Source: Streptacidiphilus neutrinimicus (lineage in GTDB: Bacteria > Actinomycetota > Actinomycetes > Streptomycetales > Streptomycetaceae). From it: a stretch of DNA of 60,597 nucleotides. This document shows positions 1-60,597 of this stretch, in pieces; the first letter of the stretch is position 1, and each line of letters opens with the position of its first letter. Under the pieces are notes generated by a model. It was not told the origin of the DNA. It saw only the letters and a program-made list of their open reading frames with translations, and made no database searches. The DNA lies in the NCBI RefSeq assembly GCF_000787815.1, contig NZ_BBPO01000003.1, forward strand, positions 36,399 to 96,995. Reading direction: 5' to 3'. A program made the translations under genes and the position numbers.

Positions 1-1034
1 GCCGTCGTTCTCGTCGTAGTTGAGGAACAGGACGGTGGAGTTGAACACGTCCGGGTTCGCGGCGAGGGCCTGGATGACCAGGTTGACGAAGTGCGCGCCG
101 TTCTCCGGCGGCCCGTCGGGGTGCTCGGAGAAGAGTTGGTTCGAGACCACCCAGCTGACCTGCGGGAGCGTGTTGTTGAGCGAGTCGGACTTGATCGCGT
201 TGGCGATGTCGTCCGGCGTCGAGCCGGTCGACGGCACCGACCCCATGCCGTTCTGCGCCAGCGGGCTCGAACTCGGCGCGCTGGTGAACTGGTTGAAGTA
301 GGCCAGCGCGTTGTCGCCGAAGTTGTCGCTGGCGTTCTGGTAGACCTTCCAGCTCACGCCGGCGTTCTGCAGCGCCTCGGCGTAGGTCTGCCACTTGAGG
401 CCGGACTCGGAGCCGCCGTCGTAGGCGGCGCCGCCCGCGGTGCCGGAGGGGTCGATCCAACCCGACCAGAGGTAGGTGCGGTTGGGGCCGGTGGCCGACA
501 GGATCGAGCAGTGGTACGCGTCGCAGATGGTGTAGGCGTCGGCCAGCGCGTAGTGGAACGGGATGTCCGAGCGGTTCATGAAGCCCAGGGTCCGCACGGA
601 GTTCTTGGCGGAGACCCAGTTGTCCATCTTGCCGTTGTTCCAGGCGGAGTGCTGCGTCGACCAGGAGTGGTCGAGCGAGCCGTCGCACTGGGCCAGCGTC
701 TCGCCGCTGCTGCCCCACCACCAGGTGCTGGTGGCGCTGAGCTGCCACGGGTACTGGCGACCGCTGCCGTTCGGCTGGTCGAAGACGTTGTAGCCGCCGG
801 GCAGCTGGATCGTCGCGCGGTCGCCGAACCCGCGGACACCCTTGAGCGCGCCGAAGTAGTGGTCGAAGCTGCGGTTCTCCTGCATGAGCACGACGACGTG
901 CTTGACGTCGGTGATGGTGCCTGTGGTGGCTGCGGCCGCGTTGGTCGCGGTGCCGGGCAGCGAGTCCAGGCCCAGCGCCGCGCCGAGGGCGGCGGCGGAG
1001 CCGAGGAAGGTACGGCGAGTGACGGGCGCCACGT
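1..1034 (-). CDS. Tat-exported phospholipase C-type phosphoesterase (3' end outside window)
   Basis: The N-terminal ~344 residues of a phosphoesterase-family enzyme (phospholipase C / acid phosphatase type) are present; the rest lies beyond the left edge. The protein starts at a GTG preceded by GGAGG about 8 nt upstream and opens with a twin-arginine signal (TRRTFLG followed by an alanine-rich hydrophobic stretch), so it should be exported folded. After the signal comes the family hallmark MQENRSFDHYFG, which carries metal-binding residues, then many Trp- and Gly-rich segments and an NxxTYLWSG-type motif typical of the family. It probably hydrolyses phospholipids or phosphomonoesters outside the cell, perhaps for phosphate supply. 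The exact substrate cannot be told from this part. Confidence 0.9.
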
Positions 1035-1165
1035 GAGTCCTCCGGGGCGAGAAGGTTCGACGAGGGGACTGTCCGGCAGTCGGATGACGACTGGCGGGTA
1101 ACAAAGTGGCAGGGGGGTGAAACAAAGCGAACGGTTGGACCAGACTCGTTATCGAACGGTGATGT

Positions 1166-1450
1166 TCAGGTCCGGTCCTGCCTCCGTGCTCCGAGGTATC
1201 GCAGCCCCTGGAGCAGCGCCGCGCGCGGGCCCGGATGCAGGGAGCCCGCCCATGCGGGCGGGGCCGTCTCGGCGCGCAGACGGCACCGACAGGCGAGGAC
1301 GAACCCCAGCTCAGTCGCCGTCAGATAGCCGACCGTGCTGCGCTCTTCGCGGGTCGAGGCGCTCAGGGGCTCCGCGAGGTGCTCCACCCGCGCCCGCCTG
1401 GGCGCGTCGCTCGGCTGCCCGTTCCACCACGCCCGGAATCCACCTGCCAT
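1166..1450 (-). CDS. small hypothetical protein (94 aa)
   Basis: A short reading frame begins at ATG with a G-rich ribosome-binding site (GGGGGGACGAC) immediately upstream. The product (MAGGFRAWWNG...) has no recognised domain, no signal peptide and no membrane segment. It contains an evenly distributed Arg/Ala-rich sequence with a short hydrophobic stretch (ATELGFVLACRCRL). The start chosen is internal to a slightly longer frame because of the ribosome-binding site. It sits between the lipoprotein and phosphoesterase genes on the same strand. It could be a real lineage-specific protein or a chance frame in GC-rich DNA. Confidence 0.4.
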   Translation of the reverse strand: MAGGFRAWWNGQPSDAPRRARVEHLAEPLSASTREERSTVGYLTATELGFVLACRCRLRAETAPPAWAGSLHPGPRAALLQGLRYLGARRQDRT

Positions 1451-1582
1451 GTCGTCCCCCCACGACACCTGACGGCCCGTCGCGCACCGACGGGTCACGT
1501 GCTTCACCGTCGTTGTGCGACGGACGAGGAAGGCGTCTCCGGGTTCGGCGTCTCGGGGTTCGGCAGGTTGGGACCCGCCGTC

Positions 1583-2299
1583 TCACGGGGACGGCGTGAG
1601 GTGCGCCCCCCGCTCGAACTGTGCGACGGCCAGGGGCATCAGCGACGCGACGGCGGCGCTGTCCGGGCGCGACACCGGAAACGTGGACAGCACGACCAGG
1701 AAGTGCCCCACTCGCACGACGCTCGCGTCCGCGAACCGTTCCACGCCCGGCTCGGCCTTGTACGTCTGGCGCGCGTGCACGACCAGGCTGTCGTCGCCGA
1801 GGGAGGGGCCGCTCGTGACGGAGAACAGCGTCGTGGTCCCGTCCGCGGACGCCTGCCTCGCACAGCGGCGGGCGAGCGCGCGGATCGTGGAGACGGCCGA
1901 GACGGCGTCATGGCCGGCGAAGGCGTAGAGCGTCTCGGTGGCGCTCGCGCCGCGGCTCTGCGCGACCCGAGCCGAGGCGGAGGCGCCCGCGGCGGTCGCG
2001 CTGTCGTCGACGACGTCCTCCCCGAGCAGCACTTGGCAGCCCGGCGGCGGCGTCACCCCGGCAGGGCTGCCGGGCGCGGGGTTCACGGCCGCCTGCTGGA
2101 CGGTCCAGCCGTGCGGGAGTTTCCCGGGCAGCAGTCCGCCGCGCAGGGACGCGGCGGAGAGCGGCGGGGTGGCCCGCGACTTCGCCACCGCCACCGGCCC
2201 GGTGGGCCCGCCACCGCATCCGGCGAGCGCGCCGAGCGCCCCCAGCGCCAGCACGGCAGTTCCGGCCGTGATCCCTCTGGCTCCCGTGCCTGCGGCCAT
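1583..2299 (-). CDS. secreted lipoprotein, sensor-domain-like
   Basis: This 238-residue protein starts with a lipoprotein signal: a short N region, a hydrophobic segment (ITAGTAVLALGALGALAGC) and the lipobox LAGC at about residue 28, followed by a Gly-rich linker. The mature part begins with an ...LPxGW... element and has two conserved cysteines (PPGCQVLLG and ALARRCARQ), resembling the extracellular PknH-like/sensor domains attached to the outer membrane face in actinobacteria. No enzymatic motif is visible. It is likely anchored on the outside of the membrane and binds a small ligand or cell-wall fragment; that role is inferred from family resemblance only. Confidence 0.75.
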   Translation of the reverse strand: MAAGTGARGITAGTAVLALGALGALAGCGGGPTGPVAVAKSRATPPLSAASLRGGLLPGKLPHGWTVQQAAVNPAPGSPAGVTPPPGCQVLLGEDVVDDSATAAGASASARVAQSRGASATETLYAFAGHDAVSAVSTIRALARRCARQASADGTTTLFSVTSGPSLGDDSLVVHARQTYKAEPGVERFADASVVRVGHFLVVLSTFPVSRPDSAAVASLMPLAVAQFERGAHLTPSP

Positions 2300-2500
2300 C
2301 CCGCCTCCCGGTCGAAGAATCCGGGCAGGTTACCAGGCCCGGCCCGCACCCACTCCCTCCGCCGGCGGTCGCACCGGGCGCCGGACCGCGCGGTGCGGGC
2401 CCCCGCCTTTGCGGCGCGGCCCGGATTCTCAGGAAGTTCCTGCGGAGCCGGAGGGGAGGCTCGCTGTCCCTTCCCTGGAAGGTTTGCGATACTCCGAAGG

Positions 2501-3172
2501 ATGGACGGTCAAGGGCTGAGGCTCCTGCGCGCGGCGGTGTTCGCCGCGCTGTCCGTCATGCTTCCGATCGGGGCGCGGCTCGTGGTGACCGGTGAGCCGG
2601 TGCCCGTGGACGTCGCGCTGCTGGCCTTCGGCGGGTGTCTGCTCGCCGCGCTGGTCGTCTTCAGGGGCGAGCGGCGCTACTGGGCGATCGCCCTGACGCT
2701 CGTCCCCCTGCAGGTCGCGATGAATGCCCTGTTCAACGCGGGACAGCAGAGCTGTCCGCCCGGCCCCGGCGCGGCGCCGGGGCTGCCGGGGTGGGGCGTG
2801 ATCGCCTGTGGCGGCGGCAACATCCGTCCCGGCCTGCTCGGCATCACCGAGCAGGCGCCACGCGCGTTGATCGCGCTCACCGGCGGGCAGGCGCTGCTGC
2901 TGCTGGCCCTGCACCTGCTGCTCGCGCTCGCCGCCGCCTGGTGGCTGCGACGCGGCGAGGCCGCGCTGTTCGGCCTGCTCGCCACCGTCGCGCTCACGAT
3001 CCGCCCGCGCGTCCGCGCGCTCCTGCTCCGCCTCGCCGCTCCGCTGTTCGCGCCGGCCGCGCCCCCGTGCCCACCGGCGGTCAGTCGCCGGCCCAAGGTG
3101 CTCGGCCCGCAGGAGTCGCTGCCCCGGACGGCTCCGCGTCGCGGCCCGCCGTCCCTGGCCTGGGCCCGCTGA
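2501..3172 (+). CDS. integral membrane protein, unknown function
   Basis: A 223-residue protein with about four predicted membrane helices (around residues 8-27, 35-52, 60-75 and 118-150). The region between helices 3 and 4 carries a Cys-containing loop (SCPPGPG...VIACGGG). The C-terminal third is Arg/Pro-rich and probably cytoplasmic. The start at ATG is supported by the position of the first hydrophobic helix. It is divergent from the lipoprotein gene, with 201 bp between starts. I do not recognise the family. Confidence 0.6.
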   Translation: MDGQGLRLLRAAVFAALSVMLPIGARLVVTGEPVPVDVALLAFGGCLLAALVVFRGERRYWAIALTLVPLQVAMNALFNAGQQSCPPGPGAAPGLPGWGVIACGGGNIRPGLLGITEQAPRALIALTGGQALLLLALHLLLALAAAWWLRRGEAALFGLLATVALTIRPRVRALLLRLAAPLFAPAAPPCPPAVSRRPKVLGPQESLPRTAPRRGPPSLAWAR

Positions 3173-3300
3173 GCCGCAGCACACCCCACCGAGCCTGAGA
3201 GCTCCCGGCCGCTCGACGCGGCCATGCCGTGCTGTCCGCCCCTCCGGGCCCGTTCCCTCACCTCTCTTCTCCCTGCAGCACGACCCGTGTGAGGACGGCC

Positions 3301-4161
3301 ATGAGCACCAGCAAGAACAACACCAGGAACCAGAACCAGAACGCGAGCAGGAACCAGGCCGACGCCCGTGAGCGGATGCGCTCCGCCCGTGCGGCCGAGG
3401 AGGAGCGCCGCCAGCGGCTGCGTCGCGTGGGCATCGGCGCGGGCGTCGCGGCGGCGATCGCCGTGATCGCGGTCGGTGCGGTCGTCGTGAGCAACCTCGG
3501 CGGCTCGTCCTCCGGCAAGAGCGGGGCCTCCGGCGGCAACGCCGCCGCTGCCGGGCAGAAGCTCGTCGTGCCCGCGCACGTCTCCGGCAGCGACGACACC
3601 GTGATCGTCTACGGCAACCCGAGCGCCAAGCACACCCTGGACGTCTACGAGGACTTCCGCTGCCCGATCTGCGACAAGCTGGAGAAGACCGACGGTCCGA
3701 CCATCCAGCAGCTCGCCGACAACGGCACGTACAAGATCCAGTACCACATGGCGACGTTCCTGGACGACAACCTCCGCGGCACCGGCTCGATGGACGCGCT
3801 CCAGGTCGCGGGCGCCGCCCTGAACGACGGCGGTGTGGCCAAGTTCAAGGCGTTCCACGACGTCCTCTACGCCAACCAGCCGGAGGAGACCACGGACGGC
3901 TTCGGCAACCTGAACACCCTGCTGGACCTGGCGAAGAAGGTGCCGGGCCTGGTCACCCCGCAGTTCACCAAGGACGTGCAGGACCGCGTCTACGCCCCTT
4001 GGGCGCAGAAGGTCTCCGACGCGTTCAACGCCAGCGGCGTCCAGGGCACGCCGACGCTGAAGCTCGACGGCAAGCAGATCAACGTCTTCGACAGCCAGGG
4101 CAGCCCGATCAGCCCGAACGCCTACACCGCGCTGATCCAGCAGACCACCGGGGCGAAGTGA
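3301..4161 (+). CDS. membrane-anchored DsbA-like thioredoxin-fold oxidoreductase
   Basis: This 286-residue protein has a polar, Asn/Arg-rich cytoplasmic N-terminus, one membrane helix at about residues 46-65 and an extracytoplasmic thioredoxin-fold domain of the DsbA_2/Thioredoxin_4 type. The active site EDFRCPICDKL places the redox pair at Cys121 and Cys124, and a cis-Pro loop (QGTPTLKLDG) lies near the C-terminus. It should introduce disulfide bonds into exported proteins. Its stop codon overlaps the start of the VKOR gene by one base (TGATG), so the two are translationally coupled, as expected for an oxidase and its regenerating partner. A GAGGA ribosome-binding site precedes the ATG. Confidence 0.93.
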   Translation: MSTSKNNTRNQNQNASRNQADARERMRSARAAEEERRQRLRRVGIGAGVAAAIAVIAVGAVVVSNLGGSSSGKSGASGGNAAAAGQKLVVPAHVSGSDDTVIVYGNPSAKHTLDVYEDFRCPICDKLEKTDGPTIQQLADNGTYKIQYHMATFLDDNLRGTGSMDALQVAGAALNDGGVAKFKAFHDVLYANQPEETTDGFGNLNTLLDLAKKVPGLVTPQFTKDVQDRVYAPWAQKVSDAFNASGVQGTPTLKLDGKQINVFDSQGSPISPNAYTALIQQTTGAK

Positions 4162-4847
4162 TGGCCGACAAGGGGGTGTTGGACCCGATGATCCCGCCGG
4201 ACGCACAGGCGGCCGTGGAGCCGGAGCCGGAGTCGGCCCAGGGCTGGGCGGCGACCCGCGTCGCCGCCTCGCGCGGCTACGCGCTGCTGCTGGTCATCGC
4301 CGGAGCGATCGCCCTGGCGGCGGCGACGGTGCTGACCGTCGAGAAGATCAAGCTGCTGGAGAACCCGCACTACAACCCCAGCTGCAACATCAACCCGATC
4401 ATCAGCTGCGGCTCCGTCATGCGCACCGCCCAGGCCTCGGCCTTCGGCTTCCCCAACTCCCTGATCGGACTGGGCGCCTTCTCGGTCGTGGTCACGATCG
4501 GCGTGGTGGCGCTGACCGGCGTCCGCTTGCCCCGCTGGTTCTGGCTCGGCCTGCAGGCGGGCACCGTCTTCGGGATCTGCTTCATCGGCTGGCTGATCGA
4601 CCAGACGCTCTACTCCATCGGCGCGGTCTGCCCGTACTGCATGGTCGTCTGGACGACGATGATCCTGCTCTTCTGGTACACCACCGTCCACAACCTCCGC
4701 ACCGGCACCATCCCCCTCCCACCCGGCGGCCGCGACCGCGTCACCGCCCTTTCCGGCTGGTACTGGCTGCTCCCCTTCGCGGGCTACCTCACCATCGCCC
4801 TGCTGGTCCTGGACCGCTTCTGGTACTACTGGCACACCCTGCTCTGA
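4161..4847 (+). CDS. vitamin K epoxide reductase family protein (VKOR)
   Basis: The product is a 228-residue polytopic membrane protein with the VKOR four-helix bundle. The loop cysteines are Cys75 and Cys83 (NPSCNINPIISCG) and the quinone-proximal redox motif CPYC is at residues 157-160. In actinobacteria this enzyme reoxidises a DsbA-like partner and passes electrons to menaquinone. The gene overlaps the DsbA-like gene by one base, so the two form a complete disulfide-bond formation pair. A hairpin that looks like a terminator follows 16 bp after the stop. Confidence 0.95.
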   Translation: MADKGVLDPMIPPDAQAAVEPEPESAQGWAATRVAASRGYALLLVIAGAIALAAATVLTVEKIKLLENPHYNPSCNINPIISCGSVMRTAQASAFGFPNSLIGLGAFSVVVTIGVVALTGVRLPRWFWLGLQAGTVFGICFIGWLIDQTLYSIGAVCPYCMVVWTTMILLFWYTTVHNLRTGTIPLPPGGRDRVTALSGWYWLLPFAGYLTIALLVLDRFWYYWHTLL

Positions 4848-4862
4848 CAGCAGTTCTGCGCC

Positions 4863-4901
4863 CGCCTTCCCGGTCCTCTTCTTCGGCGGACCAGGAAGGC
4901 G
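4863..4901 (+). terminator. hairpin terminator after DsbA-VKOR pair
   Basis: The arms CGCCTTCC-C-GGTCC and GGACC-A-GGAAGGCG pair over 13 of 14 positions around an 11-nt loop (TCTTCTTCGGC). There is no T-run, which is usual for GC-rich actinomycetes. It lies directly behind the VKOR stop codon. Confidence 0.7.
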
Positions 4902-5006
4902 GTCACCGGAAGCGGAGGCAGCCGGTGGAGTGACGAGTTGGAGCCTGAGGACGGGGGACTCATGATCGATAGGTGGGTGATCCGACGGGTGGAAGGCGGC
5001 TGAGGG

Positions 5007-5408
5007 ATGGTGCAGGGCGAGGTCCTGGGGGGAGATGTGGGGGAGCATCCCGGGGTCGGGTTTCTGCGGCAGGCGCACGCGGAGGCGGTGGAGCGGGCGC
5101 GGGCGGCGAGTGAGCCGGCGTTGCTGCTGTGGCCCACGCATCCGGTGGAGTTCCTGTTGGCCGGGCAGGAGGTGACCACGCCGGAGACGCGGGCCGCCGA
5201 GGCGCACATCCGGTTGCACATGCCGGAGGCGGCGCTACGGCGGGTGGAGGCGGAGCGCGCGATCCTCGCGGACCACGCGGACGTCGACGGCCGCTGTGCC
5301 GTCTGCGCGGAGCCGGGCGCGGGCGGGCGGCTCGGGTGGCCGTGTCCGACGGTGCTCGGGTTGGCGCGGGCGTGGGGTTGGCCCGGGGCGGACGCGCCGA
5401 CTGCCTGA
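5007..5408 (+). CDS. DUF6221-like protein
   Basis: This 133-residue soluble protein has the look of the Streptomyces DUF6221 family: an N-terminal helix (FLRQAHAEAVERARAA), a central ...HIRLHMPEAALRRVEAERAIL... segment in which the family carries a conserved H/P-A-x-VLR-x-I-x-A-(K/R)-x-x-(I/L)-L motif, a Cys pair (CAVCAEPG) and a C-terminal ...GWPCPTVLGLARAW... that matches the usual end of the family. Function is unknown; members are numerous paralogues in Streptomyces. It is convergent with the hydrolase gene, only 2 bp apart. Confidence 0.6.
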   Translation: MVQGEVLGGDVGEHPGVGFLRQAHAEAVERARAASEPALLLWPTHPVEFLLAGQEVTTPETRAAEAHIRLHMPEAALRRVEAERAILADHADVDGRCAVCAEPGAGGRLGWPCPTVLGLARAWGWPGADAPTA

Positions 5409-5410
5409 GC

Positions 5411-6217
5411 TCAGCCGGTGGGTGCGTCCAGGAAGTTCAGCACGAGCGGGCCGGCGACCTCGTGGAACTCCTCGAAGTACGCGTGGCGCGCGTCGGGGAT
5501 CAGGTGCATCCGGGCGTTCGGGATGCGCTCCGCGAGGAGCGGGGCGTTGGCGGTCGGATTGAAGGCGTCCGCCGTGCCGTGGACGACGAGCGTGGGCGCG
5601 GTGATGTCCGGCAGTACGTCCCAGGCGTCGTGGCGGCGGCTCGCGGTGAGGTGGCGGCCGCGGGCGTACGCGGGCATCCGAGAATCGCCCGTCGTGCCGT
5701 AGGGGCCGGGGTGGGTGGCGAGCCAGGCGGGCGTGTACATCAGGTCGAGCAAGGCGGCGCGGGCCGCGCGGTGGTCGCGCGAGGCGAGCGCCGTGCTGAC
5801 GGACCGGTCTCGCTCGAAGCCGTGCAGGCCGCCCGGCGAGGTGCAGCCCAGCACGAGTCGGCGCACCCGCTCCGGGTGCCGCGCCGCGAGCCACTGGGCG
5901 ACCCGGCCGCCCATCGAGGTGCCGTAGACGTCCGCGCGGTCGATCCCGAGCGCGTCCAGGACGGCCACGACGTCCTCGGCGAAGCCCGGCGTGCTGTAGG
6001 GCACGTCGGGCTTGTCGCTGTCCCCGGTGCCGCGGTAGTCGAGCGTGACGGTCGTCCGCGCGGCGTCGAAGTCCGCGCGGACGCTGTCCCACCAGTGGTG
6101 GCTGTTCGACTGGCCGGAGAGCAGGACGAGCGGGACGCGCTCGCCCGCCTGCTCCGCGCCGTCGCCGTGGACCTGGTAGGCGATGCGGGTCCCGTCGGGC
6201 GCGGTCGCGTGCGGCAT
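5411..6217 (-). CDS. alpha/beta hydrolase
   Basis: A 268-residue alpha/beta-hydrolase-fold protein. The nucleophile elbow is GTSMGG; the catalytic acid is likely the Asp in HGTADAFNP and the histidine is in DARHAYF. An oxyanion-hole-type segment VLLSGQSNSHHWW lies near the N-terminus. It closely resembles non-haem peroxidase or ester hydrolases of the RsbQ/BioH-like group that act on small esters. The start is the ATG of MPHATAPDG; a longer frame exists upstream but lacks homologous sequence. The neighbouring minus-strand monooxygenase gene ends 53 bp away and may be co-transcribed. Confidence 0.85.
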   Translation of the reverse strand: MPHATAPDGTRIAYQVHGDGAEQAGERVPLVLLSGQSNSHHWWDSVRADFDAARTTVTLDYRGTGDSDKPDVPYSTPGFAEDVVAVLDALGIDRADVYGTSMGGRVAQWLAARHPERVRRLVLGCTSPGGLHGFERDRSVSTALASRDHRAARAALLDLMYTPAWLATHPGPYGTTGDSRMPAYARGRHLTASRRHDAWDVLPDITAPTLVVHGTADAFNPTANAPLLAERIPNARMHLIPDARHAYFEEFHEVAGPLVLNFLDAPTG

Positions 6218-6270
6218 GGGTGGGGGCTCTCCGGGCTCGGGTCGGACGCGGGGCGGGCTCGGGCTCGGGC

Positions 6271-6618
6271 TCAGACGGTCTTCGGGGCGGCCTGCTGGAC
6301 GACCTCGAAGGACCAGAGGGTGGAGCCGGTCGCGGCGGGCCTCGGCGCGCCGCCGCCCTCGCCCTGCGGACGGCCGCCCTGACCGCCCCCGGCGTGCGCG
6401 GCCTGCATCGGACCGGACATCCAGTTCTGGTAGTCCTCCTCGCTCCGCCAACGCGTGTACACCAGGTACTGGTCGGTGCCCTCGACGGGGCGCAGCAGCT
6501 CGAACCACTCGAAGCCGTCGGAGCTCTCCACCGCGCCCGCGCGGGACGCGAATCGCTGCTCCAGGGTGGCGCGCATCTCCGTCGGGACGGTGAGCGCGTT
6601 GATCTTGACGATGCTCAT
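6271..6618 (-). CDS. ABM-domain monooxygenase (HmoA/MhuD-like)
   Basis: A small 115-residue antibiotic-biosynthesis-monooxygenase (ABM) fold protein. The N-terminal beta strand IVKINALTVP, helix MRATLEQRF and the conserved FEWFELLRP...YLVYTRWRSEEDYQNWM block are typical of haem-degrading or quinone monooxygenases of this group. After the core the sequence has a Gly/Gln-rich insert (AGGGQGGRPQGEGGG) before the last strand, LWSFEVVQQA. It may degrade haem or act on an aromatic substrate; the sequence alone does not decide. Confidence 0.8.
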   Translation of the reverse strand: MSIVKINALTVPTEMRATLEQRFASRAGAVESSDGFEWFELLRPVEGTDQYLVYTRWRSEEDYQNWMSGPMQAAHAGGGQGGRPQGEGGGAPRPAATGSTLWSFEVVQQAAPKTV

Positions 6619-6932
6619 GGCCCCATCTTGCCAGGCCGGTCCGGCCGAACCGCCGAGGCCGACGCCTGGCGGGGCGTCACCCCAGGCCTTGTCAGGCCGG
6701 GCGGACGTCCCGCCTGTTGGACGTACGAGAAGCCGGGCCGGTTCCCGTCGCGCGTGACGCGCGTGACGCGCGTCACGCCTTCGCGGCGGAGGCCGCTGCG
6801 GCCCCGAGCCGGGCCGCTAGAGTCCTGAGCCGTGGCAACTGGTCTTCCTCAGGACCACGCCGCGCTGCTGGCTCGGTCGACCGCGCGGCCGTGGCGAGGG
6901 CCGCGAAGGCGGTGAGGCCGTCGCCGACCTGG
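6619..6932. other. intergenic region with 14-bp palindrome
   Basis: This 314-bp stretch between the UbiA stop and the ABM start holds no convincing gene. It contains three direct copies of GCGCGTGAC (6749-6772) that end in the perfect palindrome GTGACGCGCGTCAC at 6763-6776. It lies about 145 bp upstream of the ABM start and could be an operator. No clear sigma-factor hexamers were seen. Confidence 0.4.
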
Positions 6933-8090
6933 TCACGGACGGGCCGCCACCGAGGCTGCCGCCGTGGCCGCAGCCGCCGGTTCCGGGGTGGGGCTGAGCG
7001 GGGCCTCCTCCGCCGTCGGCACGCGCAGCGCGAGACGGCCGCGCGGGCCGTGCCGCAGCATCGTCCCCGCCTGAACGAGCGTCAGCACCGTGAGCGCCTG
7101 CAACAGGCCGCTCTGCGCCCAGGCGGGCCAGTGCACGGCGGGCAGCGACTCGTGGGCGAGCAGGACCAGCAGCAGTCCGCGTCCCACGATCGCGGCGGCG
7201 CTGATGCGCAGCGCTTCCCGACGCGGGTGGTCGTTGCGCGCGATCCCGTGCAGCAGCCACAGCGTCACCGCCAGAAGGGTTGACGTCACGGCGACCAGCG
7301 TGCCGGTGCGGTGCGGTGCGCCCGCGAGCAGCAGAGCGGCGCCCGCCGTCCAGCAGGCCGCGCTGAACCGGCAGGTCCAGACGCGTCCGTGCCGCACCAG
7401 GAAGGTGCGCTTGCCGAAGAGCGCGTCGCCGCGCACGTCGCGGAAGTCCTTCAGCAGGATCCGGCCGACGAAGCCGACGTAGAGGCCGGCGAGGAGCAGG
7501 CCGTCGCCGAAGTGGGCCGTCGGGTGCGCGGCCAGCCGTCCGACGAGGTAGGGCACCGCGACGTAGCAGGCCGGCAGCACCAGGGCGGCGACCGCGCCGC
7601 GCGCGGAGAGCCGGACCGGCGGCAGCGAGTACGCGGCGCTGACCGCGAGCCCGGCCGCCACCGCGAGGCCGGGCCCCCACCCGAGCGACGCCGCCGACCC
7701 GAGGGCCATGACGCTCGCGACAACGGCCACCGCCGTCAACTCCCGCCGCAGGCCCCGCCCGTCGCCGATGCCTGCTCCGGGTCGCTCGCTGCGGACGAGG
7801 CCGTCGGCCAGTGGGCGGCTCGGGTCGCCGGCCAGGTTCACCCGGTCGATGCGCTCGTCGGCCAGGTCGTTGACCGCCACCGAGAAGAGCAGGAACGCCG
7901 CGACCGGCACCAGGACCCGGCCGAGCAGCAGCCGGTCCTCGCCGTGCCCGGTCGCGGTCAGGCCGAGCGCGGCGTAGACGGCGAGGAGGACGAAGACGGG
8001 CGGACGGCTCAGGGCGAACAGCAGCCGCAGCCGGGCCGTCAGGTCGGCGCGCGTCAACGCCGGGCGCGTCAGATCCCGCCGGGCCCTCAT
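6933..8090 (-). CDS. UbiA-family prenyltransferase
   Basis: A 385-residue polytopic membrane protein with two Asp-rich motifs diagnostic of UbiA enzymes: NDLADERIDR in the first cytoplasmic loop and DFRDVRGD in the second. About eight to nine hydrophobic helices follow the usual pattern, and the C-terminus is a Pro/Ala-rich tail. Such enzymes transfer an isoprenyl chain to an aromatic or other acceptor at the membrane (menaquinone, haem O, or specialised products); the acceptor is not evident here. The ATG overlaps the stop of the preceding small membrane-protein gene by four bases (ATGA), so the two are translationally coupled. Confidence 0.88.
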   Translation of the reverse strand: MRARRDLTRPALTRADLTARLRLLFALSRPPVFVLLAVYAALGLTATGHGEDRLLLGRVLVPVAAFLLFSVAVNDLADERIDRVNLAGDPSRPLADGLVRSERPGAGIGDGRGLRRELTAVAVVASVMALGSAASLGWGPGLAVAAGLAVSAAYSLPPVRLSARGAVAALVLPACYVAVPYLVGRLAAHPTAHFGDGLLLAGLYVGFVGRILLKDFRDVRGDALFGKRTFLVRHGRVWTCRFSAACWTAGAALLLAGAPHRTGTLVAVTSTLLAVTLWLLHGIARNDHPRREALRISAAAIVGRGLLLVLLAHESLPAVHWPAWAQSGLLQALTVLTLVQAGTMLRHGPRGRLALRVPTAEEAPLSPTPEPAAAATAAASVAARP

Positions 8091-8317
8091 TTGTTCGCCG
8101 CCCACTGGTGCATGCCGACGTAGACCAGCACGATCCAGCCGACCACGGCCAGACCGCCGACGACCAACGCCACCGTGAGGAGCACCCCCATCACGATCCC
8201 GAAGACCTCCCAGCCCGAGCGCGGGGAGGAGTTCCGGACGGGCTTGCCCGGGTCGGTGTGCCAGCCGGAGACGGGCCGTGGGTCTTGGCTGCCCGGTGGG
8301 GGTAGGTGATCGTGCAT
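8087..8317 (-). CDS. small single-pass membrane protein
   Basis: A 76-residue protein with a Pro-rich, His-containing cytoplasmic N-terminus (MHDHLPPPGSQDPRP) and one long hydrophobic helix near the C-terminus (VFGIVMGVLLTVALVVGGLA). The start is fixed by GGGAGG five bases upstream of the ATG. Its stop overlaps the UbiA start, so it is probably a small accessory of the prenyltransferase. No family recognised. Confidence 0.65.
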   Translation of the reverse strand: MHDHLPPPGSQDPRPVSGWHTDPGKPVRNSSPRSGWEVFGIVMGVLLTVALVVGGLAVVGWIVLVYVGMHQWAANK

Positions 8318-8374
8318 CAGCGCCTCCCGTGTCGATATCCCGGGCAGCATGGCGTGGATCCTCCAGATGGCGCA

Positions 8375-8390
8375 TGAGTACGGGTACTCA
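8375..8390. promoter_or_regulatory. 16-bp inverted repeat, candidate operator
   Basis: TGAGTAC-GG-GTACTCA is a perfect inverted repeat with 7-bp arms, 58 bp upstream of the small membrane protein/UbiA pair. It looks like a dimeric-regulator site. From here to the start of the secreted nuclease gene at 8704 I see no gene. Confidence 0.45.
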
Positions 8391-8703
8391 CCTTTTCGGA
8401 GCGGCACGGCAGCACGGGCAGCCGGGGCAGGCCCGGCACGCCCGCTCAGCCGAGCGCGTCGACGCGGCGGGTCGGGCGGCCTGCGACGACGGTGGGCAGG
8501 ACCACGCCGGTCGACGGGCGCCCCGCTGCGGGCTCGGGTGGATGGCGGCCTTCTCCCGCCTGGAGTCTCCGCGCGTTGACTGGGCGGTTACTGACTGGAC
8601 ATCAGGAGTTTCGCAGGGCCGCCTTCTAGTCCCCACGGGCTGGTGGTGTCATGTACGCAACTCGCCACCATCACAGCCATCCCACAGGGAAACGGAGTCC
8701 CCC

Positions 8704-9243
8704 ATGCCCGCCGCCATCCGCCGCCTGCTCATATCCTCCGCCGCACTCGCCCTCACCGCGGGCGGGTTCGTCTTCGGAACCGGCTCCGCCCACGCCGCGG
8801 CCACCTGCTCCCAGGCGTACCTGCCGCTGCCGGACCCGAGCTGCACGCCGGGCGCGACCAACCCGGACGTCACGCAGGCCACCATCGGCTCCACCATCTG
8901 CGTCTCCGGCTGGACGGCGACCATCCGTCCGTCGACCTCGTACACCAACGCGCTGAAGAAGCAGCAGATCGCCGAGTACGGCTACAGCGACACCAGCATG
9001 GCCGACTACGAGGAGGACCACTTCATCCCGCTGGAGCTCGGCGGCGACCCGCGCGACCCGAACAACCTCTGGCCCGAGCCGCGCTACGCCACCGGAGGCA
9101 CCAGCGAGACGTCCTTCAGCAAGGACTCGGTGGAGACCAGGCTCAAGACGGCGGTCTGCCACGGGACCGTCAGCCTCGCGGCTGCGCAGGACGCCATCGC
9201 CACGGACTGGACCACGGCCCTGCAGAGCCTCGGTCTCGGCTGA
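8704..9243 (+). CDS. secreted HNH-like nuclease domain protein
   Basis: A 179-residue secreted protein. It has a Sec signal peptide (RRLLISSAALALTAGGFVFG, cleavage near SAHA-AA) followed by a compact domain with four cysteines. The motif EEDHFIPLELGGDPRDPNNLWPEPR matches the EDHxxPLxLGG...NLWP signature of a family of secreted HNH/DNase-like proteins; the DH pair would be the catalytic metal-binding part. It probably acts outside the cell on nucleic acid, although the related secreted proteins are poorly studied. The start is supported by a GGAG about 9 bases upstream. It is convergent with the binding-protein gene at 9281. Confidence 0.75.
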   Translation: MPAAIRRLLISSAALALTAGGFVFGTGSAHAAATCSQAYLPLPDPSCTPGATNPDVTQATIGSTICVSGWTATIRPSTSYTNALKKQQIAEYGYSDTSMADYEEDHFIPLELGGDPRDPNNLWPEPRYATGGTSETSFSKDSVETRLKTAVCHGTVSLAAAQDAIATDWTTALQSLGLG

Positions 9244-9280
9244 ACCCGAGGTCTGAACCCGGTTCCACCGGTCGGCCGCG

Positions 9281-10933
9281 TCAGCAGCCGGGGGCCCTCG
9301 TCTGGCCGGGCTGGGGGCTCTGCAGCAGTGGAACTCCGCCCGGCCAGGTGAGCTGGACGGTCGACGTGGTGCCGTCCCCGTTCACGCGGACGACCGGCAC
9401 CGGCCGGTCGAGGGGGTTGCCGCCGGGGCCGAGGGCGATCCACCCGCTGGCGCCGGGGATCATGTGCGTGCAGTTCATCTGGTCCAGGACGCCGACCTGG
9501 GACTCCGGATCGGTCAGCAGCATCGCGTCGTTGCGCGCCGCCGACACGGCCGCGGCCACGGCGTCGTGGGTCAGCATGGCGTGACCGCTGCTCAGGTCGT
9601 TCGCGTCGAAGGCGAGCGGCGTCGCGTGGTCGTCCGGGGCGAGCCGCTGATGCGTGCAGCCGTCGGGCTGCCCGGTGAAGGCCGCCCGGAACTGGTCGAA
9701 GTTCTGCGTGGCGGCCGCAGAGCAGCCGATCTGCTGCCACTCGTCGGGGCTCGACAGGGCCGTGTAGAAGAGGGAGATCTTCTGGGCGGCGATCGCCTGG
9801 TCGACCGTCGGGTCGCCGATCTCCGTCGCGGCGTCGTCGCCGGAGATGACGGCCAGGTTCCTCAGGCCGCACGTCCCCTGCTGCACCCAGGTCTCCACGA
9901 AGGCGTCGAGGTCGTCCCCGCGGCCCGCGAAGTAGACGAGCGAGGGCGCGGCCTGGCACAGGTTGGCGTGCATGAGCGTGAACTGCTGGACGAGGTAGTC
10001 GTGTCGGCTCACCCCCGATGAGAGGTTCCGGTCGGTCGGGGGCGGCGAGGTGAAGGGCAGCTTCGTGAGGGTCCGGCCCGGGGCCGGAAGGTCCCTCCCG
10101 GCGGCCGTCACCAGAGTGGAGACGTAGTCGTCCTGCGAGGCGTTGTCCTCGACGATCGCGATCGAGGCGGGCGAGGGGCGCATCCCGGCCACGAAGGCGG
10201 CCGCCGCCTTCACCGACTCGGAGTTGGTGGTGGACACCCGGAAGAAGTCGCGGGTCGGGCCGCCCCCCATGTCCTGCGGCTGGGTGTTCATGTCGTCGCC
10301 GGTGACCGTCGCCCCGATGACGGGCAGGTGCGCGTTGTCGGAGAGCCAGGCGGCGGCGGCCCGCGTCTCGTCGGTGCTCTGCCCGAGACCGGTGACCGCG
10401 GTGATGTGCTGGGCCTTGGCGTTGGCGGCGATCAGCCGCACCGCGCTCGGCCAGGAGCCGTACTGGCTGCCCATGTTGCCCAGGACGAGCTTGACGGGGA
10501 GGTCGCGGCTGCCGAAGGCGGCGGTGTGGTTCGCCCGCCACGCCGCGGTGAGCGCCCCCTCGACGACGGGGTAGAGGGCGTCGTAGGTGACGGTGTCGAC
10601 CCCCGCCACCGGCGAGAAGTCGAGCAGCAGCACCACGGTCACGTACGACGAGCCGGTCACCTGCGCGTCGGCCTGGTTCACCTGGGCCCGCAGGGCCTGC
10701 AGCCGCGCGGGCTCCTGCTTCGCGAACGGGCCGCCGTCCAGGTCGACGCCGACGCACGAGAGCGGCGAGTTCACCAGCTCCATGCCGCGGCCGCAGGCGA
10801 TCGGGGCCGAGTCCACGGCGTCGGCGATCCGCAGCCCGGCGAAGACCAGGGCGGCCGTCGCCAGCAGCGCGACGACGGCGGACAGGACGGGGTGCTTCCA
10901 GATGATCGGTAAGCGGGGCTGCACGGGAGGCAT
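9281..10933 (-). CDS. membrane-anchored type-1 periplasmic-binding-protein-like sensor
   Basis: A 550-residue protein whose N-terminus holds one uncleaved membrane helix (about residues 14-34, AVVALLATAALVFAGL) and an extracytoplasmic two-lobed domain resembling branched-chain-amino-acid ABC binding proteins (PBP type 1): strand/helix repeats such as ITAVTGLGQSTDETRAAAAWL, LPVIGATVTGDD and ASIAIVEDNASQDDYV are typical. There is no lipobox and no ABC permease or transport ATPase nearby. It is instead downstream of a gene for a P-loop ATPase on the same strand (136-bp gap), suggesting a sensor/ATPase pair rather than a transporter. Conserved cysteines (ACGRGM, SCVGVD, CTHQ, NCTH, final GC) suggest disulfides. 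The start is chosen by a GGAG 9 bases upstream. Confidence 0.75.
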   Translation of the reverse strand: MPPVQPRLPIIWKHPVLSAVVALLATAALVFAGLRIADAVDSAPIACGRGMELVNSPLSCVGVDLDGGPFAKQEPARLQALRAQVNQADAQVTGSSYVTVVLLLDFSPVAGVDTVTYDALYPVVEGALTAAWRANHTAAFGSRDLPVKLVLGNMGSQYGSWPSAVRLIAANAKAQHITAVTGLGQSTDETRAAAAWLSDNAHLPVIGATVTGDDMNTQPQDMGGGPTRDFFRVSTTNSESVKAAAAFVAGMRPSPASIAIVEDNASQDDYVSTLVTAAGRDLPAPGRTLTKLPFTSPPPTDRNLSSGVSRHDYLVQQFTLMHANLCQAAPSLVYFAGRGDDLDAFVETWVQQGTCGLRNLAVISGDDAATEIGDPTVDQAIAAQKISLFYTALSSPDEWQQIGCSAAATQNFDQFRAAFTGQPDGCTHQRLAPDDHATPLAFDANDLSSGHAMLTHDAVAAAVSAARNDAMLLTDPESQVGVLDQMNCTHMIPGASGWIALGPGGNPLDRPVPVVRVNGDGTTSTVQLTWPGGVPLLQSPQPGQTRAPGC

Positions 10934-10997
10934 GAGGGGCTCCGTAACGACGGGAGGTTCGGCCGCGCACAGGCGTCGACCGGGGTGACCGGAAAGG

Positions 10998-11063
10998 GAC
11001 CGAGCGAGGGCCAAGCGGGGACCGAGCGAGGGCCAAGCGGGGACCGGGCCAGGACCGGGCCAG
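10998..11063. repeat. 22-bp and 11-bp tandem repeats
   Basis: Two exact 22-bp copies of GACCGAGCGAGGGCCAAGCG+GG (10998-11019, 11020-11041) are followed by two 11-bp copies of GACCGGGCCAG (11042-11063) and a partial third. The array lies between the ATPase and binding-protein genes; it may be slippage-generated. Confidence 0.85.
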
Positions 11064-11069
11064 GACCGG

Positions 11070-13259
11070 TCAGTGCGAGAACCGGGCGGCCGCCTGCAGC
11101 AGCGCGTCCACGTCGGACTGGGTCGACCGGCCGGCGAGACCGCGGAAGGCCTGGGCGATCTGCTCGTCCCAGTAGCCGTCGGCCTCGGTCAGCGGGTCGT
11201 TGTAGAGCCAGAGCAGCAGCACCAGCTTCGCCGTCGGCGCCTCGACGTCGCTGCGCCAGCGCGGTTGGTCCACCAGCCGTTCGTAGGACGACCGCAGCGT
11301 CTCGTGGAGCGGCAGCGCCGTGGGCGCCGAGGTGACGTACCACAGCCGCTCGACCCAGGCGGAGTGCCGGTCCTGGTCGAAGGTGGCGGCCATGACGCGC
11401 GCCACCGCGTCGAACTGATGCAGCGCCAGGTCGTGAAAGAGCTGTCTGTCGGGGGTCGGGTCCTGTGGTCGCAGCCGCTGGAACGCGCGCCGCCAGGTGT
11501 CGTTCGGGGCGGACGGCCAAGTGGCGGCGCCCGGAGGGTTCGGGCCTGGCGGGCTGTCGGCGGCGGCGAGCCCGGTCAGCAGGCACGCGCGCAGCCACGG
11601 ATGGAGGACGGGACGCCGGACGTGGCGCGTGCGCGACTCCGTCGCCGTCGGCGTGACCGCGCTGATCCATAGGTGCTTCCGCAGCGACTGCAGGGTGCCG
11701 TTCAGGCCGGGGACCTCGGCCGGCAGCCGGGTGTCCTCCACCGCGCGCGGGTCCGTCAGGTAGACCGCGGCGGCCACTGTGTCCGGCAGGTTGACCCAGT
11801 GCCGGTCCGGGACGTCGATCTCGCCGGAGAGGTGCGCCAGCCCGTGCCGCCACAGCGGCGCGACGGCGCCCTCGTGGTCGGTGTTCCGCAGCATCAGCGC
11901 CCCGAAAGGGCGTGAGCTGAGCGGGCGGGAGTGCGCTGCAGCGTGCAGCTCGGCGTCCTGGGCCAGCGCGTTCTCGAAGGCGTCCTGTCCGCGCTGGTGG
12001 CCCGCGCACAGAAGGTCGGCCGCCTCCTCCGCGGTGCCGCCGGCCCGGCCGGCCCGCTGAGCTCCCGGCGCTCCGGCGTGGTGCGCGCCGTCGAGCCACA
12101 CCGGCAGCCAGGCGCCGACGCCGGAGCCCGGTCCGGAGCGGCGTCCGTCACCGGCGCCGCTCGCGGCAGGGGATTCCCAGTGGGAGCGGCTGACCTCGGA
12201 GAAGGTCGGGATTGCGGCGCGGTGGGCGCCGGGGGAGGCCGCGGTCCACGGCTCGAGCCAGTGGTGCCGCCACTCGTCCTGCCACTGGTTGAAGGCGGCG
12301 ACCACCAGCAGCGGGTCGTGGCCCGCAGGGGTGGTCGCGTTGTCTGCTGTGGAGGCGGAGGAGGCCTGGGCGCGCCGCTGCCGGGCGGCGCCGAGCGCCG
12401 CGAGGAAGGCGCGGCCGGACTCGGTCTGGGCGTTGTCGACGAGCAGGACCCAGGCGTGCTCGTGCCGGATCCGTCCGTGCCGTTCGGACGGCTCGGCCGG
12501 GATGCGGCAGTGGCAGCTGACCGGGATGGTGCCCTTGCCCGCGTTGGCCTCCAGATCGGCGAGCAGCGCGTCCATCAGCTCCGCCGCGGCGTCCTTGGGC
12601 CTTGCCTGGCTGAGCGCGATCAGCGCGTCGATCGGGTCGGCGGACTCCGCCGAGCGGGTGCGGCCGTGGTAGCCGATCCCCTTGCGCACCCCGAGGAGTG
12701 ACGCCTTCTGGGAGAGCAGCCTGGTGAGGGCCTTGGCGGTGTCGCGGGCGGGCGGCACGACCTTGGCGAGCCCGGGCAGCGTGGACGAGGTGAGGTCGGC
12801 CGCGACGTCCAGCCCCTGCTGGGCGGTCTGGGCGGTGCGGGCGGCGGCCCGCCCGGCCCGGGTGCTGTCCGCGTACTCCTGGATCCGGGTGCTCATCTCC
12901 GCCAGGGCCCGCGTGCGGTCCGCGGGCAGCGCCGGCAAGTCGCGTGCGAGATAGGCGAGTCGAAAGCGGTGGAAGCTCGGTGGCTGCTTCAGGTGCTGCC
13001 AGGCGCGGGTCATGTCGAAGGCGATCCTGTTGGCCGCCACCGGAATGACGTCGTCGCCCTTCGGCAGCGTGGCGCAGTCGAGGATGCTGTGCACGACGCT
13101 GCCGCCGCACTCCCGCGAGAGCGTCCGTAACACGGCGGTCTTGCCGGAGCCGCGCGGGGCGAGCAGGGCGACGAACGGATCCGGCCGTTGTCGCCCCTCC
13201 CGCTGCCACATCGTCCGGTTGAGGAACTCCTCCGCAGCGCGCTGCGCGGTGACGCTCAC
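11070..13259 (-). CDS. P-loop ATPase, possibly STAND/AAA-like, unknown function
   Basis: A 729-residue cytoplasmic protein. The Walker A motif APRGSGKT is at residues 34-41 and a Walker B-like strand VLLVDN is near 271-276, where the usual catalytic Glu is replaced by Asn. A helical insert lies between them (residues ~100-200), and a CHC cysteine cluster is at ~249-251. The rest is a long Trp/Leu/Arg-rich region with no recognised domain (DTWRRAF, LRSSYERLVDQPRWR). The GTG start follows GGGGGAGAG. It is followed 136 bp later by a membrane-anchored binding-protein-like gene. Not an ABC ATPase: no signature LSGGQ. Possible roles are signal transduction or stress/defence; this is inference. Confidence 0.75.
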   Translation of the reverse strand: MSVTAQRAAEEFLNRTMWQREGRQRPDPFVALLAPRGSGKTAVLRTLSRECGGSVVHSILDCATLPKGDDVIPVAANRIAFDMTRAWQHLKQPPSFHRFRLAYLARDLPALPADRTRALAEMSTRIQEYADSTRAGRAAARTAQTAQQGLDVAADLTSSTLPGLAKVVPPARDTAKALTRLLSQKASLLGVRKGIGYHGRTRSAESADPIDALIALSQARPKDAAAELMDALLADLEANAGKGTIPVSCHCRIPAEPSERHGRIRHEHAWVLLVDNAQTESGRAFLAALGAARQRRAQASSASTADNATTPAGHDPLLVVAAFNQWQDEWRHHWLEPWTAASPGAHRAAIPTFSEVSRSHWESPAASGAGDGRRSGPGSGVGAWLPVWLDGAHHAGAPGAQRAGRAGGTAEEAADLLCAGHQRGQDAFENALAQDAELHAAAHSRPLSSRPFGALMLRNTDHEGAVAPLWRHGLAHLSGEIDVPDRHWVNLPDTVAAAVYLTDPRAVEDTRLPAEVPGLNGTLQSLRKHLWISAVTPTATESRTRHVRRPVLHPWLRACLLTGLAAADSPPGPNPPGAATWPSAPNDTWRRAFQRLRPQDPTPDRQLFHDLALHQFDAVARVMAATFDQDRHSAWVERLWYVTSAPTALPLHETLRSSYERLVDQPRWRSDVEAPTAKLVLLLWLYNDPLTEADGYWDEQIAQAFRGLAGRSTQSDVDALLQAAARFSH

Positions 13260-13353
13260 CCTGGCTCTCCCCCTCGTCGGCAGATCGGCCGACGCTGCGA
13301 TCTCAGCGGTGCATCGCGCGCGAAGTTAGCACGGGCCAAAGGCATCTGACAGG

Positions 13354-14505
13354 TCATTGGCCAAGATCGAGGGAGCGGCCGATGATCTCCTTCATGATCT
13401 CCGTGGTGCCGGCGTAGATCCGGGTGACCCGGCTGTCCTGCCAGGCCCGGGCGATCGGATACTCGAGCATGTAGCCGTAGCCACCGTGGAGTTGGACGCA
13501 CGCGTCGACGACCCGCCCCTGCAGCTCGGTGCACCACCACTTGGCCTTGGCCGCGTCCACGACGGTCAGCTCACCGTCGCCGAGCGCGAGGACGCAGCGG
13601 TCGAGGTAGTGCTGGGCGATCTCGATCTCGGTGGCGATCTCCGCCAGGCGGTGCTTGACCACCTGCTGGGCGCCGATCGGCTTGCCGAAGGCCTTGCGCT
13701 CGCGGACGTAGGCAACCGTCCACTCGAACGCCGCGGTCGCCTGGGCCAGGCCGGAGACGGCCACGGAGATCCGCTCCTGCGGCAGGTTGCGGGTGAGACC
13801 GAAGAAGCCCTCGCCCTCGCGGCCGATCAGGTTGGCCACGGGCACGCGGGCGCCGGTGAAGACCAGCTCCGCGGTGTCCTGGGCGTGCAGGCCGACCTTC
13901 TCCAGTTTCCGGCCGCGCTCGAAGCCGGGGGCGCCGCGCTCGACGACGATCAGGCTGAGGCCCCGGTGCGGGTGCTCGCCGGTGCGGACGGCGACGACGA
14001 CGAGGTCGGCGTTGACGCCGTTGGTGATGAACGTCTTCGCGCCGTCGATCACGTAGTGGTCGCCGTCGCGGACCGCCTTGGTGCGGATGCCCGCGAGGTC
14101 CGACCCGGTGCCTGGCTCGGTCATGGCGACGGCGGTGACGAGCTCGCCGGCGGCGATGCCCGGCAGCCAACGGGCCTTCTGCTCCTCGGTGGTGAGGTCC
14201 AGGAAGTAGGGCATGCAGACGTCGGCGTGCAGCGCCGGACCGAGGATCGCGGGGGAGACCCCGAGCCGGGCGGCCTCCTCCTGCAGCACCACGTTGTAGC
14301 GGAAGTCGGCGACGCCCGCCCCGCCGAACCGCTCGGGCACCGCGATCCCGAACGCGCCCAGGGCGCCGAGGCCGGTGAACAGTTCGCGCGGCACGATGCC
14401 GGCCCGGTCCCACTCGGCGTAACGCGGCACGACCTCCTTGTCCAGGAAGGCGCGCACGCTCTCGCGGTAGGCCTGGTGCTCGTCGTCGAACAGGATGCGC
14501 TTCAT
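13354..14505 (-). CDS. acyl-CoA dehydrogenase
   Basis: A 383-residue FAD-dependent acyl-CoA dehydrogenase. The N-terminal helical domain runs through LPQERISVAVSG; the FAD/substrate segment AVAMTEPGTGSDLAGI and the signature QLHGGYGYMLEYPIARAWQDSRV are present, and the catalytic base is the Glu in YAGTTEIMKEII. It catalyses the alpha,beta-dehydrogenation of an acyl-CoA in fatty-acid or branched-chain acid breakdown. The ATG overlaps the TetR stop by four bases (ATGA), so regulator and enzyme are co-translated. The ribosome-binding site GGAGAGAGC is inside the end of the TetR gene. Confidence 0.95.
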   Translation of the reverse strand: MKRILFDDEHQAYRESVRAFLDKEVVPRYAEWDRAGIVPRELFTGLGALGAFGIAVPERFGGAGVADFRYNVVLQEEAARLGVSPAILGPALHADVCMPYFLDLTTEEQKARWLPGIAAGELVTAVAMTEPGTGSDLAGIRTKAVRDGDHYVIDGAKTFITNGVNADLVVVAVRTGEHPHRGLSLIVVERGAPGFERGRKLEKVGLHAQDTAELVFTGARVPVANLIGREGEGFFGLTRNLPQERISVAVSGLAQATAAFEWTVAYVRERKAFGKPIGAQQVVKHRLAEIATEIEIAQHYLDRCVLALGDGELTVVDAAKAKWWCTELQGRVVDACVQLHGGYGYMLEYPIARAWQDSRVTRIYAGTTEIMKEIIGRSLDLGQ

Positions 14506-15212
14506 GCTCTCTCCGGGCGGTCGTCTGTCGTTCGGCGGGGACGGACAGGGTGGTGGGACGCCGGGTCGGTGCGGGCCCCGGCGATACGCAGCGCGAAGCG
14601 CGCGTACTGGTCGGCGACCTGTTCGCGCCCGTAGCTCTGGTCCGGGCCGAACCAGTGCGCGACCTGCACGCCGAGGGCGCTGATCGCGGTGGCGGCCAGC
14701 GGGAGGTCCTCGACCGCGAACTCGCCTCGCCGAGACCCGCGCTCGAGGACGTCCAGCAGCAGGCGACGACAGTCGGCGCGCAACTGGAGTGACGGTGCGG
14801 CCAGTTCGGGCGAGAGCGCGTGCAGCTCGCTGTTGGTGACTACGGCCAGCAGCGGGAAGTCGGTGTGCAGCAGCACGTGGGCGCGCACCAGTGCAGTCAG
14901 GCCGGCGGCGGCGTCCTCGTCCCCGGTCCGGACGACGGCCTCGGTCAGGCGGTCGTGCAGCTCCTGGTGCCCGATCCGGACCAGCTCGGCCAGCACGTGC
15001 TCCTTGGAGGGGTAGTGCGCGTACAGGGTGGCCGAGTTGATGCCCACGACGCACGCGATCTGCCGGATCGAGGTGCCGGCGAAGCCGGCCTTGGCGAAGA
15101 GCTCCAGGCCGGCCCGGAGGACGCGTCCCTTGGTGCCCGGCGGCGTGACGCCGGCCGGCAGCACGGCCGCCACCGCGACCACGCGCCGGTACTCCCAGCC
15201 GGGAGAGTCCAC
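14502..15212 (-). CDS. TetR-family transcriptional regulator
   Basis: A 236-residue TetR repressor. The DNA-binding domain is near residues 24-70 with the family helix-turn-helix FAGTSIRQIACVVGINSATLYAHYPSKEHVLAELV. The C-terminal ligand domain is helical and ends in an Arg/Pro-rich tail. The GTG start at 15212 is chosen because GGAGACGAC lies just upstream; a longer frame exists but lacks conserved sequence. It heads an operon with the acyl-CoA dehydrogenase and is divergent from the depolymerase gene, with two palindromes between them that are likely its operators, suggesting control of acyl-CoA metabolism in response to an acyl ligand. Confidence 0.9.
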   Translation of the reverse strand: MDSPGWEYRRVVAVAAVLPAGVTPPGTKGRVLRAGLELFAKAGFAGTSIRQIACVVGINSATLYAHYPSKEHVLAELVRIGHQELHDRLTEAVVRTGDEDAAAGLTALVRAHVLLHTDFPLLAVVTNSELHALSPELAAPSLQLRADCRRLLLDVLERGSRRGEFAVEDLPLAATAISALGVQVAHWFGPDQSYGREQVADQYARFALRIAGARTDPASHHPVRPRRTTDDRPERA

Positions 15213-15227
15213 GTCGTCTCCGTTCCC

Positions 15228-15241
15228 ACCGATCGATCGGT
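15228..15241. promoter_or_regulatory. palindromic operator candidate 1
   Basis: ACCGATCGATCGGT is a perfect 14-bp palindrome 16 bp upstream of the TetR start. Its half-site (CCGATC) resembles that of the second palindrome at 15288, so both could bind the adjacent TetR. Confidence 0.6.
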
Positions 15242-15287
15242 TGACACGGTAGCGCGGAAGTCGGATGGTAACGGGCGAACAGCAGAA

Positions 15288-15307
15288 CCAATCAATCGAT
15301 TGGTTGG
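15288..15307. promoter_or_regulatory. palindromic operator candidate 2
   Basis: CCAATCAATCGATTGGTTGG is a 20-bp near-perfect palindrome (9 of 10 pairs) lying 36 bp upstream of the depolymerase GTG. It shares the CCRATC/GATYGG arms and the ATCGAT centre of the 15228 site. Confidence 0.65.
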
Positions 15308-15342
15308 AACGCGTCCACGGGAACCGCGACGAAGGAGTCCGC

Positions 15343-16425
15343 GTGCCAAGGAAGCTCCGCTCTCTGCTCCGCCCCTCGCTCCGCCCCTTGCTCCGCCCCG
15401 CGCGCCACCCCCGCTTCCGCTCCTTGGGGAGAGGCATGCGGGGGGCGGCCGCCGTCCTCGCGGCGGCGGCCCTCGCCACGCTCGGCCTGGCCGCGCCCGC
15501 GCGGGCCGAGGCGCCGCCGTTGCCGCGACTGAACATCACCGCCGACTACGCCACCGGCGTCTCCTCCGGCGGCTTCATGGCCACGCAGCTCCAGGTCGCC
15601 TACTCGGGCACCTTCCGCGGCGTCGGCGTGATCGCCGCCGGTCCCTACGACTGCGGCCAGGGCAACGTCATCCGGTTCGCCACCTGCGACCTCGGACTCG
15701 GCGTCGGCACGCTCGAACAGCAGGCCGAGACGTGGGCGTCGCAGGGCCTGATCGATCCGCTCGCCAACCTCGACGGGCTGCCCGTCTACACCTACCACGG
15801 CGTCCTGGACCCGATCGTCAACCCGCTGGTCTCCGCGGCGGGCGTCGACTTCTACCGGCACTTCGGTGCGGTGACGACCACCCACGACTGGGACCCGGCC
15901 GGCCACTCCTGGCCCACCCCCGACGGCGTCGTGCCCTGCCCGCTGACCTCTCCGCCGTTCCTCAACGACTGCGGCGACGACCCGGAGGGCGAGATGCTCA
16001 CCGCCTGGCTCGGCCAGGTGAACCCGCCCAACACCGGCGCCCCGCGCGGGACGCTCGTGCACTTCGACCAGAACGCCTACGTACCCGGCGGCTACGGTCC
16101 CTTCCTGTCCATGGACACGACCGGCCAGCTCTACGTCCCGCCCCCGTGCGCCTCCGGCGCGCCGTGCCGTCTGGTCGTCGCGCTGCACGGCTGCCTCTCC
16201 GCGCAGCAACTGCTCGGCACGGCCTTCGCCGACCGCGGGAACCTGGACACCTACGCCGACACCAACGACCTGGTGATCCTCTACCCGCAGGCGATCTCGA
16301 GCCTCCTGCCCGTCAACCCGCAGGGCTGCTGGGACTGGTTCGGCTACGACGGCTCGGACTACGCGGTCAAGTCCGCCCCGCAGATGCGCGCCGTCGTTGC
16401 GATGGTCCACGCCCTCGGCGGCTGA
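15343..16425 (+). CDS. secreted PHA/PHB depolymerase-like esterase
   Basis: A 360-residue exported hydrolase. The N-terminus is long and Arg-rich (with the repeated LRPSLRPLLRP, encoded by tandem CTCCGCCCC-like DNA), followed by a hydrophobic core and an APARA cleavage site. The mature enzyme shows the nucleophile motif GVSSGGF, Asp in YHGVLDPIV and His in AGHSWP, the arrangement of extracellular polyhydroxybutyrate depolymerases; a second domain has LVVALHGCLSAQQ and NPQGCWDWFGY, typical of the family C-terminal region. It should cleave polyester or related esters outside the cell. The start GTG is preceded by AAGGAG. It is divergent from TetR/acyl-CoA dehydrogenase and may share its regulator. 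Confidence 0.88.
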   Translation: MPRKLRSLLRPSLRPLLRPARHPRFRSLGRGMRGAAAVLAAAALATLGLAAPARAEAPPLPRLNITADYATGVSSGGFMATQLQVAYSGTFRGVGVIAAGPYDCGQGNVIRFATCDLGLGVGTLEQQAETWASQGLIDPLANLDGLPVYTYHGVLDPIVNPLVSAAGVDFYRHFGAVTTTHDWDPAGHSWPTPDGVVPCPLTSPPFLNDCGDDPEGEMLTAWLGQVNPPNTGAPRGTLVHFDQNAYVPGGYGPFLSMDTTGQLYVPPPCASGAPCRLVVALHGCLSAQQLLGTAFADRGNLDTYADTNDLVILYPQAISSLLPVNPQGCWDWFGYDGSDYAVKSAPQMRAVVAMVHALGG

Positions 16426-16481
16426 GGCGCGCCGTCGTCACCTGTCGGAGGGGTGCGGACCGGCGGCGCGCGGTCGGCCGC

Positions 16482-16724
16482 GGGCAGTTGAACGGTGACC
16501 CGTATCAACGCTCCACCGACGATCGCGCCCTCGCCGGCCTCACCTCCCACCTGCGCTCGGTCCAGTCCACCGCCGGCGCCGGCTTCGGCTTCACCTGGCC
16601 CGCGGCCCTCCCCATGGTCCGGATCGACCAGATCCTGGTCCGCGGCGTGACACCGTACAGCTCCCGGGTCCTCCCGGCCGACGGCAGCGACCACCTCCCG
16701 GTGACGGCGTCCATCGGCCTGTGA
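16482..16724 (+). pseudogene. C-terminal remnant of endonuclease/exonuclease/phosphatase-family gene
   Basis: The frame at this position reads GQLNGDPYQRST...TWPAALPMVRIDQILVRG...ADGSDHLPVTASIGL, which is the C-terminal third of the EEP metal-dependent nuclease/phosphatase family (GDxNxxP, TWPA, IDxILV, SDHxPV). There is no start codon with a ribosome-binding site and no N-terminal two thirds upstream; the DNA before it belongs to the depolymerase gene. So it is a truncated relic, about 80 residues of a 250-300 residue protein. The key SDH motif and the GxxN motif survive, so decay is not very old. Confidence 0.8.
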
Positions 16725-16745
16725 ACCCGCCGCGGGGCGCCACCG

Positions 16746-17462
16746 CTAGCGACTCCAGGTGACGACGTCGTCGAGGTCGGCGCGGGAGGTGCGGAAGGAG
16801 TTGACGGGGGCGGTGGGGTCGGCGTAGCCGAAGGAGATGCCCAGGACGACGCGGCGGTTGTCCGGGATACCGAAGTGCTCGCGGATGAAGGGGGAGTAGG
16901 ACGCGAGCGCGGCCTGCGGGGCGGCGGCCAGGCCGAGGCTCTGGGCGCCGAGGAGGAAGGTGTTGACGTAGAGGCCGCAGTCGACCGCGCCGTAGACGCC
17001 GAGGTCGGCCTCGGTGGTGACGACGGCGACGTGGGGGGCGTCGAAGAACGTGAAGTTGCGCAGCATCTGCTGCACGCGTCCCTCGGCGTCCTCCTTGGTG
17101 ATCCCGACGCTGTCGTAGAGCTGGAAACCGCACGCGCGGCGGCGGTCGCGGTAGACGCCCGCGTACTGCGCCGGGAAGGCGAAGTCCGCGGCGGGCTGTT
17201 GGGACAGGACGTGCTCGCTCAGGGCCGCTCGGAACCGCTCCGTGCTCCGGCCGCTGGTGACGACGACCTGCCAGGGCTGCGTGTTGCACCACGAGGGGGT
17301 GCGCTGGGCCAAGGTCAGCAGGCGTTCGATCCGCTCCTGCGGGACCTCCTCGGCGAGGAACTTCCGACAGGTCCAGCGGTCGTCGAGCAGACGGGACAGA
17401 ATCGCGAACGCCTCGGTCGTGGACGCCTCCGACATCGACGCGTCGGCGGAGGGGTGGCTCAT
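16746..17462 (-). CDS. nitroreductase family protein
   Basis: A 238-residue FMN-dependent nitroreductase. The start of the core DDRWTCRKFLAEEVPQERI and RTPSWCNTQPWQVVVTSG match the FMN-binding segments of the NfsB/BluB-like group; AAPQAALASY and VVLGISFGYADPTAPVNSFRTSR are near the C-terminus. It probably reduces quinones or nitroaromatic/nitro compounds with NAD(P)H. The ATG follows GGAGAAGAC at good distance. It stands alone on the minus strand between the nuclease remnant and the exonuclease. Confidence 0.9.
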   Translation of the reverse strand: MSHPSADASMSEASTTEAFAILSRLLDDRWTCRKFLAEEVPQERIERLLTLAQRTPSWCNTQPWQVVVTSGRSTERFRAALSEHVLSQQPAADFAFPAQYAGVYRDRRRACGFQLYDSVGITKEDAEGRVQQMLRNFTFFDAPHVAVVTTEADLGVYGAVDCGLYVNTFLLGAQSLGLAAAPQAALASYSPFIREHFGIPDNRRVVLGISFGYADPTAPVNSFRTSRADLDDVVTWSR

Positions 17463-17562
17463 GTCTTCTCCACGTGGTCTCGGTGCGAGCCCCGGCCTCG
17501 GGACGTCCGGTCGCACCGGGACTGTACCGGGACCCGTGAAGGACGGCTCCGACCGCAACGGC

Positions 17563-18555
17563 CTACGGCTGCACGCTCGATCGGGACCGGCCCGCACGAG
17601 CGGCGAGGGTGTCGACGAGGCGTTGGAGCGAGCTGCCGAGGCCCCAGCGGGAGGCGAGGGACTCCAGGGCCATCGGATCGAGCGGCTCGGCGGGGAGGGC
17701 CGGGTCGACGTCCGGGAGGGGGAGGTCGGTGGCGACCCGGACGACCTGGGGGGCGACGGCGAGGTAGGCGGTGGCGTCGACGATGCGCTTGCGCTGCGTG
17801 GGGGTGAGCTTGGCGGCCGGGTCGACGGCGGCGGCCTGGATGCCGGCGAGGTCGCCGAACTCGGCGAGCAGCTTGGCGGCCGTCTTCTCGCCGACGCCGG
17901 GGACGCCGGGGAGGCCGTCGCTCGGGTCGCCGCGCAGCGCGGCGAGATCGGCGTACTGCGCGCCGTTGACCGCGTACTTCTCCATCAGCAGGGTGTCGTC
18001 GGTCAGTTGCAGGGTGCCGACGCCCTTGAGCGGATACAGGACGCGCACCTGGCGGGCGTCGTCGACGAGCTGGAAGAGGTCCCGGTCGCCGGTGACGACG
18101 TCGACGGGGCCGGTGGCGTGTGCGGCGAAGGAGCCGATGACGTCGTCGGCCTCGTAGCCGGGGACGCCGACCCGGGCGATGCCGAGGGCGTCCAGGACGG
18201 CGGAGATGACGGGGATCTGCGGCGAGAGGCTGTCGGGCGTCTCCTCCTCGCCGGCCTCCGCGAGGGCCGGGTCCTCGGCGACGCGGTGGGTCTTGTAGCT
18301 GGGGATGAGGTCGACCCGCCACTGGGGGCGCCAGTCGGCGTCCATGCAGGCCACGAGCTGGTCGGGGGCGTGGTCGGCGACCAGCCGGGCGATGAAGTCG
18401 AGCAGACCGCGCACCGCGTTGACCGGCTCGCCCTGCGGTGACTGGACCGAGTCCGGCACGCCGAAGTAGGCGCGGTAGTAGAGGCTCGCGGAGTCCAGCA
18501 GCATCAGCGTGGGGGCGGTGGTGGCGCCGGGCGCGGTTCGGCTCATGGGCTTCAT
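17563..18555 (-). CDS. 5'-3' exonuclease (PolA N-terminal type)
   Basis: A 330-residue stand-alone 5'-3' exonuclease/flap endonuclease, as found beside DNA polymerase I in actinobacteria. The N-terminal LLDSASLYYRAYFG, NAVRGLLDFIARL, the acidic VPGYEADDVIGSFAA and VTGDRDLFQLVDD metal-binding segments and the helix-hairpin-helix GVPGVGEKTAAKLLAEFG are all present. It removes RNA primers or flaps during replication and repair. Two ATGs occur (18555 and 18546); the first was used, as neither has a strong ribosome-binding site. A low-complexity repeat lies upstream. Confidence 0.93.
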   Translation of the reverse strand: MKPMSRTAPGATTAPTLMLLDSASLYYRAYFGVPDSVQSPQGEPVNAVRGLLDFIARLVADHAPDQLVACMDADWRPQWRVDLIPSYKTHRVAEDPALAEAGEEETPDSLSPQIPVISAVLDALGIARVGVPGYEADDVIGSFAAHATGPVDVVTGDRDLFQLVDDARQVRVLYPLKGVGTLQLTDDTLLMEKYAVNGAQYADLAALRGDPSDGLPGVPGVGEKTAAKLLAEFGDLAGIQAAAVDPAAKLTPTQRKRIVDATAYLAVAPQVVRVATDLPLPDVDPALPAEPLDPMALESLASRWGLGSSLQRLVDTLAARAGRSRSSVQP

Positions 18556-18610
18556 CTTGCCGCACCCCACCGACAGGACCGTGTCGGACGCGGCCTGAGC
18601 CGCTGATGGG

Positions 18611-18711
18611 CGACCGTCGCGCCGCCGCCGAGCCGCCGCCGAGCCGCCGCTGGCCGCCGCAGAGCCGCTGAGCCGTCGAGTCGTCGAGTCGTCGAGCCGC
18701 CGCGCGGCTGT
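18611..18711. repeat. low-complexity triplet repeat
   Basis: Imperfect repeats of GCCGCCGAGCC and GTCGAGTC(GTCGAG) run through about 100 bp upstream of the exonuclease and behind the SDR promoter. No gene is seen in the stretch 18556-18727. Confidence 0.75.
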
Positions 18712-18727
18712 CGCTGAGCTCGCCCGC

Positions 18728-18787
18728 TTGACACCGTGCGGAGGCCGGAGCACTATCGGGCGCATCGCAGTGTAAACAGTGTTCACT
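18728..18787 (+). promoter_or_regulatory. promoter with overlapping operator for SDR gene
   Basis: TTGACA at 18728-18733 is followed after 17 bp by CACTAT at 18751-18756, a good match to the housekeeping promoter. Just downstream, AGTGTAAACAGTGTTCACT at 18769-18787 is an inverted repeat (7 of 9 pairs) of the TetR-operator look, placed at about +7 to +25, where a repressor would block initiation. The SDR ATG is 31 bp further on. Confidence 0.7.
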
Positions 18788-18817
18788 TTGTCGCATCCCG
18801 AATCCGGAGGGCCCGCG

Positions 18818-19732
18818 ATGGCCTGGAACGCAGCCGACGTCCCCGACCAGACCGGCAGGGTGGCCGTCGTCACCGGTGCCAACAGCGGCCTGGGGCTGGA
18901 GACGGCCAAGGTGCTGGCGGCCCGTGGCGCCACGGTCGTGCTCGCCTGCCGCGACCCGAAGCGCGCCGCCGCCGCGGCCGAGGTCGTCGGCGCGCAGGGC
19001 GGCGGCAAGGCGCAGCTGCTCGCACTCGACCTGGCCTCTCTGGCCTCCGTCCGTGACGCGGCCGCCGAGCTGCGCGAGCGCTTCGACCGGATCGACCTGC
19101 TCGTCGACAACGCCGGGGTGATGTTCCCGCCCTACGGCAGGACCGCCGACGGCTTCGAGCTCCAGCTCGGCACCAACCACCTGGGCCACTTCGCCTTTAC
19201 CGGCCTGGTGCTGGACCGGCTGCTGGAGGTGCCCGGCTCGCGCGTCGTCGTCGTGGCGAGCCTCGCGCACCAGTTCGCGCGCGGCGGGGTGAACTTCGAC
19301 GACCTGCAGTCCGAGCGCGGCTACAACCGCATCACCGCCTACGGCCGGTCCAAGCTGGCCAACCTGCTCTTCGCCTACGAGCTGCAGCGCCGCCTCGACG
19401 CCGCGGGCGCACGGACCGTCGCCGTCGCCGCGCACCCCGGCTACTCCAGCACCGAGCTGACCCGCCATCTGCCCGTGTGGATGCAGCCCGCCAACCGGGT
19501 CCTGGTTGAGCCGTTCCTCGCACAGCCCGCCGAGCAGGGCGCGCTGCCGCCCCTGCGCGCCGCGACGGACCCGCAGGCGCAGGGCGGGCAGTACTACGGC
19601 CCGAGCGGCTTCCAGCAGATGCGCGGCGCGCCGAAGCTGGTGCGCTCCACCCCCGCCTCCTACGACACCGCCGCACAGCGGCGGCTGTGGGCGGTGTCGC
19701 AGGAGCTCACCGGGGTCGCCTTACCGGTCTGA
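18818..19732 (+). CDS. short-chain dehydrogenase/reductase (retinol-dehydrogenase-like)
   Basis: A 304-residue SDR of the protochlorophyllide/retinol-dehydrogenase-like subgroup. TGANSGLG is the cofactor glycine motif, DNAGVM and LGTNHLGHFAFT follow, and the catalytic Tyr/Lys is in AYGRSKLANLLFA (Y-x-x-x-K). The C-terminal half, with QYYGPSGFQQMRGAP, is typical of this subgroup. It oxidises or reduces a hydrophobic alcohol/ketone; substrate unknown. The ATG follows CCGGAGG. It lies behind a strong promoter overlapped by a candidate operator, with no regulator gene beside it. It is convergent with the peptidase gene. Confidence 0.93.
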   Translation: MAWNAADVPDQTGRVAVVTGANSGLGLETAKVLAARGATVVLACRDPKRAAAAAEVVGAQGGGKAQLLALDLASLASVRDAAAELRERFDRIDLLVDNAGVMFPPYGRTADGFELQLGTNHLGHFAFTGLVLDRLLEVPGSRVVVVASLAHQFARGGVNFDDLQSERGYNRITAYGRSKLANLLFAYELQRRLDAAGARTVAVAAHPGYSSTELTRHLPVWMQPANRVLVEPFLAQPAEQGALPPLRAATDPQAQGGQYYGPSGFQQMRGAPKLVRSTPASYDTAAQRRLWAVSQELTGVALPV

Positions 19733-19740
19733 CCCGCCTC

Positions 19741-19788
19741 GGGTGGAGGGCCGGGTGGAGCGCCAGGTGGACGGCCGGGTGAACGGCC
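19741..19788. repeat. 12-bp tandem repeat x4
   Basis: Four head-to-tail copies of the unit GGGTGGAGGGCC (variants GGGTGGAGCGCC, AGGTGGACGGCC, GGGTGAACGGCC) fill the gap between the SDR stop and the peptidase stop. They may be slippage products or form part of a bidirectional terminator. Confidence 0.85.
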
Positions 19789-19789
19789 G

Positions 19790-21913
19790 TCAGACCAGCT
19801 CGGGGCGCTGCCACTCCTCGCCCAGCACGTGGTGGGCGAGGAAGGCCAGCACCGTGCTGTACCAGACCTTGGCGTTGTTGGGCTTGAGCACCCAGTGGCC
19901 CTCGTCGGGGAAGTACAGGAACTTCGCCGGGACCTCGAACCGGGTCAGGTCGCTCCAGAGCGCGATCCCCTCGTTGATCGGGACCCGGTAGTCCTTGTCG
20001 CCGTGCACCACCAGCATCGGCGTGCGGATCTTCGCGGCGGGGCGGTGCGGCGAGGAGTCCTCGTAGCGCTGACGCCGCGTCAGCGGATCGCCGAAGTGAC
20101 GCCGCCAGTAGAAGGGCGCGTCGGTGGTGCCGGCGAAGCCGTCCAGGTTCCACAGGCTCGCGTGGGTCACGATGGCCTTGAACCGGTCCGTCTGCGTGGC
20201 GATCCAGTTGGCCATGTAGCCGCCGAACGAGCCGCCCATCATCGCCGTGCGGCTCGCGTCCACGTCCTCGCGCGCGAGGGCCGCGTCGGTCAGCGTCATG
20301 ACGTCCCGGTAGGGGACGCCGCCCCAGTCGCCCCAGCCGCGGGCGTGCATCCGCGGGCCGTAGCCGGTGGACAGGGCCGGGTCCGGCAGCAGCACCGCGT
20401 AACCGGCCGCGGCGGCGACCCACGGGTTCCAGCGCCAGGTCCAGGCGTTCCAGCTCATCTGCGGGCCACCGTGGACCCAGAGCAGGAACGGCGCGGGTTC
20501 CTCGGCACGGGCCCGCTCCGGCAGGACGAGCCAGGCGCGCAGCGGGTGCCCGTCCTCGGCCGTGGTCTCCACCTCGACCAGGCGTCCCGGCACGGTGCCG
20601 ACGTCGCCCGGCGCGCGCAGCGTCGTCGGGGTCTGGTCCTGCAGGGCGGCGTCCAGACGCACCGGCGTCGGCGGGGAGTCGATCGCGCTGCGCAGCGCGA
20701 ACAGGGTCGAACCGTCGGGGGAGACGCGGAGGTTGGTGTAGGCCCCGGACGTGTCCGTGGCGGTCAGCCGGGTGAGCGCGCCGTCGGCGGTGTCGAGCCG
20801 GAAGATCGGCGAGCGGCCCAGCTCGTCGGCGACGAAGTACACGACCGTGTCGCCCGGGACGGGCGAGACGGTGACGCCGGCGGGCCAGTTGTCGAAGCCC
20901 GGCGCGGCGTCGCGGCCGAGGTCCTGCGCGTCGGTCACGTCCGGGACGAGCCAGAGGGTGCCGTCGCTGCTGACGTCCCAGCCGCCGGGCGTGAAGCGTC
21001 GGCACAACAGCGAACGGGAGTCGGCGGTGAAGACCGGGTCGGCGAACTCCACGTCGGGGGAGCCGATCCGGCGCAGCTCCTTGCCGGTGGCCGCGTCGGC
21101 GACCACGATCGACTGGCAGAACTCGCCGGCCGGGTAGGGCGTCAGGACGGTGTAGGCGACCAGCGACCCGTCGGGCGAGACGGTCACACTCGGCTCGTAG
21201 GGCTCCGTGGGACCGCAGTCGACGACGGGCACGGCGACGGTCCCGGACGCGTCGGCGGCGGCGTCGAGGTCGGCGCCGGAGAGCGCGAAGGCGTGCGGGG
21301 TGTCCGGACCGAGGTCGTGGTCCCAGTAGCGCACCTGCGCGGTCTCGTGCAGGACCGCCGAGACCTTCGCCTCCGTGCGCGCCTTGCGCAGCTTCGCGTC
21401 GCCCTCGGCGTCCGCGGCGCCCGGCAGCAGACCGGAGACGACGGCGAGCCGGTCGGCCGCGCGGGCGGCGGCGAAGGCGGCGACGCCGCCCGGGCGGGTC
21501 AACAGCCGGCGTGCCTCGCCGCCGTCCGAGGGCAGCGCCCACAGCGCCGCCTCGCCGTCCTCCGGCTCGTCCTTGCCGGGATCCGAGACGGGCCGCGCGG
21601 AGAGAAAGAGCAGCGCGCCGTCGGCGCGGAAGGCCGGCGCGGACTCGCCCTTCGCCGACCTGGTCAGCCGCCGCGCGGGCCGCTCGCCCTGCGGGTCGAC
21701 CTCCCACAGCGCGGAGACGGAGCGGGTGCGGTCGGCGGAGAGCTCGGCGACGGAGACGACGAGCCGGCTCCCGTCGGGCGAGAGGTCGAACCCGCCGACG
21801 CGGGGGACGGCGAGGAAGGCGTCGAGCGAGTGGAACGGCGTGGCGGGGCCGGTCGGGCTGGACGGTGACTGCGACTGCGTCGTCGCACGGTCGGTGCTGT
21901 TGGTCGTCGGCAT
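19790..21913 (-). CDS. S9-family peptidase (prolyl oligopeptidase/acylaminoacyl peptidase type)
   Basis: A 707-residue cytoplasmic serine peptidase. The N-terminal two thirds is a WD/beta-propeller region (repeats such as VSPDGSLVAYTV, VSPDGSTLFALR, DLSPDGSRLVVS), which limits access to the active site. The C-terminal hydrolase domain has LLWVHGGPQMSWN, the nucleophile Ser562 in GGSFGGY, Asp in HGDKDYRVP and His in DEGHWVLK. It should cleave short peptides, often at acylated or Pro-containing N-termini. The ATG at MPTTNSTD was chosen because the Ser/Thr/Pro-rich leader before the first blade fits the family. A GATase-class protein gene follows on the same strand. Confidence 0.93.
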   Translation of the reverse strand: MPTTNSTDRATTQSQSPSSPTGPATPFHSLDAFLAVPRVGGFDLSPDGSRLVVSVAELSADRTRSVSALWEVDPQGERPARRLTRSAKGESAPAFRADGALLFLSARPVSDPGKDEPEDGEAALWALPSDGGEARRLLTRPGGVAAFAAARAADRLAVVSGLLPGAADAEGDAKLRKARTEAKVSAVLHETAQVRYWDHDLGPDTPHAFALSGADLDAAADASGTVAVPVVDCGPTEPYEPSVTVSPDGSLVAYTVLTPYPAGEFCQSIVVADAATGKELRRIGSPDVEFADPVFTADSRSLLCRRFTPGGWDVSSDGTLWLVPDVTDAQDLGRDAAPGFDNWPAGVTVSPVPGDTVVYFVADELGRSPIFRLDTADGALTRLTATDTSGAYTNLRVSPDGSTLFALRSAIDSPPTPVRLDAALQDQTPTTLRAPGDVGTVPGRLVEVETTAEDGHPLRAWLVLPERARAEEPAPFLLWVHGGPQMSWNAWTWRWNPWVAAAAGYAVLLPDPALSTGYGPRMHARGWGDWGGVPYRDVMTLTDAALAREDVDASRTAMMGGSFGGYMANWIATQTDRFKAIVTHASLWNLDGFAGTTDAPFYWRRHFGDPLTRRQRYEDSSPHRPAAKIRTPMLVVHGDKDYRVPINEGIALWSDLTRFEVPAKFLYFPDEGHWVLKPNNAKVWYSTVLAFLAHHVLGEEWQRPELV

Positions 21914-21963
21914 GCGGACAGTCTCGTCCGCCCGGACCGGCCTGGCGAGGGGGTGGGCGACGA

Positions 21964-22704
21964 TCAGCGTCCGGTGGCCGCGGCTCTGGCCGCGGCCACC
22001 AGGGCCTGGGCGAGTCGCGGGTCGTCGTCCTGCTCCGGGTGCCACTGGACGGCGAGGAGGAAGGGCCCGTCGGGGGCGGTGGACTCCAGGGCCTCGACGG
22101 TGCCGTCCGGGGCGTGGGCGGAGACCCGCAGGCCCGTGCCGAGCGTCGCGACGCTCTGGTGGTGGTAGGTCGGGACGTCGAGCTTCTCGGTGCCGAGGAT
22201 CTCGGCGGTCAGGGTGCCGGGAACGGCGGAGACGATGTGGCGGCCGTACACGCCGGGGACGGGCGAGTGGTCCTTGCTGCCGCCCAGCACGTCGGGCAGA
22301 TGCTGCGTCAGGGTTCCGCCGAGCGCGACGTTGAGCAGCTGCATGCCTCGGCAGATGCCGAGCAGCGGCACGCGCTGGTCGATGGCGGCGTGGATCAGCG
22401 CGGACTCCCAGGCGTCACGGGCGAGGGAGTCGGCGTCCGGAGTCTGCGTGTGCGGATCGGCGACGGCGCGGTAGCGCGCGGGCGCGACGTCCGGTCCGCC
22501 GGCGATGACGACTCCGTCGAGCCGTGAGACCGCCTCGGCTGCGGCGTCAGGCGCCTCGTCCGGCGGCAGCATCGCCACGAGCCCCCCTCCCGCCCGCACC
22601 AGCGCGGCGTACTGCCGCGGCAGCAGCTCCGCGGGGGCGTCGTGCCAGACGCCCCAGGAGGCGTGCGAGACATACGTGGTGACACCGATCAGGGGGCGTG
22701 ACAC
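21964..22704 (-). CDS. gamma-glutamyl-amine hydrolase, class I GATase/PuuD type
   Basis: A 246-residue peptidase C26 enzyme. The nucleophile is Cys in LLGICRGMQLLN; the His of VQWHPEQ completes the site. The first strands (RPLIGVTTYVSHASWGVWHD...LPRQYAALV) match PuuD-type gamma-glutamyl-GABA hydrolases. It removes the gamma-glutamyl group from a gamma-glutamylated amine product. It lies beside the GntR regulator and the divergent GlnA-like ligase/aldehyde dehydrogenase genes, which supply the preceding steps. The start is GTG with GGAGGTCC upstream. It is separated from the regulator on the same strand by 95 bp. Confidence 0.92.
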   Translation of the reverse strand: MSRPLIGVTTYVSHASWGVWHDAPAELLPRQYAALVRAGGGLVAMLPPDEAPDAAAEAVSRLDGVVIAGGPDVAPARYRAVADPHTQTPDADSLARDAWESALIHAAIDQRVPLLGICRGMQLLNVALGGTLTQHLPDVLGGSKDHSPVPGVYGRHIVSAVPGTLTAEILGTEKLDVPTYHHQSVATLGTGLRVSAHAPDGTVEALESTAPDGPFLLAVQWHPEQDDDPRLAQALVAAARAAATGR

Positions 22705-22799
22705 GAGAGGACCTCCGAGGTCGGGAGTGTGCGGTCGGGACGTTGCAACCTGTCAGGGGCGCGGGGGTGTGCCCCTGAGGAAGTGCGACTGGCCGCGGG

Positions 22800-23588
22800 T
22801 CATGACAGGAACCCGCGGAGCAGAGCGGCGGTGCCGGCGAGGTGTTCGTGCATGGCGGCGCGGGCGCGGGGTGCGTCGCCGGAGAGGATGGCGTCGACGA
22901 GTTCCTCGTGCTGGAGCTGGGAGTGCTGGAGGTTCGGGGGCAGCAGGGGGATGCAGTCCAGCAGGTCGTTGACGGTCGCGCGGACGGCCGCGTACTGCGC
23001 GGCGACGGACGGGCTGCCGCTGAGCTCGGCGATGGCGAGGTGGAGGCGGGTGTCCAGGCGGCGGTACTCCTCCAGGGTCGCCGCGCCGGTCTCGGCGAGG
23101 AGCTGCCGCAGGCGGTCCGCCTCCGCGCCGCCGGGCGTCCGCTCCGCGCAGAGTTCGGCCGCGCCCAGCTCCAGGACCTGACGGAACAGCAGCGTGTCCT
23201 CCAGGCGGTCGCCGAGCTCCTCCACCCGGCGGCGCAGCTCCTCGCCCCCGCTCGCCGCCGCGGGCGAGGGCGCGGGGGCGAGGACGAACGCGCCGCCGTA
23301 GCGGCCGCGACGGACCTCCAGGACGCCTGCGTCCTGCAGCACCTTGAGGGCTTCGCGCAGCGTCACCCGGCTGATCTGGAGGCGATCGGCGAGCTCGCGC
23401 TCGGGCGGCAGGCGGTCGCCGACCGGCACCAGGCCGAGCCGGATCAGCTGCAGCACCTTCTCGACCGTCTCCTCGAAGGTGTTGCCGGAGCGGACCGGGC
23501 GCAGCACCGCGGCGTACGGATCGGCGTGCAGATCCGCCTCGCCGCCCGTCCCGGCGCCAGCCTCGTTCGACGCGCCATTTTCGATCAT
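22800..23588 (-). CDS. GntR/FadR-type regulator (FCD domain)
   Basis: A 262-residue GntR-family regulator. The winged helix is near residues 38-100 (GDRLPPERELADRLQISRVTLREALKVLQDAGVLEVRRGRYGG), and the helical FCD ligand domain follows, with the metal/ligand residues in YRRLDTRLHLAIAELSGSP, HEELVDAILSGD and AAMHEHLAGT. It divergently faces the GlnA-like gene, 82 bp apart, and is the likely regulator of the amine-utilisation genes. The ATG was chosen over an upstream one because GGAAGGG precedes it. A candidate site GGTA-N8-TACC lies in the shared upstream region. Confidence 0.9.
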   Translation of the reverse strand: MIENGASNEAGAGTGGEADLHADPYAAVLRPVRSGNTFEETVEKVLQLIRLGLVPVGDRLPPERELADRLQISRVTLREALKVLQDAGVLEVRRGRYGGAFVLAPAPSPAAASGGEELRRRVEELGDRLEDTLLFRQVLELGAAELCAERTPGGAEADRLRQLLAETGAATLEEYRRLDTRLHLAIAELSGSPSVAAQYAAVRATVNDLLDCIPLLPPNLQHSQLQHEELVDAILSGDAPRARAAMHEHLAGTAALLRGFLS

Positions 23589-23609
23589 GGCACCCCCTTC
23601 CCTTCCAAT

Positions 23610-23625
23610 GGTACAAGGCCATACC
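23610..23625. promoter_or_regulatory. GntR operator candidate
   Basis: GGTACAAGGCCATACC has inverted ends GGTA/TACC separated by 8 bp, similar to the short tGGTnnnACC-like half-sites of GntR/FCD regulators. It is 22 bp upstream of the regulator ATG and about 45 bp upstream of the GlnA-like ATG, between the divergent genes. Confidence 0.5.
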
Positions 23626-23670
23626 TTTAAAGCGCCCGACCCGGTCCAGATGCACCCGGAGGCACTACTC

Positions 23671-25044
23671 ATGACTTCTCACGCGCCCGCCCGCCGGGGA
23701 CTGCTGAGCCTCGACGCGCTGCGCGATCTCATCGCGTCAGGAGAGATCCACACCGTAGCCGTGGCCTTCACGGACATGCAGGGCAGGCTGCAGGGCAAGC
23801 GGTTCGCGGCCGGCCACTTCCTCGACGAGGTGGTCGCGCACGGCACTGAGGGCTGCGCCTACCTGCTCGCCGTCGACGTGGAGCTCAACACCGTCGACGG
23901 CTACGCGATGGCCTCCTGGGAGAGCGGCTACGGCGACTTCGTCCTCCAGCCCGACTTCCGCACGCTGCGCCGCCTGCCCTGGCAGCCGGGCACCGCGCTG
24001 GTCACAGCCGATCTGGCCTGGGAGGACGGCACGCCCGTGCCCGCCTCGCCGCGTCAGATCCTGCGGCAGCAGCTGGACCGGCTCGCCGAGCTCGGGCTGA
24101 CCGCGTGGGCCGGGACGGAGCTCGAGTTCATCGTCTTCCGCGACACCTACGAGGAGGCCTGGGAGCGCGGCTACCGCGGGCTGACCCCGGCCAACCAGTA
24201 CAACGCCGACTACTCACTGCTCGCCACCGCCCGGATCGAGCCGCTGCTGGCCCGGATCCGCAACGAGATGGGCGCCGCCGGGATGGTCGTCGAGTCGGCG
24301 AAGGGGGAGTGCAACCTCGGCCAGCACGAGATCGCCTTCCGCTACGACGACGCGCTGACCACCTGCGACCAGCACAGCGTCTACAAGACCGGCGCCAAGG
24401 AGATCGCCTCCCAGGAGGGCGTGGCGCTGACCTTCATGGCGAAGTACAACGAGCGCGAGGGCAACAGCTGCCACGTCCACCTCTCGCTGCGCGACGCCGA
24501 GGGCCGTGCCGCCTTCGCCGACGGACAGGGCCACATGAGCGACCTCATGCGGCACTTCCTGGCCGGCCAGCTTGCCGCCATGCGCGAGCTGACGCTGCTG
24601 TACGCGCCCAACATCAACTCCTACAAGCGGTTCCGCCCCGGCTCCTTCGCCCCGACCGCGGTGGCCTGGGGCCGCGACAACCGCACCTGTTCGCTCCGCG
24701 TCGTCGGCCACGGGCCCTCGCTGCGCTTCGAGAACCGGGCGCCCGGCGGCGACGTCAACCCCTACCTCGCCGTCGCCGCGATGATCGCCGCCGGCCTGCA
24801 CGGCGTCGAGCAGCGCCTCGAACTGCCCGAGCCCTGCGCCGGCAACGCCTACGAGGCCGACTACGCCCACCTGCCGACCACCCTGCGGGAGGCGGCCGAG
24901 CTGTGGGCGGCGAGCGAGCTGGCCAAGGCGGCCTTCGGACCCGAGGTCGTCCAGCACTACGCCAACATGGCGCAGATCGAGCAGGACGCCTACGACACCG
25001 CTGTCACCGACTGGGAGCGCTACCGCTCCTTCGAGCGCATGTGA
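23671..25044 (+). CDS. glutamine-synthetase-like gamma-glutamylamine synthetase
   Basis: A 457-residue GS-family enzyme. The N-terminal beta-grasp domain (TVAVAFTDMQGRLQGKRFAAGHF) and the catalytic domain with AGTELEFIVF, ESAKGECNLGQHEIAFRY, KYNEREGNSCHVHLSL and SLRFENRAPGGDVNPYLAVAA are present. It lacks the adenylylation-type C-terminal motif of true GlnA and groups with GlnA-like ligases that join glutamate to an amine. The gene set (GntR, PuuD-type hydrolase, aldehyde dehydrogenase, SDR) and the position near infC/pheST resemble the S. coelicolor glnA4 locus (gamma-glutamylethanolamide synthetase), from memory; a polyamine ligase (GlnA3-like) is the alternative. The ATG follows GGAGG. ATP-dependent ligation of ethanolamine or a polyamine is therefore likely. 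Confidence 0.88.
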   Translation: MTSHAPARRGLLSLDALRDLIASGEIHTVAVAFTDMQGRLQGKRFAAGHFLDEVVAHGTEGCAYLLAVDVELNTVDGYAMASWESGYGDFVLQPDFRTLRRLPWQPGTALVTADLAWEDGTPVPASPRQILRQQLDRLAELGLTAWAGTELEFIVFRDTYEEAWERGYRGLTPANQYNADYSLLATARIEPLLARIRNEMGAAGMVVESAKGECNLGQHEIAFRYDDALTTCDQHSVYKTGAKEIASQEGVALTFMAKYNEREGNSCHVHLSLRDAEGRAAFADGQGHMSDLMRHFLAGQLAAMRELTLLYAPNINSYKRFRPGSFAPTAVAWGRDNRTCSLRVVGHGPSLRFENRAPGGDVNPYLAVAAMIAAGLHGVEQRLELPEPCAGNAYEADYAHLPTTLREAAELWAASELAKAAFGPEVVQHYANMAQIEQDAYDTAVTDWERYRSFERM

Positions 25045-25055
25045 GCCGTGAAAAC

Positions 25056-26435
25056 ATGACTGACGTTCTCTCTGATGTTCTGCGGGTATTGAATCCCGCC
25101 ACTGAGGAGCTTGTCGCCGAAATCCCGGCCACTTCACCCGAACAGGTGGACGCCGCGGTCGAACGCGCCGCGAAGGCCCAGGAAAGCTGGGTCTCCTTCG
25201 CCCCCGGCGACCGCGCCCGGCTGCTCCGGCGCTTCGCCGACGGCGTCGACGCCGCCGTGGACGAGCTCGCGGACCTGGAGGTCACCGAGGCCGGGCACAC
25301 CCTCGGCAATGCCCGCTGGGAGGCGGGCAACGCTCGTGACCTGCTCGAATACGCGGCCGGCGGCATCGAGCGGCTGATGGGCCGGCAGATCCCGGTGGCC
25401 GGTGGCCTCGACGTCACCTTCCACGAGCCGATCGGCGTCGTCGGCGTCATCGCGCCGTGGAACTTCCCGATGCCCATCGCCGCCTGGGGCGTCGCCCCGG
25501 CGCTCGCGGCCGGGAACGCCGTCCTGCTGAAACCCGCTGAGACGACCCCGCTCACCGCGCTGAAGCTGGAGCGCATCGCGCTGGACGCCGGCCTGCCCGA
25601 GGGCCTGTTCCAGGTGCTGCCCGGCCACGGCCGGATCACCGGGCAGGCCATCGTCGACCACCCGGACGTCCGCAAGATCGTCTTCACCGGGTCCACGGGC
25701 GTCGGCAAGCAGATCATGGCCCGCTGCGCCGACAAGCTGAAGCGGGTCACCCTCGAACTCGGCGGCAAGAGCCCCAACATCGTCTTCGCCGACGCCGACC
25801 TGGCTCGCGCCGCCGCCACCGCGCCCATGTCCTTCCTGGACAACAGCGGCCAGGACTGCTGCGCCCGCACCCGCATCCTGGTCCAGCGCGAGGTCTACGA
25901 GGACTTCCTGGCCCTGGTCGCCCCGGCGATCGAGGCCGTCCGCGTCGGCGACCCGCGCGACGCCGCCACCGAGATGGGTCCGCTCATCTCCGCCGTCCAG
26001 CGCGAGCGCGTCCGCTCCTACCTGACCGAGGACGTGCCCGTCCTCGCCCAGGGCAGCGCCCCCGAGGGCCCCGGCTTCTGGCAGGCCCCCACGCTGCTCG
26101 CGCCGACGGACCCCTCCAGCCGCGCCGCCACCGAGGAGATCTTCGGCCCGGTCGCCGTCGTGCTGCCGTTCACCGACGAGGCCGACGCCCTGCGCCTGGC
26201 CAACGCCACCCGCTACGGCCTCTCCGGCTCGCTGTGGACCCGTGACATCGGCCGCGCGCTGCGCATGGCCCGTGGCGTCAACGCGGGCAACCTGTCGGTC
26301 AACTCGCACAGCTCCGTGCGCTACTGGACACCCTTCGGCGGCTTCGGCGAGTCGGGGCTCGGCCGCGAGCTCGGCCCGGACGCGCTCGCGCACTTCACCG
26401 AGACCAAGAACGTCTTCATCAGCACCGAGGAGTAG
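25056..26435 (+). CDS. aldehyde dehydrogenase
   Basis: A 459-residue NAD(P)+-dependent aldehyde dehydrogenase. The Rossmann part has APWNFPMPIAAWGVAPALAAGNAVLLKPAETTPLT and FTGSTGVGKQI, the catalytic Glu is in LELGGKSPN and the nucleophile is Cys268 in GQDCCARTR. NxxGxxSxRx GFGESGLGRE motifs close the C-terminus. It would oxidise the aldehyde made from the gamma-glutamylated amine. It starts 11 bases behind the GlnA-like stop, so they form an operon, with the SDR following after 7 bp. Confidence 0.94.
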   Translation: MTDVLSDVLRVLNPATEELVAEIPATSPEQVDAAVERAAKAQESWVSFAPGDRARLLRRFADGVDAAVDELADLEVTEAGHTLGNARWEAGNARDLLEYAAGGIERLMGRQIPVAGGLDVTFHEPIGVVGVIAPWNFPMPIAAWGVAPALAAGNAVLLKPAETTPLTALKLERIALDAGLPEGLFQVLPGHGRITGQAIVDHPDVRKIVFTGSTGVGKQIMARCADKLKRVTLELGGKSPNIVFADADLARAAATAPMSFLDNSGQDCCARTRILVQREVYEDFLALVAPAIEAVRVGDPRDAATEMGPLISAVQRERVRSYLTEDVPVLAQGSAPEGPGFWQAPTLLAPTDPSSRAATEEIFGPVAVVLPFTDEADALRLANATRYGLSGSLWTRDIGRALRMARGVNAGNLSVNSHSSVRYWTPFGGFGESGLGRELGPDALAHFTETKNVFISTEE

Positions 26436-26442
26436 GAGAGCC

Positions 26443-27237
26443 GTGACCACCGAGAACACTGAAGAGGTCGTCTGCCGTCGGCTGGTGGGCCGCACCGCGG
26501 TCGTGACCGGCGCCGGGTCCGGCATCGGTCTCGCCACCGCCCGCCGCCTGGCGTCCGAGGGCGCGAACGTGGTCTGCGCCGACGTCGACGAGACGGCGGG
26601 CAAGGCCGCGGCCGAGGAGGTCGGCGGGCTCTTCGTCCAGGTCGACGTCACCGACGCGGAGCAGGTCGAGGCGCTGTTCAAGGCCGCCTTCGACACCTAC
26701 GGCAGCGTGGACATCGCGTTCAACAACGCCGGCATCTCGCCGCCCGACGACGACTCCATCCTCACCACCGGCCTCGACGCCTGGCGCCGGGTCCAGGAGG
26801 TCAACCTCACCTCCGTCTACCTCTGCTGCAAGGCAGCGCTGCCGTACATGCAGCGGCAGGGCAAGGGCTCGATCATCAACACCGCCAGCTTCGTGGCCAA
26901 GATGGGCGCGGCCACCTCGCAGATCTCCTACACCGCCTCCAAGGGCGGCGTGCTGGCGATGTCCCGTGAGCTGGGCGTGCAGTTCGCCCGCGAGGGCATC
27001 CGCGTCAACGCGCTCTGCCCGGGGCCGGTCAACACCCCGCTGCTGCAGGAGCTGTTCGCCAAGGACCCGGAGCGCGCAGCGCGCCGCCTGGTGCACATCC
27101 CCGTCGGCCGCTTCGCCCACGCCGAGGAGATCGCGGCCGCGGTCGCCTTCCTGGCCAGCGACGACTCCGCGTTCATCACCGCGGCGGAGTTCCTCGTCGA
27201 CGGCGGCATCTCCGGCGCGTACGTGACGCCGCTGTAG
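26443..27237 (+). CDS. short-chain dehydrogenase/reductase
   Basis: A 264-residue classical SDR. TGAGSGIGLATA is the cofactor motif, FNNAGISPP and NTASFVAKM follow, the catalytic YTASKGG is present and NALCPGPVNTPLLQELF and DGGISGAYV close the protein. In this operon it could oxidise a hydroxyl intermediate or make the aldehyde used by the preceding dehydrogenase. The GTG has GGAG 6 bases upstream. It is the last gene before a strong hairpin terminator. Confidence 0.92.
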   Translation: MTTENTEEVVCRRLVGRTAVVTGAGSGIGLATARRLASEGANVVCADVDETAGKAAAEEVGGLFVQVDVTDAEQVEALFKAAFDTYGSVDIAFNNAGISPPDDDSILTTGLDAWRRVQEVNLTSVYLCCKAALPYMQRQGKGSIINTASFVAKMGAATSQISYTASKGGVLAMSRELGVQFAREGIRVNALCPGPVNTPLLQELFAKDPERAARRLVHIPVGRFAHAEEIAAAVAFLASDDSAFITAAEFLVDGGISGAYVTPL

Positions 27238-27260
27238 GCCTGACCTGCCCCTTCGCCCGC

Positions 27261-27295
27261 CCTGGGACGGTGGTTGGAATCGCCGCCGTCCCAGG
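27261..27295 (+). terminator. terminator after the amine-utilisation operon
   Basis: CCTGGGACGGTGG pairs with CCGCCGTCCCAGG over 13 positions (one T-G wobble) around the loop TTGGAATCG. It starts 24 bp after the SDR stop. Confidence 0.85.
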
Positions 27296-27379
27296 CTCGG
27301 CAAAAGAGGGGTAAGAGGCCACGGCATGGTGGGGTGGCTTCGGCGGCCACGGCGACGGATGGGGGGCTGAGCGACCGTC

Positions 27380-28090
27380 ATGCAGCGCCACGTGTCGACC
27401 CCCGCCCGGACTGGCAGCGGATCGTCGAGGAGCAGGGCCTGGTCTACCCCCTCACGCGCTACCCCGACGACAGCCTGCGCCCGTACTGGGTCGAGTCCGC
27501 GTACCACTCCTTTCCTTCTCCCTGGCCGAGGTCGAGGCGATGGAGGAGACGGTCGAGGAACTGCACGAGCTGTGCCTCCAGGCCGCCGAGCACCTCGTCG
27601 CGAACGACCGCTTCCGCGAGCTCGGCATCACCGACCCCACCTGGCCGCGCTAGTGCGCCGCTCCCGGTGGGAGCGCGACCGGCAGCCGAGCCTCTACGGC
27701 CGGTTCGACCTGCGCTACGACGGCACCGGGCCGGCCAAGCTGCTGGAGTACAACGCCGACACCCCGACCAGTCACCCAAAACCTGCTCCCGGCACGGCTC
27801 GACGGCCCCGGCGACATGCTCCGCCACGTCGCGAGGCCGCTGCTGGGCCGCGAGCGCGGGCGTGCTGATCACCGACGGGGCCGGCGCGGCACCGCAGCCG
27901 GACGAGGGCGAGCGGTAGTGCTGGCAGGAGTTCGCGCCGCTGCCCGACTTCGACGGCAACCGCACCGTGCTCGGCGCGTGGGTCGTCGACGGCCGGGCTC
28001 GGCATCCGCGAGTCCGCGGGGCTGGTCACGGGCGAGTACGCGCGCTTCCTCCCGCCCGTCGTTCTCGACCGGACCGACAGCGCAGGCTGA
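27380..28090 (+). pseudogene. decayed glutathionylspermidine synthase-family gene
   Basis: Conserved blocks of the GSP_synth family can be read, but in different frames: [20 protein letters not shown]...RPYWVESAY, then [19 protein letters not shown]...FRELGITDP, then [34 protein letters not shown], and later [24 protein letters not shown] and FAPLPDFDGNRTVLGAWVVDG...GIRES. There are frameshifts near 27390, 27510 and 27655, in-frame stops (27651, 27916), and roughly 200 residues (the ATP-grasp centre after NADTPTS) are missing. The family would make or break a glutathione-type amide of spermidine. It directly follows the amine-utilisation operon, so polyamine or glutathionyl metabolism may have been reduced here. 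No functional product is expected. Confidence 0.9.
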
Positions 28091-28126
28091 TCGGATGCTT
28101 ATCGCGTTGCGGGTACGGTGCCGGGT

Positions 28127-29095
28127 GTGAGTGAGACTGCGCCCCCGCCTGCTGGTTGGTACCCGGACCCCAAGCCCGCCGACCCGGACAATCCGGGCAA
28201 ACGCTGGTGGAACGGCTCCGAATGGACTGTCAGTACCCGTACCGACGACACCACGGTGTTCATCTCCGGCGAGCCCCCGGCCGCCAAGCGCGTGCGCCGT
28301 CCCGGCCCGCTGCTGGTCGGCGCGGTGGCGGCGGTCGTCGGCCTGGGCGTCGGCTCGCTCGTCACCTACTTCGCCATGGACGGCGACGGTCAGAGCGGCA
28401 CGGCCGCCGGCAGCCGCTCGTTCGCCGGCGGCGGCGGTCAGAACGGCGGCGACGGGCTGAACCCCTTCGGCGGCAGCGGTGGCCACGGTGGCACCGGCGG
28501 GTCGAACGGCGGCGGCGGCCAGAACGGCGGCGGCTCCGGCTCCGGGTCCAACCTCGCGGTGGACGTCGCCGACGGCGTCAGCGTCCCGCTCCCGAGCGGC
28601 TGGACCGGCGGTACCACCACCGACGGCCACGCCTCCGGCTCCTACGGCAGCTACACCTGCGCCGGCTCCGGCGGCAGCTCGGGTGGCAGTTCGAGCGGCA
28701 ACACCTGCTCGTACGCGGGTGCGAACACCGAGACCCTGAAGACCCCCGTGAGCACCGGGGTCCAGGCGGCGGCCGAACAGGACATCACCGCGGCCGTCAA
28801 GGAGTCCTACGGCGACGTGACCGGCCACCAGGTGCTCCAGGAGAAGGCCGTCACGGTGGCGGGCCGCTCGGGTTACCTGGTCCGCTGGCAGGTCGACGCC
28901 AAGGTCGGCAACAACGGCACGGTGGAGACGGTGGTCTTCCCGGACAAGGCCGGCGACAAGCTGATCGCCCTGCACCTCGGCTTCGACATCGCGAACAAGG
29001 CGCCGAGCGTCTCCGTCATGGACCAGATCGTCTCCGGCGTCGCCGACTTCTCCGGCGGTTCCCTCCGCGGTGGTCAGGCCCCCGGCACCAGCTGA
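28127..29095 (+). CDS. DUF2510 membrane protein with Gly-rich linker
   Basis: A 322-residue protein. The N-terminal APPPAGWYPDPKPADPDNPGKRWWNG is the DUF2510 signature (PPxGWYPDP...RWWDG). One membrane helix is near residues 60-80, a long Gly/Asn-rich linker (about 100-145) follows, and the outer domain has two Cys and an ALHLGFDIA segment near the end. It is likely membrane-anchored with the domain outside. The GTG lies 7 bases after a TACGGT -10 element, suggesting a leaderless transcript; no ribosome-binding site is present. Function unknown. Confidence 0.75.
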   Translation: MSETAPPPAGWYPDPKPADPDNPGKRWWNGSEWTVSTRTDDTTVFISGEPPAAKRVRRPGPLLVGAVAAVVGLGVGSLVTYFAMDGDGQSGTAAGSRSFAGGGGQNGGDGLNPFGGSGGHGGTGGSNGGGGQNGGGSGSGSNLAVDVADGVSVPLPSGWTGGTTTDGHASGSYGSYTCAGSGGSSGGSSSGNTCSYAGANTETLKTPVSTGVQAAAEQDITAAVKESYGDVTGHQVLQEKAVTVAGRSGYLVRWQVDAKVGNNGTVETVVFPDKAGDKLIALHLGFDIANKAPSVSVMDQIVSGVADFSGGSLRGGQAPGTS

Positions 29096-29293
29096 GCCCC
29101 CTTGGACGGTGACCGGTCTTCGACGGTGACCGGTCCACCCGGACAGCCTCGCCGGACTGGCGGTCCTGCGCGGGCCGCCGGAGGCTGGCAGGTGCGCGCG
29201 CCATTCGGAGGCTGACGCGTGGCGTGACACCGCCGTCCGTGCTCCGGTGGGGCCGGCCGTGCGCGTCGCGGTACCTCACCGAGGAGGTTCACG

Positions 29294-29719
29294 ATGGCAG
29301 CCACATCGAGCGACGCGGGGTCCAGGCCCTCGGGCCGGGGCGGCGGCGCGCCCGCCGTAGCCGCCGTCTTCGCGGGCATCCTGCTTCTGCTCAACGGGAT
29401 CCTGGGCGTCCTGCAAGGTGCGAGCGCCGTCTCCAAGGACAAGGTCTACCTGGCCACGGCCCGCTACCTGTACCAGTTCGACCTGACCGGCTGGGGCTGG
29501 GTGCAGATCGGCCTGGGCATCGTCGCCGTCCTGGTCGGCGCGGGACTGCTCGCCCACCAGGCGTGGGCCCGCTGGGCGGGCGTCGTCATCGCCGCGCTCA
29601 GCCTGGTCGGCCAGTTCCTGTGGCTTCCGTACTACCCTTTCTGGGCCGTCGTCGTGATGGCGATCGACATCTTCATCATCTGGGGTCTGACCAGGCCCAC
29701 CGCGTATCGCGACTTCTGA
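29294..29719 (+). CDS. DUF7144-like four-helix membrane protein
   Basis: A 141-residue protein with four hydrophobic segments (VFAGILLLLNGILGVLQGAS, GWVQIGLGIVAVLVGAGLLA, WAGVVIAALSLVGQFLWLPYYPFW, VVMAIDIFIIWGLT). This arrangement and the YYPFW motif match a family of small actinobacterial membrane proteins (I believe DUF7144). The ATG follows GAGGAGG. It stands alone between the DUF2510 protein and SseB. Role unknown. Confidence 0.75.
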   Translation: MAATSSDAGSRPSGRGGGAPAVAAVFAGILLLLNGILGVLQGASAVSKDKVYLATARYLYQFDLTGWGWVQIGLGIVAVLVGAGLLAHQAWARWAGVVIAALSLVGQFLWLPYYPFWAVVVMAIDIFIIWGLTRPTAYRDF

Positions 29720-29766
29720 CCGCCCCGACGCCGGGCACCGCCCCGCGGGTCGCGTAGGCTCGCGGG

Positions 29767-30504
29767 GTGGAGCGCAAGAACATCCCTGACCCGGGGTTCG
29801 CGGGTGACGACGGTTCGGCAGACCCTCAGCTGGCGGCGGCGCTCGCGGCGTACGCGTCCGAGCGGACGCCTGAGAACGAGGAGCGGGTGCTCGCGCTGCT
29901 CGCGAGCGCCCGGCTGATGGTCCCCATCGTCGCGGTCCTCGGCGAGGTCGAGACGGACGAGCGCGGTCTGAGGCACGAGAAGACCAGTGACATGGCCGTC
30001 CCCACGATCCAGGCCCCCGACGGCCGCAAGGGGCTTCCCGCGTTCACCTCGCTGGCGGCGCTGGCCGCGTGGCGCGCGGACGCGCGCCCCGCACCCGTCC
30101 CCGCGCCCCAGGCCGTCCAGGCGGCCTGGTCGGAGCAGGCGGACGCGCTGCTGATCGACCTGGCCGGGCCGGTCTTCTTCGAGCTGAGCGGCGCGGCGCT
30201 GCGGGCGGTCGCGGAGGGCCGCGCCCATGTCGCCGCGGTGCGCGACCCGGGCGTCGCAGACGAGCTGCGCGCGATCCTCGGCAAGCACGGGGTGGTCCTG
30301 CGCGCGCATCTGCTCGCAAGCGAGCAGGCGGACGCCCAACTGGTCCTCATCGTCGCCCCGGACGCCACCCCCGACGCCCTCCAGGCCGTCGCCGCGAGCC
30401 TCACCGAGAGCGAGCTGCTCCGCATCCGCCTCGACCGAGGCCTCGACCTGGCGGTCGTCGCCCCGGGCGGCAACGAGCCCGCCGCGCCTTTGTACATGCG
30501 GTGA
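29767..30504 (+). CDS. SseB-family protein
   Basis: A 245-residue soluble protein of the SseB type widespread in actinomycetes. The pattern YASERTPENEERVLALLASARLMVPIVA near the start and GLPAFTSLAALAAW in the middle are the family hallmarks. Its function is not established, although members sit in conserved housekeeping contexts. The GTG at 29767 lies 6 bases after a TAGGCT -10 element, so the transcript is probably leaderless. It is convergent with DUF1844, separated by a palindromic repeat element. Confidence 0.85.
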   Translation: MERKNIPDPGFAGDDGSADPQLAAALAAYASERTPENEERVLALLASARLMVPIVAVLGEVETDERGLRHEKTSDMAVPTIQAPDGRKGLPAFTSLAALAAWRADARPAPVPAPQAVQAAWSEQADALLIDLAGPVFFELSGAALRAVAEGRAHVAAVRDPGVADELRAILGKHGVVLRAHLLASEQADAQLVLIVAPDATPDALQAVAASLTESELLRIRLDRGLDLAVVAPGGNEPAAPLYMR

Positions 30505-30507
30505 CCA

Positions 30508-30730
30508 CCAGGGGCGCGGCGCTCTGCCCACACGCCGCTCCGCCGCGTGGGCGCGGGAACCACCCGGTGCGGATGGTCCCGCACATCCGCACATGGAGGA
30601 CCATCTGCTCATCGGTGGCTTGTCGCGCAGTTCCGCGCGCCCGAGGTGGCGCAACTCGGTGCGGGAGCGCATCGGACCCGGTCGCGCCCAGGCGGCGGAG
30701 CCGCACATCGGCAGAGCCTCGCGCCCCTGG
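30508..30730. repeat. palindromic extragenic repeat element
   Basis: The element is bounded by 21-bp imperfect inverted ends, CCAGGGGCGCGGCGCTCTGCC at one side and the complement of GGCAGAGCCTCGCGCCCCTGG at the other (19 of 21 positions agree), and holds further GC-rich hairpins. It fills the gap between the convergent SseB and DUF1844 genes. A related element is at 55287-55417. It may work as a bidirectional terminator. Confidence 0.75.
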
Positions 30731-30739
30731 ATGGTGCAG

Positions 30740-31093
30740 TCAGCTGTAGACGGGGCCGGTGAACTTCTCGCCGGGGCCGGCGCCCGGGGCGTCGGGGACG
30801 AGGGAGGCCTCGCGGAAGGCCAGCTGGAGGCTCTTGAGGCCGTCCCGCAGGGGCGCCGCGTGGAAGTTGCTGATCTCCGGCGCGCCCGCGGTGACCAGGC
30901 CGGCCAGCGCGGTGATGAGCTTGCGGGCCTCGTCGAGGTCCTTGTGCGCCTCGCCGTCCTCCGCGAGTCCCAGGTTGACCGCGGCGGCGCTCATCAGGTG
31001 GACGGCGACGGTCGTGATGACCTCGACGGCGGGGACGTCGGCGATGTCGCGCGTGAGGTCGTCGAAGTCGGGGGAGGGGGTCGCGTCGCTCAT
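30740..31093 (-). CDS. DUF1844 family protein
   Basis: A 117-residue protein. DFDDLTRDIADVPAVEVITTVAVHLMSAAAVNLGL and DLDEARKLITALAGLVTAG match the DUF1844 family, which is always found just upstream of infC in actinomycetes. Function unknown. Two in-frame ATGs occur; the second (MSDATPS) was used because of GAGACCC just before it. It is convergent with SseB. Confidence 0.85.
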   Translation of the reverse strand: MSDATPSPDFDDLTRDIADVPAVEVITTVAVHLMSAAAVNLGLAEDGEAHKDLDEARKLITALAGLVTAGAPEISNFHAAPLRDGLKSLQLAFREASLVPDAPGAGPGEKFTGPVYS

Positions 31094-31158
31094 GGGTCTC
31101 ATTCCAGAAGAACTGATGTCTCCCCGCAGTCTGCCGGAACCACCCCCGCGAGCGGGAA

Positions 31159-31188
31159 TTCTGCGGTAGCGCGCGACGCTGCTATGCT
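31159..31188 (+). promoter_or_regulatory. promoter of infC operon
   Basis: TATGCT at 31183-31188 is a good -10 element and TTCTGC at 31159-31164 a weak -35, spaced by 18 bp. It would produce a leader of about 330 nt before infC. The long leader points to post-initiation control. Confidence 0.5.
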
Positions 31189-31302
31189 TGCAAGCTGAGA
31201 CCGGCCAGGTACCGCTCTGCCGTCCATACGGCTGACGCAGTCCCGGCCCGCAAGTGGAGGCTCCGACTTCCCACCCGCATCGACCTCACGGTCGTCGGGT
31301 CA

Positions 31303-31338
31303 ATGGTCCAGACGATGTGGTTCGTCGTGCCGCCCTAG
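31303..31338 (+). CDS. 11-codon leader peptide candidate (infC leader)
   Basis: ATGGTCCAGACG opens an 11-residue frame [11 protein letters not shown] that ends in TAG. It lies 35 bp upstream of the leader terminator hairpin. The Pro-Pro just before the stop is a strong ribosome-stalling sequence, and a Trp is present, as in translation-attenuation leaders. There is only a weak ribosome-binding site. Whether it is translated is not shown. Confidence 0.35.
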
Positions 31339-31372
31339 CGGCCGCCGCTCCGCACCGTCGGTTGTGCCATGG

Positions 31373-31404
31373 AGCTCCGCCTGCGCGTCATGCGGGGCTT
31401 TTTT
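31373..31404 (+). terminator. attenuator-like terminator in infC leader
   Basis: AGCTCCGC and GCGGGGCT form an 8-bp stem (one G-T) with an 11-nt loop, followed immediately by six T. It is the only hairpin with a T-run of this length that I saw upstream of infC, so it is probably an attenuator of the infC-rpmI-rplT operon. A second hairpin follows at 31406-31440. Confidence 0.75.
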
Positions 31405-31405
31405 C

Positions 31406-31440
31406 GTGCCCGCGGTGCACTGTCACAGGTACCGCGGCAC
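31406..31440 (+). promoter_or_regulatory. second leader hairpin upstream of infC
   Basis: GTGCCCGCGGT and ACCGCGGCAC pair with one bulged C around a 14-nt loop. It lies between the attenuator and the infC ribosome-binding site and could be an antiterminator arm or a ribosomal-protein binding site. Confidence 0.5.
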
Positions 31441-31522
31441 GAATGAAGCTCTGTGTGGCGGTACCCAGCCAGCGAACGCGGCTGCCACCCGGCAGGCCGC
31501 GGGGTGCAACCGAGGAGGATCC

Positions 31523-32263
31523 ATCAGCACCGAGCCCCGCATCAACGACCGGATTCGCGTCCCCGAGGTGCGACTCGTCGGTCCTAGCGGCGAGCAGGTC
31601 GGCATTGTGCCGCTTGCCAAGGCGCTTGAGCTCGCGCAGGAGTACGACCTCGACCTGGTCGAGGTCGCTGCCACCGCACGCCCGCCGGTGTGCAAGCTCA
31701 TGGACTACGGCAAGTTCAAGTACGAGTCGGCCATGAAGGCCCGTGAGGCGCGCAAGAACCAGGCGCACACGGTGATCAAGGAGATGAAGCTCCGGCCGAA
31801 GATCGACCCGCACGACTACGAGACCAAGAAGGGTCACGTCGTTCGGTTCCTCAAGCAGGGCGACAAGGTCAAGATCACGATCATGTTCCGTGGCCGTGAG
31901 CAGTCCCGCCCCGAGCTGGGCTTCCGACTGCTGCAGCGTCTGGCGGAGGACGTGCAGGACCTCGGCTTCGTCGAGTCCTCGCCGAAGCAGGACGGCCGCA
32001 ACATGATCATGGTTCTCGGTCCCCACAAGAAGAAGACCGAGGCCATGGCCGAGGCCCGCGAGGCGCAGGCCGCCCGCAAGGCCGCGGCGCAGGCCGGCGT
32101 CACCCCGCGTCGCCAGGGCGGCGGCGACGACGAGGCGACCGACGCGGTCGACGCGGTCGAGACTGCCGACGAGGCCGTCGAGGCCCCGGTGGAGGAGCAG
32201 CCCGAGGCTGCGGACGCCACCGAGACGCCGGCTTCGGCCGGCACGGAGGCCGCGGCCGGCTGA
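31523..32263 (+). CDS. infC: translation initiation factor IF-3 (AUC start)
   Basis: A 246-residue IF-3. The core starts [20 protein letters not shown], runs through [24 protein letters not shown] and ends with [23 protein letters not shown], and is followed by an Ala/Glu-rich C-terminal tail of about 55 residues, which the E. coli factor lacks. No ATG/GTG fits the start; GAGGAGGATCC precedes ATC, so AUC is the start codon. IF-3 normally rejects such codons, which gives the autoregulation known for the AUU start in E. coli infC. It heads the infC-rpmI-rplT operon. Confidence 0.93.
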
Positions 32264-32331
32264 TCGCCGGACGCGCCTGCACCACCCGGCTCTCCGAGTG
32301 CCCACCCGGAGAGTCCCTGTCAGAAACGAAG

Positions 32332-32373
32332 CGCTCCCGCTCGGGCCGCCGCACGGCGGAACGGGCGGGAGCG
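32332..32373 (+). promoter_or_regulatory. hairpin between infC and rpmI
   Basis: CGCTCCCGC (32332-32340) pairs with GCGGGAGCG (32365-32373), and an inner stem CCGCC/GGCGG encloses GCAC. It lies 24 bp upstream of the rpmI ATG in a 134-bp gap. It could be an L20 binding site or a partial terminator regulating rpmI-rplT. Confidence 0.5.
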
Positions 32374-32397
32374 GACCGACGAGGAGAGTACGGCGAC

Positions 32398-32592
32398 ATG
32401 CCGAAGAACAAGACGCACTCCGGTGCCAGCAAGCGCTTCAAGCTCACCGGCTCCGGCAAGGTCCTGCGCCAGCGCGCCGGTCGCCGTCACCTGCTCGAGC
32501 ACAAGTCGTCGACGCTGACCCGCCGTCTGGCCGGCACCGTCGAGGCTGCCCCCGCCGACGCGAAGAAGATCAAGAAGCTTCTCGGCAAGTGA
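32398..32592 (+). CDS. rpmI: ribosomal protein L35
   Basis: A 64-residue basic protein, [20 protein letters not shown]...[10 protein letters not shown]...KLLGK, the standard size and sequence of bL35. It follows infC and precedes rplT as in almost all bacteria. Its expression probably depends on the leader structure and on the hairpin just upstream. Confidence 0.98.
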
Positions 32593-32684
32593 TCGTGGCC
32601 CCTCGGGGCTTCCTGATCCTTTTCGACCACATTCGTAACCGGACCGTGTGACATCGACCGCGGTCCCTTTGAAGGAGTAATAAC

Positions 32685-33077
32685 GTGGCACGCGTCAAGC
32701 GGGCAGTGAACGCCCACAAGAAGCGCCGGGTCATCCTCGAGCTGGCGAGCGGTTACCGCGGCCAGCGCTCGCGCCTTTACCGCAAGGCGAAGGAGCAGGT
32801 CACCCACTCGTTCGTCTACAACTACAACGACCGCAAGAAGCGCAAGGGCGACTTCCGTCAGCTCTGGATCCAGCGCATCAACGCGGCCGCCCGCGCGAAC
32901 GGCATGACCTACAACCGCCTGATCCAGGGCCTGAAGGCTGCCAACATCGAGATCGACCGCAAGATGCTGGCCGAGCTGGCCGTCAACGACTCCGCCGCGT
33001 TCGAGGCGCTGGTCGAGGCCGCCCGCAAGGCGCTTCCCGCCGACGTCAACGCGCCGAAGGCCGACGCCGCCGCCTGA
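32685..33077 (+). CDS. rplT: ribosomal protein L20
   Basis: A 130-residue bL20: [38 protein letters not shown] and [23 protein letters not shown] are the conserved segments. It is the typical third gene of the infC operon, with AAGGAG upstream. L20 is the repressor of its own operon in other bacteria; the hairpin before rpmI may be the site here. Confidence 0.98.
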
Positions 33078-33123
33078 GCTGCGGTAGCGCAGTAGCACCT
33101 CCCACCCGCGGGGTGGAAGCAAC

Positions 33124-33156
33124 CGGGCCCGCAGGGGGTGACCCCCTGCGGGCCCG
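33124..33156 (+). terminator. terminator after rplT
   Basis: A perfect 15-bp stem CGGGCCCGCAGGGGG/CCCCCTGCGGGCCCG with a 3-nt loop TGA. It begins 47 bp after the rplT stop. No T-run follows. Confidence 0.85.
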
Positions 33157-33193
33157 ACCCGTTCTATGGCTGAACCCCTCAGGCCCCGGAGTG

Positions 33194-34072
33194 ATGATCA
33201 CCGCGATGTCCCTGCCGCACCCGTCGTCCCAGCCCGAGCTCACCTCCCTGCGCTCGCCCCGGGTCAACGCCGCCCGGCGGCTCTCCCGCCGGGCCCAGCG
33301 CGGCAAGGAGCGGCGCTTCCTCGCCGAGGGGCCGCAGGCCGTGCGCGAGGCCGTGGACTTCGGCACCCTGCCGGACGGCAGCCACTCCGTCGTGGAGATC
33401 TACGCCACCCTGGAGGCGGCCGAGCGCCACGCCGACCTGCTGAGCCGGGCCCGCGCCGAGCGGGTGCCCGTGCTGACCGCGACCGACGAGGTCATCGCCG
33501 CGGTGTGCGACACGGTGACGCCGCAGGGCATCGTCGCCATCTGCCGCTTCGTCGACACCTCCTTCGAGGACGTCCTCGCCGCCAAGCCCCGGCTGGTCGC
33601 CCTGCTCGCCAACGTCCGCGACCCCGGCAACGCGGGCACGGTGCTGCGGACCGCGGACGCGGCGGGCGCGGACGCCGTCGTGCTGACCGACGCCTCCGTG
33701 GACCTCTACAACCCCAAGGCCGTGCGCGCCTCCGTCGGCAGCCTCTACCACCTGCCGGTGGCCGTCGGCGTGCCCGTCGAGCAGGCCGTCGCCGGGCTGC
33801 GCGAGGCGGGCATCCGGGTCCTGGCCGCCGACGGCGCGGGGGAGCGCGACCTCGACGCGGAGCTGGACGAGGGCACCCTCGGCGCCCCGACCGCGTGGCT
33901 CTTCGGCAACGAGGCCTGGGGCCTGCCGGAGACCACCCGCGAGCTGGCGGACGAGGTGGTGCGGGTCCCGATCCACGGCCACGCCGAGTCGCTGAACCTC
34001 GCCACGGCCGCTGCCGTCTGTCTCTACGCCTCCGCGCGCGCCCAGCGTGCGCCCGGAGGGTGTCGCGCCTGA
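33194..34072 (+). CDS. TrmH-family (SpoU) RNA methyltransferase
   Basis: A 292-residue SPOUT methyltransferase. The substrate-binding N-domain (RFLAEGPQAVREAVDFG) is followed by the knot domain with ANVRDPGNAGTVLRTADAAGAD, LFGNEAWGLPETTRELAD and VRVPIHGHAESLNLATAAAVCLYA, the three TrmH motifs. It probably methylates 2'-O of a ribose in 23S rRNA or tRNA. Alternative starts are ATG 33206 or GTG 33191. This position between rplT and the kinase gene is conserved in actinomycetes. Confidence 0.92.
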   Translation: MITAMSLPHPSSQPELTSLRSPRVNAARRLSRRAQRGKERRFLAEGPQAVREAVDFGTLPDGSHSVVEIYATLEAAERHADLLSRARAERVPVLTATDEVIAAVCDTVTPQGIVAICRFVDTSFEDVLAAKPRLVALLANVRDPGNAGTVLRTADAAGADAVVLTDASVDLYNPKAVRASVGSLYHLPVAVGVPVEQAVAGLREAGIRVLAADGAGERDLDAELDEGTLGAPTAWLFGNEAWGLPETTRELADEVVRVPIHGHAESLNLATAAAVCLYASARAQRAPGGCRA

Positions 34073-34301
34073 CTGCCGCGGGCAGTGCCGTTTTCGCTAG
34101 GGTCTGTATTCGAGCCCCCGCCAGGCCCGGGCCGCCTGGCACGGCCATCCGCTGCGTTGTCGAATCGCCCGAGTACATCCGGTACGAGGCCGATCCTCCG
34201 CCTTGCGGTTGACCGCGCCATACGGCCCGGACTGATCTGGCGCGGGCTCGAGGACAGACCCTAGGGTGACCATTCCGGGGGTCGGGGGAGGAGGCGAGAC
34301 G

Positions 34302-35417
34302 ATGAAGAGTCAGTTCCCGCGGCAGCGTGTCGCGTCCGAGAGCGGCTCCCCCGTCTCGCTCGACCCGGACGAGCTGCCCGACGGACTGGTGATCGCCGAC
34401 GAGACCGGCTGCGTGGTCGTCTTCAACGCCGCCGCGGCGCGGGTCACCGGCCTGTCCGCGGAGAGCGTCCTCGGCCGGCCGTTGGACGAGGCCCTGCCGT
34501 TGGAGGATCTGGAGGGCCGCCGCTGGTGGCAGCTCACCGACCCCTACGGCGGACTCGACATCCGGACCCGCCAGCCCGAGCGCAACCTGCTGCTGCCCGG
34601 CCCCGGCGGCCGGGAGGTGCTCGTCTCCGTGCGCTACGTCCGGGAGGGGCGCGGGCCGGTGCAGCGCGTCGTCGTCGCGCTGCGGGGCACCGAGGCCCGG
34701 CGGCGGACCGAGCGCAGCCACGCGGAGCTGATCGCCACCGTCGCCCACGAGCTGCGCTCGCCGCTGACGAGCGTCAAGGGCTTCACCGCGACCCTGCTGC
34801 AGAAGTGGGAGCGGTTCACCGAGGACCAGAAGAAGCTGATGCTCGAGACGGTCGACGCGGACGCGAACCGCGTCACCCGTCTGATCGCGGAACTGCTGGA
34901 CATCTCGCGCATCGACTCCGGCCGCCTGGAGGTGCGCCGCCAGCCCGTCCGGCTGGACGCCGCGGTCCGGCGCCATGTCGACGGGCTCGTCGCCGCAGGC
35001 GTTCCGGAGGAACGTTTCGCAGTGCGGGTCGGCGAGCCGCTGCCGCTGCTGTGGGCGGACGCGGACAAGATCGACCAGGTGCTGGGGAACCTGCTGGAAA
35101 ATGCCGTGCGGCACGGCGAGGGCACTGTCACCATCGAGGTCGACCCCGCCAAGTCCGAGGAGGCGACCGGCCGGGTGCGCGAAGGGACGGCGGTGACGGT
35201 GAGCGACCAGGGGCCAGGCATCCCCGAGGAGTCGATCCCGCGCGTCTTCACCCGCTTCTGGCGCGGCAGCAAGCGCGGCGGCACGGGCCTTGGCCTCTAC
35301 ATCGTCAAGGGCATCGTCGAGGCGCACGGCGGAACGATCCGCGTCGACCGCGGGCCCGAGGGTGGGGCGAGTTTCCGATTTATTCTGCCGCCCGGGATTC
35401 CTGAGGTTCTGGCGTAA
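34302..35417 (+). CDS. orphan sensor histidine kinase with PAS domain
   Basis: A 371-residue kinase without clear membrane helices. A PAS-like sensor occupies residues ~25-110 (DGLVIADETGCVVVFNAAAARVTGLSAESVLGRPLDE). The phosphoacceptor is His149 in HELRSPLTS. The ATPase domain has N-box LGNLLENAVRHGEG, G1 DQGPGIPEE and G2 GGTGLGLYIV. No response regulator is adjacent. ATG with GGAGGAGG upstream was chosen over a GTG that begins 36 bases earlier. A TAGGGT -10-like element at 34262 lies about 35 bp before. Confidence 0.92.
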   Translation: MKSQFPRQRVASESGSPVSLDPDELPDGLVIADETGCVVVFNAAAARVTGLSAESVLGRPLDEALPLEDLEGRRWWQLTDPYGGLDIRTRQPERNLLLPGPGGREVLVSVRYVREGRGPVQRVVVALRGTEARRRTERSHAELIATVAHELRSPLTSVKGFTATLLQKWERFTEDQKKLMLETVDADANRVTRLIAELLDISRIDSGRLEVRRQPVRLDAAVRRHVDGLVAAGVPEERFAVRVGEPLPLLWADADKIDQVLGNLLENAVRHGEGTVTIEVDPAKSEEATGRVREGTAVTVSDQGPGIPEESIPRVFTRFWRGSKRGGTGLGLYIVKGIVEAHGGTIRVDRGPEGGASFRFILPPGIPEVLA

Positions 35418-35522
35418 TCCACCGGCGCGCGCACGGCCCTGCACGGACGGCGAACCGTCCGACTTCGGCAACCCATTAGACTCAAGTTTTGGCCGCGCGT
35501 CGCCGCAAATGGGAAGAGAGAG

Positions 35523-36632
35523 ATGTCCGCACCCAACAAGTCGTACGACCCCGTGGAGGTCGAGGCTCTGAAGCCGGAGGAGATCGAGCGTCTGCGCGAC
35601 GAGGCGCTTGCCGCCTTCGCCGCAGCCACGGACCTCGACGCTCTGCACGAGGCCAAGGTCGCGCACATGGGGGACCGCTCCCCGCTCGCGCTCGCCAACC
35701 GTGAGATCGGCGCGCTGCCGCCGGCCGCGAAGGCCGAGGCCGGCAAGCGCGTCGGCGCCGCCCGTGGCGCGGTCAACAAGGCGTTCGCCGCGCGCAAGGT
35801 CGAGCTCGAGGCCGAGCGCGACGCGCGCGTGCTGGTCGAGGAGGCCGTGGACGTCACGCTGCCCTACGACCGCGCCCCGCGCGGCGGTCGGCACCCGCTG
35901 ACGACCTTCGCCGAGCGGCTGATGGACGTCTTCACGGCCATGGGCTACTCCGTCGCCGAGGGCCCCGAGGTCGAGGCCGAGTGGCTGAACTTCGACGCGC
36001 TCAACATGGGTCCGGACCACCCGGCACGCTCCACCCAGGACACCTTCTTCCTCAAGGACGCCGACTCCGTCGTCCTGCGCACGCACACCTCCGGCGTGCA
36101 GATCCGCTCGCTGCTGGCCGCGTCCGAGCCGCCGGTCTACGTGATCTGCCCGGGCCGCGTCTTCCGCAGCGACGAGCTGGACGCCACGCACACCCCCGTC
36201 TTCAACCAGGTCGAGCTGCTCGCCGTGGACGAGGGTCTGACCATGGCGGACCTCAAGGGCACCCTCGACCACATGGTCGAGTCCCTCTTCGGCGAGGGCA
36301 TCTCCACCCGCCTGCGCCCGAACTACTTCCCGTTCACCGAGCCGTCCGCCGAGATGGACATGGTCTGCTTCGTGTGCCGCGGCGAGTCCGTCGGCAACCC
36401 GGACCGTCCCTGCCGGACCTGCTCCTCCGAGGGCTGGATCGAGCTCGGCGGCTGCGGCATGGTGAACCCGCGCGTGCTGGTCGCCTGCGGCATCGACCCC
36501 AACAAGTACAGCGGCTTCGCGTTCGGCTTCGGCATCGAGCGCATGCTCATGTTCCGGCACAACGTCGAGGACATGCGAGACATCGTCGAGGGTGACGTGC
36601 GCTTCACCCTCCCGTTCGGGATGGAGATCTGA
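35523..36632 (+). CDS. pheS: phenylalanine-tRNA ligase alpha subunit
   Basis: A 369-residue PheS. The N-terminal coiled coil (residues 15-95) binds t[27 protein letters not shown] and the class II motifs 2 ([18 protein letters not shown]) and 3 ([14 protein letters not shown]) form the active site. It charges tRNA-Phe as an alpha2beta2 tetramer with PheT. A TAGACT -10 element at 35477-35482 lies upstream. The stop overlaps the pheT start by one base (TGATG). Confidence 0.98.
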
Positions 36633-39151
36633 TGCGCGTCCCGCTTTCCTGGCTGCGGGAGTACGTCGACCTCCCCGCGGGTGAGACCGGCCGAGACATC
36701 CAGGCCAAGCTGATCCGCGCCGGCCTCGAGGTCGAGGGCGTCGAGGCCCTCGGCGCCGACCTCAAGGGCCCGCTGGTGGTCGGTCAGGTCCTCGCGATCG
36801 AGGAGCTGACCGAGTTCAAGAAGCCGATCCGCTACTGCCAGGTGGACGTCGGGGACGCCAACGGCACCGGCGAGCCGCAGAACATCGTCTGCGGCGCCCG
36901 CAACTTCGCCGTCGGCGACAAGGTCGTCGTGGTGCTGCCGGGCGCGGTGCTGCCCGGACCTTTCCCGATCGCCGCGCGCCAGACGTACGGCAAGACCTCC
37001 GAGGGCATGATCTGCTCGGCCCGTGAGCTGGGCATGGGCGACGACCACGACGGCATCATCGTGCTGCCGCCGGAGTACGAGCCCGGCACCGACGCGATCG
37101 AGCTGCTGGAGCTGGTCGACGAGGTGCTGGACATCGCCGTCACCGCCGACCGCGGCTACTGCCTCTCGCTGCGCGGCGTCGCCCGGGAGACGGCGATCGC
37201 CTACGGCCTGCCGCTGCGCGACCCGGCCCTGATCGACGTGCCGCCGGCCAACTCCTACGGCCCGGCGGTCAAGGTCGAGGACCAAGCCGGCTGCGACCGC
37301 TTCGTCGCGCGCAGCGTGGTGGGCGTCGACCCGGCGGCGAAGTCGCCGATCTGGATGCAGCGCCGGATCCAGAAGGCGGGCATGCGCCCGATCTCGCTGG
37401 CCGTCGACATCACCAACTACGTGATGCTCGAGATGGGCCAGCCGCTGCACGCCTACGACCGCCACCGCATCGACGGTGCGATCACGGTCCGCCGTGCCGC
37501 GCAGGGCGAGAAGCTGCGCACGCTGGACGGCGTGGAGCGCACCCTCGACGCCGAGGACCTGCTGATCTGCGACGACTCCGGCCCGATCGGCATCGCCGGC
37601 GTCATGGGCGGCGCGGGCACCGAGATCGCGGACGCGGTCGTCGACCCGGAGACGGGCGAGGTCACCGGCACCACCGAGATCGTCATCGAGGCCGCGCACT
37701 TCGCGCCGGTCTCCATCGCGCGCACCGCGCGCCGCCACAAGCTGCCCTCCGAGGCGGCCAAGCGCTTCGAGCGCGGCGTCGACCCGGAGGCCGCCAAGGC
37801 CGCCGCGCAGCGCGCGGTGGACCTGCTGGTCCTGGTCGCCGGCGGCACCGCCGAGGCCGGTGTGACGGACATCGTCGCGCCGCACCCGGTGCACGCGATC
37901 TCCATCGCCGCCGACCTCCCGGACCGCGTCGCGGGCCAGGAGTACGGGCGGGAGACCGTCGTGCGCCGTCTCCAGGAGGTCGGCTGCACGGTCGTCGGCA
38001 CGGACGTGCTGGTCGTCACCCCGCCGACCTGGCGCCCGGACCTGACCGACCCGAACGACCTCTGCGAGGAGGTCATCCGGCTCGAGGGCTACGAGAACCT
38101 GCCCTCCACGCTGCCGAACGTCCCCGCGGGCCGCGGTCTGACGGAGGCCCAGCGCCTGCGCCGCCGCATCGGCATCGCACTGGCCTCGGCCGGCCACGTC
38201 GAGGTGCAGAACTACCCGTTCATCGGTGAGGCGGTCCTCGACGCGCTCGGCATCGAGGCGGGCGACCCGCGCCGCGACACCGTGAAGATCGCCAACCCGA
38301 TCTCGCACGAGGAGCCGTCGCTCCGCACCACGCTGCTGCCGGGCCTGCTGGGCGCGCTGCACCGCAACGTCGGGCGCGGTATGATGGACGTGGCGCTGTT
38401 CGAGCTCGGCCGCGTCTTCCGCGTCGACGGCACGGCGGAGACGCTGTACCACGCGCCGCGTCTGCCGGTTGACCGCCGTCCCACCGAGGACGAGATCGCG
38501 CAGCTGGACGCGGCCCTGCCGCGTCAGCCGTACCGGGTCGGCGCGGTGTTCGCGGGCAACCGCGAACCGCAGGGCTGGTGGGGCAAGCCGCAGGCGTGGA
38601 CCTGGGCCGACGCCGTCGAGGCGGCGCGCACTGTCGCGGACGCGGCACGCGTGTCGCTGACGGTCCGCCAGGACCAGCACACCCCGTGGCACCCGGGCCG
38701 CTGCGCCGCGCTGTACGTCGGCGAGCAGCTCGTCGGCCACGCGGGCGAGCTGCACCCGCGCGCCGTCAAGGCCCTGAACCTGCCGGAGCGCACCTGCGCG
38801 ATGGAGCTGGACCTGGACCTGCTGACGGCGGGTGGCGCGGTGAGGGCCGAGGCTCCGAAGATCTCCACCTTCCCGGTGGCGACGCAGGACGTGGCGCTGG
38901 TCGTCGACGACGCCGTCAAGGCCGCCGACGTCGAGGCCGCGCTCCGCGCGGGCGCGGGACCGCTGCTCGAGTCGCTGCGGCTGTTCGACGTCTACCGGGG
39001 CGAGAGCATCGGCGCGGGCAGGAAGTCCCTGGCCTACGCCCTCCGCTTCCGCGCGGCGGACCGCACCCTTACGGCAGACGAGGCCTCCGCGGCCCGCGAG
39101 TCGGCCGTCGCCGAGGCCGCCACCCGCGTCGGCGCGACCCTCCGCGGCTGA
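36632..39151 (+). CDS. pheT: phenylalanine-tRNA ligase beta subunit
   Basis: An 839-residue PheT with the full domain set: N-terminal part ([16 protein letters not shown]), the tRNA-binding OB fold ([10 protein letters not shown]...YCQVDVG), B3/B4 editing domains ([44 protein letters not shown]), B5 ([17 protein letters not shown]) and the C-terminal anticodon-binding RRM ([21 protein letters not shown]). It is translationally coupled to pheS. Terminator hairpin 15 bp downstream. Confidence 0.98.
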
Positions 39152-39165
39152 CACCCGGGAACACC

Positions 39166-39206
39166 GGGCCCGCTCTTTCCCTCCGGGGGAGGAGCGGGCC
39201 CTTTTT
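39166..39206 (+). terminator. terminator after pheST
   Basis: GGGCCCGCTC and GAGCGGGCCC form a 10-bp stem enclosing a smaller CTCC/GGAG hairpin, followed by TTTTT. It is one of the few classic intrinsic terminators in the window. Confidence 0.9.
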
Positions 39207-39249
39207 CGCGCCTTGGGCACCCCCTCAGGCGAGTGCAACTTCATCGGTA

Positions 39250-39263
39250 CTTGAGTTGTCAAG
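39250..39263. promoter_or_regulatory. MarR operator candidate
   Basis: CTTGAGTTGTCAAG has 5-bp inverted arms CTTGA/TCAAG with a 4-bp centre and lies 19 bp upstream of the MarR start, the usual place for autoregulation. Confidence 0.6.
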
Positions 39264-39282
39264 CATCTGCTAGCGTTCCCCC

Positions 39283-39741
39283 ATGCACGACCCACTCGAC
39301 ACCGCACTGCGCCTCACCCGCGCGCACGGCGCACTGGTGAGGCAGCTCGACTCCGTCCTCTCCAACCGGCACGGCATCAGCTACGCCGACCTGCAGATCC
39401 TGCTGCATCTCGGTGCGGCCGAACGCGGCCGCATGCGGAGGGTGGATCTCGCCGCCGCGCTCGGCCTGACCGCGTCGGGGGTGACCCGGGCGCTGGGGCC
39501 GCTGGAACGGATCGGCCTGGTGGAGCGGGAGAAGGACCCCCGTGACGCGCGGGTCGCGTACGCCGCGCTGACGGCGACGGGCCGGGGGTTGCTGGAGCAG
39601 ATGACCGCCAGCGCGGAGGAGGTGGCCGAGGACTGGTTCACCGCCGGCTGCACCGGGGCCGAGGTGGACAGTCTGGGACGGCTGCTCACGGGCCTCGGCG
39701 GGCGGGGCCGACCGCGCGCGACGAGGGCGACCGATGCTTGA
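39283..39741 (+). CDS. MarR-family regulator
   Basis: A 152-residue MarR protein. The winged helix is near residues 30-100 (ISYADLQILLHLG...RMRRVDLAAALGLTASGVTRALGPLERIGLVEREKDPRDARV), with dimerisation helices at both ends. Ligand unknown. It is probably autoregulated through the inverted repeat upstream. The kinase gene follows after 61 bp. Confidence 0.92.
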   Translation: MHDPLDTALRLTRAHGALVRQLDSVLSNRHGISYADLQILLHLGAAERGRMRRVDLAAALGLTASGVTRALGPLERIGLVEREKDPRDARVAYAALTATGRGLLEQMTASAEEVAEDWFTAGCTGAEVDSLGRLLTGLGGRGRPRATRATDA

Positions 39742-39802
39742 CTGGGTGGATCTGCTGGTGGGGACCGGTTCGTGGCTCTGCGGACGGAGGGAGGCGGAAG
39801 GG

Positions 39803-40669
39803 ATGAGCGCCGACGGCGAGCTCGCCGAGGTGACCGCGCTGGACTACGTCGAGCCGCTGCGCACGGGAGGGTCGCTGCCCGCCGTCGTGGAGACGGACGA
39901 CTACGGGACGTACGTGGTGAAGTTCCACGCCGCCGCGCAGGGCCGCAAGGCGCTGGTCGCGGAGGTGGTCGTCGGGGAGCTGGCGCGTCGGCTGGGGCTG
40001 CGCGTGCCGGAGCTGGTGCTGATCCGGTTCGACCCGGCCGTCGCCGCGCACGAGCCAGACCAGGAGGTGCAGGACCTGCACCGGGCCAGTGCGGGCCTCA
40101 ACCTCGGCATGGACTACCTGCCCGGGGCCACCGACTTCACCCCCGGCCAGGACGGCGTCGACCTCAGTCCCGAGGAGGCGGGCCGCGTGGTCTGGTTCGA
40201 CGCGCTCGTGGGCAACGTGGACCGGACGGTCCGCAACCCGAACCTGATGGTCTGGCATCGCCGTCTCTGGCTGATCGACCACGGCGCCGCGCTGATCTTC
40301 CACCACCGCTGGGAGGGCGCTGACGAGGCCGTGGGCAAGGCGTACGACATGTCCGCGCACGCTCTCGGCGGCTACGCGCCGGACGTGCTCGCCGCGGACG
40401 ACGCGCTCGCGCCGCTGGTCACCGAGGCGCTGCTGCGCGAGGTCGCCGCCGAGATCCCGGACGAGTGGCTGGCGCCCGAGCCCGGCTTCCCGAGCCCGGA
40501 CGCCTTGCGGGACGCCTACGCGCGGCATTTGGCCGCGCGCGTCGCCCGCTCCCAGGACTGGATCCCGCGCTGCTTCGCCACCGCGGACGAGCTCGCCGCC
40601 GCCGACGCGGCGAAGCGCGCCCGCACCCTGGCCGGTCGCCCGGCCTGGCTGCAGCACGTACGCGGGTGA
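39803..40669 (+). CDS. HipA-family kinase-like protein
   Basis: A 288-residue kinase-like protein. The nucleotide-binding strand Y/F-VVKF is followed by LVAEVVVGELARRLGLRVPELVLI; the catalytic loop NVDRTVRNPNLMVW (Asp and Asn) and the metal-binding LIDHGAALIF are HipA/PI3K-like. Such proteins often sit beside a DUF3037 partner; none is present here, and no HipB-like antitoxin either. It could phosphorylate a protein or small molecule. The ATG has GGAGG upstream; the longer frame from 39734 overlaps MarR and was not used. Confidence 0.8.
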   Translation: MSADGELAEVTALDYVEPLRTGGSLPAVVETDDYGTYVVKFHAAAQGRKALVAEVVVGELARRLGLRVPELVLIRFDPAVAAHEPDQEVQDLHRASAGLNLGMDYLPGATDFTPGQDGVDLSPEEAGRVVWFDALVGNVDRTVRNPNLMVWHRRLWLIDHGAALIFHHRWEGADEAVGKAYDMSAHALGGYAPDVLAADDALAPLVTEALLREVAAEIPDEWLAPEPGFPSPDALRDAYARHLAARVARSQDWIPRCFATADELAAADAAKRARTLAGRPAWLQHVRG

Positions 40670-40694
40670 CGGCGCCAGGGCCGGCCGGTGAGGG

Positions 40695-40991
40695 TCAGCC
40701 GCGGGTGGAGTGGTGGTAGCAGGCGACGTCGTGCTGCGCGTTGGGGCTGTAGTGCTGGCCGCCCGTGCCGCCGTTGACGCTGTTGATGCCCGGTTCGTCG
40801 AACGGCGAGCCGGGGGAGTCGGCCGCGTGGCCCGGCGTGGTACCGCCTGCGGCCTCGATCATCTGGCAGTTCTGGCTCGGCGGACCGGTCCCGCTGGGGC
40901 TGCCCGCGCCCGCCCACGCCGGGGCTGTGCCGGTCCTGTGTGACGTGTTGTGGCTCCAGCGGGGAGTACGCGTCGAGCAGAGGGTCTTCAA
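40695..40991 (-). CDS. small Cys-containing protein, possibly secreted, start unclear
   Basis: A 98-residue frame whose C-terminal part (NCQMIEAAGGTTPGHAADSPGSPFDEPGINSVNGGTGGQHYSPNAQHDVACYHH) looks like the conserved end of small actinomycete exported proteins with a GSPF-N/D-E...QYDVAC pattern. The N-terminal TTG start has no ribosome-binding site and no signal peptide is seen, so the gene may be N-terminally damaged or start elsewhere. Family from memory; low certainty. Confidence 0.45.
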   Translation of the reverse strand: MKTLCSTRTPRWSHNTSHRTGTAPAWAGAGSPSGTGPPSQNCQMIEAAGGTTPGHAADSPGSPFDEPGINSVNGGTGGQHYSPNAQHDVACYHHSTRG

Positions 40992-41007
40992 CGGGTAGGT
41001 TCACGAC

Positions 41008-42000
41008 ATGCGGATCACAGTGATAGGCGCGGGAGCGATCGGCGGGTTCATCGGCACGCGGCTGGCGGCGGCGAGCGTGGGGACGGCTGTGAGCGCGGTG
41101 GCGCGCGGCGCGACGCACGCGGCGCTGGCGGAGCACGGGTGGCGGGTGCGCGAGGCGGACGGCACGCTGCTGACCGCGCCGGTCGCCGCGCTCGCCGACT
41201 CCGCCCAGCCGGGGTCCGTCGCCGCGCTCGGGCCGCAGGACCTGGTCCTGCTCGCGGTCAAGGCGCAGGCGCTGCCGGCCGTCCTGTCCGCGGTCGAGCC
41301 GCTGCTGGGGCCGGAGACGATCGTGGTCCCCGCACTCAACGGTGTGCCGTGGTGGTTCTTCGAGGGCTTCGGCGGACCGTGCGAGGGCCGCTCGCTCGAC
41401 TCCGTCGACCCGGGCGGCCGCGCCGCCGCCGCGATCCCCGTGCGGCACGTCGTCGGCAGCGTCGTGCACATGAGCTGCGCCACGCCCGAGCCCGGACTGG
41501 TCCGGCACGTCGCCGGGACCGGACTCATCCTCGGCGAGCCGGACCGCACGAGCTCGACGCGGCTGGCCGCGCTGGTGGAGCTGATGAGCGGCGCCGGCCT
41601 GGACGCGACGGCTTCCCCGTCCATCCAGGCGGACATCTGGTACAAGCTCTGGGGCAACATGACCACCAACCCGATCTCCGCGCTGACGCGCGCCACTGCC
41701 GACCGGATCATCGACGACGAGCTGGTGCTGGCGTTCTGCCACGCGGCGATGCGCGAGGCGGCCGAGATCGGCGCCCGGATCGGCTGCCCGATCGGCGAGA
41801 CCCCGGACGACCGCACGGTGGTGACCCGCAAGCTGGGCGCGTTCCGCACCTCGATGCTCCAGGACATGGAGGCCGGGCGGGAGCTGGAGCTGGACGCGCT
41901 GGTCGGCGCCGTCCGCGAGATCGGCCGGGCGGTCGAGGTCCCGACGCCCACCGTCGACGCGATCCTGGGGCTCACCCGGTTGGCCGCGGCCTGCCGGTGA
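41008..42000 (+). CDS. ketopantoate reductase-family protein
   Basis: A 330-residue NADPH-dependent reductase of the PanE type. GAGAIGGFIG is the cofactor motif, VKAQALP and PALNGVPWW follow, and the catalytic Lys/substrate segment WYKLWGNMTTNPISALTRA and the C-terminal helical domain are present. It may make pantoate for coenzyme A, or a paralogue may act on another 2-oxoacid. A TAGGTT -10 element is 6 bases before the ATG, with no ribosome-binding site, so the transcript may be leaderless. The gene stands alone. Confidence 0.9.
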   Translation: MRITVIGAGAIGGFIGTRLAAASVGTAVSAVARGATHAALAEHGWRVREADGTLLTAPVAALADSAQPGSVAALGPQDLVLLAVKAQALPAVLSAVEPLLGPETIVVPALNGVPWWFFEGFGGPCEGRSLDSVDPGGRAAAAIPVRHVVGSVVHMSCATPEPGLVRHVAGTGLILGEPDRTSSTRLAALVELMSGAGLDATASPSIQADIWYKLWGNMTTNPISALTRATADRIIDDELVLAFCHAAMREAAEIGARIGCPIGETPDDRTVVTRKLGAFRTSMLQDMEAGRELELDALVGAVREIGRAVEVPTPTVDAILGLTRLAAACR

Positions 42001-42124
42001 CACCTGTCGCGCCACTTCGCCCCGACAGGTCGGAGTTGCGTCAAGATGCCCTCCGTCCCGGCGGCCGGATTGCTACGGTTCTACGGTTGGACCGCCGGTA
42101 CCGAGGGTTCGGGTTGGGGACGCC

Positions 42125-42934
42125 ATGAGCGATTACCTGTTGGCTGGTCAGGCTGGTCAGGCCTCGGAGCTGGAGCTGGACCGCCTGCTGCTCCAGTCGG
42201 AGGTCTGGGAGCCGGCCGGCCGGAGGCTGCTTGAGCAGATCGGTGCCGACGGCCACGGCCGCCGGGCGCTCGACGTCGGATGCGGGGCCCTCGGCTGGCT
42301 GCGGCTGCTGAGCTCCTGGACCGGCGACACCGGCTCGGTGCTGGGCTCGGACATCGACAAGGCGCTGCTGGAGCGCGCCGCGGGCGTCGCCGAGCGCGAC
42401 AAGCTGCTCAACGTGCGGCTGCTGGTGGACGACCTGTTCGTCTCCAAGCTGGAGCGGCACGGCTTCGACCTCGTCCACGCCCGGTTGATGCTCGCGCCCC
42501 TGGGCCGGGCGGAGAAGCAGCTCAGCAGCCACCTCGCGCTGCTGGCCCCCGGCGGGGTGCTCGCCCTGGAGGAGCCGGACTGCCGCAGCTGGCGCTTCGA
42601 GGCCCCGGCGCCGGCCGCGGAGCGGGTGATCGAGCTGCTGGCACAGGCGTTCCGCGCGTCCGGCGGCGACATGGACGCCGGCCGCGCCCTCCCCGAGCTG
42701 CTGCACGCACGCGGCCTCAACCCGCGCGTCCGCACCGAGGTGCTGCAACTCGCCCCCGGGCATCCCTACCTGCGCATGCCGCTGGACCTGGCCCAGGCGC
42801 TCCGGGAACGACTGGTGGCTGTAACCGACGCGGGCGAGCTGGACGCGCTGCTGGCGGAGGCGGAGGCGGAGCTGGCCGCGCCCGGCCGGCGCGGCACGAC
42901 CTTCACCATGGTCCAGTGCTGGGCCAGGGTCTGA
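42125..42934 (+). CDS. SAM-dependent methyltransferase
   Basis: A 269-residue class I methyltransferase. Motif I is LDVGCGALGWLRLL, the acidic residue of motif II is in GSDIDKALLERA, and FDLVHARLMLAPLG and LLAPGGVLALEEPDC form motifs IV-VI. No transmembrane segments. The methyl acceptor is unknown. It is convergent with the tRNA-like array, and its stop lies 33 bp before the array terminator hairpin on the other strand. Confidence 0.85.
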   Translation: MSDYLLAGQAGQASELELDRLLLQSEVWEPAGRRLLEQIGADGHGRRALDVGCGALGWLRLLSSWTGDTGSVLGSDIDKALLERAAGVAERDKLLNVRLLVDDLFVSKLERHGFDLVHARLMLAPLGRAEKQLSSHLALLAPGGVLALEEPDCRSWRFEAPAPAAERVIELLAQAFRASGGDMDAGRALPELLHARGLNPRVRTEVLQLAPGHPYLRMPLDLAQALRERLVAVTDAGELDALLAEAEAELAAPGRRGTTFTMVQCWARV

Positions 42935-42966
42935 GCAGGCGTCAGCGCGACAGCGCATAAGTGAGA

Positions 42967-42991
42967 CCCGGGAGCATATCCGGCTCCCGGG
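42967..42991 (-). terminator. terminator closing the tRNA-like array
   Basis: CCCGGGAGC and GCTCCCGGG make a perfect 9-bp stem around the 7-nt loop CGGATAT. It lies at the minus-strand end of the permuted tRNA array and may serve the convergent methyltransferase gene as well. Confidence 0.75.
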
Positions 42992-43050
42992 CCTCGTGGT
43001 GCCACCTCTGGAGGCGTCGGCACGTTTAAGAGTGCGGGTCATCCTCAGGT

Positions 43051-43120
43051 CGCCGTGTTCTCCCTTTGAACTACCTCCGCATGCTGGAGCGGAGAGCAGG
43101 AGTTGAACCTGCATCCGGCA
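43051..43120 (-). ncRNA. circularly permuted tRNA-Gly-like RNA core
   Basis: Read 5'-3' on the minus strand the parts are in permuted order. Anticodon-stem 3' strand TGCCG (43120-43116), variable loop GAT, T-arm GCAGG-TTCAACT-CCTGC (43112-43096), acceptor 3' strand TCTCCGC (43095-43089), then TCCA plus GCAT, then acceptor 5' strand GCGGAGG (43080-43074), UA, D-arm GTTC-AAAGGGA-GAAC (43071-43057), A, and anticodon-stem 5' strand CGGCG (43055-43051). Acceptor pairs 7/7 (one G-U), anticodon stem 5/5 (one G-U), D 4/4, T 5/5. GCGGxxGTAGTTCAA and xCCGCTCCA are typical of bacterial tRNA-Gly. The conserved U8, A14, GG18-19, A21 and TTCAA are there. No anticodon can be named because the loop is open. 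Confidence 0.8.
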
Positions 43121-43194
43121 AGTGCTGCCCGTACTCGGTCGATCCGACGCCGGGTGGCGGATGCTGAGTCTGGAGCGAGAGTCTGAGATTGATC

Positions 43195-43269
43195 GCGGCT
43201 GCCTCTACCGTCGTTGGGCTACCCCGGCGCGAAGTGCCGGGAGGAGGACTCGAACCTCCGCTGGACCGC
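43195..43269 (-). ncRNA. circularly permuted tRNA-like RNA core
   Basis: On the minus strand: anticodon-stem 3' strand GCGGT (43269-43265), variable loop CCAGC, T-arm GGAGG-TTCGAGT-CCTCC (43259-43243), acceptor 3' strand TCCCGGC (43242-43236), linker ACTTCGC (7 nt), acceptor 5' strand GCCGGGG (43228-43222), UA, D-arm GCC...GGC with AACGACGGTAGA loop (43219-43201), A, anticodon-stem 5' strand GCCGC (43199-43195). Acceptor pairs 7/7 (one G-U), anticodon stem 5/5 (one G-U). The D-loop has A14, G18-G19 and A21; the T-loop is canonical. The linker lacks CCA. It is 74 nt upstream of the Gly-like core on the same strand. Confidence 0.78.
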
Positions 43270-43313
43270 GTTCGTCACGACAAGCTTCAGCTTCAGCTTG
43301 CGCTCCTGGCGCA

Positions 43314-43334
43314 CCCCGCCCACCGGGGGCGGGG
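43314..43334 (-). terminator. hairpin after the DUF7873-like gene
   Basis: CCCCGCCC and GGGCGGGG make a perfect 8-bp stem with the loop CCGGT, 12 bp after the stop of the protein gene. It could end its mRNA or separate it from the permuted tRNA RNAs. Just downstream TGCGC-CAGGA-GCGCA (43313-43299) and CAAGCT/AGCTTG (43300-43281) form two more hairpins. Confidence 0.6.
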
Positions 43335-43346
43335 AGTCTGTGTCTG

Positions 43347-44081
43347 CTAGGCGAAGAGGAACCCGAAGACCGCGTCACCGATCCGCTGGTCCTGCACCTC
43401 GGTGCCGTTGGCCTCCTCGCGGGCGAACTTGACCGCCTGCTGGAGTCGCTCGACGCGCTCCAGCAGCTCGTTGACGCGCCGCGCCGGCAGGGCGCCGGAG
43501 AACTTCACCGTGGTCCAGTAACCGATCGTCACATCCTCGGTGTAGACCTCGACCTGGGCCGGGTGCTTCTCGGTGGCCTCGGCCTTCACGTGGTTGCGGT
43601 AGACCTTCTTGGTGCGGTTGGTCTTGACCGGCTCGGTGCGCCAGCTGTCCGTGGACTCGTCGCGGTTCCAGGTCTCGGCGGCGTCCAGCACCGGCAGCTT
43701 CTTGACGAAGGTGTGCAGGTCCACCAACTGCTTCTCCAGGAACAGCAGGTAGCTCACCGGCACCGCCGTCAGCAGCACCCGGCCGTCGACCGTCACGTCC
43801 GCCCGCGCCTCGCAGTTCGCCCAGTCCTTCGTCGCGGTGACGTCGAACAGCCGCGTCAGCGAGGCCGCGGTGGTGCGCAGCACGTCCTCGGCGTGGACCT
43901 GCACCCGCGTCGACTCCGGCGGGAACATCTCGCCTTCCTCGTCGCGCGGCTGGTAGGTCCGCGCGATGCCGGTCAGCAGCGTGGCCTTCTGCACGTCGTG
44001 GTGCGCCTGGGTGAGATCGGCGAAGGCCTTGGCCTTGACGCCCTTCTCGACGGCGATGATCTGGTTCAGCTTGGTGCCCAT
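43347..44081 (-). CDS. DUF7873-like protein associated with tRNA-like RNAs
   Basis: A 244-residue soluble protein, MGTKLNQIIAVEKGVKAKAFADLTQAHHDVQK..., that I recognise as a well-conserved bacterial family of unknown function (I believe DUF7873). Visible parts are an N-terminal helical segment, ESTRVQVHAEDVLRTTAASLTRLFDVTATKDWANCEARADV, LLTAVPVSYLLFLEKQLVDLHTFVKKLPVLDAAETW, a basic stretch (KTNRTKKVYRNHVKAEATEKHPAQVEVYTED) that could bind RNA, and VKFSGALPARRVNELLERVERLQQAVKFAREEANG near the end. The ATG follows GGGGGAACCACGC. It lies between a tRNA-like leader and two permuted tRNA-like cores, in the same direction. A role in RNA binding, repair or processing is inferred from context only. 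Confidence 0.85.
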   Translation of the reverse strand: MGTKLNQIIAVEKGVKAKAFADLTQAHHDVQKATLLTGIARTYQPRDEEGEMFPPESTRVQVHAEDVLRTTAASLTRLFDVTATKDWANCEARADVTVDGRVLLTAVPVSYLLFLEKQLVDLHTFVKKLPVLDAAETWNRDESTDSWRTEPVKTNRTKKVYRNHVKAEATEKHPAQVEVYTEDVTIGYWTTVKFSGALPARRVNELLERVERLQQAVKFAREEANGTEVQDQRIGDAVFGFLFA

Positions 44082-44111
44082 GCGTGGTTCCCCCGTGGGT
44101 GGTTCTTCATC

Positions 44112-44252
44112 GGTGCGCCGCCGGGGAATCGAACCCCGCGAGCCATCCGGCCAGAGCCAGGAGGGTCCGGCAGGACGGGGCTGGCGTCGCGCCCCCGTCC
44201 TGTCGGGCCCTCCCGCAGGCTCCGTTGTGTCCCGGCACTCGACGCTCGGCGC
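44112..44252 (-). ncRNA. tRNA-like RNA with long rod in the leader of DUF7873-like gene
   Basis: On the minus strand GCGCCG (44252-44247) pairs 6/6 with CGGCGC (44120-44115), followed by ACC. The T-arm is CGGGG-TTCGATT-CCCCG (44138-44122). Between them is no D-arm or anticodon arm but one long rod: CGAG/CTCG, CCGG/CCGG, GGAGCC/GGCTCT, GGAGGG/CCCTCC, CCG/CGG and CAGGACGGGG/CCCCGTCCTG with mismatches between. It starts 17 bp behind the rmlC stop and ends 31 bp before the protein start, so it is likely the 5' leader of the DUF7873-like mRNA. It may be processed as an independent RNA or be a regulatory structure recognised by the protein. Confidence 0.65.
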
Positions 44253-44268
44253 GGGCGTCCTTCTGTCC

Positions 44269-44895
44269 TTACGACGTCCGCTGGGACGAGGTTAGGGACG
44301 CCGCAGCTGACGTCGCCAGCGAATTTCCGGTGGCGGCGTAGCGGGGGAGGCGGTCTGCCGCGAGGAGGTCGGCGAGGGTCGGGGCGGCGGCGTCGCGGTC
44401 GGAGAGGAGCGGCGAGGCGACGGGCCAGACGATGGCGAGGTCGGGGTCGAGCGGGTGCACGGTGTGCTCGCGCTGCGGCGCGTACGTCTCGGAGCAGAAG
44501 TAGACCACCGTGGTGCCGTCCGCGAGGGAGCAGAAGGCGTGGCCGAGGCCCTCGGCCAGGTGCACCGCACGGCGGTCGACCGTGTCGAGCAGCACCGCAT
44601 CCCACCGCCCGAACGTCGGCGAGCCGACGCGCAGGTCCACCACCACGTCCCACGCCGCGCCCGCCACGCAGGTGACGTACTTGGCCTGGCCCGGCGGCAC
44701 GTCGGCGAAGTGCACGCCGCGGACCACGTCCGCGGCGGAGACGGACAGGTTGGCCTGCGCGGTCGGGAACGGGCTGATCCCGGCCTCGGCCAGACGGTCG
44801 GGCCGGTACCACTCCAGGAAGCTGCCGCGCGGGTCGGCGTGCTGCTGCGGGATGATCTCCCAGGCGCCTTCGACGGCGAGTGGGCGGATCTTCAT
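44269..44895 (-). CDS. rmlC: dTDP-4-dehydrorhamnose 3,5-epimerase
   Basis: A 208-residue cupin epimerase. DPRGSFLEWYRPDRLAEAG, QANLSVSAADVVRGVHFADVPPGQAKYVTCVAGAAWDVVVDLR and GLGHAFCSLADGTTVVYFCSE are the RmlC motifs with the catalytic His and Tyr. It makes dTDP-4-keto-L-rhamnose. It follows rmlA with a one-base overlap (TGATG). The tRNA-like RNA starts 17 bp behind it on the same strand. Confidence 0.93.
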   Translation of the reverse strand: MKIRPLAVEGAWEIIPQQHADPRGSFLEWYRPDRLAEAGISPFPTAQANLSVSAADVVRGVHFADVPPGQAKYVTCVAGAAWDVVVDLRVGSPTFGRWDAVLLDTVDRRAVHLAEGLGHAFCSLADGTTVVYFCSETYAPQREHTVHPLDPDLAIVWPVASPLLSDRDAAAPTLADLLAADRLPRYAATGNSLATSAAASLTSSQRTS

Positions 44896-45767
44896 CACGA
44901 GCCTCCGGTGGCCAGCAGGTCCATCAGGTAGGTGCCGTAGCCGCTGCGCGTCAGCGGCTGGGCGAGTTGCTCCAGGCGCGCGTCGTCGATGTAGCCCATG
45001 CGCCACGCGATCTCCTCGACGCAGCCGACCTTCAGGCCCTGCCGCTGCTCGATGACCCGCACGTACTCGGCGGCCTGGACCAGCGACTCGAAGGTCCCGG
45101 TGTCGAGCCAGACGGTGCCGCGGTCCAGACGGCTCACCCGGAGCCGGCGCTCGTCCAGGTAGGCCCGGTTGATATCGGTGATCTCCAGCTCGCCGCGGGC
45201 GCTGGGCCGCAGCTGCCGGGCCAGGTCGACCACGTCGTTGTCGTAGAAGTACAGCCCCGGCACCGCGTAGCGGGAGCGCGGACGGGCGGGCTTCTCCTCG
45301 ATCGAGAGCACCGTCCCGGTCTCGTCGAACTCGACGACGCCGAACGCGGACGGGTCGGCGACCGGATAGGCGAAGATGTGGCCGCCGTCCAGCCCCTTGT
45401 TCTCCGCGAGCCGGGTGCCGAGCCCGCTGCCGTGGAAGATGTTGTCGCCGAGGATCAGCGCCACGGCCTCGCCGCCGATGAAGTCCGCGCCGAGGACGAA
45501 GGCCTGCGCGATGCCTTCGGGGCGCTGCTGCACCTGGTACTCCAGCCGGACGCCCCACTGGGAGCCGTCGCCGAGGAGCCGACGGAACTGCTCCTGGTCG
45601 TCGGGCGCGGTGAGCACCAGGATCTCCTGGACGCCCGCCATCAGCAGGGTGGCCAACGGGTAGTAGACCATCGGCTTGTCGTAGACGGGCATGAGCTGCT
45701 TGGACACGGACCGGGTCAGCGGCCACAACCTGCTGCCGGTGCCGCCCGCGAGAAGGATTCCGCGCAT
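44895..45767 (-). CDS. rmlA: glucose-1-phosphate thymidylyltransferase
   Basis: A 290-residue RmlA. The N-terminal nucleotide-binding [28 protein letters not shown] and LGDNIFHG motifs, [22 protein letters not shown] and the C-terminal [25 protein letters not shown] are all typical. It makes dTDP-glucose for rhamnose. The ATG lies 7 bases behind a TAGCGT -10 element, so the transcript is probably leaderless. Divergent from rmlB with 146 bp between. Confidence 0.96.
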
Positions 45768-45774
45768 ATCGCAC

Positions 45775-45802
45775 ACGCTAGCGGCAGTTGATGACCAATC
45801 AG
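45775..45802 (-). promoter_or_regulatory. promoter of rmlA-rmlC
   Basis: On the minus strand, TAGCGT (45780-45775) lies 7 bases before the rmlA ATG, and CTGATT (45802-45797) is 16 bp upstream of it as a -35. This fits a leaderless start. Confidence 0.65.
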
Positions 45803-45822
45803 GGGTGTTCGGCGGATGCGGA

Positions 45823-45836
45823 CGGATGTTCATCCG
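45823..45836. promoter_or_regulatory. inverted repeat between rmlA and rmlB
   Basis: CGGATG-TT-CATCCG is a perfect inverted repeat; a related imperfect copy GGACGTTCATCC follows at 45844-45855. These may bind a regulator of both divergent transcripts. Confidence 0.45.
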
Positions 45837-45898
45837 CGGCGCCGGACGTTCATCCACTCCGCGCGGGCGTTCCGCCCCGGCCGCGAGGGCGTTCTGCC

Positions 45899-45904
45899 TA
45901 TGCT
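45899..45904 (+). promoter_or_regulatory. -10 element of rmlB
   Basis: TATGCT lies 9 bases before the rmlB ATG with no ribosome-binding site between, so the rmlB mRNA is probably leaderless or nearly so. The -35 is not clear. Confidence 0.5.
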
Positions 45905-45913
45905 GGCGGCACT

Positions 45914-46900
45914 ATGCGGATTCTGGTCACCGGCGGCGCCGGTTTCATCGGTTCGGAGTTCGTCCGGCAGACACTCACCGCGACCGGGGCCCCGCTCCAC
46001 GGCGCGCGCGTCACCGTCCTGGACAAGCTCACCTACTCGGGCGTGCGCGCCAATCTGGCCCCGGTCGAGGGCCATCCGGGGTTCACCTTCGTCGAGGGCG
46101 ACATCTGCGACCCGCACGTGGTCGACGAGGTGACCGCCGGGCAGGACGCGGTGGTGCACTTCGCCGCGGAGTCCCACGTGGACCGGTCGATCACCGGCGC
46201 GGTGCCCTTCGTCACCACCAACGTGCTGGGCACGCAGGTCCTGCTGGACGCGGCCCGCCGCCACCGGGTGGGCCGGTTCCTGCACGTCTCCACCGACGAG
46301 GTCTACGGCTCCATCGCCGAGGGCTCCTGGACGGAGGACTGGCCGCTCGCGCCGAACTCCCCGTACGCGGCCTCGAAGGCGTCGTCCGACCTGATGGCGC
46401 TGGCCCACCACCGTACCCACGGCGCGGACGTCGTGGTCACCCGCTGCTCCAACAACTACGGGCCGTACCAGTTCCCGGAGAAGGTCATCCCGCTGTTCAC
46501 CACGAACCTCCTGGACGGCGGCACGGTGCCGCTGTACGGGACGGGCGCCAACGTGCGCGACTGGCTGCACGTCTCCGACCACTGTCGCGGGATCGCGCTG
46601 GCGCTGCTCAAAGGCCGCGCCGGGGAGGTCTACCACATCGGTGGCGGGCGTGAACTGACAAACCGTGAGCTGACTCGCCTGCTGCTGGAGGCGACCGGCG
46701 CGGACTGGGACCGGGTCGTCCCCGTGGAGGACCGCAAGGGCCACGATCTGCGCTACTCCCTCGACATCGGCAAGGCCAGGCACGAGTTGGGCTACGAGCC
46801 GCAGGTCGGCTTCGAGCAGGGCCTCGCCGGGACCGTCGCCTGGTACCGCGAGAACCGCGCCTGGTGGGAGCCGCTCAGGCGCCGGGTGGCGGAACGGTGA
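45914..46900 (+). CDS. rmlB: dTDP-glucose 4,6-dehydratase
   Basis: A 328-residue extended SDR. GGAGFIGSEFVRQ is the NAD motif, HFAAESHVDRSI and the catalytic STDEVYG...PYAASKASSD (Y-x-x-x-K) are RmlB-specific, and CSNNYGPYQFPEKVIPLF follows. It converts dTDP-glucose to dTDP-4-keto-6-deoxyglucose. Stop overlaps the rmlD start by four bases (GTGA). Confidence 0.96.
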   Translation: MRILVTGGAGFIGSEFVRQTLTATGAPLHGARVTVLDKLTYSGVRANLAPVEGHPGFTFVEGDICDPHVVDEVTAGQDAVVHFAAESHVDRSITGAVPFVTTNVLGTQVLLDAARRHRVGRFLHVSTDEVYGSIAEGSWTEDWPLAPNSPYAASKASSDLMALAHHRTHGADVVVTRCSNNYGPYQFPEKVIPLFTTNLLDGGTVPLYGTGANVRDWLHVSDHCRGIALALLKGRAGEVYHIGGGRELTNRELTRLLLEATGADWDRVVPVEDRKGHDLRYSLDIGKARHELGYEPQVGFEQGLAGTVAWYRENRAWWEPLRRRVAER

Positions 46901-47808
46901 CGGCGTCGGAGGGCGGCGCGCGCTGGCTGGTCACCGGCGCGGGAGGCATGCTCGGGCGGGACCTGTGCGCGGCGCTGGCGCAGGCGGGGGAGGACCGGGT
47001 CACCGCGGCGGACCGCGCGGCCCTGGACATCACCGACGCGTCCGCCGTGCGGGCTGCCGTCGCCGGGCACGACGTGGTCGTCAACTGCGCCGCCTACACG
47101 AACGTCGACGGCGCCGAGAGCGAGGCGTCGCGGGCCGACGCCGTGAACGGCCACGCGGTGGGCCTGCTGGCCGACGCGTGCGCGCGCGGCGGCGCGCGGC
47201 TGCTCCAGCTCTCGACGGACTACGTGCTGCCGGGCGCGTCCCCGGAGCCGCAGCCGGAGGACGCGCCGACGGGTCCGCCGAACGCGTACGGCCGCAGCAA
47301 GCTGCTCGGCGAGCGGCTGCTCGCGGAGCGCCTGCCGGAGGCGGGTTACGTCGTCCGCACGGCCTGGCTCTACGGGGAGCACGGCGGGAACTTCGTCGCC
47401 ACGATGCTGCGGCTGGCCGCGGAGCGGCCGCGCGTCGACGTCGTCGACGACCAGCACGGCCAGCCGACGTGGACCGTCCCGCTCGCCCGTCAGCTCGTCG
47501 CCCTCGGCCGCGCCGCGGTGGCGGGCGAGGCCCCGCCCGGCGTCTACCACGGCACGTCCGGCGGCCGCACCACCTGGCACGGCCTCGCCCGCGCGGTCTT
47601 CACCCACGCGGGCCTCGACCCGGCCCGCGTCCACCCGACCACCACCTCCGCCTTCCCCCGCCCCGCGGTCCGCCCCACCTACAGCGTCCTGGCCCACCAC
47701 CGCTGGCCCGCCACCGGCGTCCCGGCCCAGCCCCACTGGGAGGACTCCCTCGTCCTCGCCCTCCAGCAGCCGGCCTTCCAGGAACTGGCCGCCAAAGCCC
47801 GAGGCTGA
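46897..47808 (+). CDS. rmlD: dTDP-4-dehydrorhamnose reductase
   Basis: A 303-residue RmlD. GAGGMLGRDLCAAL is the cofactor motif; NCAAYTNVDGAESE, LSTDYVLPG and NAYGRSKLLGERLL carry the family residues; RTAWLYGEHGGNFVATML is near the middle. It makes dTDP-L-rhamnose, completing the set with rmlA, B and C. The GTG overlaps the rmlB stop, so the genes are co-translated. Confidence 0.94.
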   Translation: MTASEGGARWLVTGAGGMLGRDLCAALAQAGEDRVTAADRAALDITDASAVRAAVAGHDVVVNCAAYTNVDGAESEASRADAVNGHAVGLLADACARGGARLLQLSTDYVLPGASPEPQPEDAPTGPPNAYGRSKLLGERLLAERLPEAGYVVRTAWLYGEHGGNFVATMLRLAAERPRVDVVDDQHGQPTWTVPLARQLVALGRAAVAGEAPPGVYHGTSGGRTTWHGLARAVFTHAGLDPARVHPTTTSAFPRPAVRPTYSVLAHHRWPATGVPAQPHWEDSLVLALQQPAFQELAAKARG

Positions 47809-47953
47809 GGCCGCCCGGCCCGGGCAGCGGGCCGACGCCACCGTTGCGGGCCCGCTGCCGGCACCCCGCCACGTCGAGGGCCGACGTGGCGGGTAGGCGA
47901 TGGCCCTCGGCGTGGCGCCGGGGTGGCGCCCGGGGTGGGCCGGTCTGGGCGGC

Positions 47954-48556
47954 TCAGAGCTCGGTGAGCAGGCCGTCGTGCTCCTCGTAGCGGGCCCCCG
48001 TTGCCGGGCAGGTCCAGAGGCCTGGGTGGGCCGGGGATTCGGTGAGGCGGGAGCCCTCGCGGCCGACCCAGGCGATCCGACGGGCGGGGACGCCGGCCAT
48101 GAGGGCGAAGGGTGGGACGTCGCGGGTGACCACCGCGCCCGCGGCGATCAGGGACCAGCGGCCGATGCGGACGGGGGCCACGCAGACCGAGCGGGCGCCT
48201 ACGGACGCGCCCTCCTCGACCACGACGGCCACGGCCTCCCAGTCCTCGCCGCGCTTCAGCCTGCCGTCCGGGGTGACCGAGCGGGGGAAGTGGTCGTTGG
48301 TGAACACCGCCGCGGGACCGACGAAGACGCCGTCGCCCAGCACGGCCGGCTCGTAGACCAGGGCGTGGTTCTGCAGCTTGACGCGGTCGCCGAGCCGGAC
48401 GCCGGGGCCGACGTACGCGCCGCGGCCGATGATGCACTCCCGGCCGAGCACGGCCTTCTCCCGGATCTGCGCGAGATCCCAGACCGTCGTGCCGTCGCCG
48501 ACCTCGGCGGAGGGGTCGACCTGGGCGGTGGCGCGGATGCTGACGGATTCGCTCAT
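47954..48556 (-). CDS. left-handed beta-helix acetyltransferase (WbpD-like)
   Basis: A 200-residue hexapeptide acyltransferase. ATAQVDPSAEVGDGTTVWDLAQIREKAVLGRECIIGRGAYVGPGVRLGD and AVVTRDVPPFALMAGVPARRIAWV show the repeat and acyl-CoA binding. The sequence order and VFTNDHFPRS insertion match WbpD/WlbB-type UDP-sugar N-acetyltransferases that act on a 3-amino sugar. A matching oxidoreductase and aminotransferase occur at 51215 and 55455. The ATG is preceded by GAGAG. Confidence 0.88.
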   Translation of the reverse strand: MSESVSIRATAQVDPSAEVGDGTTVWDLAQIREKAVLGRECIIGRGAYVGPGVRLGDRVKLQNHALVYEPAVLGDGVFVGPAAVFTNDHFPRSVTPDGRLKRGEDWEAVAVVVEEGASVGARSVCVAPVRIGRWSLIAAGAVVTRDVPPFALMAGVPARRIAWVGREGSRLTESPAHPGLWTCPATGARYEEHDGLLTEL

Positions 48557-48605
48557 GTGCGGTCTCTCCCAAGAAGGACAAGAAGGAACGGTGCGCGCCG
48601 GGTGG

Positions 48606-49484
48606 TCAGGAACGGCTGCTCTCGTCCCGCAGCCAGGTGGCGAAGTCGCCCGCGCGGATCGCGCGGCGCGCGGCGCGTCGGGCCAGGACGGCGGTGGCGG
48701 CGAAGACGACGACGGAGGGCAGCAGGCGCGGTTCGGCGCGCACCAGCGTGCGCAGGTCGCCCAGGCTCGTACGAGCGCTCGCGGCGCTGTCCCCGTGCGC
48801 CGGTGTGCCGCTCCTGCGCTGGTGGTGCTCCAGTTGCACGGTGGAGGTCATCGCACGAATGCGACGACGCATCAGATCCGGCCAGTTGCGCGGGGGCTGG
48901 ACGACCACGCGTGCCTCGGGCACGACCTGTCGCTCCTCGGGGCGGAATGCGAGGGAGAAGGCCAGGTCATCGGCCATCAGCTCGGGCAGCGCGACCAGGC
49001 GCGCGTGGCCCTCCTCGGAGACCGCCACCACGCCGCGCCCGAACAGTCCTTGGCGGACCGTCGGCAGTCGCAGCCAGACCCGGTAGAAGGCCCGCACGCG
49101 CCAGTCGCTGGCGTCCAGCGGCAGCTCCCGCTCCGGTGCGGCGGCGAGGACGCCGGGGGTCCGCAGGGCTGCCGCAACTCGGCGTGCGTCCGTGCCGGAG
49201 AGGACCACGTCGGCGTCGACGTAGAGCCGGGGGAATCCCTTCGCGTGTTCGTCGCCCGCCCTCAACGCGCGGTGCTTGGACGGCTGTTCGAGCTCGACCA
49301 CGCGCACGGCCGGACCCCGCGAGCGGGCGGTCTCCGCCGTGGCGTCCGTGCAGCCGTTGCAGACCACGACGATGTCGAGCCCGTCCGGGCCGCCGGCCAG
49401 CAGCGCGTCGAGGAGGCGGCCGACGACCCGCTCCTCGTTATGGGCGGGGATGACCAGGCTGATGTCTTCACGAGTCTCGTACAT
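48606..49484 (-). CDS. glycosyltransferase family 2
   Basis: A 292-residue GT-A glycosyltransferase: ISLVIPAHNEERVVGRLLDALL and VVCNGCTDATAETAR are the N-terminal motifs, YVDADVVLSG the metal-binding DxD, and a GRGVVAVSEEGHARLVALPELMADDLAFSLAF segment holds the catalytic ED. One hydrophobic helix near residues 260-275 may anchor it to the membrane. It probably adds a sugar in the polysaccharide made by this locus. The ATG lies about 9 bases behind a CATACT -10 element, with no ribosome-binding site. Confidence 0.85.
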   Translation of the reverse strand: MYETREDISLVIPAHNEERVVGRLLDALLAGGPDGLDIVVVCNGCTDATAETARSRGPAVRVVELEQPSKHRALRAGDEHAKGFPRLYVDADVVLSGTDARRVAAALRTPGVLAAAPERELPLDASDWRVRAFYRVWLRLPTVRQGLFGRGVVAVSEEGHARLVALPELMADDLAFSLAFRPEERQVVPEARVVVQPPRNWPDLMRRRIRAMTSTVQLEHHQRRSGTPAHGDSAASARTSLGDLRTLVRAEPRLLPSVVVFAATAVLARRAARRAIRAGDFATWLRDESSRS

Positions 49485-49772
49485 CACATACGCAGTATGG
49501 CCAGAACTTGCGGCACGAGAATCACGAAGTATCCGATTCTTTCCCGTTGTTGTGCCTGCATGCTCTAGATTGCTGCGCGAGCGCCGGTAAGGCGGGGGTT
49601 TACCAGCCCTTGACCTATTCCGTACCCAGGGGGGTTGGGGGCCGACGCGCACGGCCCTTGGGCTTCGGCACCACTCTTGCACGACATCTTGTACGGCGAC
49701 AGATCCAGCTGTTCGACCAGTTCGGATGCGACAACGCGAGCTGAGGCACGAGCCGGAATCCCGGGGGGGTGC

Positions 49773-51215
49773 ATGATCGTCGGACCGATTACACACGGCC
49801 ATCATCAGACCAATCGCACGCAGGGCAACGCACGACGCCGCCAGTGGCTGCGCACCTATCGGCGCACACTGCTGGCCGCTGACGGTCTGGCCGCCCTGGT
49901 GGCGGGCCTGTTGATCCATAGCGAGCACCGGCACTGGGCCCTGGTCCTGGGCCTGCCGCCGGCCTGGCTCTTCGCCATGGGCGCATACCGGGCCTACGAC
50001 GCCGACACGCTCGGCGCGGGGCCCGAGGAGTTCCGCCGGGTGCTGCGCGGCGCCGTCGCGCTGCCCGCCGTCGCGGTCAGCTGCTACTGGCTGCTGCTGC
50101 GCGACGACGACTTCCTGCACTCCATGATGGTGGCGGCCGTCCCGGTCGCCCTGGTGGCGGTCGCCGTGCGGCTCGTCCTGCGACGACGGCTGCTGCAGCG
50201 GTTCGCCGCCGAGCGGCGGCACCGGGCCGCCGTCGTGATCGGCTCGGCCGAGGGGCTGCTCGAACTGCTGCCCCGGCTGGGCGGCGCGCCCACCAGCGCG
50301 CTGCGCGTCGCCGGGCTCTGCCTGACCGACCCGGAGCAGGCCGGAGTGCTCGGCCCCTGGGCCGAGCACGTGTGGGGCGGGCTGCACGAGCTGCCGAACG
50401 CCCTGCACGACACCGACTGCGGGGCCGTCGTCGTGGTCCCCACGCCGCAGATCGGCGCGGCGGACATGAGGCGCCTCTCCTGGAGTGCCGCGGCGGCCGG
50501 GGCCGACTTCCTGGTCGCGCCGCTGCTCACGGACGTCGCCGCGTCCCGGCTGTCGGTGCGGGTGGCCGACGGCATGGCGCTGATCAGCGTCCGCGCACCG
50601 GAGTTGGGCCGTGGCGCCCGCTTCCCCAAGGAGTTGCTGGAGCGGTCGCTGGCCGCCGCGATGCTGCTCGCACTCGCGCCGCTGATGCTGGCCGTCTCGC
50701 TGGTCGTCCGGATGGACAGCGCCGGTCCGGCCCTGTTCCGCCAGCGCCGCGTGGGCCAGTACGGCAACCACTTCACCATGTTCAAGTTCCGCACCATGCA
50801 CACGGACGCGGAGCAGCGCAGAGCCAAGCTCGAACAGCTCAACCAGAACAGCGACGGACTGCTTTTCAAGATCAAGGCGGACCCGCGGATCACCCGGGTC
50901 GGCGCGGCCCTGCGCCGCTACTCGATCGACGAACTCCCGCAGCTGATCAACGTGGTGGCCGGACACATGTCGCTGGTCGGCCCGCGTCCCTCGCTGCCGG
51001 CCGAGGCGGACGGCTACACCAACGAGATCCGACGCCGGCTGTTGGTCAAGCCCGGACTCACCGGCCTGTGGCAGGTGAGCGGCCGGTCGGATCTCCCCTG
51101 GGAGGAAGCCGTCCGGCTGGACCTGGCCTACGTCGACAACTGGTCCCTCGCCCTGGACGCGGACATCCTGCGGCGCACCGGCCCGGCCGTGGTGCGCGGG
51201 ACGGGGGCCTACTGA
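49773..51215 (+). CDS. polyprenyl-phosphate sugar-1-phosphate transferase
   Basis: A 480-residue initiating transferase (WbaP/CpsE-type). The N-terminal half has four to five membrane helices and a CoA/NAD-binding-like segment; the C-terminal catalytic domain has ALFRQRRVGQYGNHFTMFKFRTMHTDAE, KIKADPRITRVGAALRRYSIDELPQLINVVAGHMSLVGPRP and KPGLTGLWQVSGRSDLPWEEAVRLDLAYVDNWS. It links the first sugar-1-phosphate to undecaprenyl phosphate, starting repeat assembly. The ATG follows GGGGGGG. Its stop overlaps the next start (TGATG). The 288-bp upstream gap holds a T/C-rich stretch and no gene. Confidence 0.95.
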   Translation: MIVGPITHGHHQTNRTQGNARRRQWLRTYRRTLLAADGLAALVAGLLIHSEHRHWALVLGLPPAWLFAMGAYRAYDADTLGAGPEEFRRVLRGAVALPAVAVSCYWLLLRDDDFLHSMMVAAVPVALVAVAVRLVLRRRLLQRFAAERRHRAAVVIGSAEGLLELLPRLGGAPTSALRVAGLCLTDPEQAGVLGPWAEHVWGGLHELPNALHDTDCGAVVVVPTPQIGAADMRRLSWSAAAAGADFLVAPLLTDVAASRLSVRVADGMALISVRAPELGRGARFPKELLERSLAAAMLLALAPLMLAVSLVVRMDSAGPALFRQRRVGQYGNHFTMFKFRTMHTDAEQRRAKLEQLNQNSDGLLFKIKADPRITRVGAALRRYSIDELPQLINVVAGHMSLVGPRPSLPAEADGYTNEIRRRLLVKPGLTGLWQVSGRSDLPWEEAVRLDLAYVDNWSLALDADILRRTGPAVVRGTGAY

Positions 51216-52432
51216 TGCGGCCCACCGAGCACTCACCAGGACAAGGCACGGCGGCACAAGGCACGGCGACACAAGGCACGGCGGCACGAGACACGGCAGC
51301 GCACGGCACGGCATCCGGACCGACGAGGGGGACCGCCCAGGTGAAGCAGAGCGAAGCGCAGCGCGGCAGCACGGCGAAGAAGGGCGAGCGCAAGCCGCTC
51401 GGGGTCGCCGTCGTCGGGGCCGGCTACTGGGGCCCCAACCTGGTGCGCAACTTCCAGGGCAGCGAGCGGTTCCGGCTGCGCGCGCTGTGCGACCTGGACG
51501 TCGAGAGGGCCCGCCGGGTCCTCGGCGGTTACTCCACCGTCCAGGCCACCGCCGACCTCGGCGAGGTGCTCGCGGACCCGGAGGTCGACGCGGTCGCCGT
51601 GGCCACCCCGGCCGGCACCCACCTCGACGTCGCGCTCGCCGCGCTCAGGGCGGGCAAGCACGTCCTGGTGGAGAAGCCGCTCGCGGCCACCTACGCCGAC
51701 GGCCTGCGGCTGGTCGAGGAGGCCGAGCAGCGCGGGCTCACCCTGATGTGCGATCACACCTACTGCTACACCCCGGCCGTGGCCCGGATCCGCGAGCTGG
51801 TCCTCGGCGGCGAGCTGGGCGAGCTGCACTACGTGGACTCGGTGCGGATCAACCTGGGCCTGGTGCAGAAGGACATCGACGTCCTGTGGGACCTGGCCCC
51901 GCACGACCTGTCCATCCTCGACTTCATCCTGCCCGAGCACGTCCAGCCGGTCGCCGTGGCCGCCCACGGCGCCGACCCGATCGGCGCCGGCCAGGCCTGC
52001 ATCGGCTATCTGACACTTCAGCTCAGCACCGGCGCCATCGCCCACGTGCACGTCAACTGGCTCTCACCGACCAAGGTGCGCACCACCATGGTCGGCGGCG
52101 CCAAGCGCACGCTGGTCTGGGACGACCTCAACCCGGCGCAGCGCATCGCCGTCTTCGACCGCGGGGTCGACCTCGCCGCGCCGCAGGAGATCGGCGCGGA
52201 GGAGCGGCGGGACATGCTCGTCTCGTACCGCTCCGGCGACATGGTCGCGCCCGCGCTCGCCGAGCGGGAGGCGCTGCGCTCGATGGTCGAGGAGTTCGCC
52301 GACGCCATCACCACCGGCCGCGCACCGCTCACCGACGGCCGGGCCGGGCTGCGTGTGCTGGACATCCTCGAGGCCGCCTCGCGCAGCCTCGCCTTCCACG
52401 GCGCGGTCGTCGGCCTGCGCACCGGCCACTGA
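51215..52432 (+). CDS. Gfo/Idh/MocA-family oxidoreductase
   Basis: A 405-residue NAD-dependent oxidoreductase. The Rossmann motif VVGAGYWGPNLVRNF, ATPAGTHLDVALAALRAGKHVLVEKPLA (EKP) and MCDHTYCYTPAVARIREL lie in the usual places. It resembles WbpB-type UDP-sugar 3-dehydrogenases that act before an aminotransferase. The first ~45 residues are a low-complexity QGTA repeat and may be non-functional; GTG start at the VKQSEAQ segment is the alternative. Coupled to the transferase gene. Confidence 0.88.
   Translation: MRPTEHSPGQGTAAQGTATQGTAARDTAAHGTASGPTRGTAQVKQSEAQRGSTAKKGERKPLGVAVVGAGYWGPNLVRNFQGSERFRLRALCDLDVERARRVLGGYSTVQATADLGEVLADPEVDAVAVATPAGTHLDVALAALRAGKHVLVEKPLAATYADGLRLVEEAEQRGLTLMCDHTYCYTPAVARIRELVLGGELGELHYVDSVRINLGLVQKDIDVLWDLAPHDLSILDFILPEHVQPVAVAAHGADPIGAGQACIGYLTLQLSTGAIAHVHVNWLSPTKVRTTMVGGAKRTLVWDDLNPAQRIAVFDRGVDLAAPQEIGAEERRDMLVSYRSGDMVAPALAEREALRSMVEEFADAITTGRAPLTDGRAGLRVLDILEAASRSLAFHGAVVGLRTGH
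51241..51300. repeat. 15-bp tandem repeat x4 within coding sequence
   Basis: Four copies of ACAAGGCACGGCGGC (with 1-3 changes in copies 2 and 4) encode QGTAA-like residues at the N-terminus of the oxidoreductase. The unit keeps the frame. Confidence 0.85.
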
Positions 52433-52467
52433 ACGGCTCTATCAGAAACCAGAACCGGCAACACCTC

Positions 52468-53478
52468 ATGAAGGAAAGCGACTTGGGCAGCGTACGCGGC
52501 AAGCGGATCCTGGTGACGGGCGGAGCGGGCACCATCGGCTCGAACGTGGTCGACCTGCTGGTGCAACAGGGGGCGGAAAGGGTCACCGTCCTCGACAACT
52601 TCGTGCGCGGGCGGATGGCCAACCTGGCCACCGCGCTGCCGAGCGGCGTCGTGGAGGTGATCGACGGCGACATCCGTGACGCGGACACCGTCCGCAAGGC
52701 CACCGAGGGCGCCGAGCTGGTCTTCCACCTCGCCGCGATCCGGATCACCCAGTGCGCGGAGGAACCGCGGCTGGCCAACGAGGTGATGGTCGACGGCACG
52801 TTCAACGTCCTGGAGGCGGCCGTCCAGGCGGGCGTGAGCAAGCTCGTCGCGTCCTCCTCGGCCTCGGTCTACGGGCTTGCCGAGAGCTTCCCGACCACCG
52901 AGCGCCACCACCCCTACAACAACGACACCTTCTACGGCGCGGCCAAGGCCTTCAACGAGGGCATGCTGCGCAGCTTCCACGCCATGTACGGGCTGGACTA
53001 CGTGGCGCTGCGCTACTTCAACGTCTACGGGCCGCGGATGGACATCCACGGCCTCTACACCGAGGTGCTGATCCGCTGGATGGAGCGGATCGAGGCCGGC
53101 GAGCCGCCGCTGATCCTCGGCGACGGCACCCAGACCATGGACTTCGTCGACGTCCGCGACATCGCCCGCGCCAACCTGCTGGCGGCGGAGTCGGAGCTGA
53201 CCGACGAGGTCTTCAACGTCGCCAGCGGCACCGAGACCAGCCTGCTCGGGCTGGCTCGGGGCCTGCTGGAGGCGATGGGATCCGACCTCGCCCCGGTCCA
53301 CGGGCCGGCCCGCGCGGTCAACGGCGTGACGCGGCGGCTCGCGGAGATCGAGAACGCCGCCCAGCGGCTCGGCTTCCGGGCCGAGATCGACCTGCGCGCC
53401 GGGCTCGCCGATCTGGTCGCCTGGTGGCGCGCCGAGCGTCTGCGCGACGCGCAGGCCGCACAGGAGGCCGGCGCGTGA
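52468..53478 (+). CDS. NAD-dependent sugar epimerase/dehydratase
   Basis: A 336-residue extended SDR. VTGGAGTIGSNVVDLLVQQG is the cofactor motif; SSSASVYGLAE and FYGAAKAFNEGM hold the catalytic Ser/Tyr/Lys; RYFNVYGPRMDIHGLYTEVLIRWMERI and GDGTQTMDFVDVRDIARA follow. It is similar to UDP-GlcNAc 4-epimerases or 4,6-dehydratases that feed aminotransferases. Its stop overlaps the aminotransferase start. Confidence 0.9.
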   Translation: MKESDLGSVRGKRILVTGGAGTIGSNVVDLLVQQGAERVTVLDNFVRGRMANLATALPSGVVEVIDGDIRDADTVRKATEGAELVFHLAAIRITQCAEEPRLANEVMVDGTFNVLEAAVQAGVSKLVASSSASVYGLAESFPTTERHHPYNNDTFYGAAKAFNEGMLRSFHAMYGLDYVALRYFNVYGPRMDIHGLYTEVLIRWMERIEAGEPPLILGDGTQTMDFVDVRDIARANLLAAESELTDEVFNVASGTETSLLGLARGLLEAMGSDLAPVHGPARAVNGVTRRLAEIENAAQRLGFRAEIDLRAGLADLVAWWRAERLRDAQAAQEAGA

Positions 53479-54623
53479 GCGCGGCGGAGGACCGGATCCC
53501 GGTCATGATCCCCTGGCTCGGCGAGGAGGAGGCGCAGGCCGCCGCCGAAGCGGTCAGATCCGGCTGGGTCGCTCAGGGGCCCCGCGTCGCCGCCTTCGAG
53601 CAAGCCTTCGCGGAGCGCGTCGGCGCCGGGCACGGCGTCGCCGTCAGCTCCTGCACGACCGCGCTGCACCTGAGCCTGGTCGCGCTCGGGCTCGGGCCCG
53701 GCGACGAGGTGGTCGTGCCCTCGCTCTCCTTCATCGCCACGGCCAACGCGGTCCGCTACGTCGGCGCGGAGCCCGTCTTCGCGGACGTGGACCTGGCGAC
53801 CGGCAACCTGACGGCGGAGACGATCGCCGCCGTGCGCACCGAGCGCACCCGCGCCGTCGTCGTGGTCCACCAGGGCGGCGTGCCGGCGGACGTCGAGGGC
53901 GTGCGCAAGGCCTGCGCCCCGTGGGACGTCGCGATCGTGGAGGACGCGGCCTGCGCCATCGGCGCCACCGTCGCCGGCGGCCCCGTGGGCGCGGGCGCGC
54001 TGCTCGCCGCCTGGTCCTTCCACCCGCGCAAGGTGATCACCACCGGCGAGGGCGGCATGGTCACCACCGACGACGCCGAGGTCGCCGCCCGGCTGCGGCG
54101 GCTGCGCGAGCACGGCATGAGCGCGTCCGCCGCCGAGCGTCACGCCAGCCGCATGCCGGTCCTGGAGCAGTACCTGGAGGTCGGCTTCAACTACCGGATG
54201 ACGGACATCCAGGCCGCGGTCGGCCTGGTCCAGCTCGGCAGGCTCGACGAGGTCGTGGCGCGTCGGCGGGCCCTCGCGGCCCGCTACGACGCGCTGCTCA
54301 CCGAACGGCTTCCGTGTCTGCGACCGGTGCGCGACCCCGCGCACGGCACCACCACCTTCCAGTCCTACTGGGTGCTCCCGGAGGACGGCTGGCCCAAGGG
54401 CCGCGATGCGGTGCTGACCGGCCTGGCCGAGGCCGGGATCTCGGCGCGGCGCGGCATCATGGCCGCCCACCTGGAGCCCGCCTACGCGGACCACCCGCAC
54501 GCCGACCTGCCGGTCACCGAGCGGATCACCCGCAACTCGCTGATCCTGCCGCTCTTCCACACCATGACGGAGCAGCAGCAGGACCGCGTGGTCGCGGCGC
54601 TGGTCCGGGAGGTTCCCGGATGA
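53475..54623 (+). CDS. DegT/DnrJ/EryC1 sugar aminotransferase (first)
   Basis: A 382-residue PLP-dependent aminotransferase. VSSCTTALHLSLVALGLGPGDEVVVPSLSFIATANAVRYVGAEPVFADVD, IVEDAACAIGA and the PLP-Lys segment WSFHPRKVITTGEGGMVTTDD (Lys is in HPRK) are present, as is GFNYRMTDIQAAVGLVQL. Placed with an epimerase upstream and a NeuD/PglD-type acetyltransferase downstream, it probably aminates a 4-keto sugar. Overlaps both neighbours by four bases. Confidence 0.93.
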   Translation: MSAAEDRIPVMIPWLGEEEAQAAAEAVRSGWVAQGPRVAAFEQAFAERVGAGHGVAVSSCTTALHLSLVALGLGPGDEVVVPSLSFIATANAVRYVGAEPVFADVDLATGNLTAETIAAVRTERTRAVVVVHQGGVPADVEGVRKACAPWDVAIVEDAACAIGATVAGGPVGAGALLAAWSFHPRKVITTGEGGMVTTDDAEVAARLRRLREHGMSASAAERHASRMPVLEQYLEVGFNYRMTDIQAAVGLVQLGRLDEVVARRRALAARYDALLTERLPCLRPVRDPAHGTTTFQSYWVLPEDGWPKGRDAVLTGLAEAGISARRGIMAAHLEPAYADHPHADLPVTERITRNSLILPLFHTMTEQQQDRVVAALVREVPG

Positions 54624-55354
54624 AGGGCCTGCTGATCGTGGGGGCGGGCGGCTTCGCGCGGGAGACCGCGCAGGCCGCGCGCGCCGCGCACGGCCCCGAC
54701 GCGGTATTCGGCCACCTGGACGACGACCCCGCGCGGCACGGCACGGAGGTCGACGGGGCCTGGGTCCTCGGCGGCAGCGAGCTCGTGCACGCCCACCCGG
54801 ACGCTCCCGTCGTGGTCTGCGTCGGCAACCCGCGGGACTGGGCCGGGCGCGCCCGACTGGTCCGCCGCCTCGCGCTGCCTGAGCAGCGCTACGGCACTGT
54901 GGTCCACCCCACGGCGGCGGTCGCCGACACCGCGTCCCTCGGCCACGGCACGGTGCTGCTGGCGCACTGCGCGCTGACGGCGGCGGTGCGCGTGGGCGCG
55001 CACGTGGCGGTCATGCCGCAGGTCGTGCTGACGCACGACGACACCGTGGGGGACTTCGCCACGATCGCCTCCGGCGTGCGCCTGGGCGGCGGCGTCGCCG
55101 TGGGCAGCGGCGCGTACGTGGGCGCGGGCGCGCTGGTCCGGGAGGGGCTGCGCCTGGGCGCGTGGTCCCAACTGGGGCTCGGAGCGCTGCTGCTGCAGGA
55201 TCTCCCGGCGGGCGAGGTCTGGATCGGCAGCCCGGCGCGGAAGCTGCGCGCGGTTCCGGAACCGGTTCTCAGTGAGTTGCACGCCTCAGGGGCGCGAGGC
55301 TCTGCCGATCCGCGGCTCCGCCGTGTGGGCGCGACAAGCCACCCACCCACGTAG
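54620..55354 (+). CDS. NeuD/PglD-type sugar O/N-acetyltransferase
   Basis: A 244-residue acyltransferase. The N-terminal Rossmann-like LIVGAGGFARETAQAARAAHG binds the sugar nucleotide, and the left-handed beta helix (GTVVHPTAAVADTASLGHGTVLLAHCALTAAVRVGAHVAVMPQVVLTHDDTVGDFATIASGVRLGGG) binds acetyl-CoA; the catalytic His is likely in LTHDDT. The last ~25 residues (ASGARGSADPRLRRVGATSHPPT) come from an inserted repeat element and are not part of the fold. Coupled to the aminotransferase. It probably acetylates the amine formed there. Confidence 0.9.
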   Translation: MKGLLIVGAGGFARETAQAARAAHGPDAVFGHLDDDPARHGTEVDGAWVLGGSELVHAHPDAPVVVCVGNPRDWAGRARLVRRLALPEQRYGTVVHPTAAVADTASLGHGTVLLAHCALTAAVRVGAHVAVMPQVVLTHDDTVGDFATIASGVRLGGGVAVGSGAYVGAGALVREGLRLGAWSQLGLGALLLQDLPAGEVWIGSPARKLRAVPEPVLSELHASGARGSADPRLRRVGATSHPPT

Positions 55355-55417
55355 CGCACCGAACGAGCAGGGCCGTCCGCACAGGGTGGTTGATCGCGCA
55401 GTTCCCCGCGCCCCTGG
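55287..55417. repeat. palindromic extragenic repeat, second copy
   Basis: It begins CAGGGGCGCGAGGCTCTGCC and ends CCCCGCGCCCCTGG; its inner TGATCGCGCAGTTCCCCGCGC block recalls the one at 30508-30730 (TTGTCGCGCAGTTCCGCGCGC). It overlaps the 3' end of the acetyltransferase gene and replaces its natural stop region. Confidence 0.75.
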
Positions 55418-55454
55418 ATAGCGCAACTCCCCAATACGACAGGAGTACCGACCG

Positions 55455-56570
55455 ATGGACCAGATCCACCTCGTCGACCTGGCCGCGGCGCATGCCGAGA
55501 TCGCGGACGAGGTCCGTGCCGGGTTCGATCGCGTGCTCGCGCGCACCGCGTTCGTCGGTGGGGAGGAAGTCGCCGCGTTCGAGCGGGAGTACGCCGCGTT
55601 CGGCGGCGTGGCGCACTGCGTGGGCGTGGCCAACGGCACCGACGCGGTCGAGCTCGCGCTGCGCGCCGCAGGCGTCACCGCCGGGGACGAGGTCGTGCTG
55701 CCCGCGAACACCTTCATCGCGACCGCCGGCGCGACCGCGCGCCTCGGCGCGGTGCCGGTGCTGGTGGACTGTCTGCCGGACAGCTACCTCATCGACCCGG
55801 ACGCGGCGCTCGACGCCGTCGGCCAGGCCACGCGCGCCGTCGTGCCCGTGCACCTGTACGGCCAGCTGGCCGCCGCCGCCGAGCTCGCCGCCGCGCTGCC
55901 CGCGCACGTCCGCGTGGTCGAGGACGCGGCGCAGAGCCAGGGCGCGAGCCGGAACGGGCGCACGCCCGGCTGTGGCGGGATCGCCGCGACCAGCTTCTAC
56001 CCGGGCAAGAACCTGGGCGCCTACGGCGACGCGGGGGCGGTGCTCACCGACGACGCGGAACTCGCCGCCACGGTGCGGTCGCTGGCCAACCACGGCAGCA
56101 CGGTCAAGTACCGCCACGACCTGGCGGGCTTCAACAGCCGCCTCGACGGCCTCCAGGCGGTGGTGCTGCGGGCCAAGCTGGCCCGCCTCGCCGGATGGAA
56201 CCAGGCGCGCCGCGACGCCGCCGCCCGGTACGAGGAGTTGCTGGCGGGGCTCGCCGCCGCAGGGCGGGTCGTGCTGCCCGCCGCCGCGGAGGGCAACGAG
56301 CACGTGTGGCACCTGTACGTGGTGCGTGTTCCGGGCGCCGACCGCGACGCCGTCGTCGGCAAGTTGAACGCGGCAGGCGTCGGCGCGGCGATCCACTACC
56401 CGACGCCCGTGCACCTGACCCCGGCCTTCGCCCACCTGGGCCTCGGTCGAGGCTCCTTCCCCCAGGCCGAGCGGGCCGCCGAGGAGATCCTCTCGCTCCC
56501 GCTCCACCCGCACCTCACCGCCGACCAGCAGCAGCGCGTCGTCGACGCACTGGCCGGCGCTCTGGGCTGA
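55455..56570 (+). CDS. DegT/DnrJ/EryC1 sugar aminotransferase (second)
   Basis: A 371-residue aminotransferase. FVGGEEVAAFEREYAAFGGVAHCVGVANGTDAVELALRAAGV, VVEDAAQSQGASRNGR and the PLP-Lys in SFYPGKNLGAYGDAGAVLTDD are all present. The arrangement recalls WbpE/WlbC-type 3-aminotransferases that work with a WbpB-like dehydrogenase and WbpD-like acetyltransferase, which are at 51215 and 47954. RBS AGGAG is upstream. Confidence 0.93.
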   Translation: MDQIHLVDLAAAHAEIADEVRAGFDRVLARTAFVGGEEVAAFEREYAAFGGVAHCVGVANGTDAVELALRAAGVTAGDEVVLPANTFIATAGATARLGAVPVLVDCLPDSYLIDPDAALDAVGQATRAVVPVHLYGQLAAAAELAAALPAHVRVVEDAAQSQGASRNGRTPGCGGIAATSFYPGKNLGAYGDAGAVLTDDAELAATVRSLANHGSTVKYRHDLAGFNSRLDGLQAVVLRAKLARLAGWNQARRDAAARYEELLAGLAAAGRVVLPAAAEGNEHVWHLYVVRVPGADRDAVVGKLNAAGVGAAIHYPTPVHLTPAFAHLGLGRGSFPQAERAAEEILSLPLHPHLTADQQQRVVDALAGALG

Positions 56571-56626
56571 CGGGCCGCACCACCGCAGGACAGCACGACG
56601 GCACCACCTCGAGGAGAACTGGTCAC

Positions 56627-56676
56627 GCGACGCCGGGAGGCGTCGTCATCCTGCGGACGACGTCAGGGCCCTGACG
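56627..56676. promoter_or_regulatory. hairpin and 16-bp palindrome before secreted giant protein
   Basis: GCGACGCC-GGGA-GGCGTCGT (56627-56646) forms an 8-bp hairpin, and CGTCAGGGCCCTGACG (56661-56676) is a perfect 16-bp palindrome. They lie 47-96 bp upstream of the ATG at 56723. One may terminate the aminotransferase message, the other could be an operator. Confidence 0.55.
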
Positions 56677-56722
56677 CCGCCTCCGCGTTTCGCCGCACCA
56701 ACTGCTGTACCCCGGGGAAACC

Positions 56723-59700
56723 ATGAAGAGCACCGTCCGAACCGACCGACCAACGCCCAGCCGACGTCGCATCCGCATCGGCCTGCTCGCCCTCCTGGCG
56801 ACGCTGGCCGCCCTGCTCCTGCCGCTGACCGTGGGCACTGCGGCCCACGCCGTGACCGATCCGTGCGGGACCGGCTCCAATCCGATCGTCTGCGAGAACT
56901 CCAAGCCCGGCACGCCGATGTCCGACTGGTTCTCGCCCAACGCGTGGGGCGACATCCAGGGCTTCTCCGCCCAGGAGAGCGTGACGCCGGGCTCCACCAT
57001 CCAGTTCAAGATCCAGTCGCCGGTCTCCTACCACGTGGAGATCTACCGGCTCGGCTACTACGGCGGTGACGGAGCGCGGGAGATGTCCACCGCGGCGCAG
57101 GCCGCGCAGACCTACCCGGCGAACTACACCACCAAGGTGGCGTCCTGCACCAGCAGCGCCACCACCGGGCTGGTCGACTGCGGCAGTTGGCCGGTCACGG
57201 CCAGCTGGACGGTGCCGAGCGACGCCGTTTCCGGTCTCTACATCGCCAACTTCGACCAGACCGACGGCAACGGCCTGATGCCCTACCCGTTCGTGGTCCG
57301 CGACGACTCCAGCCACTCGGCCCTGGTCGTGCAGACCTCCGACGAGACCTGGCAGGCCTACAACATGTGGGGCGGCCAGAACCTCTACCAGGGCAACGGT
57401 CCCGCGCCCGACGGCCGCGCCTACCAGGTCAGCTACAACCGCCCGTTGGACATCGGCGGTGACAACGGCGTCTACGGCTCCGAGTACGAGATGATCTCCT
57501 GGCTCGAGCAGAACGGATACGACGCCAGCTACGTCTCCGGGCTGGACGTGTCGACCAACGGTTCGCTGCTGCTGAACCACAAGGTCTTCATGTCCGACGG
57601 CCACGACGAGTACTGGAACCAGGCGCAGTACGACAACGTCCTCGCCGCCCGCAAGGCCGGCGTCAACGAGGCCTTCTTCAGCGGGAACGAGGTGTTCTGG
57701 AAGACCAGGCTCGCGCCCAGCGTCGACAGTACGAACACCCCGAACCGCACCCTGGTCTGCTACAAGATGACGAAGCTGGAGTTCCCCACGCCCGACGGCG
57801 TGCCGGACCCCAGCGGCGCCTGGACCGGCACCTGGATGGACCCGGCCAGCGCCAAGTACAACCAGCCCTACGAGCCGGAGAACGCGCTCACGGGCAGTCT
57901 GTTCCAGGTCAACGGGTACCGCAGCGACGCCATCACCGTGCCGGGCAGTTACGCCAAGCTGCGGATCTGGCGCAACACCTCCGTCGCGAGCCTCACGCCC
58001 GCCCAGACGGCCGTCTTCCCGACCGGCACGCTCGGCTACGAGTGGGACAGCGACGTGGCGGACGCCAGCCGTCCCAGCGGTGAGATCGACCTCTCCTCGA
58101 CCACGGTGGACGTGGAGAACCAGACGCTGCGTGAGGACTGGGGCAACCTCTACGGCAACGGCAACGCCACGCACTCGCTGGTGGAGTTCCGCGATCCGAC
58201 CTCGCACGCGCTGGTCTTCGGATCCGCCACCGTCCAGTGGTCCTGGGGCCTGACCAACGTGCCGACCACCGGCACGCAGACGTTCACCGCAGACGCCCGG
58301 ATGCAGCAGGCCACCGTCAACATCCTGGCGGACATGGGTCTGCAGCCGGTGACGCTGCAGAGCGGCCTGGTCGCGGCGAGCGCCTCGACCGACACCGTCG
58401 GCCCCACCGCCACGGTGACCAGCCCGTCCGGCGGCAGCACCGTCCCGGCGCTCAGGCCGGTCACGATCACCGGGACGGCCGCCGACAACGGTGGGGGCGT
58501 GGTCGCCCGCGTCGAGGTGTCCACCGACGGCGGGAACACCTGGAACCCCGCCACCGGGCTCACGTCGTGGAGCTACTCCTGGACGCCGACCGCGCAGGGC
58601 TCGGCGCAGGTCCAGGTCCGGGCCGAGGACGACAGCGCCAACATCGGCGCCGTCACGACCCTGTCGCTCACCGTAGGTCCCCAGCAGTGCCCGTGCACCG
58701 TCTTCCCCGCCAGCGCCGTGCCCGGCACGGTCAACTCCGGGGACGGCGGCGCGGTCGAGCTGGGCGTCAAGTTCCAGACCAGCAGCCCGGGTTCGATCAC
58801 CGCGGTGCGCTTCTACAAGTCCACCGCCAACACCGGCACGCACACCGGCAACCTGTGGACCGCGAGCGGCCAACTGCTGGCCACCGGCACCTTCACCAAC
58901 GAGACCGCGTCCGGCTGGCAGCAGCTGAACTTCGCCTCCCCGGTCCCGGTCAAGCCCAACACCACCTATGTCGCCTCCTACTTCGCACCGAGCGGCGGCT
59001 ACTCCTACGACGGCGGCTACTTCAGCAACCAGAGCGCGGGCCTGGCCCCGCTCACGGCGCCGCAGAGCGGCGGCGCGTCGGGCGGCAACGGCGTCTACCA
59101 CTACGGCTCGACCAGCGCCTTCCCGTCGACCGCCTCGAACGGCAGCAACTACTGGGTGGACGTGGTCCTGGACACCTCGACGGCCAGCACCACGCCGCCG
59201 TCGGTGACCGCGCAGTCTCCAACGTCCGGGGCGACGGGCGTCTCCATCACCAGCCCGGTGTCCGCCACCTTCAGTGAGAGCGTCGACCAGAGCACGCTGA
59301 CCTTCACCGTCAAGGACCCGAAGGGCAGCGCCGTGCCCGGGACGGCGGCGGTGACCTCCGGCAACGTGGCGACGTTCACCCCGTCGTCGCAGCTCGCCCT
59401 GAACACCGTCTACACCGCCTCGGTCCAGGTCTCCGACCTGTGGGGCAACGCCATGACGGCGCCGGTCACCTGGACGTTCACCACCAGCACCACCCCGCCC
59501 GCGACCAACTGCCCCTGCGCGCTGTGGCCCTCCACTGCCGTGCCGGGCACGCCCGACACCACCGCCGACCCCAACTCCCTGGAGCTGGGCGCCCGGTTCC
59601 AGGCCGCCGAGGCCGGCAACGTCACCGGCGTCACCTTCTACAAGGGCACCGGCAACACCGGCACCCACACCGGCAGCCTGTGGTCGTCCTCCGGGACGCT

Positions 59701-60538
59701 GCTGGCCACCGGCACGTTCACCAACGAGACCGCCTCGGGCTGGCAGACGCTCACCTTCGCCTCCCCGGTCGCGATCAGCGCCAACACCACCTACGTGGTC
59801 TCCTACCACGCCCCGCACGGCAACTACGCGGCCGACGAGGGGTACTTCAGCGGCGCCCACCTGGCCTACCCGCTGACCGCCCCCGCCGACGCGAGCGGCG
59901 CGCCGAACGGCGTCTACACCTACGGCAGCACGTCCGCGTTCCCGACCGGCTCGTCCGGCTCCGCCAACTACTGGGTGAGCCCGGTGTTCTCGCCGAGCGG
60001 GACCAGCGGGGTGGCCACCCGGACGGCGATGGCGGGCGCCGCGGCCCCTCTCACGGCGGCCGCGCCCGGGGGGCTGGTGCTCTCGGCCGCGCCGCTGTCC
60101 GGCTCCGGCAAGGGCGCGCACCCGACCGGCGCCAACCGGATCGTGGACGCGACCCACCCGCTCACCGCGACCCTGCCCGCCACCACCGATCCGGCCACCG
60201 TCGACGCGGACATCAGCACCACCCCGTCCGTCGGCGACTGGCCCGACGACGACAGCTACACCGCCGTCGTCGGCTACAACCCGGCCACCCACCAGGTCAG
60301 TCTGCGGCCCGCCGGGCCGCTGGCCTACGGCGTCGCGTACCGGATCACGCTCACCGCGGCGGACCAGCACGGGCACCAGGTCGCGGTCCGCAGCTGGCTG
60401 CTCAGCACCGGCTACCCGCGTCCGCACCTGCCGCACCACGCCGCCACCGGCACGGTGAACTTCCCGAAGTTCGCCCGGTTCGCCGACTGGACGCCGGGGC
60501 GGCTCGAGCCGGGCCTGATGCTGCCGATGTTCGTCTGA
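56723..60538 (+). CDS. secreted DMFase-beta/DUF4082 multidomain protein
   Basis: A 1271-residue exported protein. A Sec signal (RIGLLALLATLAALLLPLTVG, cut near AAHA) is followed by a large N-terminal domain like the N,N-dimethylformamidase beta subunit (VEIYRLGYYGG, QTSDETWQAYNMWGGQNLY, DGHDEYWNQAQYDNVLAARKAGVNEAFFSGNEVFWKTR). Then come an Ig-like domain (~560-650), a DUF4082 domain (~655-820), a bacterial Big_5-type Ig domain (~825-925), a second DUF4082 (~928-1089) and a C-terminal Big_5-like half (~1130-1230). It is likely attached to or released from the cell wall; function may be polysaccharide or amide hydrolysis. RBS GGGGAAACC is before the ATG. Confidence 0.9.
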   Translation: MKSTVRTDRPTPSRRRIRIGLLALLATLAALLLPLTVGTAAHAVTDPCGTGSNPIVCENSKPGTPMSDWFSPNAWGDIQGFSAQESVTPGSTIQFKIQSPVSYHVEIYRLGYYGGDGAREMSTAAQAAQTYPANYTTKVASCTSSATTGLVDCGSWPVTASWTVPSDAVSGLYIANFDQTDGNGLMPYPFVVRDDSSHSALVVQTSDETWQAYNMWGGQNLYQGNGPAPDGRAYQVSYNRPLDIGGDNGVYGSEYEMISWLEQNGYDASYVSGLDVSTNGSLLLNHKVFMSDGHDEYWNQAQYDNVLAARKAGVNEAFFSGNEVFWKTRLAPSVDSTNTPNRTLVCYKMTKLEFPTPDGVPDPSGAWTGTWMDPASAKYNQPYEPENALTGSLFQVNGYRSDAITVPGSYAKLRIWRNTSVASLTPAQTAVFPTGTLGYEWDSDVADASRPSGEIDLSSTTVDVENQTLREDWGNLYGNGNATHSLVEFRDPTSHALVFGSATVQWSWGLTNVPTTGTQTFTADARMQQATVNILADMGLQPVTLQSGLVAASASTDTVGPTATVTSPSGGSTVPALRPVTITGTAADNGGGVVARVEVSTDGGNTWNPATGLTSWSYSWTPTAQGSAQVQVRAEDDSANIGAVTTLSLTVGPQQCPCTVFPASAVPGTVNSGDGGAVELGVKFQTSSPGSITAVRFYKSTANTGTHTGNLWTASGQLLATGTFTNETASGWQQLNFASPVPVKPNTTYVASYFAPSGGYSYDGGYFSNQSAGLAPLTAPQSGGASGGNGVYHYGSTSAFPSTASNGSNYWVDVVLDTSTASTTPPSVTAQSPTSGATGVSITSPVSATFSESVDQSTLTFTVKDPKGSAVPGTAAVTSGNVATFTPSSQLALNTVYTASVQVSDLWGNAMTAPVTWTFTTSTTPPATNCPCALWPSTAVPGTPDTTADPNSLELGARFQAAEAGNVTGVTFYKGTGNTGTHTGSLWSSSGTLLATGTFTNETASGWQTLTFASPVAISANTTYVVSYHAPHGNYAADEGYFSGAHLAYPLTAPADASGAPNGVYTYGSTSAFPTGSSGSANYWVSPVFSPSGTSGVATRTAMAGAAAPLTAAAPGGLVLSAAPLSGSGKGAHPTGANRIVDATHPLTATLPATTDPATVDADISTTPSVGDWPDDDSYTAVVGYNPATHQVSLRPAGPLAYGVAYRITLTAADQHGHQVAVRSWLLSTGYPRPHLPHHAATGTVNFPKFARFADWTPGRLEPGLMLPMFV

Positions 60539-60597
60539 CCGAGCCCGTCCCACCGTTCCCTTCCGTTCCGACCCACCGGGCGGCGGGGAGCCGGCCC

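What the first reader, a model, noticed from the sequence alone, without database searches (positions are those of the whole stretch)
42967..44252. Candidate undescribed system: DUF7873-like protein with a tRNA-like leader and two circularly permuted tRNA-like RNAs
Seen in the sequence: one minus-strand unit carries a tRNA-like RNA (44112-44252), a conserved protein of unknown function (43347-44081), a hairpin, two permuted tRNA-like cores (43195-43269 and 43051-43120) and a terminator (42967-42991). Established: permuted tRNA genes are known from some algae and archaea, and two-piece permuted tmRNA from some bacteria; I know of no bacterial protein paired with permuted tRNA-like RNAs. Inference: the protein binds, processes or is regulated by these RNAs, which look like tRNAs broken at the anticodon loop, so roles in RNA repair, decoy for anticodon nucleases or sensing of tRNA damage are plausible.
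Basis: partly seen in the sequence, partly recalled or inferred. Interest (0 to 1): 0.95.

Follow-up and report, generated by a model that had tools for sequence, protein, structure and literature searches.

The report
Protein with twin tRNA-mimic RNAs
A small protein of unknown function travels through soil bacteria and large phages together with two linked RNAs predicted to fold like rearranged tRNAs, which looks like a new counterpart of the Ro60-Y RNA particles and could be tested directly.

Summary
DUF7873 (43347-44081, minus) is followed by two RNAs, each with T-arm, acceptor stem and D-arm in circularly permuted order. Such cores lie within 1 kb behind DUF7873 in 166 of 178 loci; 271 are seen where shuffles give 0.7. 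Helices enclosing RNA2, not used to select loci, covary strongly. In 150 genomes of the window's family all 92 listed full-length RNA2 matches lie 123-273 nt behind DUF7873. In a Chloroflexi MAG the pair sits on another contig, against a mere 3' UTR.

YrlA matches the RNAs of several relatives (best E 8e-5) but below gathering score, and the window's own only weakly. The window's genome has no TROVE (Ro60) match.

Best reading: DUF7873 is the dedicated partner of two Y-RNA-like tRNA mimics, a Ro60-independent parallel to Y RNPs in actinomycetes and large phages. Expression, binding and function are inferred. The tRNA-like leader is lineage-specific; the 'terminator' is a conserved hairpin. New variant of a known kind.

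The parts
43347..44081 (-). DUF7873 protein, 244 aa; predicted mixed helix and strand fold
   Evidence: PF25283 E 1.9e-118; AlphaFold2 pLDDT 94.6, pTM 0.70 for residues 2-244, alignment of 85 sequences
43312..43336 (-). G+C-rich hairpin directly after the stop codon
   Evidence: read in the sequence; similar hairpins in other actinobacterial loci by inspection only
43172..43306 (-). RNA1: Y-RNA-like RNA with permuted tRNA core 43201-43259; outer helix GGAGCG/CGCTCC and hexamer-repeat flank AAGCTGAAGCTGAAG
   Evidence: model R2 full length at 43164-43305, E 1e-24, the window being one of the 42 training rows; pair counts; YrlA 19.6 bits over the full model, E 0.43
42997..43174 (-). RNA2: Y-RNA-like RNA with permuted tRNA core 43057-43112, enclosing helices and conserved internal loop ATCGA 43139-43143 / CTTAAACG 43023-43030
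   Evidence: model R1 full length, E 3.4e-44, the window being one of the 41 training rows; pair counts; YrlA 20.4 bits over part of the model, E 0.25
42963..42995 (-). 3' hairpin, 13 bp with loop CGGATAT, no U-tract
   Evidence: a hairpin with a GGNYN-type loop reported in 92 of 100 two-core loci, by a search that rewarded the motif, so an upper estimate
44112..44252 (-). tRNA-like leader, apparently a degenerate tRNA before the gene; lineage-specific
   Evidence: ARAGORN calls tRNA-Tyr at this place in L001, none in the window; compared by eye with L001 and L003

Best explanation
DUF7873 is the dedicated RNA-binding partner of two tandem noncoding RNAs that fold like bacterial Y RNAs. Each has a stem closed by its ends that carries the candidate protein-binding motifs (RNA1: hexamer repeats; RNA2: internal loop AUCRA/CUUAAACG) and a distal tRNA-like module of T-arm, capped acceptor stem and D-arm that makes a tRNA elbow. 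Proposed working: the protein holds the stem end while the exposed elbow recruits a protein that normally handles tRNA (a ribonuclease such as PNPase, as in the Ro60-Y RNA machine, or a tRNA-modifying or tRNA-attacking enzyme), so that the RNP redirects or titrates that enzyme. Shown here: conserved predicted structure with covariation, close genomic coupling of protein and RNA2, an in-trans arrangement in one MAG, occurrence without a detectable Ro60 gene. Inferred: that the RNAs are made, that DUF7873 binds them, that the elbow forms and recruits an enzyme. Confidence: RNP about 0.75; tether or bait role given an RNP about 0.5.
For: In 296 genomes of the phylum the full-length R1 rows (E<=1e-9) fall in the 6 DUF7873 genomes and no others. 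Held-out loci: 69 of 73 DUF7873 loci not used to build R1 match it at E<=1e-5 (61 over the full model, 2 cut by the locus end, 6 in part); of the other four, three genomes or records carry a full-length match elsewhere, and one 38-kb fragment has none. Many held-out loci are close relatives of training rows. In trans: in G452, the Chloroflexi MAG of L079, DUF7873 lies on C12 and the RNA1-RNA2 pair with its 3' hairpin on C10, R1 E 1e-35. Structure: RNA2, 41 sequences, 93.4% of cells paired, 374 both-side changes against 116 in shuffles, 0 of 500 as high; the two enclosing helices, which took no part in choosing the loci, have both-side changes in 14 of 14 pairs and are 90.1% and 86.2% paired. 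RNA1, 42 sequences, 139 against 35. Elbow, 200 cores from 100 loci: A14 192, R15 199, not used in the search; U8 198 and GG in the D-loop 194, which the search favoured; T54T55C56 and A58 in all 200, which it required. Y-likeness: YrlA matches the full model at E 8e-5 to 3e-4 in L084, L099, L095 and L031, and the two MAG RNAs at 9e-5 and 0.0035. Ro60: no TROVE match in the window's genome; 24 of 28 DUF7873 genomes or records have none, many being fragments; 30 of 92 DUF7873 genomes in the family set have none.
Confidence: 0.6

Rival explanations
1. The RNAs are ordinary Y RNAs of a Ro60/Rsr (TROVE) protein encoded elsewhere; DUF7873 is only a neighbour.
For: Same architecture as YrlA; 62 of 92 DUF7873 genomes also have TROVE, a mild association (27 of 58 without DUF7873; Fisher p 0.017, no correction for phylogeny).
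Against: No TROVE match in the window's genome; 24 of 28 DUF7873 genomes or records without one; 30 of 92 DUF7873 genomes in the family set lack it, while no listed full-length RNA2 row lies away from DUF7873.
Confidence: 0.1
2. The structures are a cis-acting 3' UTR of the DUF7873 mRNA, used for autoregulation or stability.
For: Same strand, 123-273 nt behind the gene in all 92 paired cases.
Against: On another contig in G452; about 8.5 kb away in G453 and G299 (near-identical contigs); on the opposite strand in G455; upstream of the gene in L169. Two distinct permuted RNAs are more than a regulator needs (inference).
Confidence: 0.15
3. They are permuted genes for working tRNAs or a permuted, two-piece tmRNA.
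For: The topology equals that of permuted tRNA and tmRNA genes; beta_tmRNA matches in 4 phage loci at 24-25 bits, E about 1e-3; NCCA follows the acceptor in 65 of 200 cores.
Against: At the anticodon position stands a stem leading into covarying helices and conserved internal loops; NCCA absent in 135 of 200; G3:U70, the tmRNA identity pair by recall, in 8 of 200; beta_tmRNA hits far below gathering 84.
Confidence: 0.05
4. Decayed or chance products of tandem tRNA genes.
For: Model R1 matches junctions of tandem tRNA genes in the window's genome (5 of 5 such rows checked), so a permuted core can arise from neighbouring tRNAs; 30 of 97 phage loci have a tRNA within 500 nt upstream.
Against: Covariation in helices outside the core and conserved non-tRNA flanks across hosts; ARAGORN finds an upstream tRNA in 1 of 81 bacterial loci.
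Confidence: 0.03

Closest known systems
Bacterial Y RNA YrlA (Rfam RF02553) with Rsr/Ro60 (TROVE, PF05731)
   Same: Circularly permuted tRNA module (T-arm, capped acceptor, D-arm) on a stem made by the 5' and 3' ends with an asymmetric internal loop; RNA genes near a partner protein gene
   Different: Neighbour is DUF7873, no detectable similarity to the one TROVE protein compared (hhalign probability 0.1); different internal-loop motif; usually a tandem pair with a third hairpin; below the YrlA gathering score
Permuted tmRNA (e.g. beta_tmRNA RF01850) and permuted tRNA genes
   Same: Order of T-arm, acceptor and D-arm
   Different: No anticodon loop; CCA and G3:U70 not constant
GOLLD and ROOL phage RNAs (recalled; GOLLD in Mycobacterium tRNA arrays is cited in PMC9569102, passages seen)
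   Same: Structured RNAs of unknown role near phage tRNA genes
   Different: No Rfam match to either at gathering score in the window; by recall much larger and without permuted tRNA cores

Membership tests
Bacterial Y RNA (YrlA) | tRNA-like module in permuted order on a terminal stem | tested here: met
   (prediction and covariation); YrlA described in passages
Bacterial Y RNA (YrlA) | reaches Rfam RF02553 gathering score (69 bits) | tested here: not met
   19.6-20.4 bits in the window, 28-38 bits behind DUF7873 in 8 of 11 relatives scanned. A YrlA match directly before an ORF holding a TROVE match in the same bacterial family also reaches only 26.7 bits, so the threshold discriminates poorly here
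Bacterial Y RNA (YrlA) | encoded in a genome with a Ro60/Rsr (TROVE) partner | tested here: not met
   No TROVE match in G000; 4 of 28 DUF7873 genomes or records have one. In the family set 62 of 92 do
Bacterial Y RNA (YrlA) | binds Ro60; carries D and pseudouridine; recruits PNPase | not testable with these tools
   needs biochemistry; stated for YrlA in PMC8394870 passages
TROVE/Ro60 protein | sequence similarity of DUF7873 to TROVE | tested here: inconclusive
   hhalign of 85 DUF7873 sequences against one TROVE protein, probability 0.1; no TROVE in the Pfam scan of the window protein
DUF7873 (PF25283) | match above the curated cut-off | tested here: met
   395 bits against 27
Permuted tmRNA | alanine identity pair G3:U70 and CCA end (defining features by recall) | tested here: not met
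   G3:U70 8 of 200, NCCA 65 of 200
Permuted tmRNA | tag reading frame | not tested
   no formal test made

The most novel reading that the evidence does not exclude
A Ro60-independent class of Y-RNP: DUF7873 plus a tandem of permuted tRNA mimics, carried by large phages of very different hosts and resident in most sampled genomes of the window's family, which uses its exposed tRNA elbows to capture or retarget tRNA-handling enzymes, in phages perhaps those of host tRNA-directed defence.
Probability: 0.35. Interest if true: 0.9.

Novelty: new variant of a known kind. Interest (0 to 1): 0.8.

Why it matters
As far as I know (recall, and the papers seen here), bacterial Y RNAs have been tied to Ro60. 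A second, unrelated protein with its own permuted tRNA mimics would show that tRNA-elbow mimicry on a protein-bound stem is a general device, would give DUF7873 (in 92 of 150 sampled genomes of the window's family, and 291 IMG/VR stretches) a first function, and would offer compact phage versions for structure and genetics. The question of what the tRNA modules of Y RNAs do becomes testable in a system without Ro60.

Tried and rejected
Rfam at gathering score and ARAGORN: nothing in the window. PHROGs and PADLOC: no family for four DUF7873 proteins. PDB by sequence: four rows at E 0.035-0.35, none convincing. Foldseek PDB and BFVD: no row at E<=0.001; the best BFVD row by probability is a 173-aa Vibrio phage Vp_R1 protein (probability 0.98, E 0.07). 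The VIA-align list is mostly common helix pairs; the absence of Ro60 from it proves nothing. Neighbour clustering (the script crashed after printing 12 groups; mechanical ORFs, flanks of about 2-2.5 kb): the largest printed group spans 35 of 178 loci, so no fixed third gene was seen. A promoter-like site before the stand-alone MAG RNA, seen by eye, was not reported by the consensus scan. A loose T-loop pattern upstream of the gene in about 20 loci is, where I looked by eye, mostly promoter-region sequence, not tRNA. L146 has an early stop in the frame I read, so its distances are not reliable; I did not follow it up and left it out of A2. Papers: DUF7873 is in no paper of the held library. The other searches were on Y RNA, Rsr and tRNA terms; I saw listings, and passages of six papers. 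This covers open-licence PMC papers only. Four papers on Y RNAs are not held; what they say is recalled.

Full report
What is there. On the minus strand the window holds a DUF7873 gene (43347-44081), a hairpin, two permuted tRNA-like RNAs and a 3' hairpin. Relatives of the protein were found in 118 confirmed places in the species-genome collection (80 kept: mostly Streptomyces, also Streptacidiphilus, Actinacidiphila, Catenulispora, Embleya, Nocardia and others, and one Chloroflexi MAG), 73 phage records of Arthrobacter, Gordonia, Rhodococcus, Rhizobium, Vibrio, Klebsiella/Serratia and cyanobacterial phages, 4 plasmid-collection records and 291 IMG/VR stretches (80 kept). In 92 of 150 genomes of the window's family the gene is present, but in only 6 of 296 sampled across the phylum. 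That the family is Streptomycetaceae is inferred from the nearest named relatives.

Is the RNA real. A strict search for T-arm, 7-nt acceptor strand, loop, complementary acceptor strand, positions 8-9 and D-arm gave 271 cores in 178 loci (166 with at least one, 104 with two or more) against 14 in 3.5 Mb of dinucleotide shuffles. The loci include near-duplicates. One plasmid-collection locus (L104) and the genome-search loci were not in this count. The 12 loci without a strict core were all tried with model R1: in 11 it matches the locus or the rest of the genome or record, in L150 not (L157 is the same contig as L081). The 100 loci whose first two cores lie 120-260 nt apart were used for flank, elbow and hairpin counts; the other 78 were left out of those. 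The two RNAs are distinct: RNA1 has the D-stem GCCC/AGGC in 82 of 100 and a longer D-loop than RNA2 in 90 of 100 (equal in 6). Covariation: RNA2 (41 sequences) 29 of 30 pairs with changes on both sides, 374 such cells against 116 in shuffles; sliding partners by one column halves pairing. RNA1 (42 sequences): core helices 98-100% paired, outer helix 72.7%. The core helices were partly selected for by the search; RNA2's two enclosing helices were not, and all 14 of their pairs show changes on both sides. An anticodon-stem equivalent at tRNA geometry, also not selected for, exists in 72 and 79 of 100, against 19% and 20% with swapped partners. Elbow positions not used in the search, A14 (192 of 200) and R15 (199 of 200), are nearly constant; U8 and GG were favoured and T54-C56 and A58 required, so their constancy says less.

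Architecture. RNA2: outer helix (GUCGG/CCGAC in the window, covarying), internal loop AUCGA on the 5' side and CUUAAACG on the 3' side, a 9-bp helix, the anticodon-stem equivalent, then T-arm, capped acceptor, D-arm. By inspection a further helix GCCACC/GGUGGC encloses it. RNA1: GGAGCG/CGCUCC, a 5' flank of hexamer repeats (C/G-A-R-R-Y-U), the core, and a 3' flank CUCAGACUCUCGCUCC. In all 26 bacterial loci with one core that core has the short 7-nt D-loop of RNA2. In 25 of the 26 both RNA1 flank motifs are found, 41-119 nt apart (median 66, under 100 in 24), against a median of 118 in the 44 of 54 two-core loci where both motifs were found. RNA1 thus seems to lose or replace its tRNA module while its stem stays, as I recall for some Y RNAs. 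Behind RNA2 stands a 12-13-bp hairpin with loop CGGAUAU, UGGACAC, AGGCUAC and the like; the search reported a loop of this kind in 92 of 100 loci, but it rewarded the motif and a few rows are plainly other hairpins.

Coupling and trans evidence. Model R1, built from 41 RNA2 sequences, was searched in the same 150 genomes as DUF7873. All 92 listed full-length rows pair with a DUF7873 gene; the two unpaired DUF7873 matches are a divergent second copy and a 64-residue piece. In 296 phylum genomes only the 6 DUF7873 genomes have full-length rows. Shorter rows are common (143 of 150 genomes have some match): in the window's genome the five checked are tandem tRNA junctions, and six listed rows elsewhere lie within 1.2 kb of TROVE matches by coordinates. 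Where the RNA was not directly behind the gene it was elsewhere: in the Chloroflexi MAG on another contig, in G453 and G299 (near-identical contigs) some 8.5 kb away, in G455 on the opposite strand, in L094 1.9 kb downstream, in L169 upstream of the gene. A MAG can mix genomes, so the Chloroflexi case needs an isolate.

What it is. Over the window's two cores YrlA is the best-scoring Rfam model on that strand, without being significant there (E 0.25 and 0.43). In relatives it is: over the full model at 8e-5 to 3e-4 in four loci, weaker or partial in four more, and not at E<=0.5 in three of the 11 scanned (that scan also gave one YrlA row of E 0.33 inside a phage tRNA array, away from DUF7873); 9e-5 and 0.0035 in the MAG. 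All are below the gathering score, but so is a YrlA match directly before an ORF with a TROVE match in the same bacterial family (26.7 bits). The Y RNA structure 6CU1 is a circular permutation of tRNA (PMC11472068, passages), and YrlA joins Rsr by its stem and PNPase by its tRNA-like domain (PMC8394870, passages). The present RNAs are built on the same plan but stand by a different protein: no TROVE match in the window's genome nor in 24 of 28 DUF7873 genomes or records, 30 of 92 in the family set without TROVE, and no detectable DUF7873-TROVE similarity. I do not file them as YrlA: a TROVE partner and the gathering score were tested and not met. I say they are built like it.

The protein. AlphaFold2 gives a confident model (pLDDT 94.6, pTM 0.70): two long N-terminal helices, then strands, helix, a strand meander and a long C-terminal helix. 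Positions conserved in all 30 rows of A1 include N88, P107, P129, W137, T169, S194, A223 and N224, and a basic stretch lies around 155-175; numbers are those of the aligned row, which lacks the first Met, so one less than in the full protein. I see no catalytic signature, by inspection only. No convincing structural relative was found. RNA binding is inferred from the genomic coupling.

Mechanism. I commit to an RNP in which DUF7873 holds the stem ends and the tRNA elbows recruit a tRNA-handling enzyme. In phages the gene often stands among tRNA genes (ARAGORN finds a tRNA within 500 nt upstream in 30 of 97 phage loci), and phage tRNA arrays are thought to offset host attacks on tRNA (PMC7824862, passages), which makes a role in that conflict plausible but unproven. 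Against: the fold of RNA1 is less certain, since ARAGORN reads its T-half with preceding sequence as a normal-order tRNA in 16 of 81 bacterial loci.

The leader. In the nearest relatives a degenerate tRNA lies before the gene: read as tRNA-Tyr in L001, with a long hairpin in place of the anticodon arm in the window. ARAGORN finds an upstream tRNA in no other of the 81 bacterial loci. I take it as a lineage-specific passenger.

Noticed in passing
42963-42995: Conserved hairpin with 7-nt loop of type (C/U/A)GG(A/C)(U/C)A(U/C), shared from Streptomyces to phages; possibly a protein-binding site rather than a terminator.
   Followed up: partly
44112-44252; L001 upstream of the gene: Leader is apparently a degenerate tRNA; in L001 still recognised as tRNA-Tyr, in the window its anticodon arm is a long G+C hairpin.
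   Followed up: partly
L004, L006, L010, L022 and others downstream of DUF7873: RNA1 lacks a recognisable tRNA core but keeps its stem flanks; the RNA2 core is kept.
   Followed up: yes
L098 3326-3405 (phage vB_KpM_FBKp24): Annotated suppressor tRNA (tRNA-Sup-TTA) in the gap behind DUF7873 overlaps the permuted RNA2 T-arm and is probably a misannotation of it.
   Followed up: partly
L227, L228, L230, L231, L233 (own genome): A covariance model of a permuted tRNA core matches junctions of tandem tRNA genes, a trap for searches and a possible origin of permuted tRNAs.
   Followed up: yes
L079 genome G452, contig C10:32209-32505 (L245): Stand-alone RNA1-RNA2 pair away from DUF7873 in a Chloroflexi MAG, followed by a hairpin that the terminator scan reports.
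   Followed up: yes
L015, L024, L068 and 13 other bacterial loci, about 22-124 nt after the stop: ARAGORN reads a normal-order tRNA from the post-stop region and RNA1's T-half; alternative fold or false call.
   Followed up: no
source records of L095, L152, L163, L177: These large phage records or contigs carry both DUF7873 and a TROVE (Ro60-like) match; the control genome Deinobacterium chartae also matches both families.
   Followed up: partly
L084 381-909 (phage GodonK): Strong tmRNA match (90.3 bits) in the tRNA array; in the stretch shown the record annotates a tRNA-His inside it and no tmRNA.
   Followed up: no
L146: DUF7873 relative with an early stop in the frame read; perhaps a broken copy or another frame.
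   Followed up: no
39734-40669 and 36632-39151: HipA-like kinase and phenylalanyl-tRNA synthetase beta genes near the locus; no link shown.
   Followed up: no
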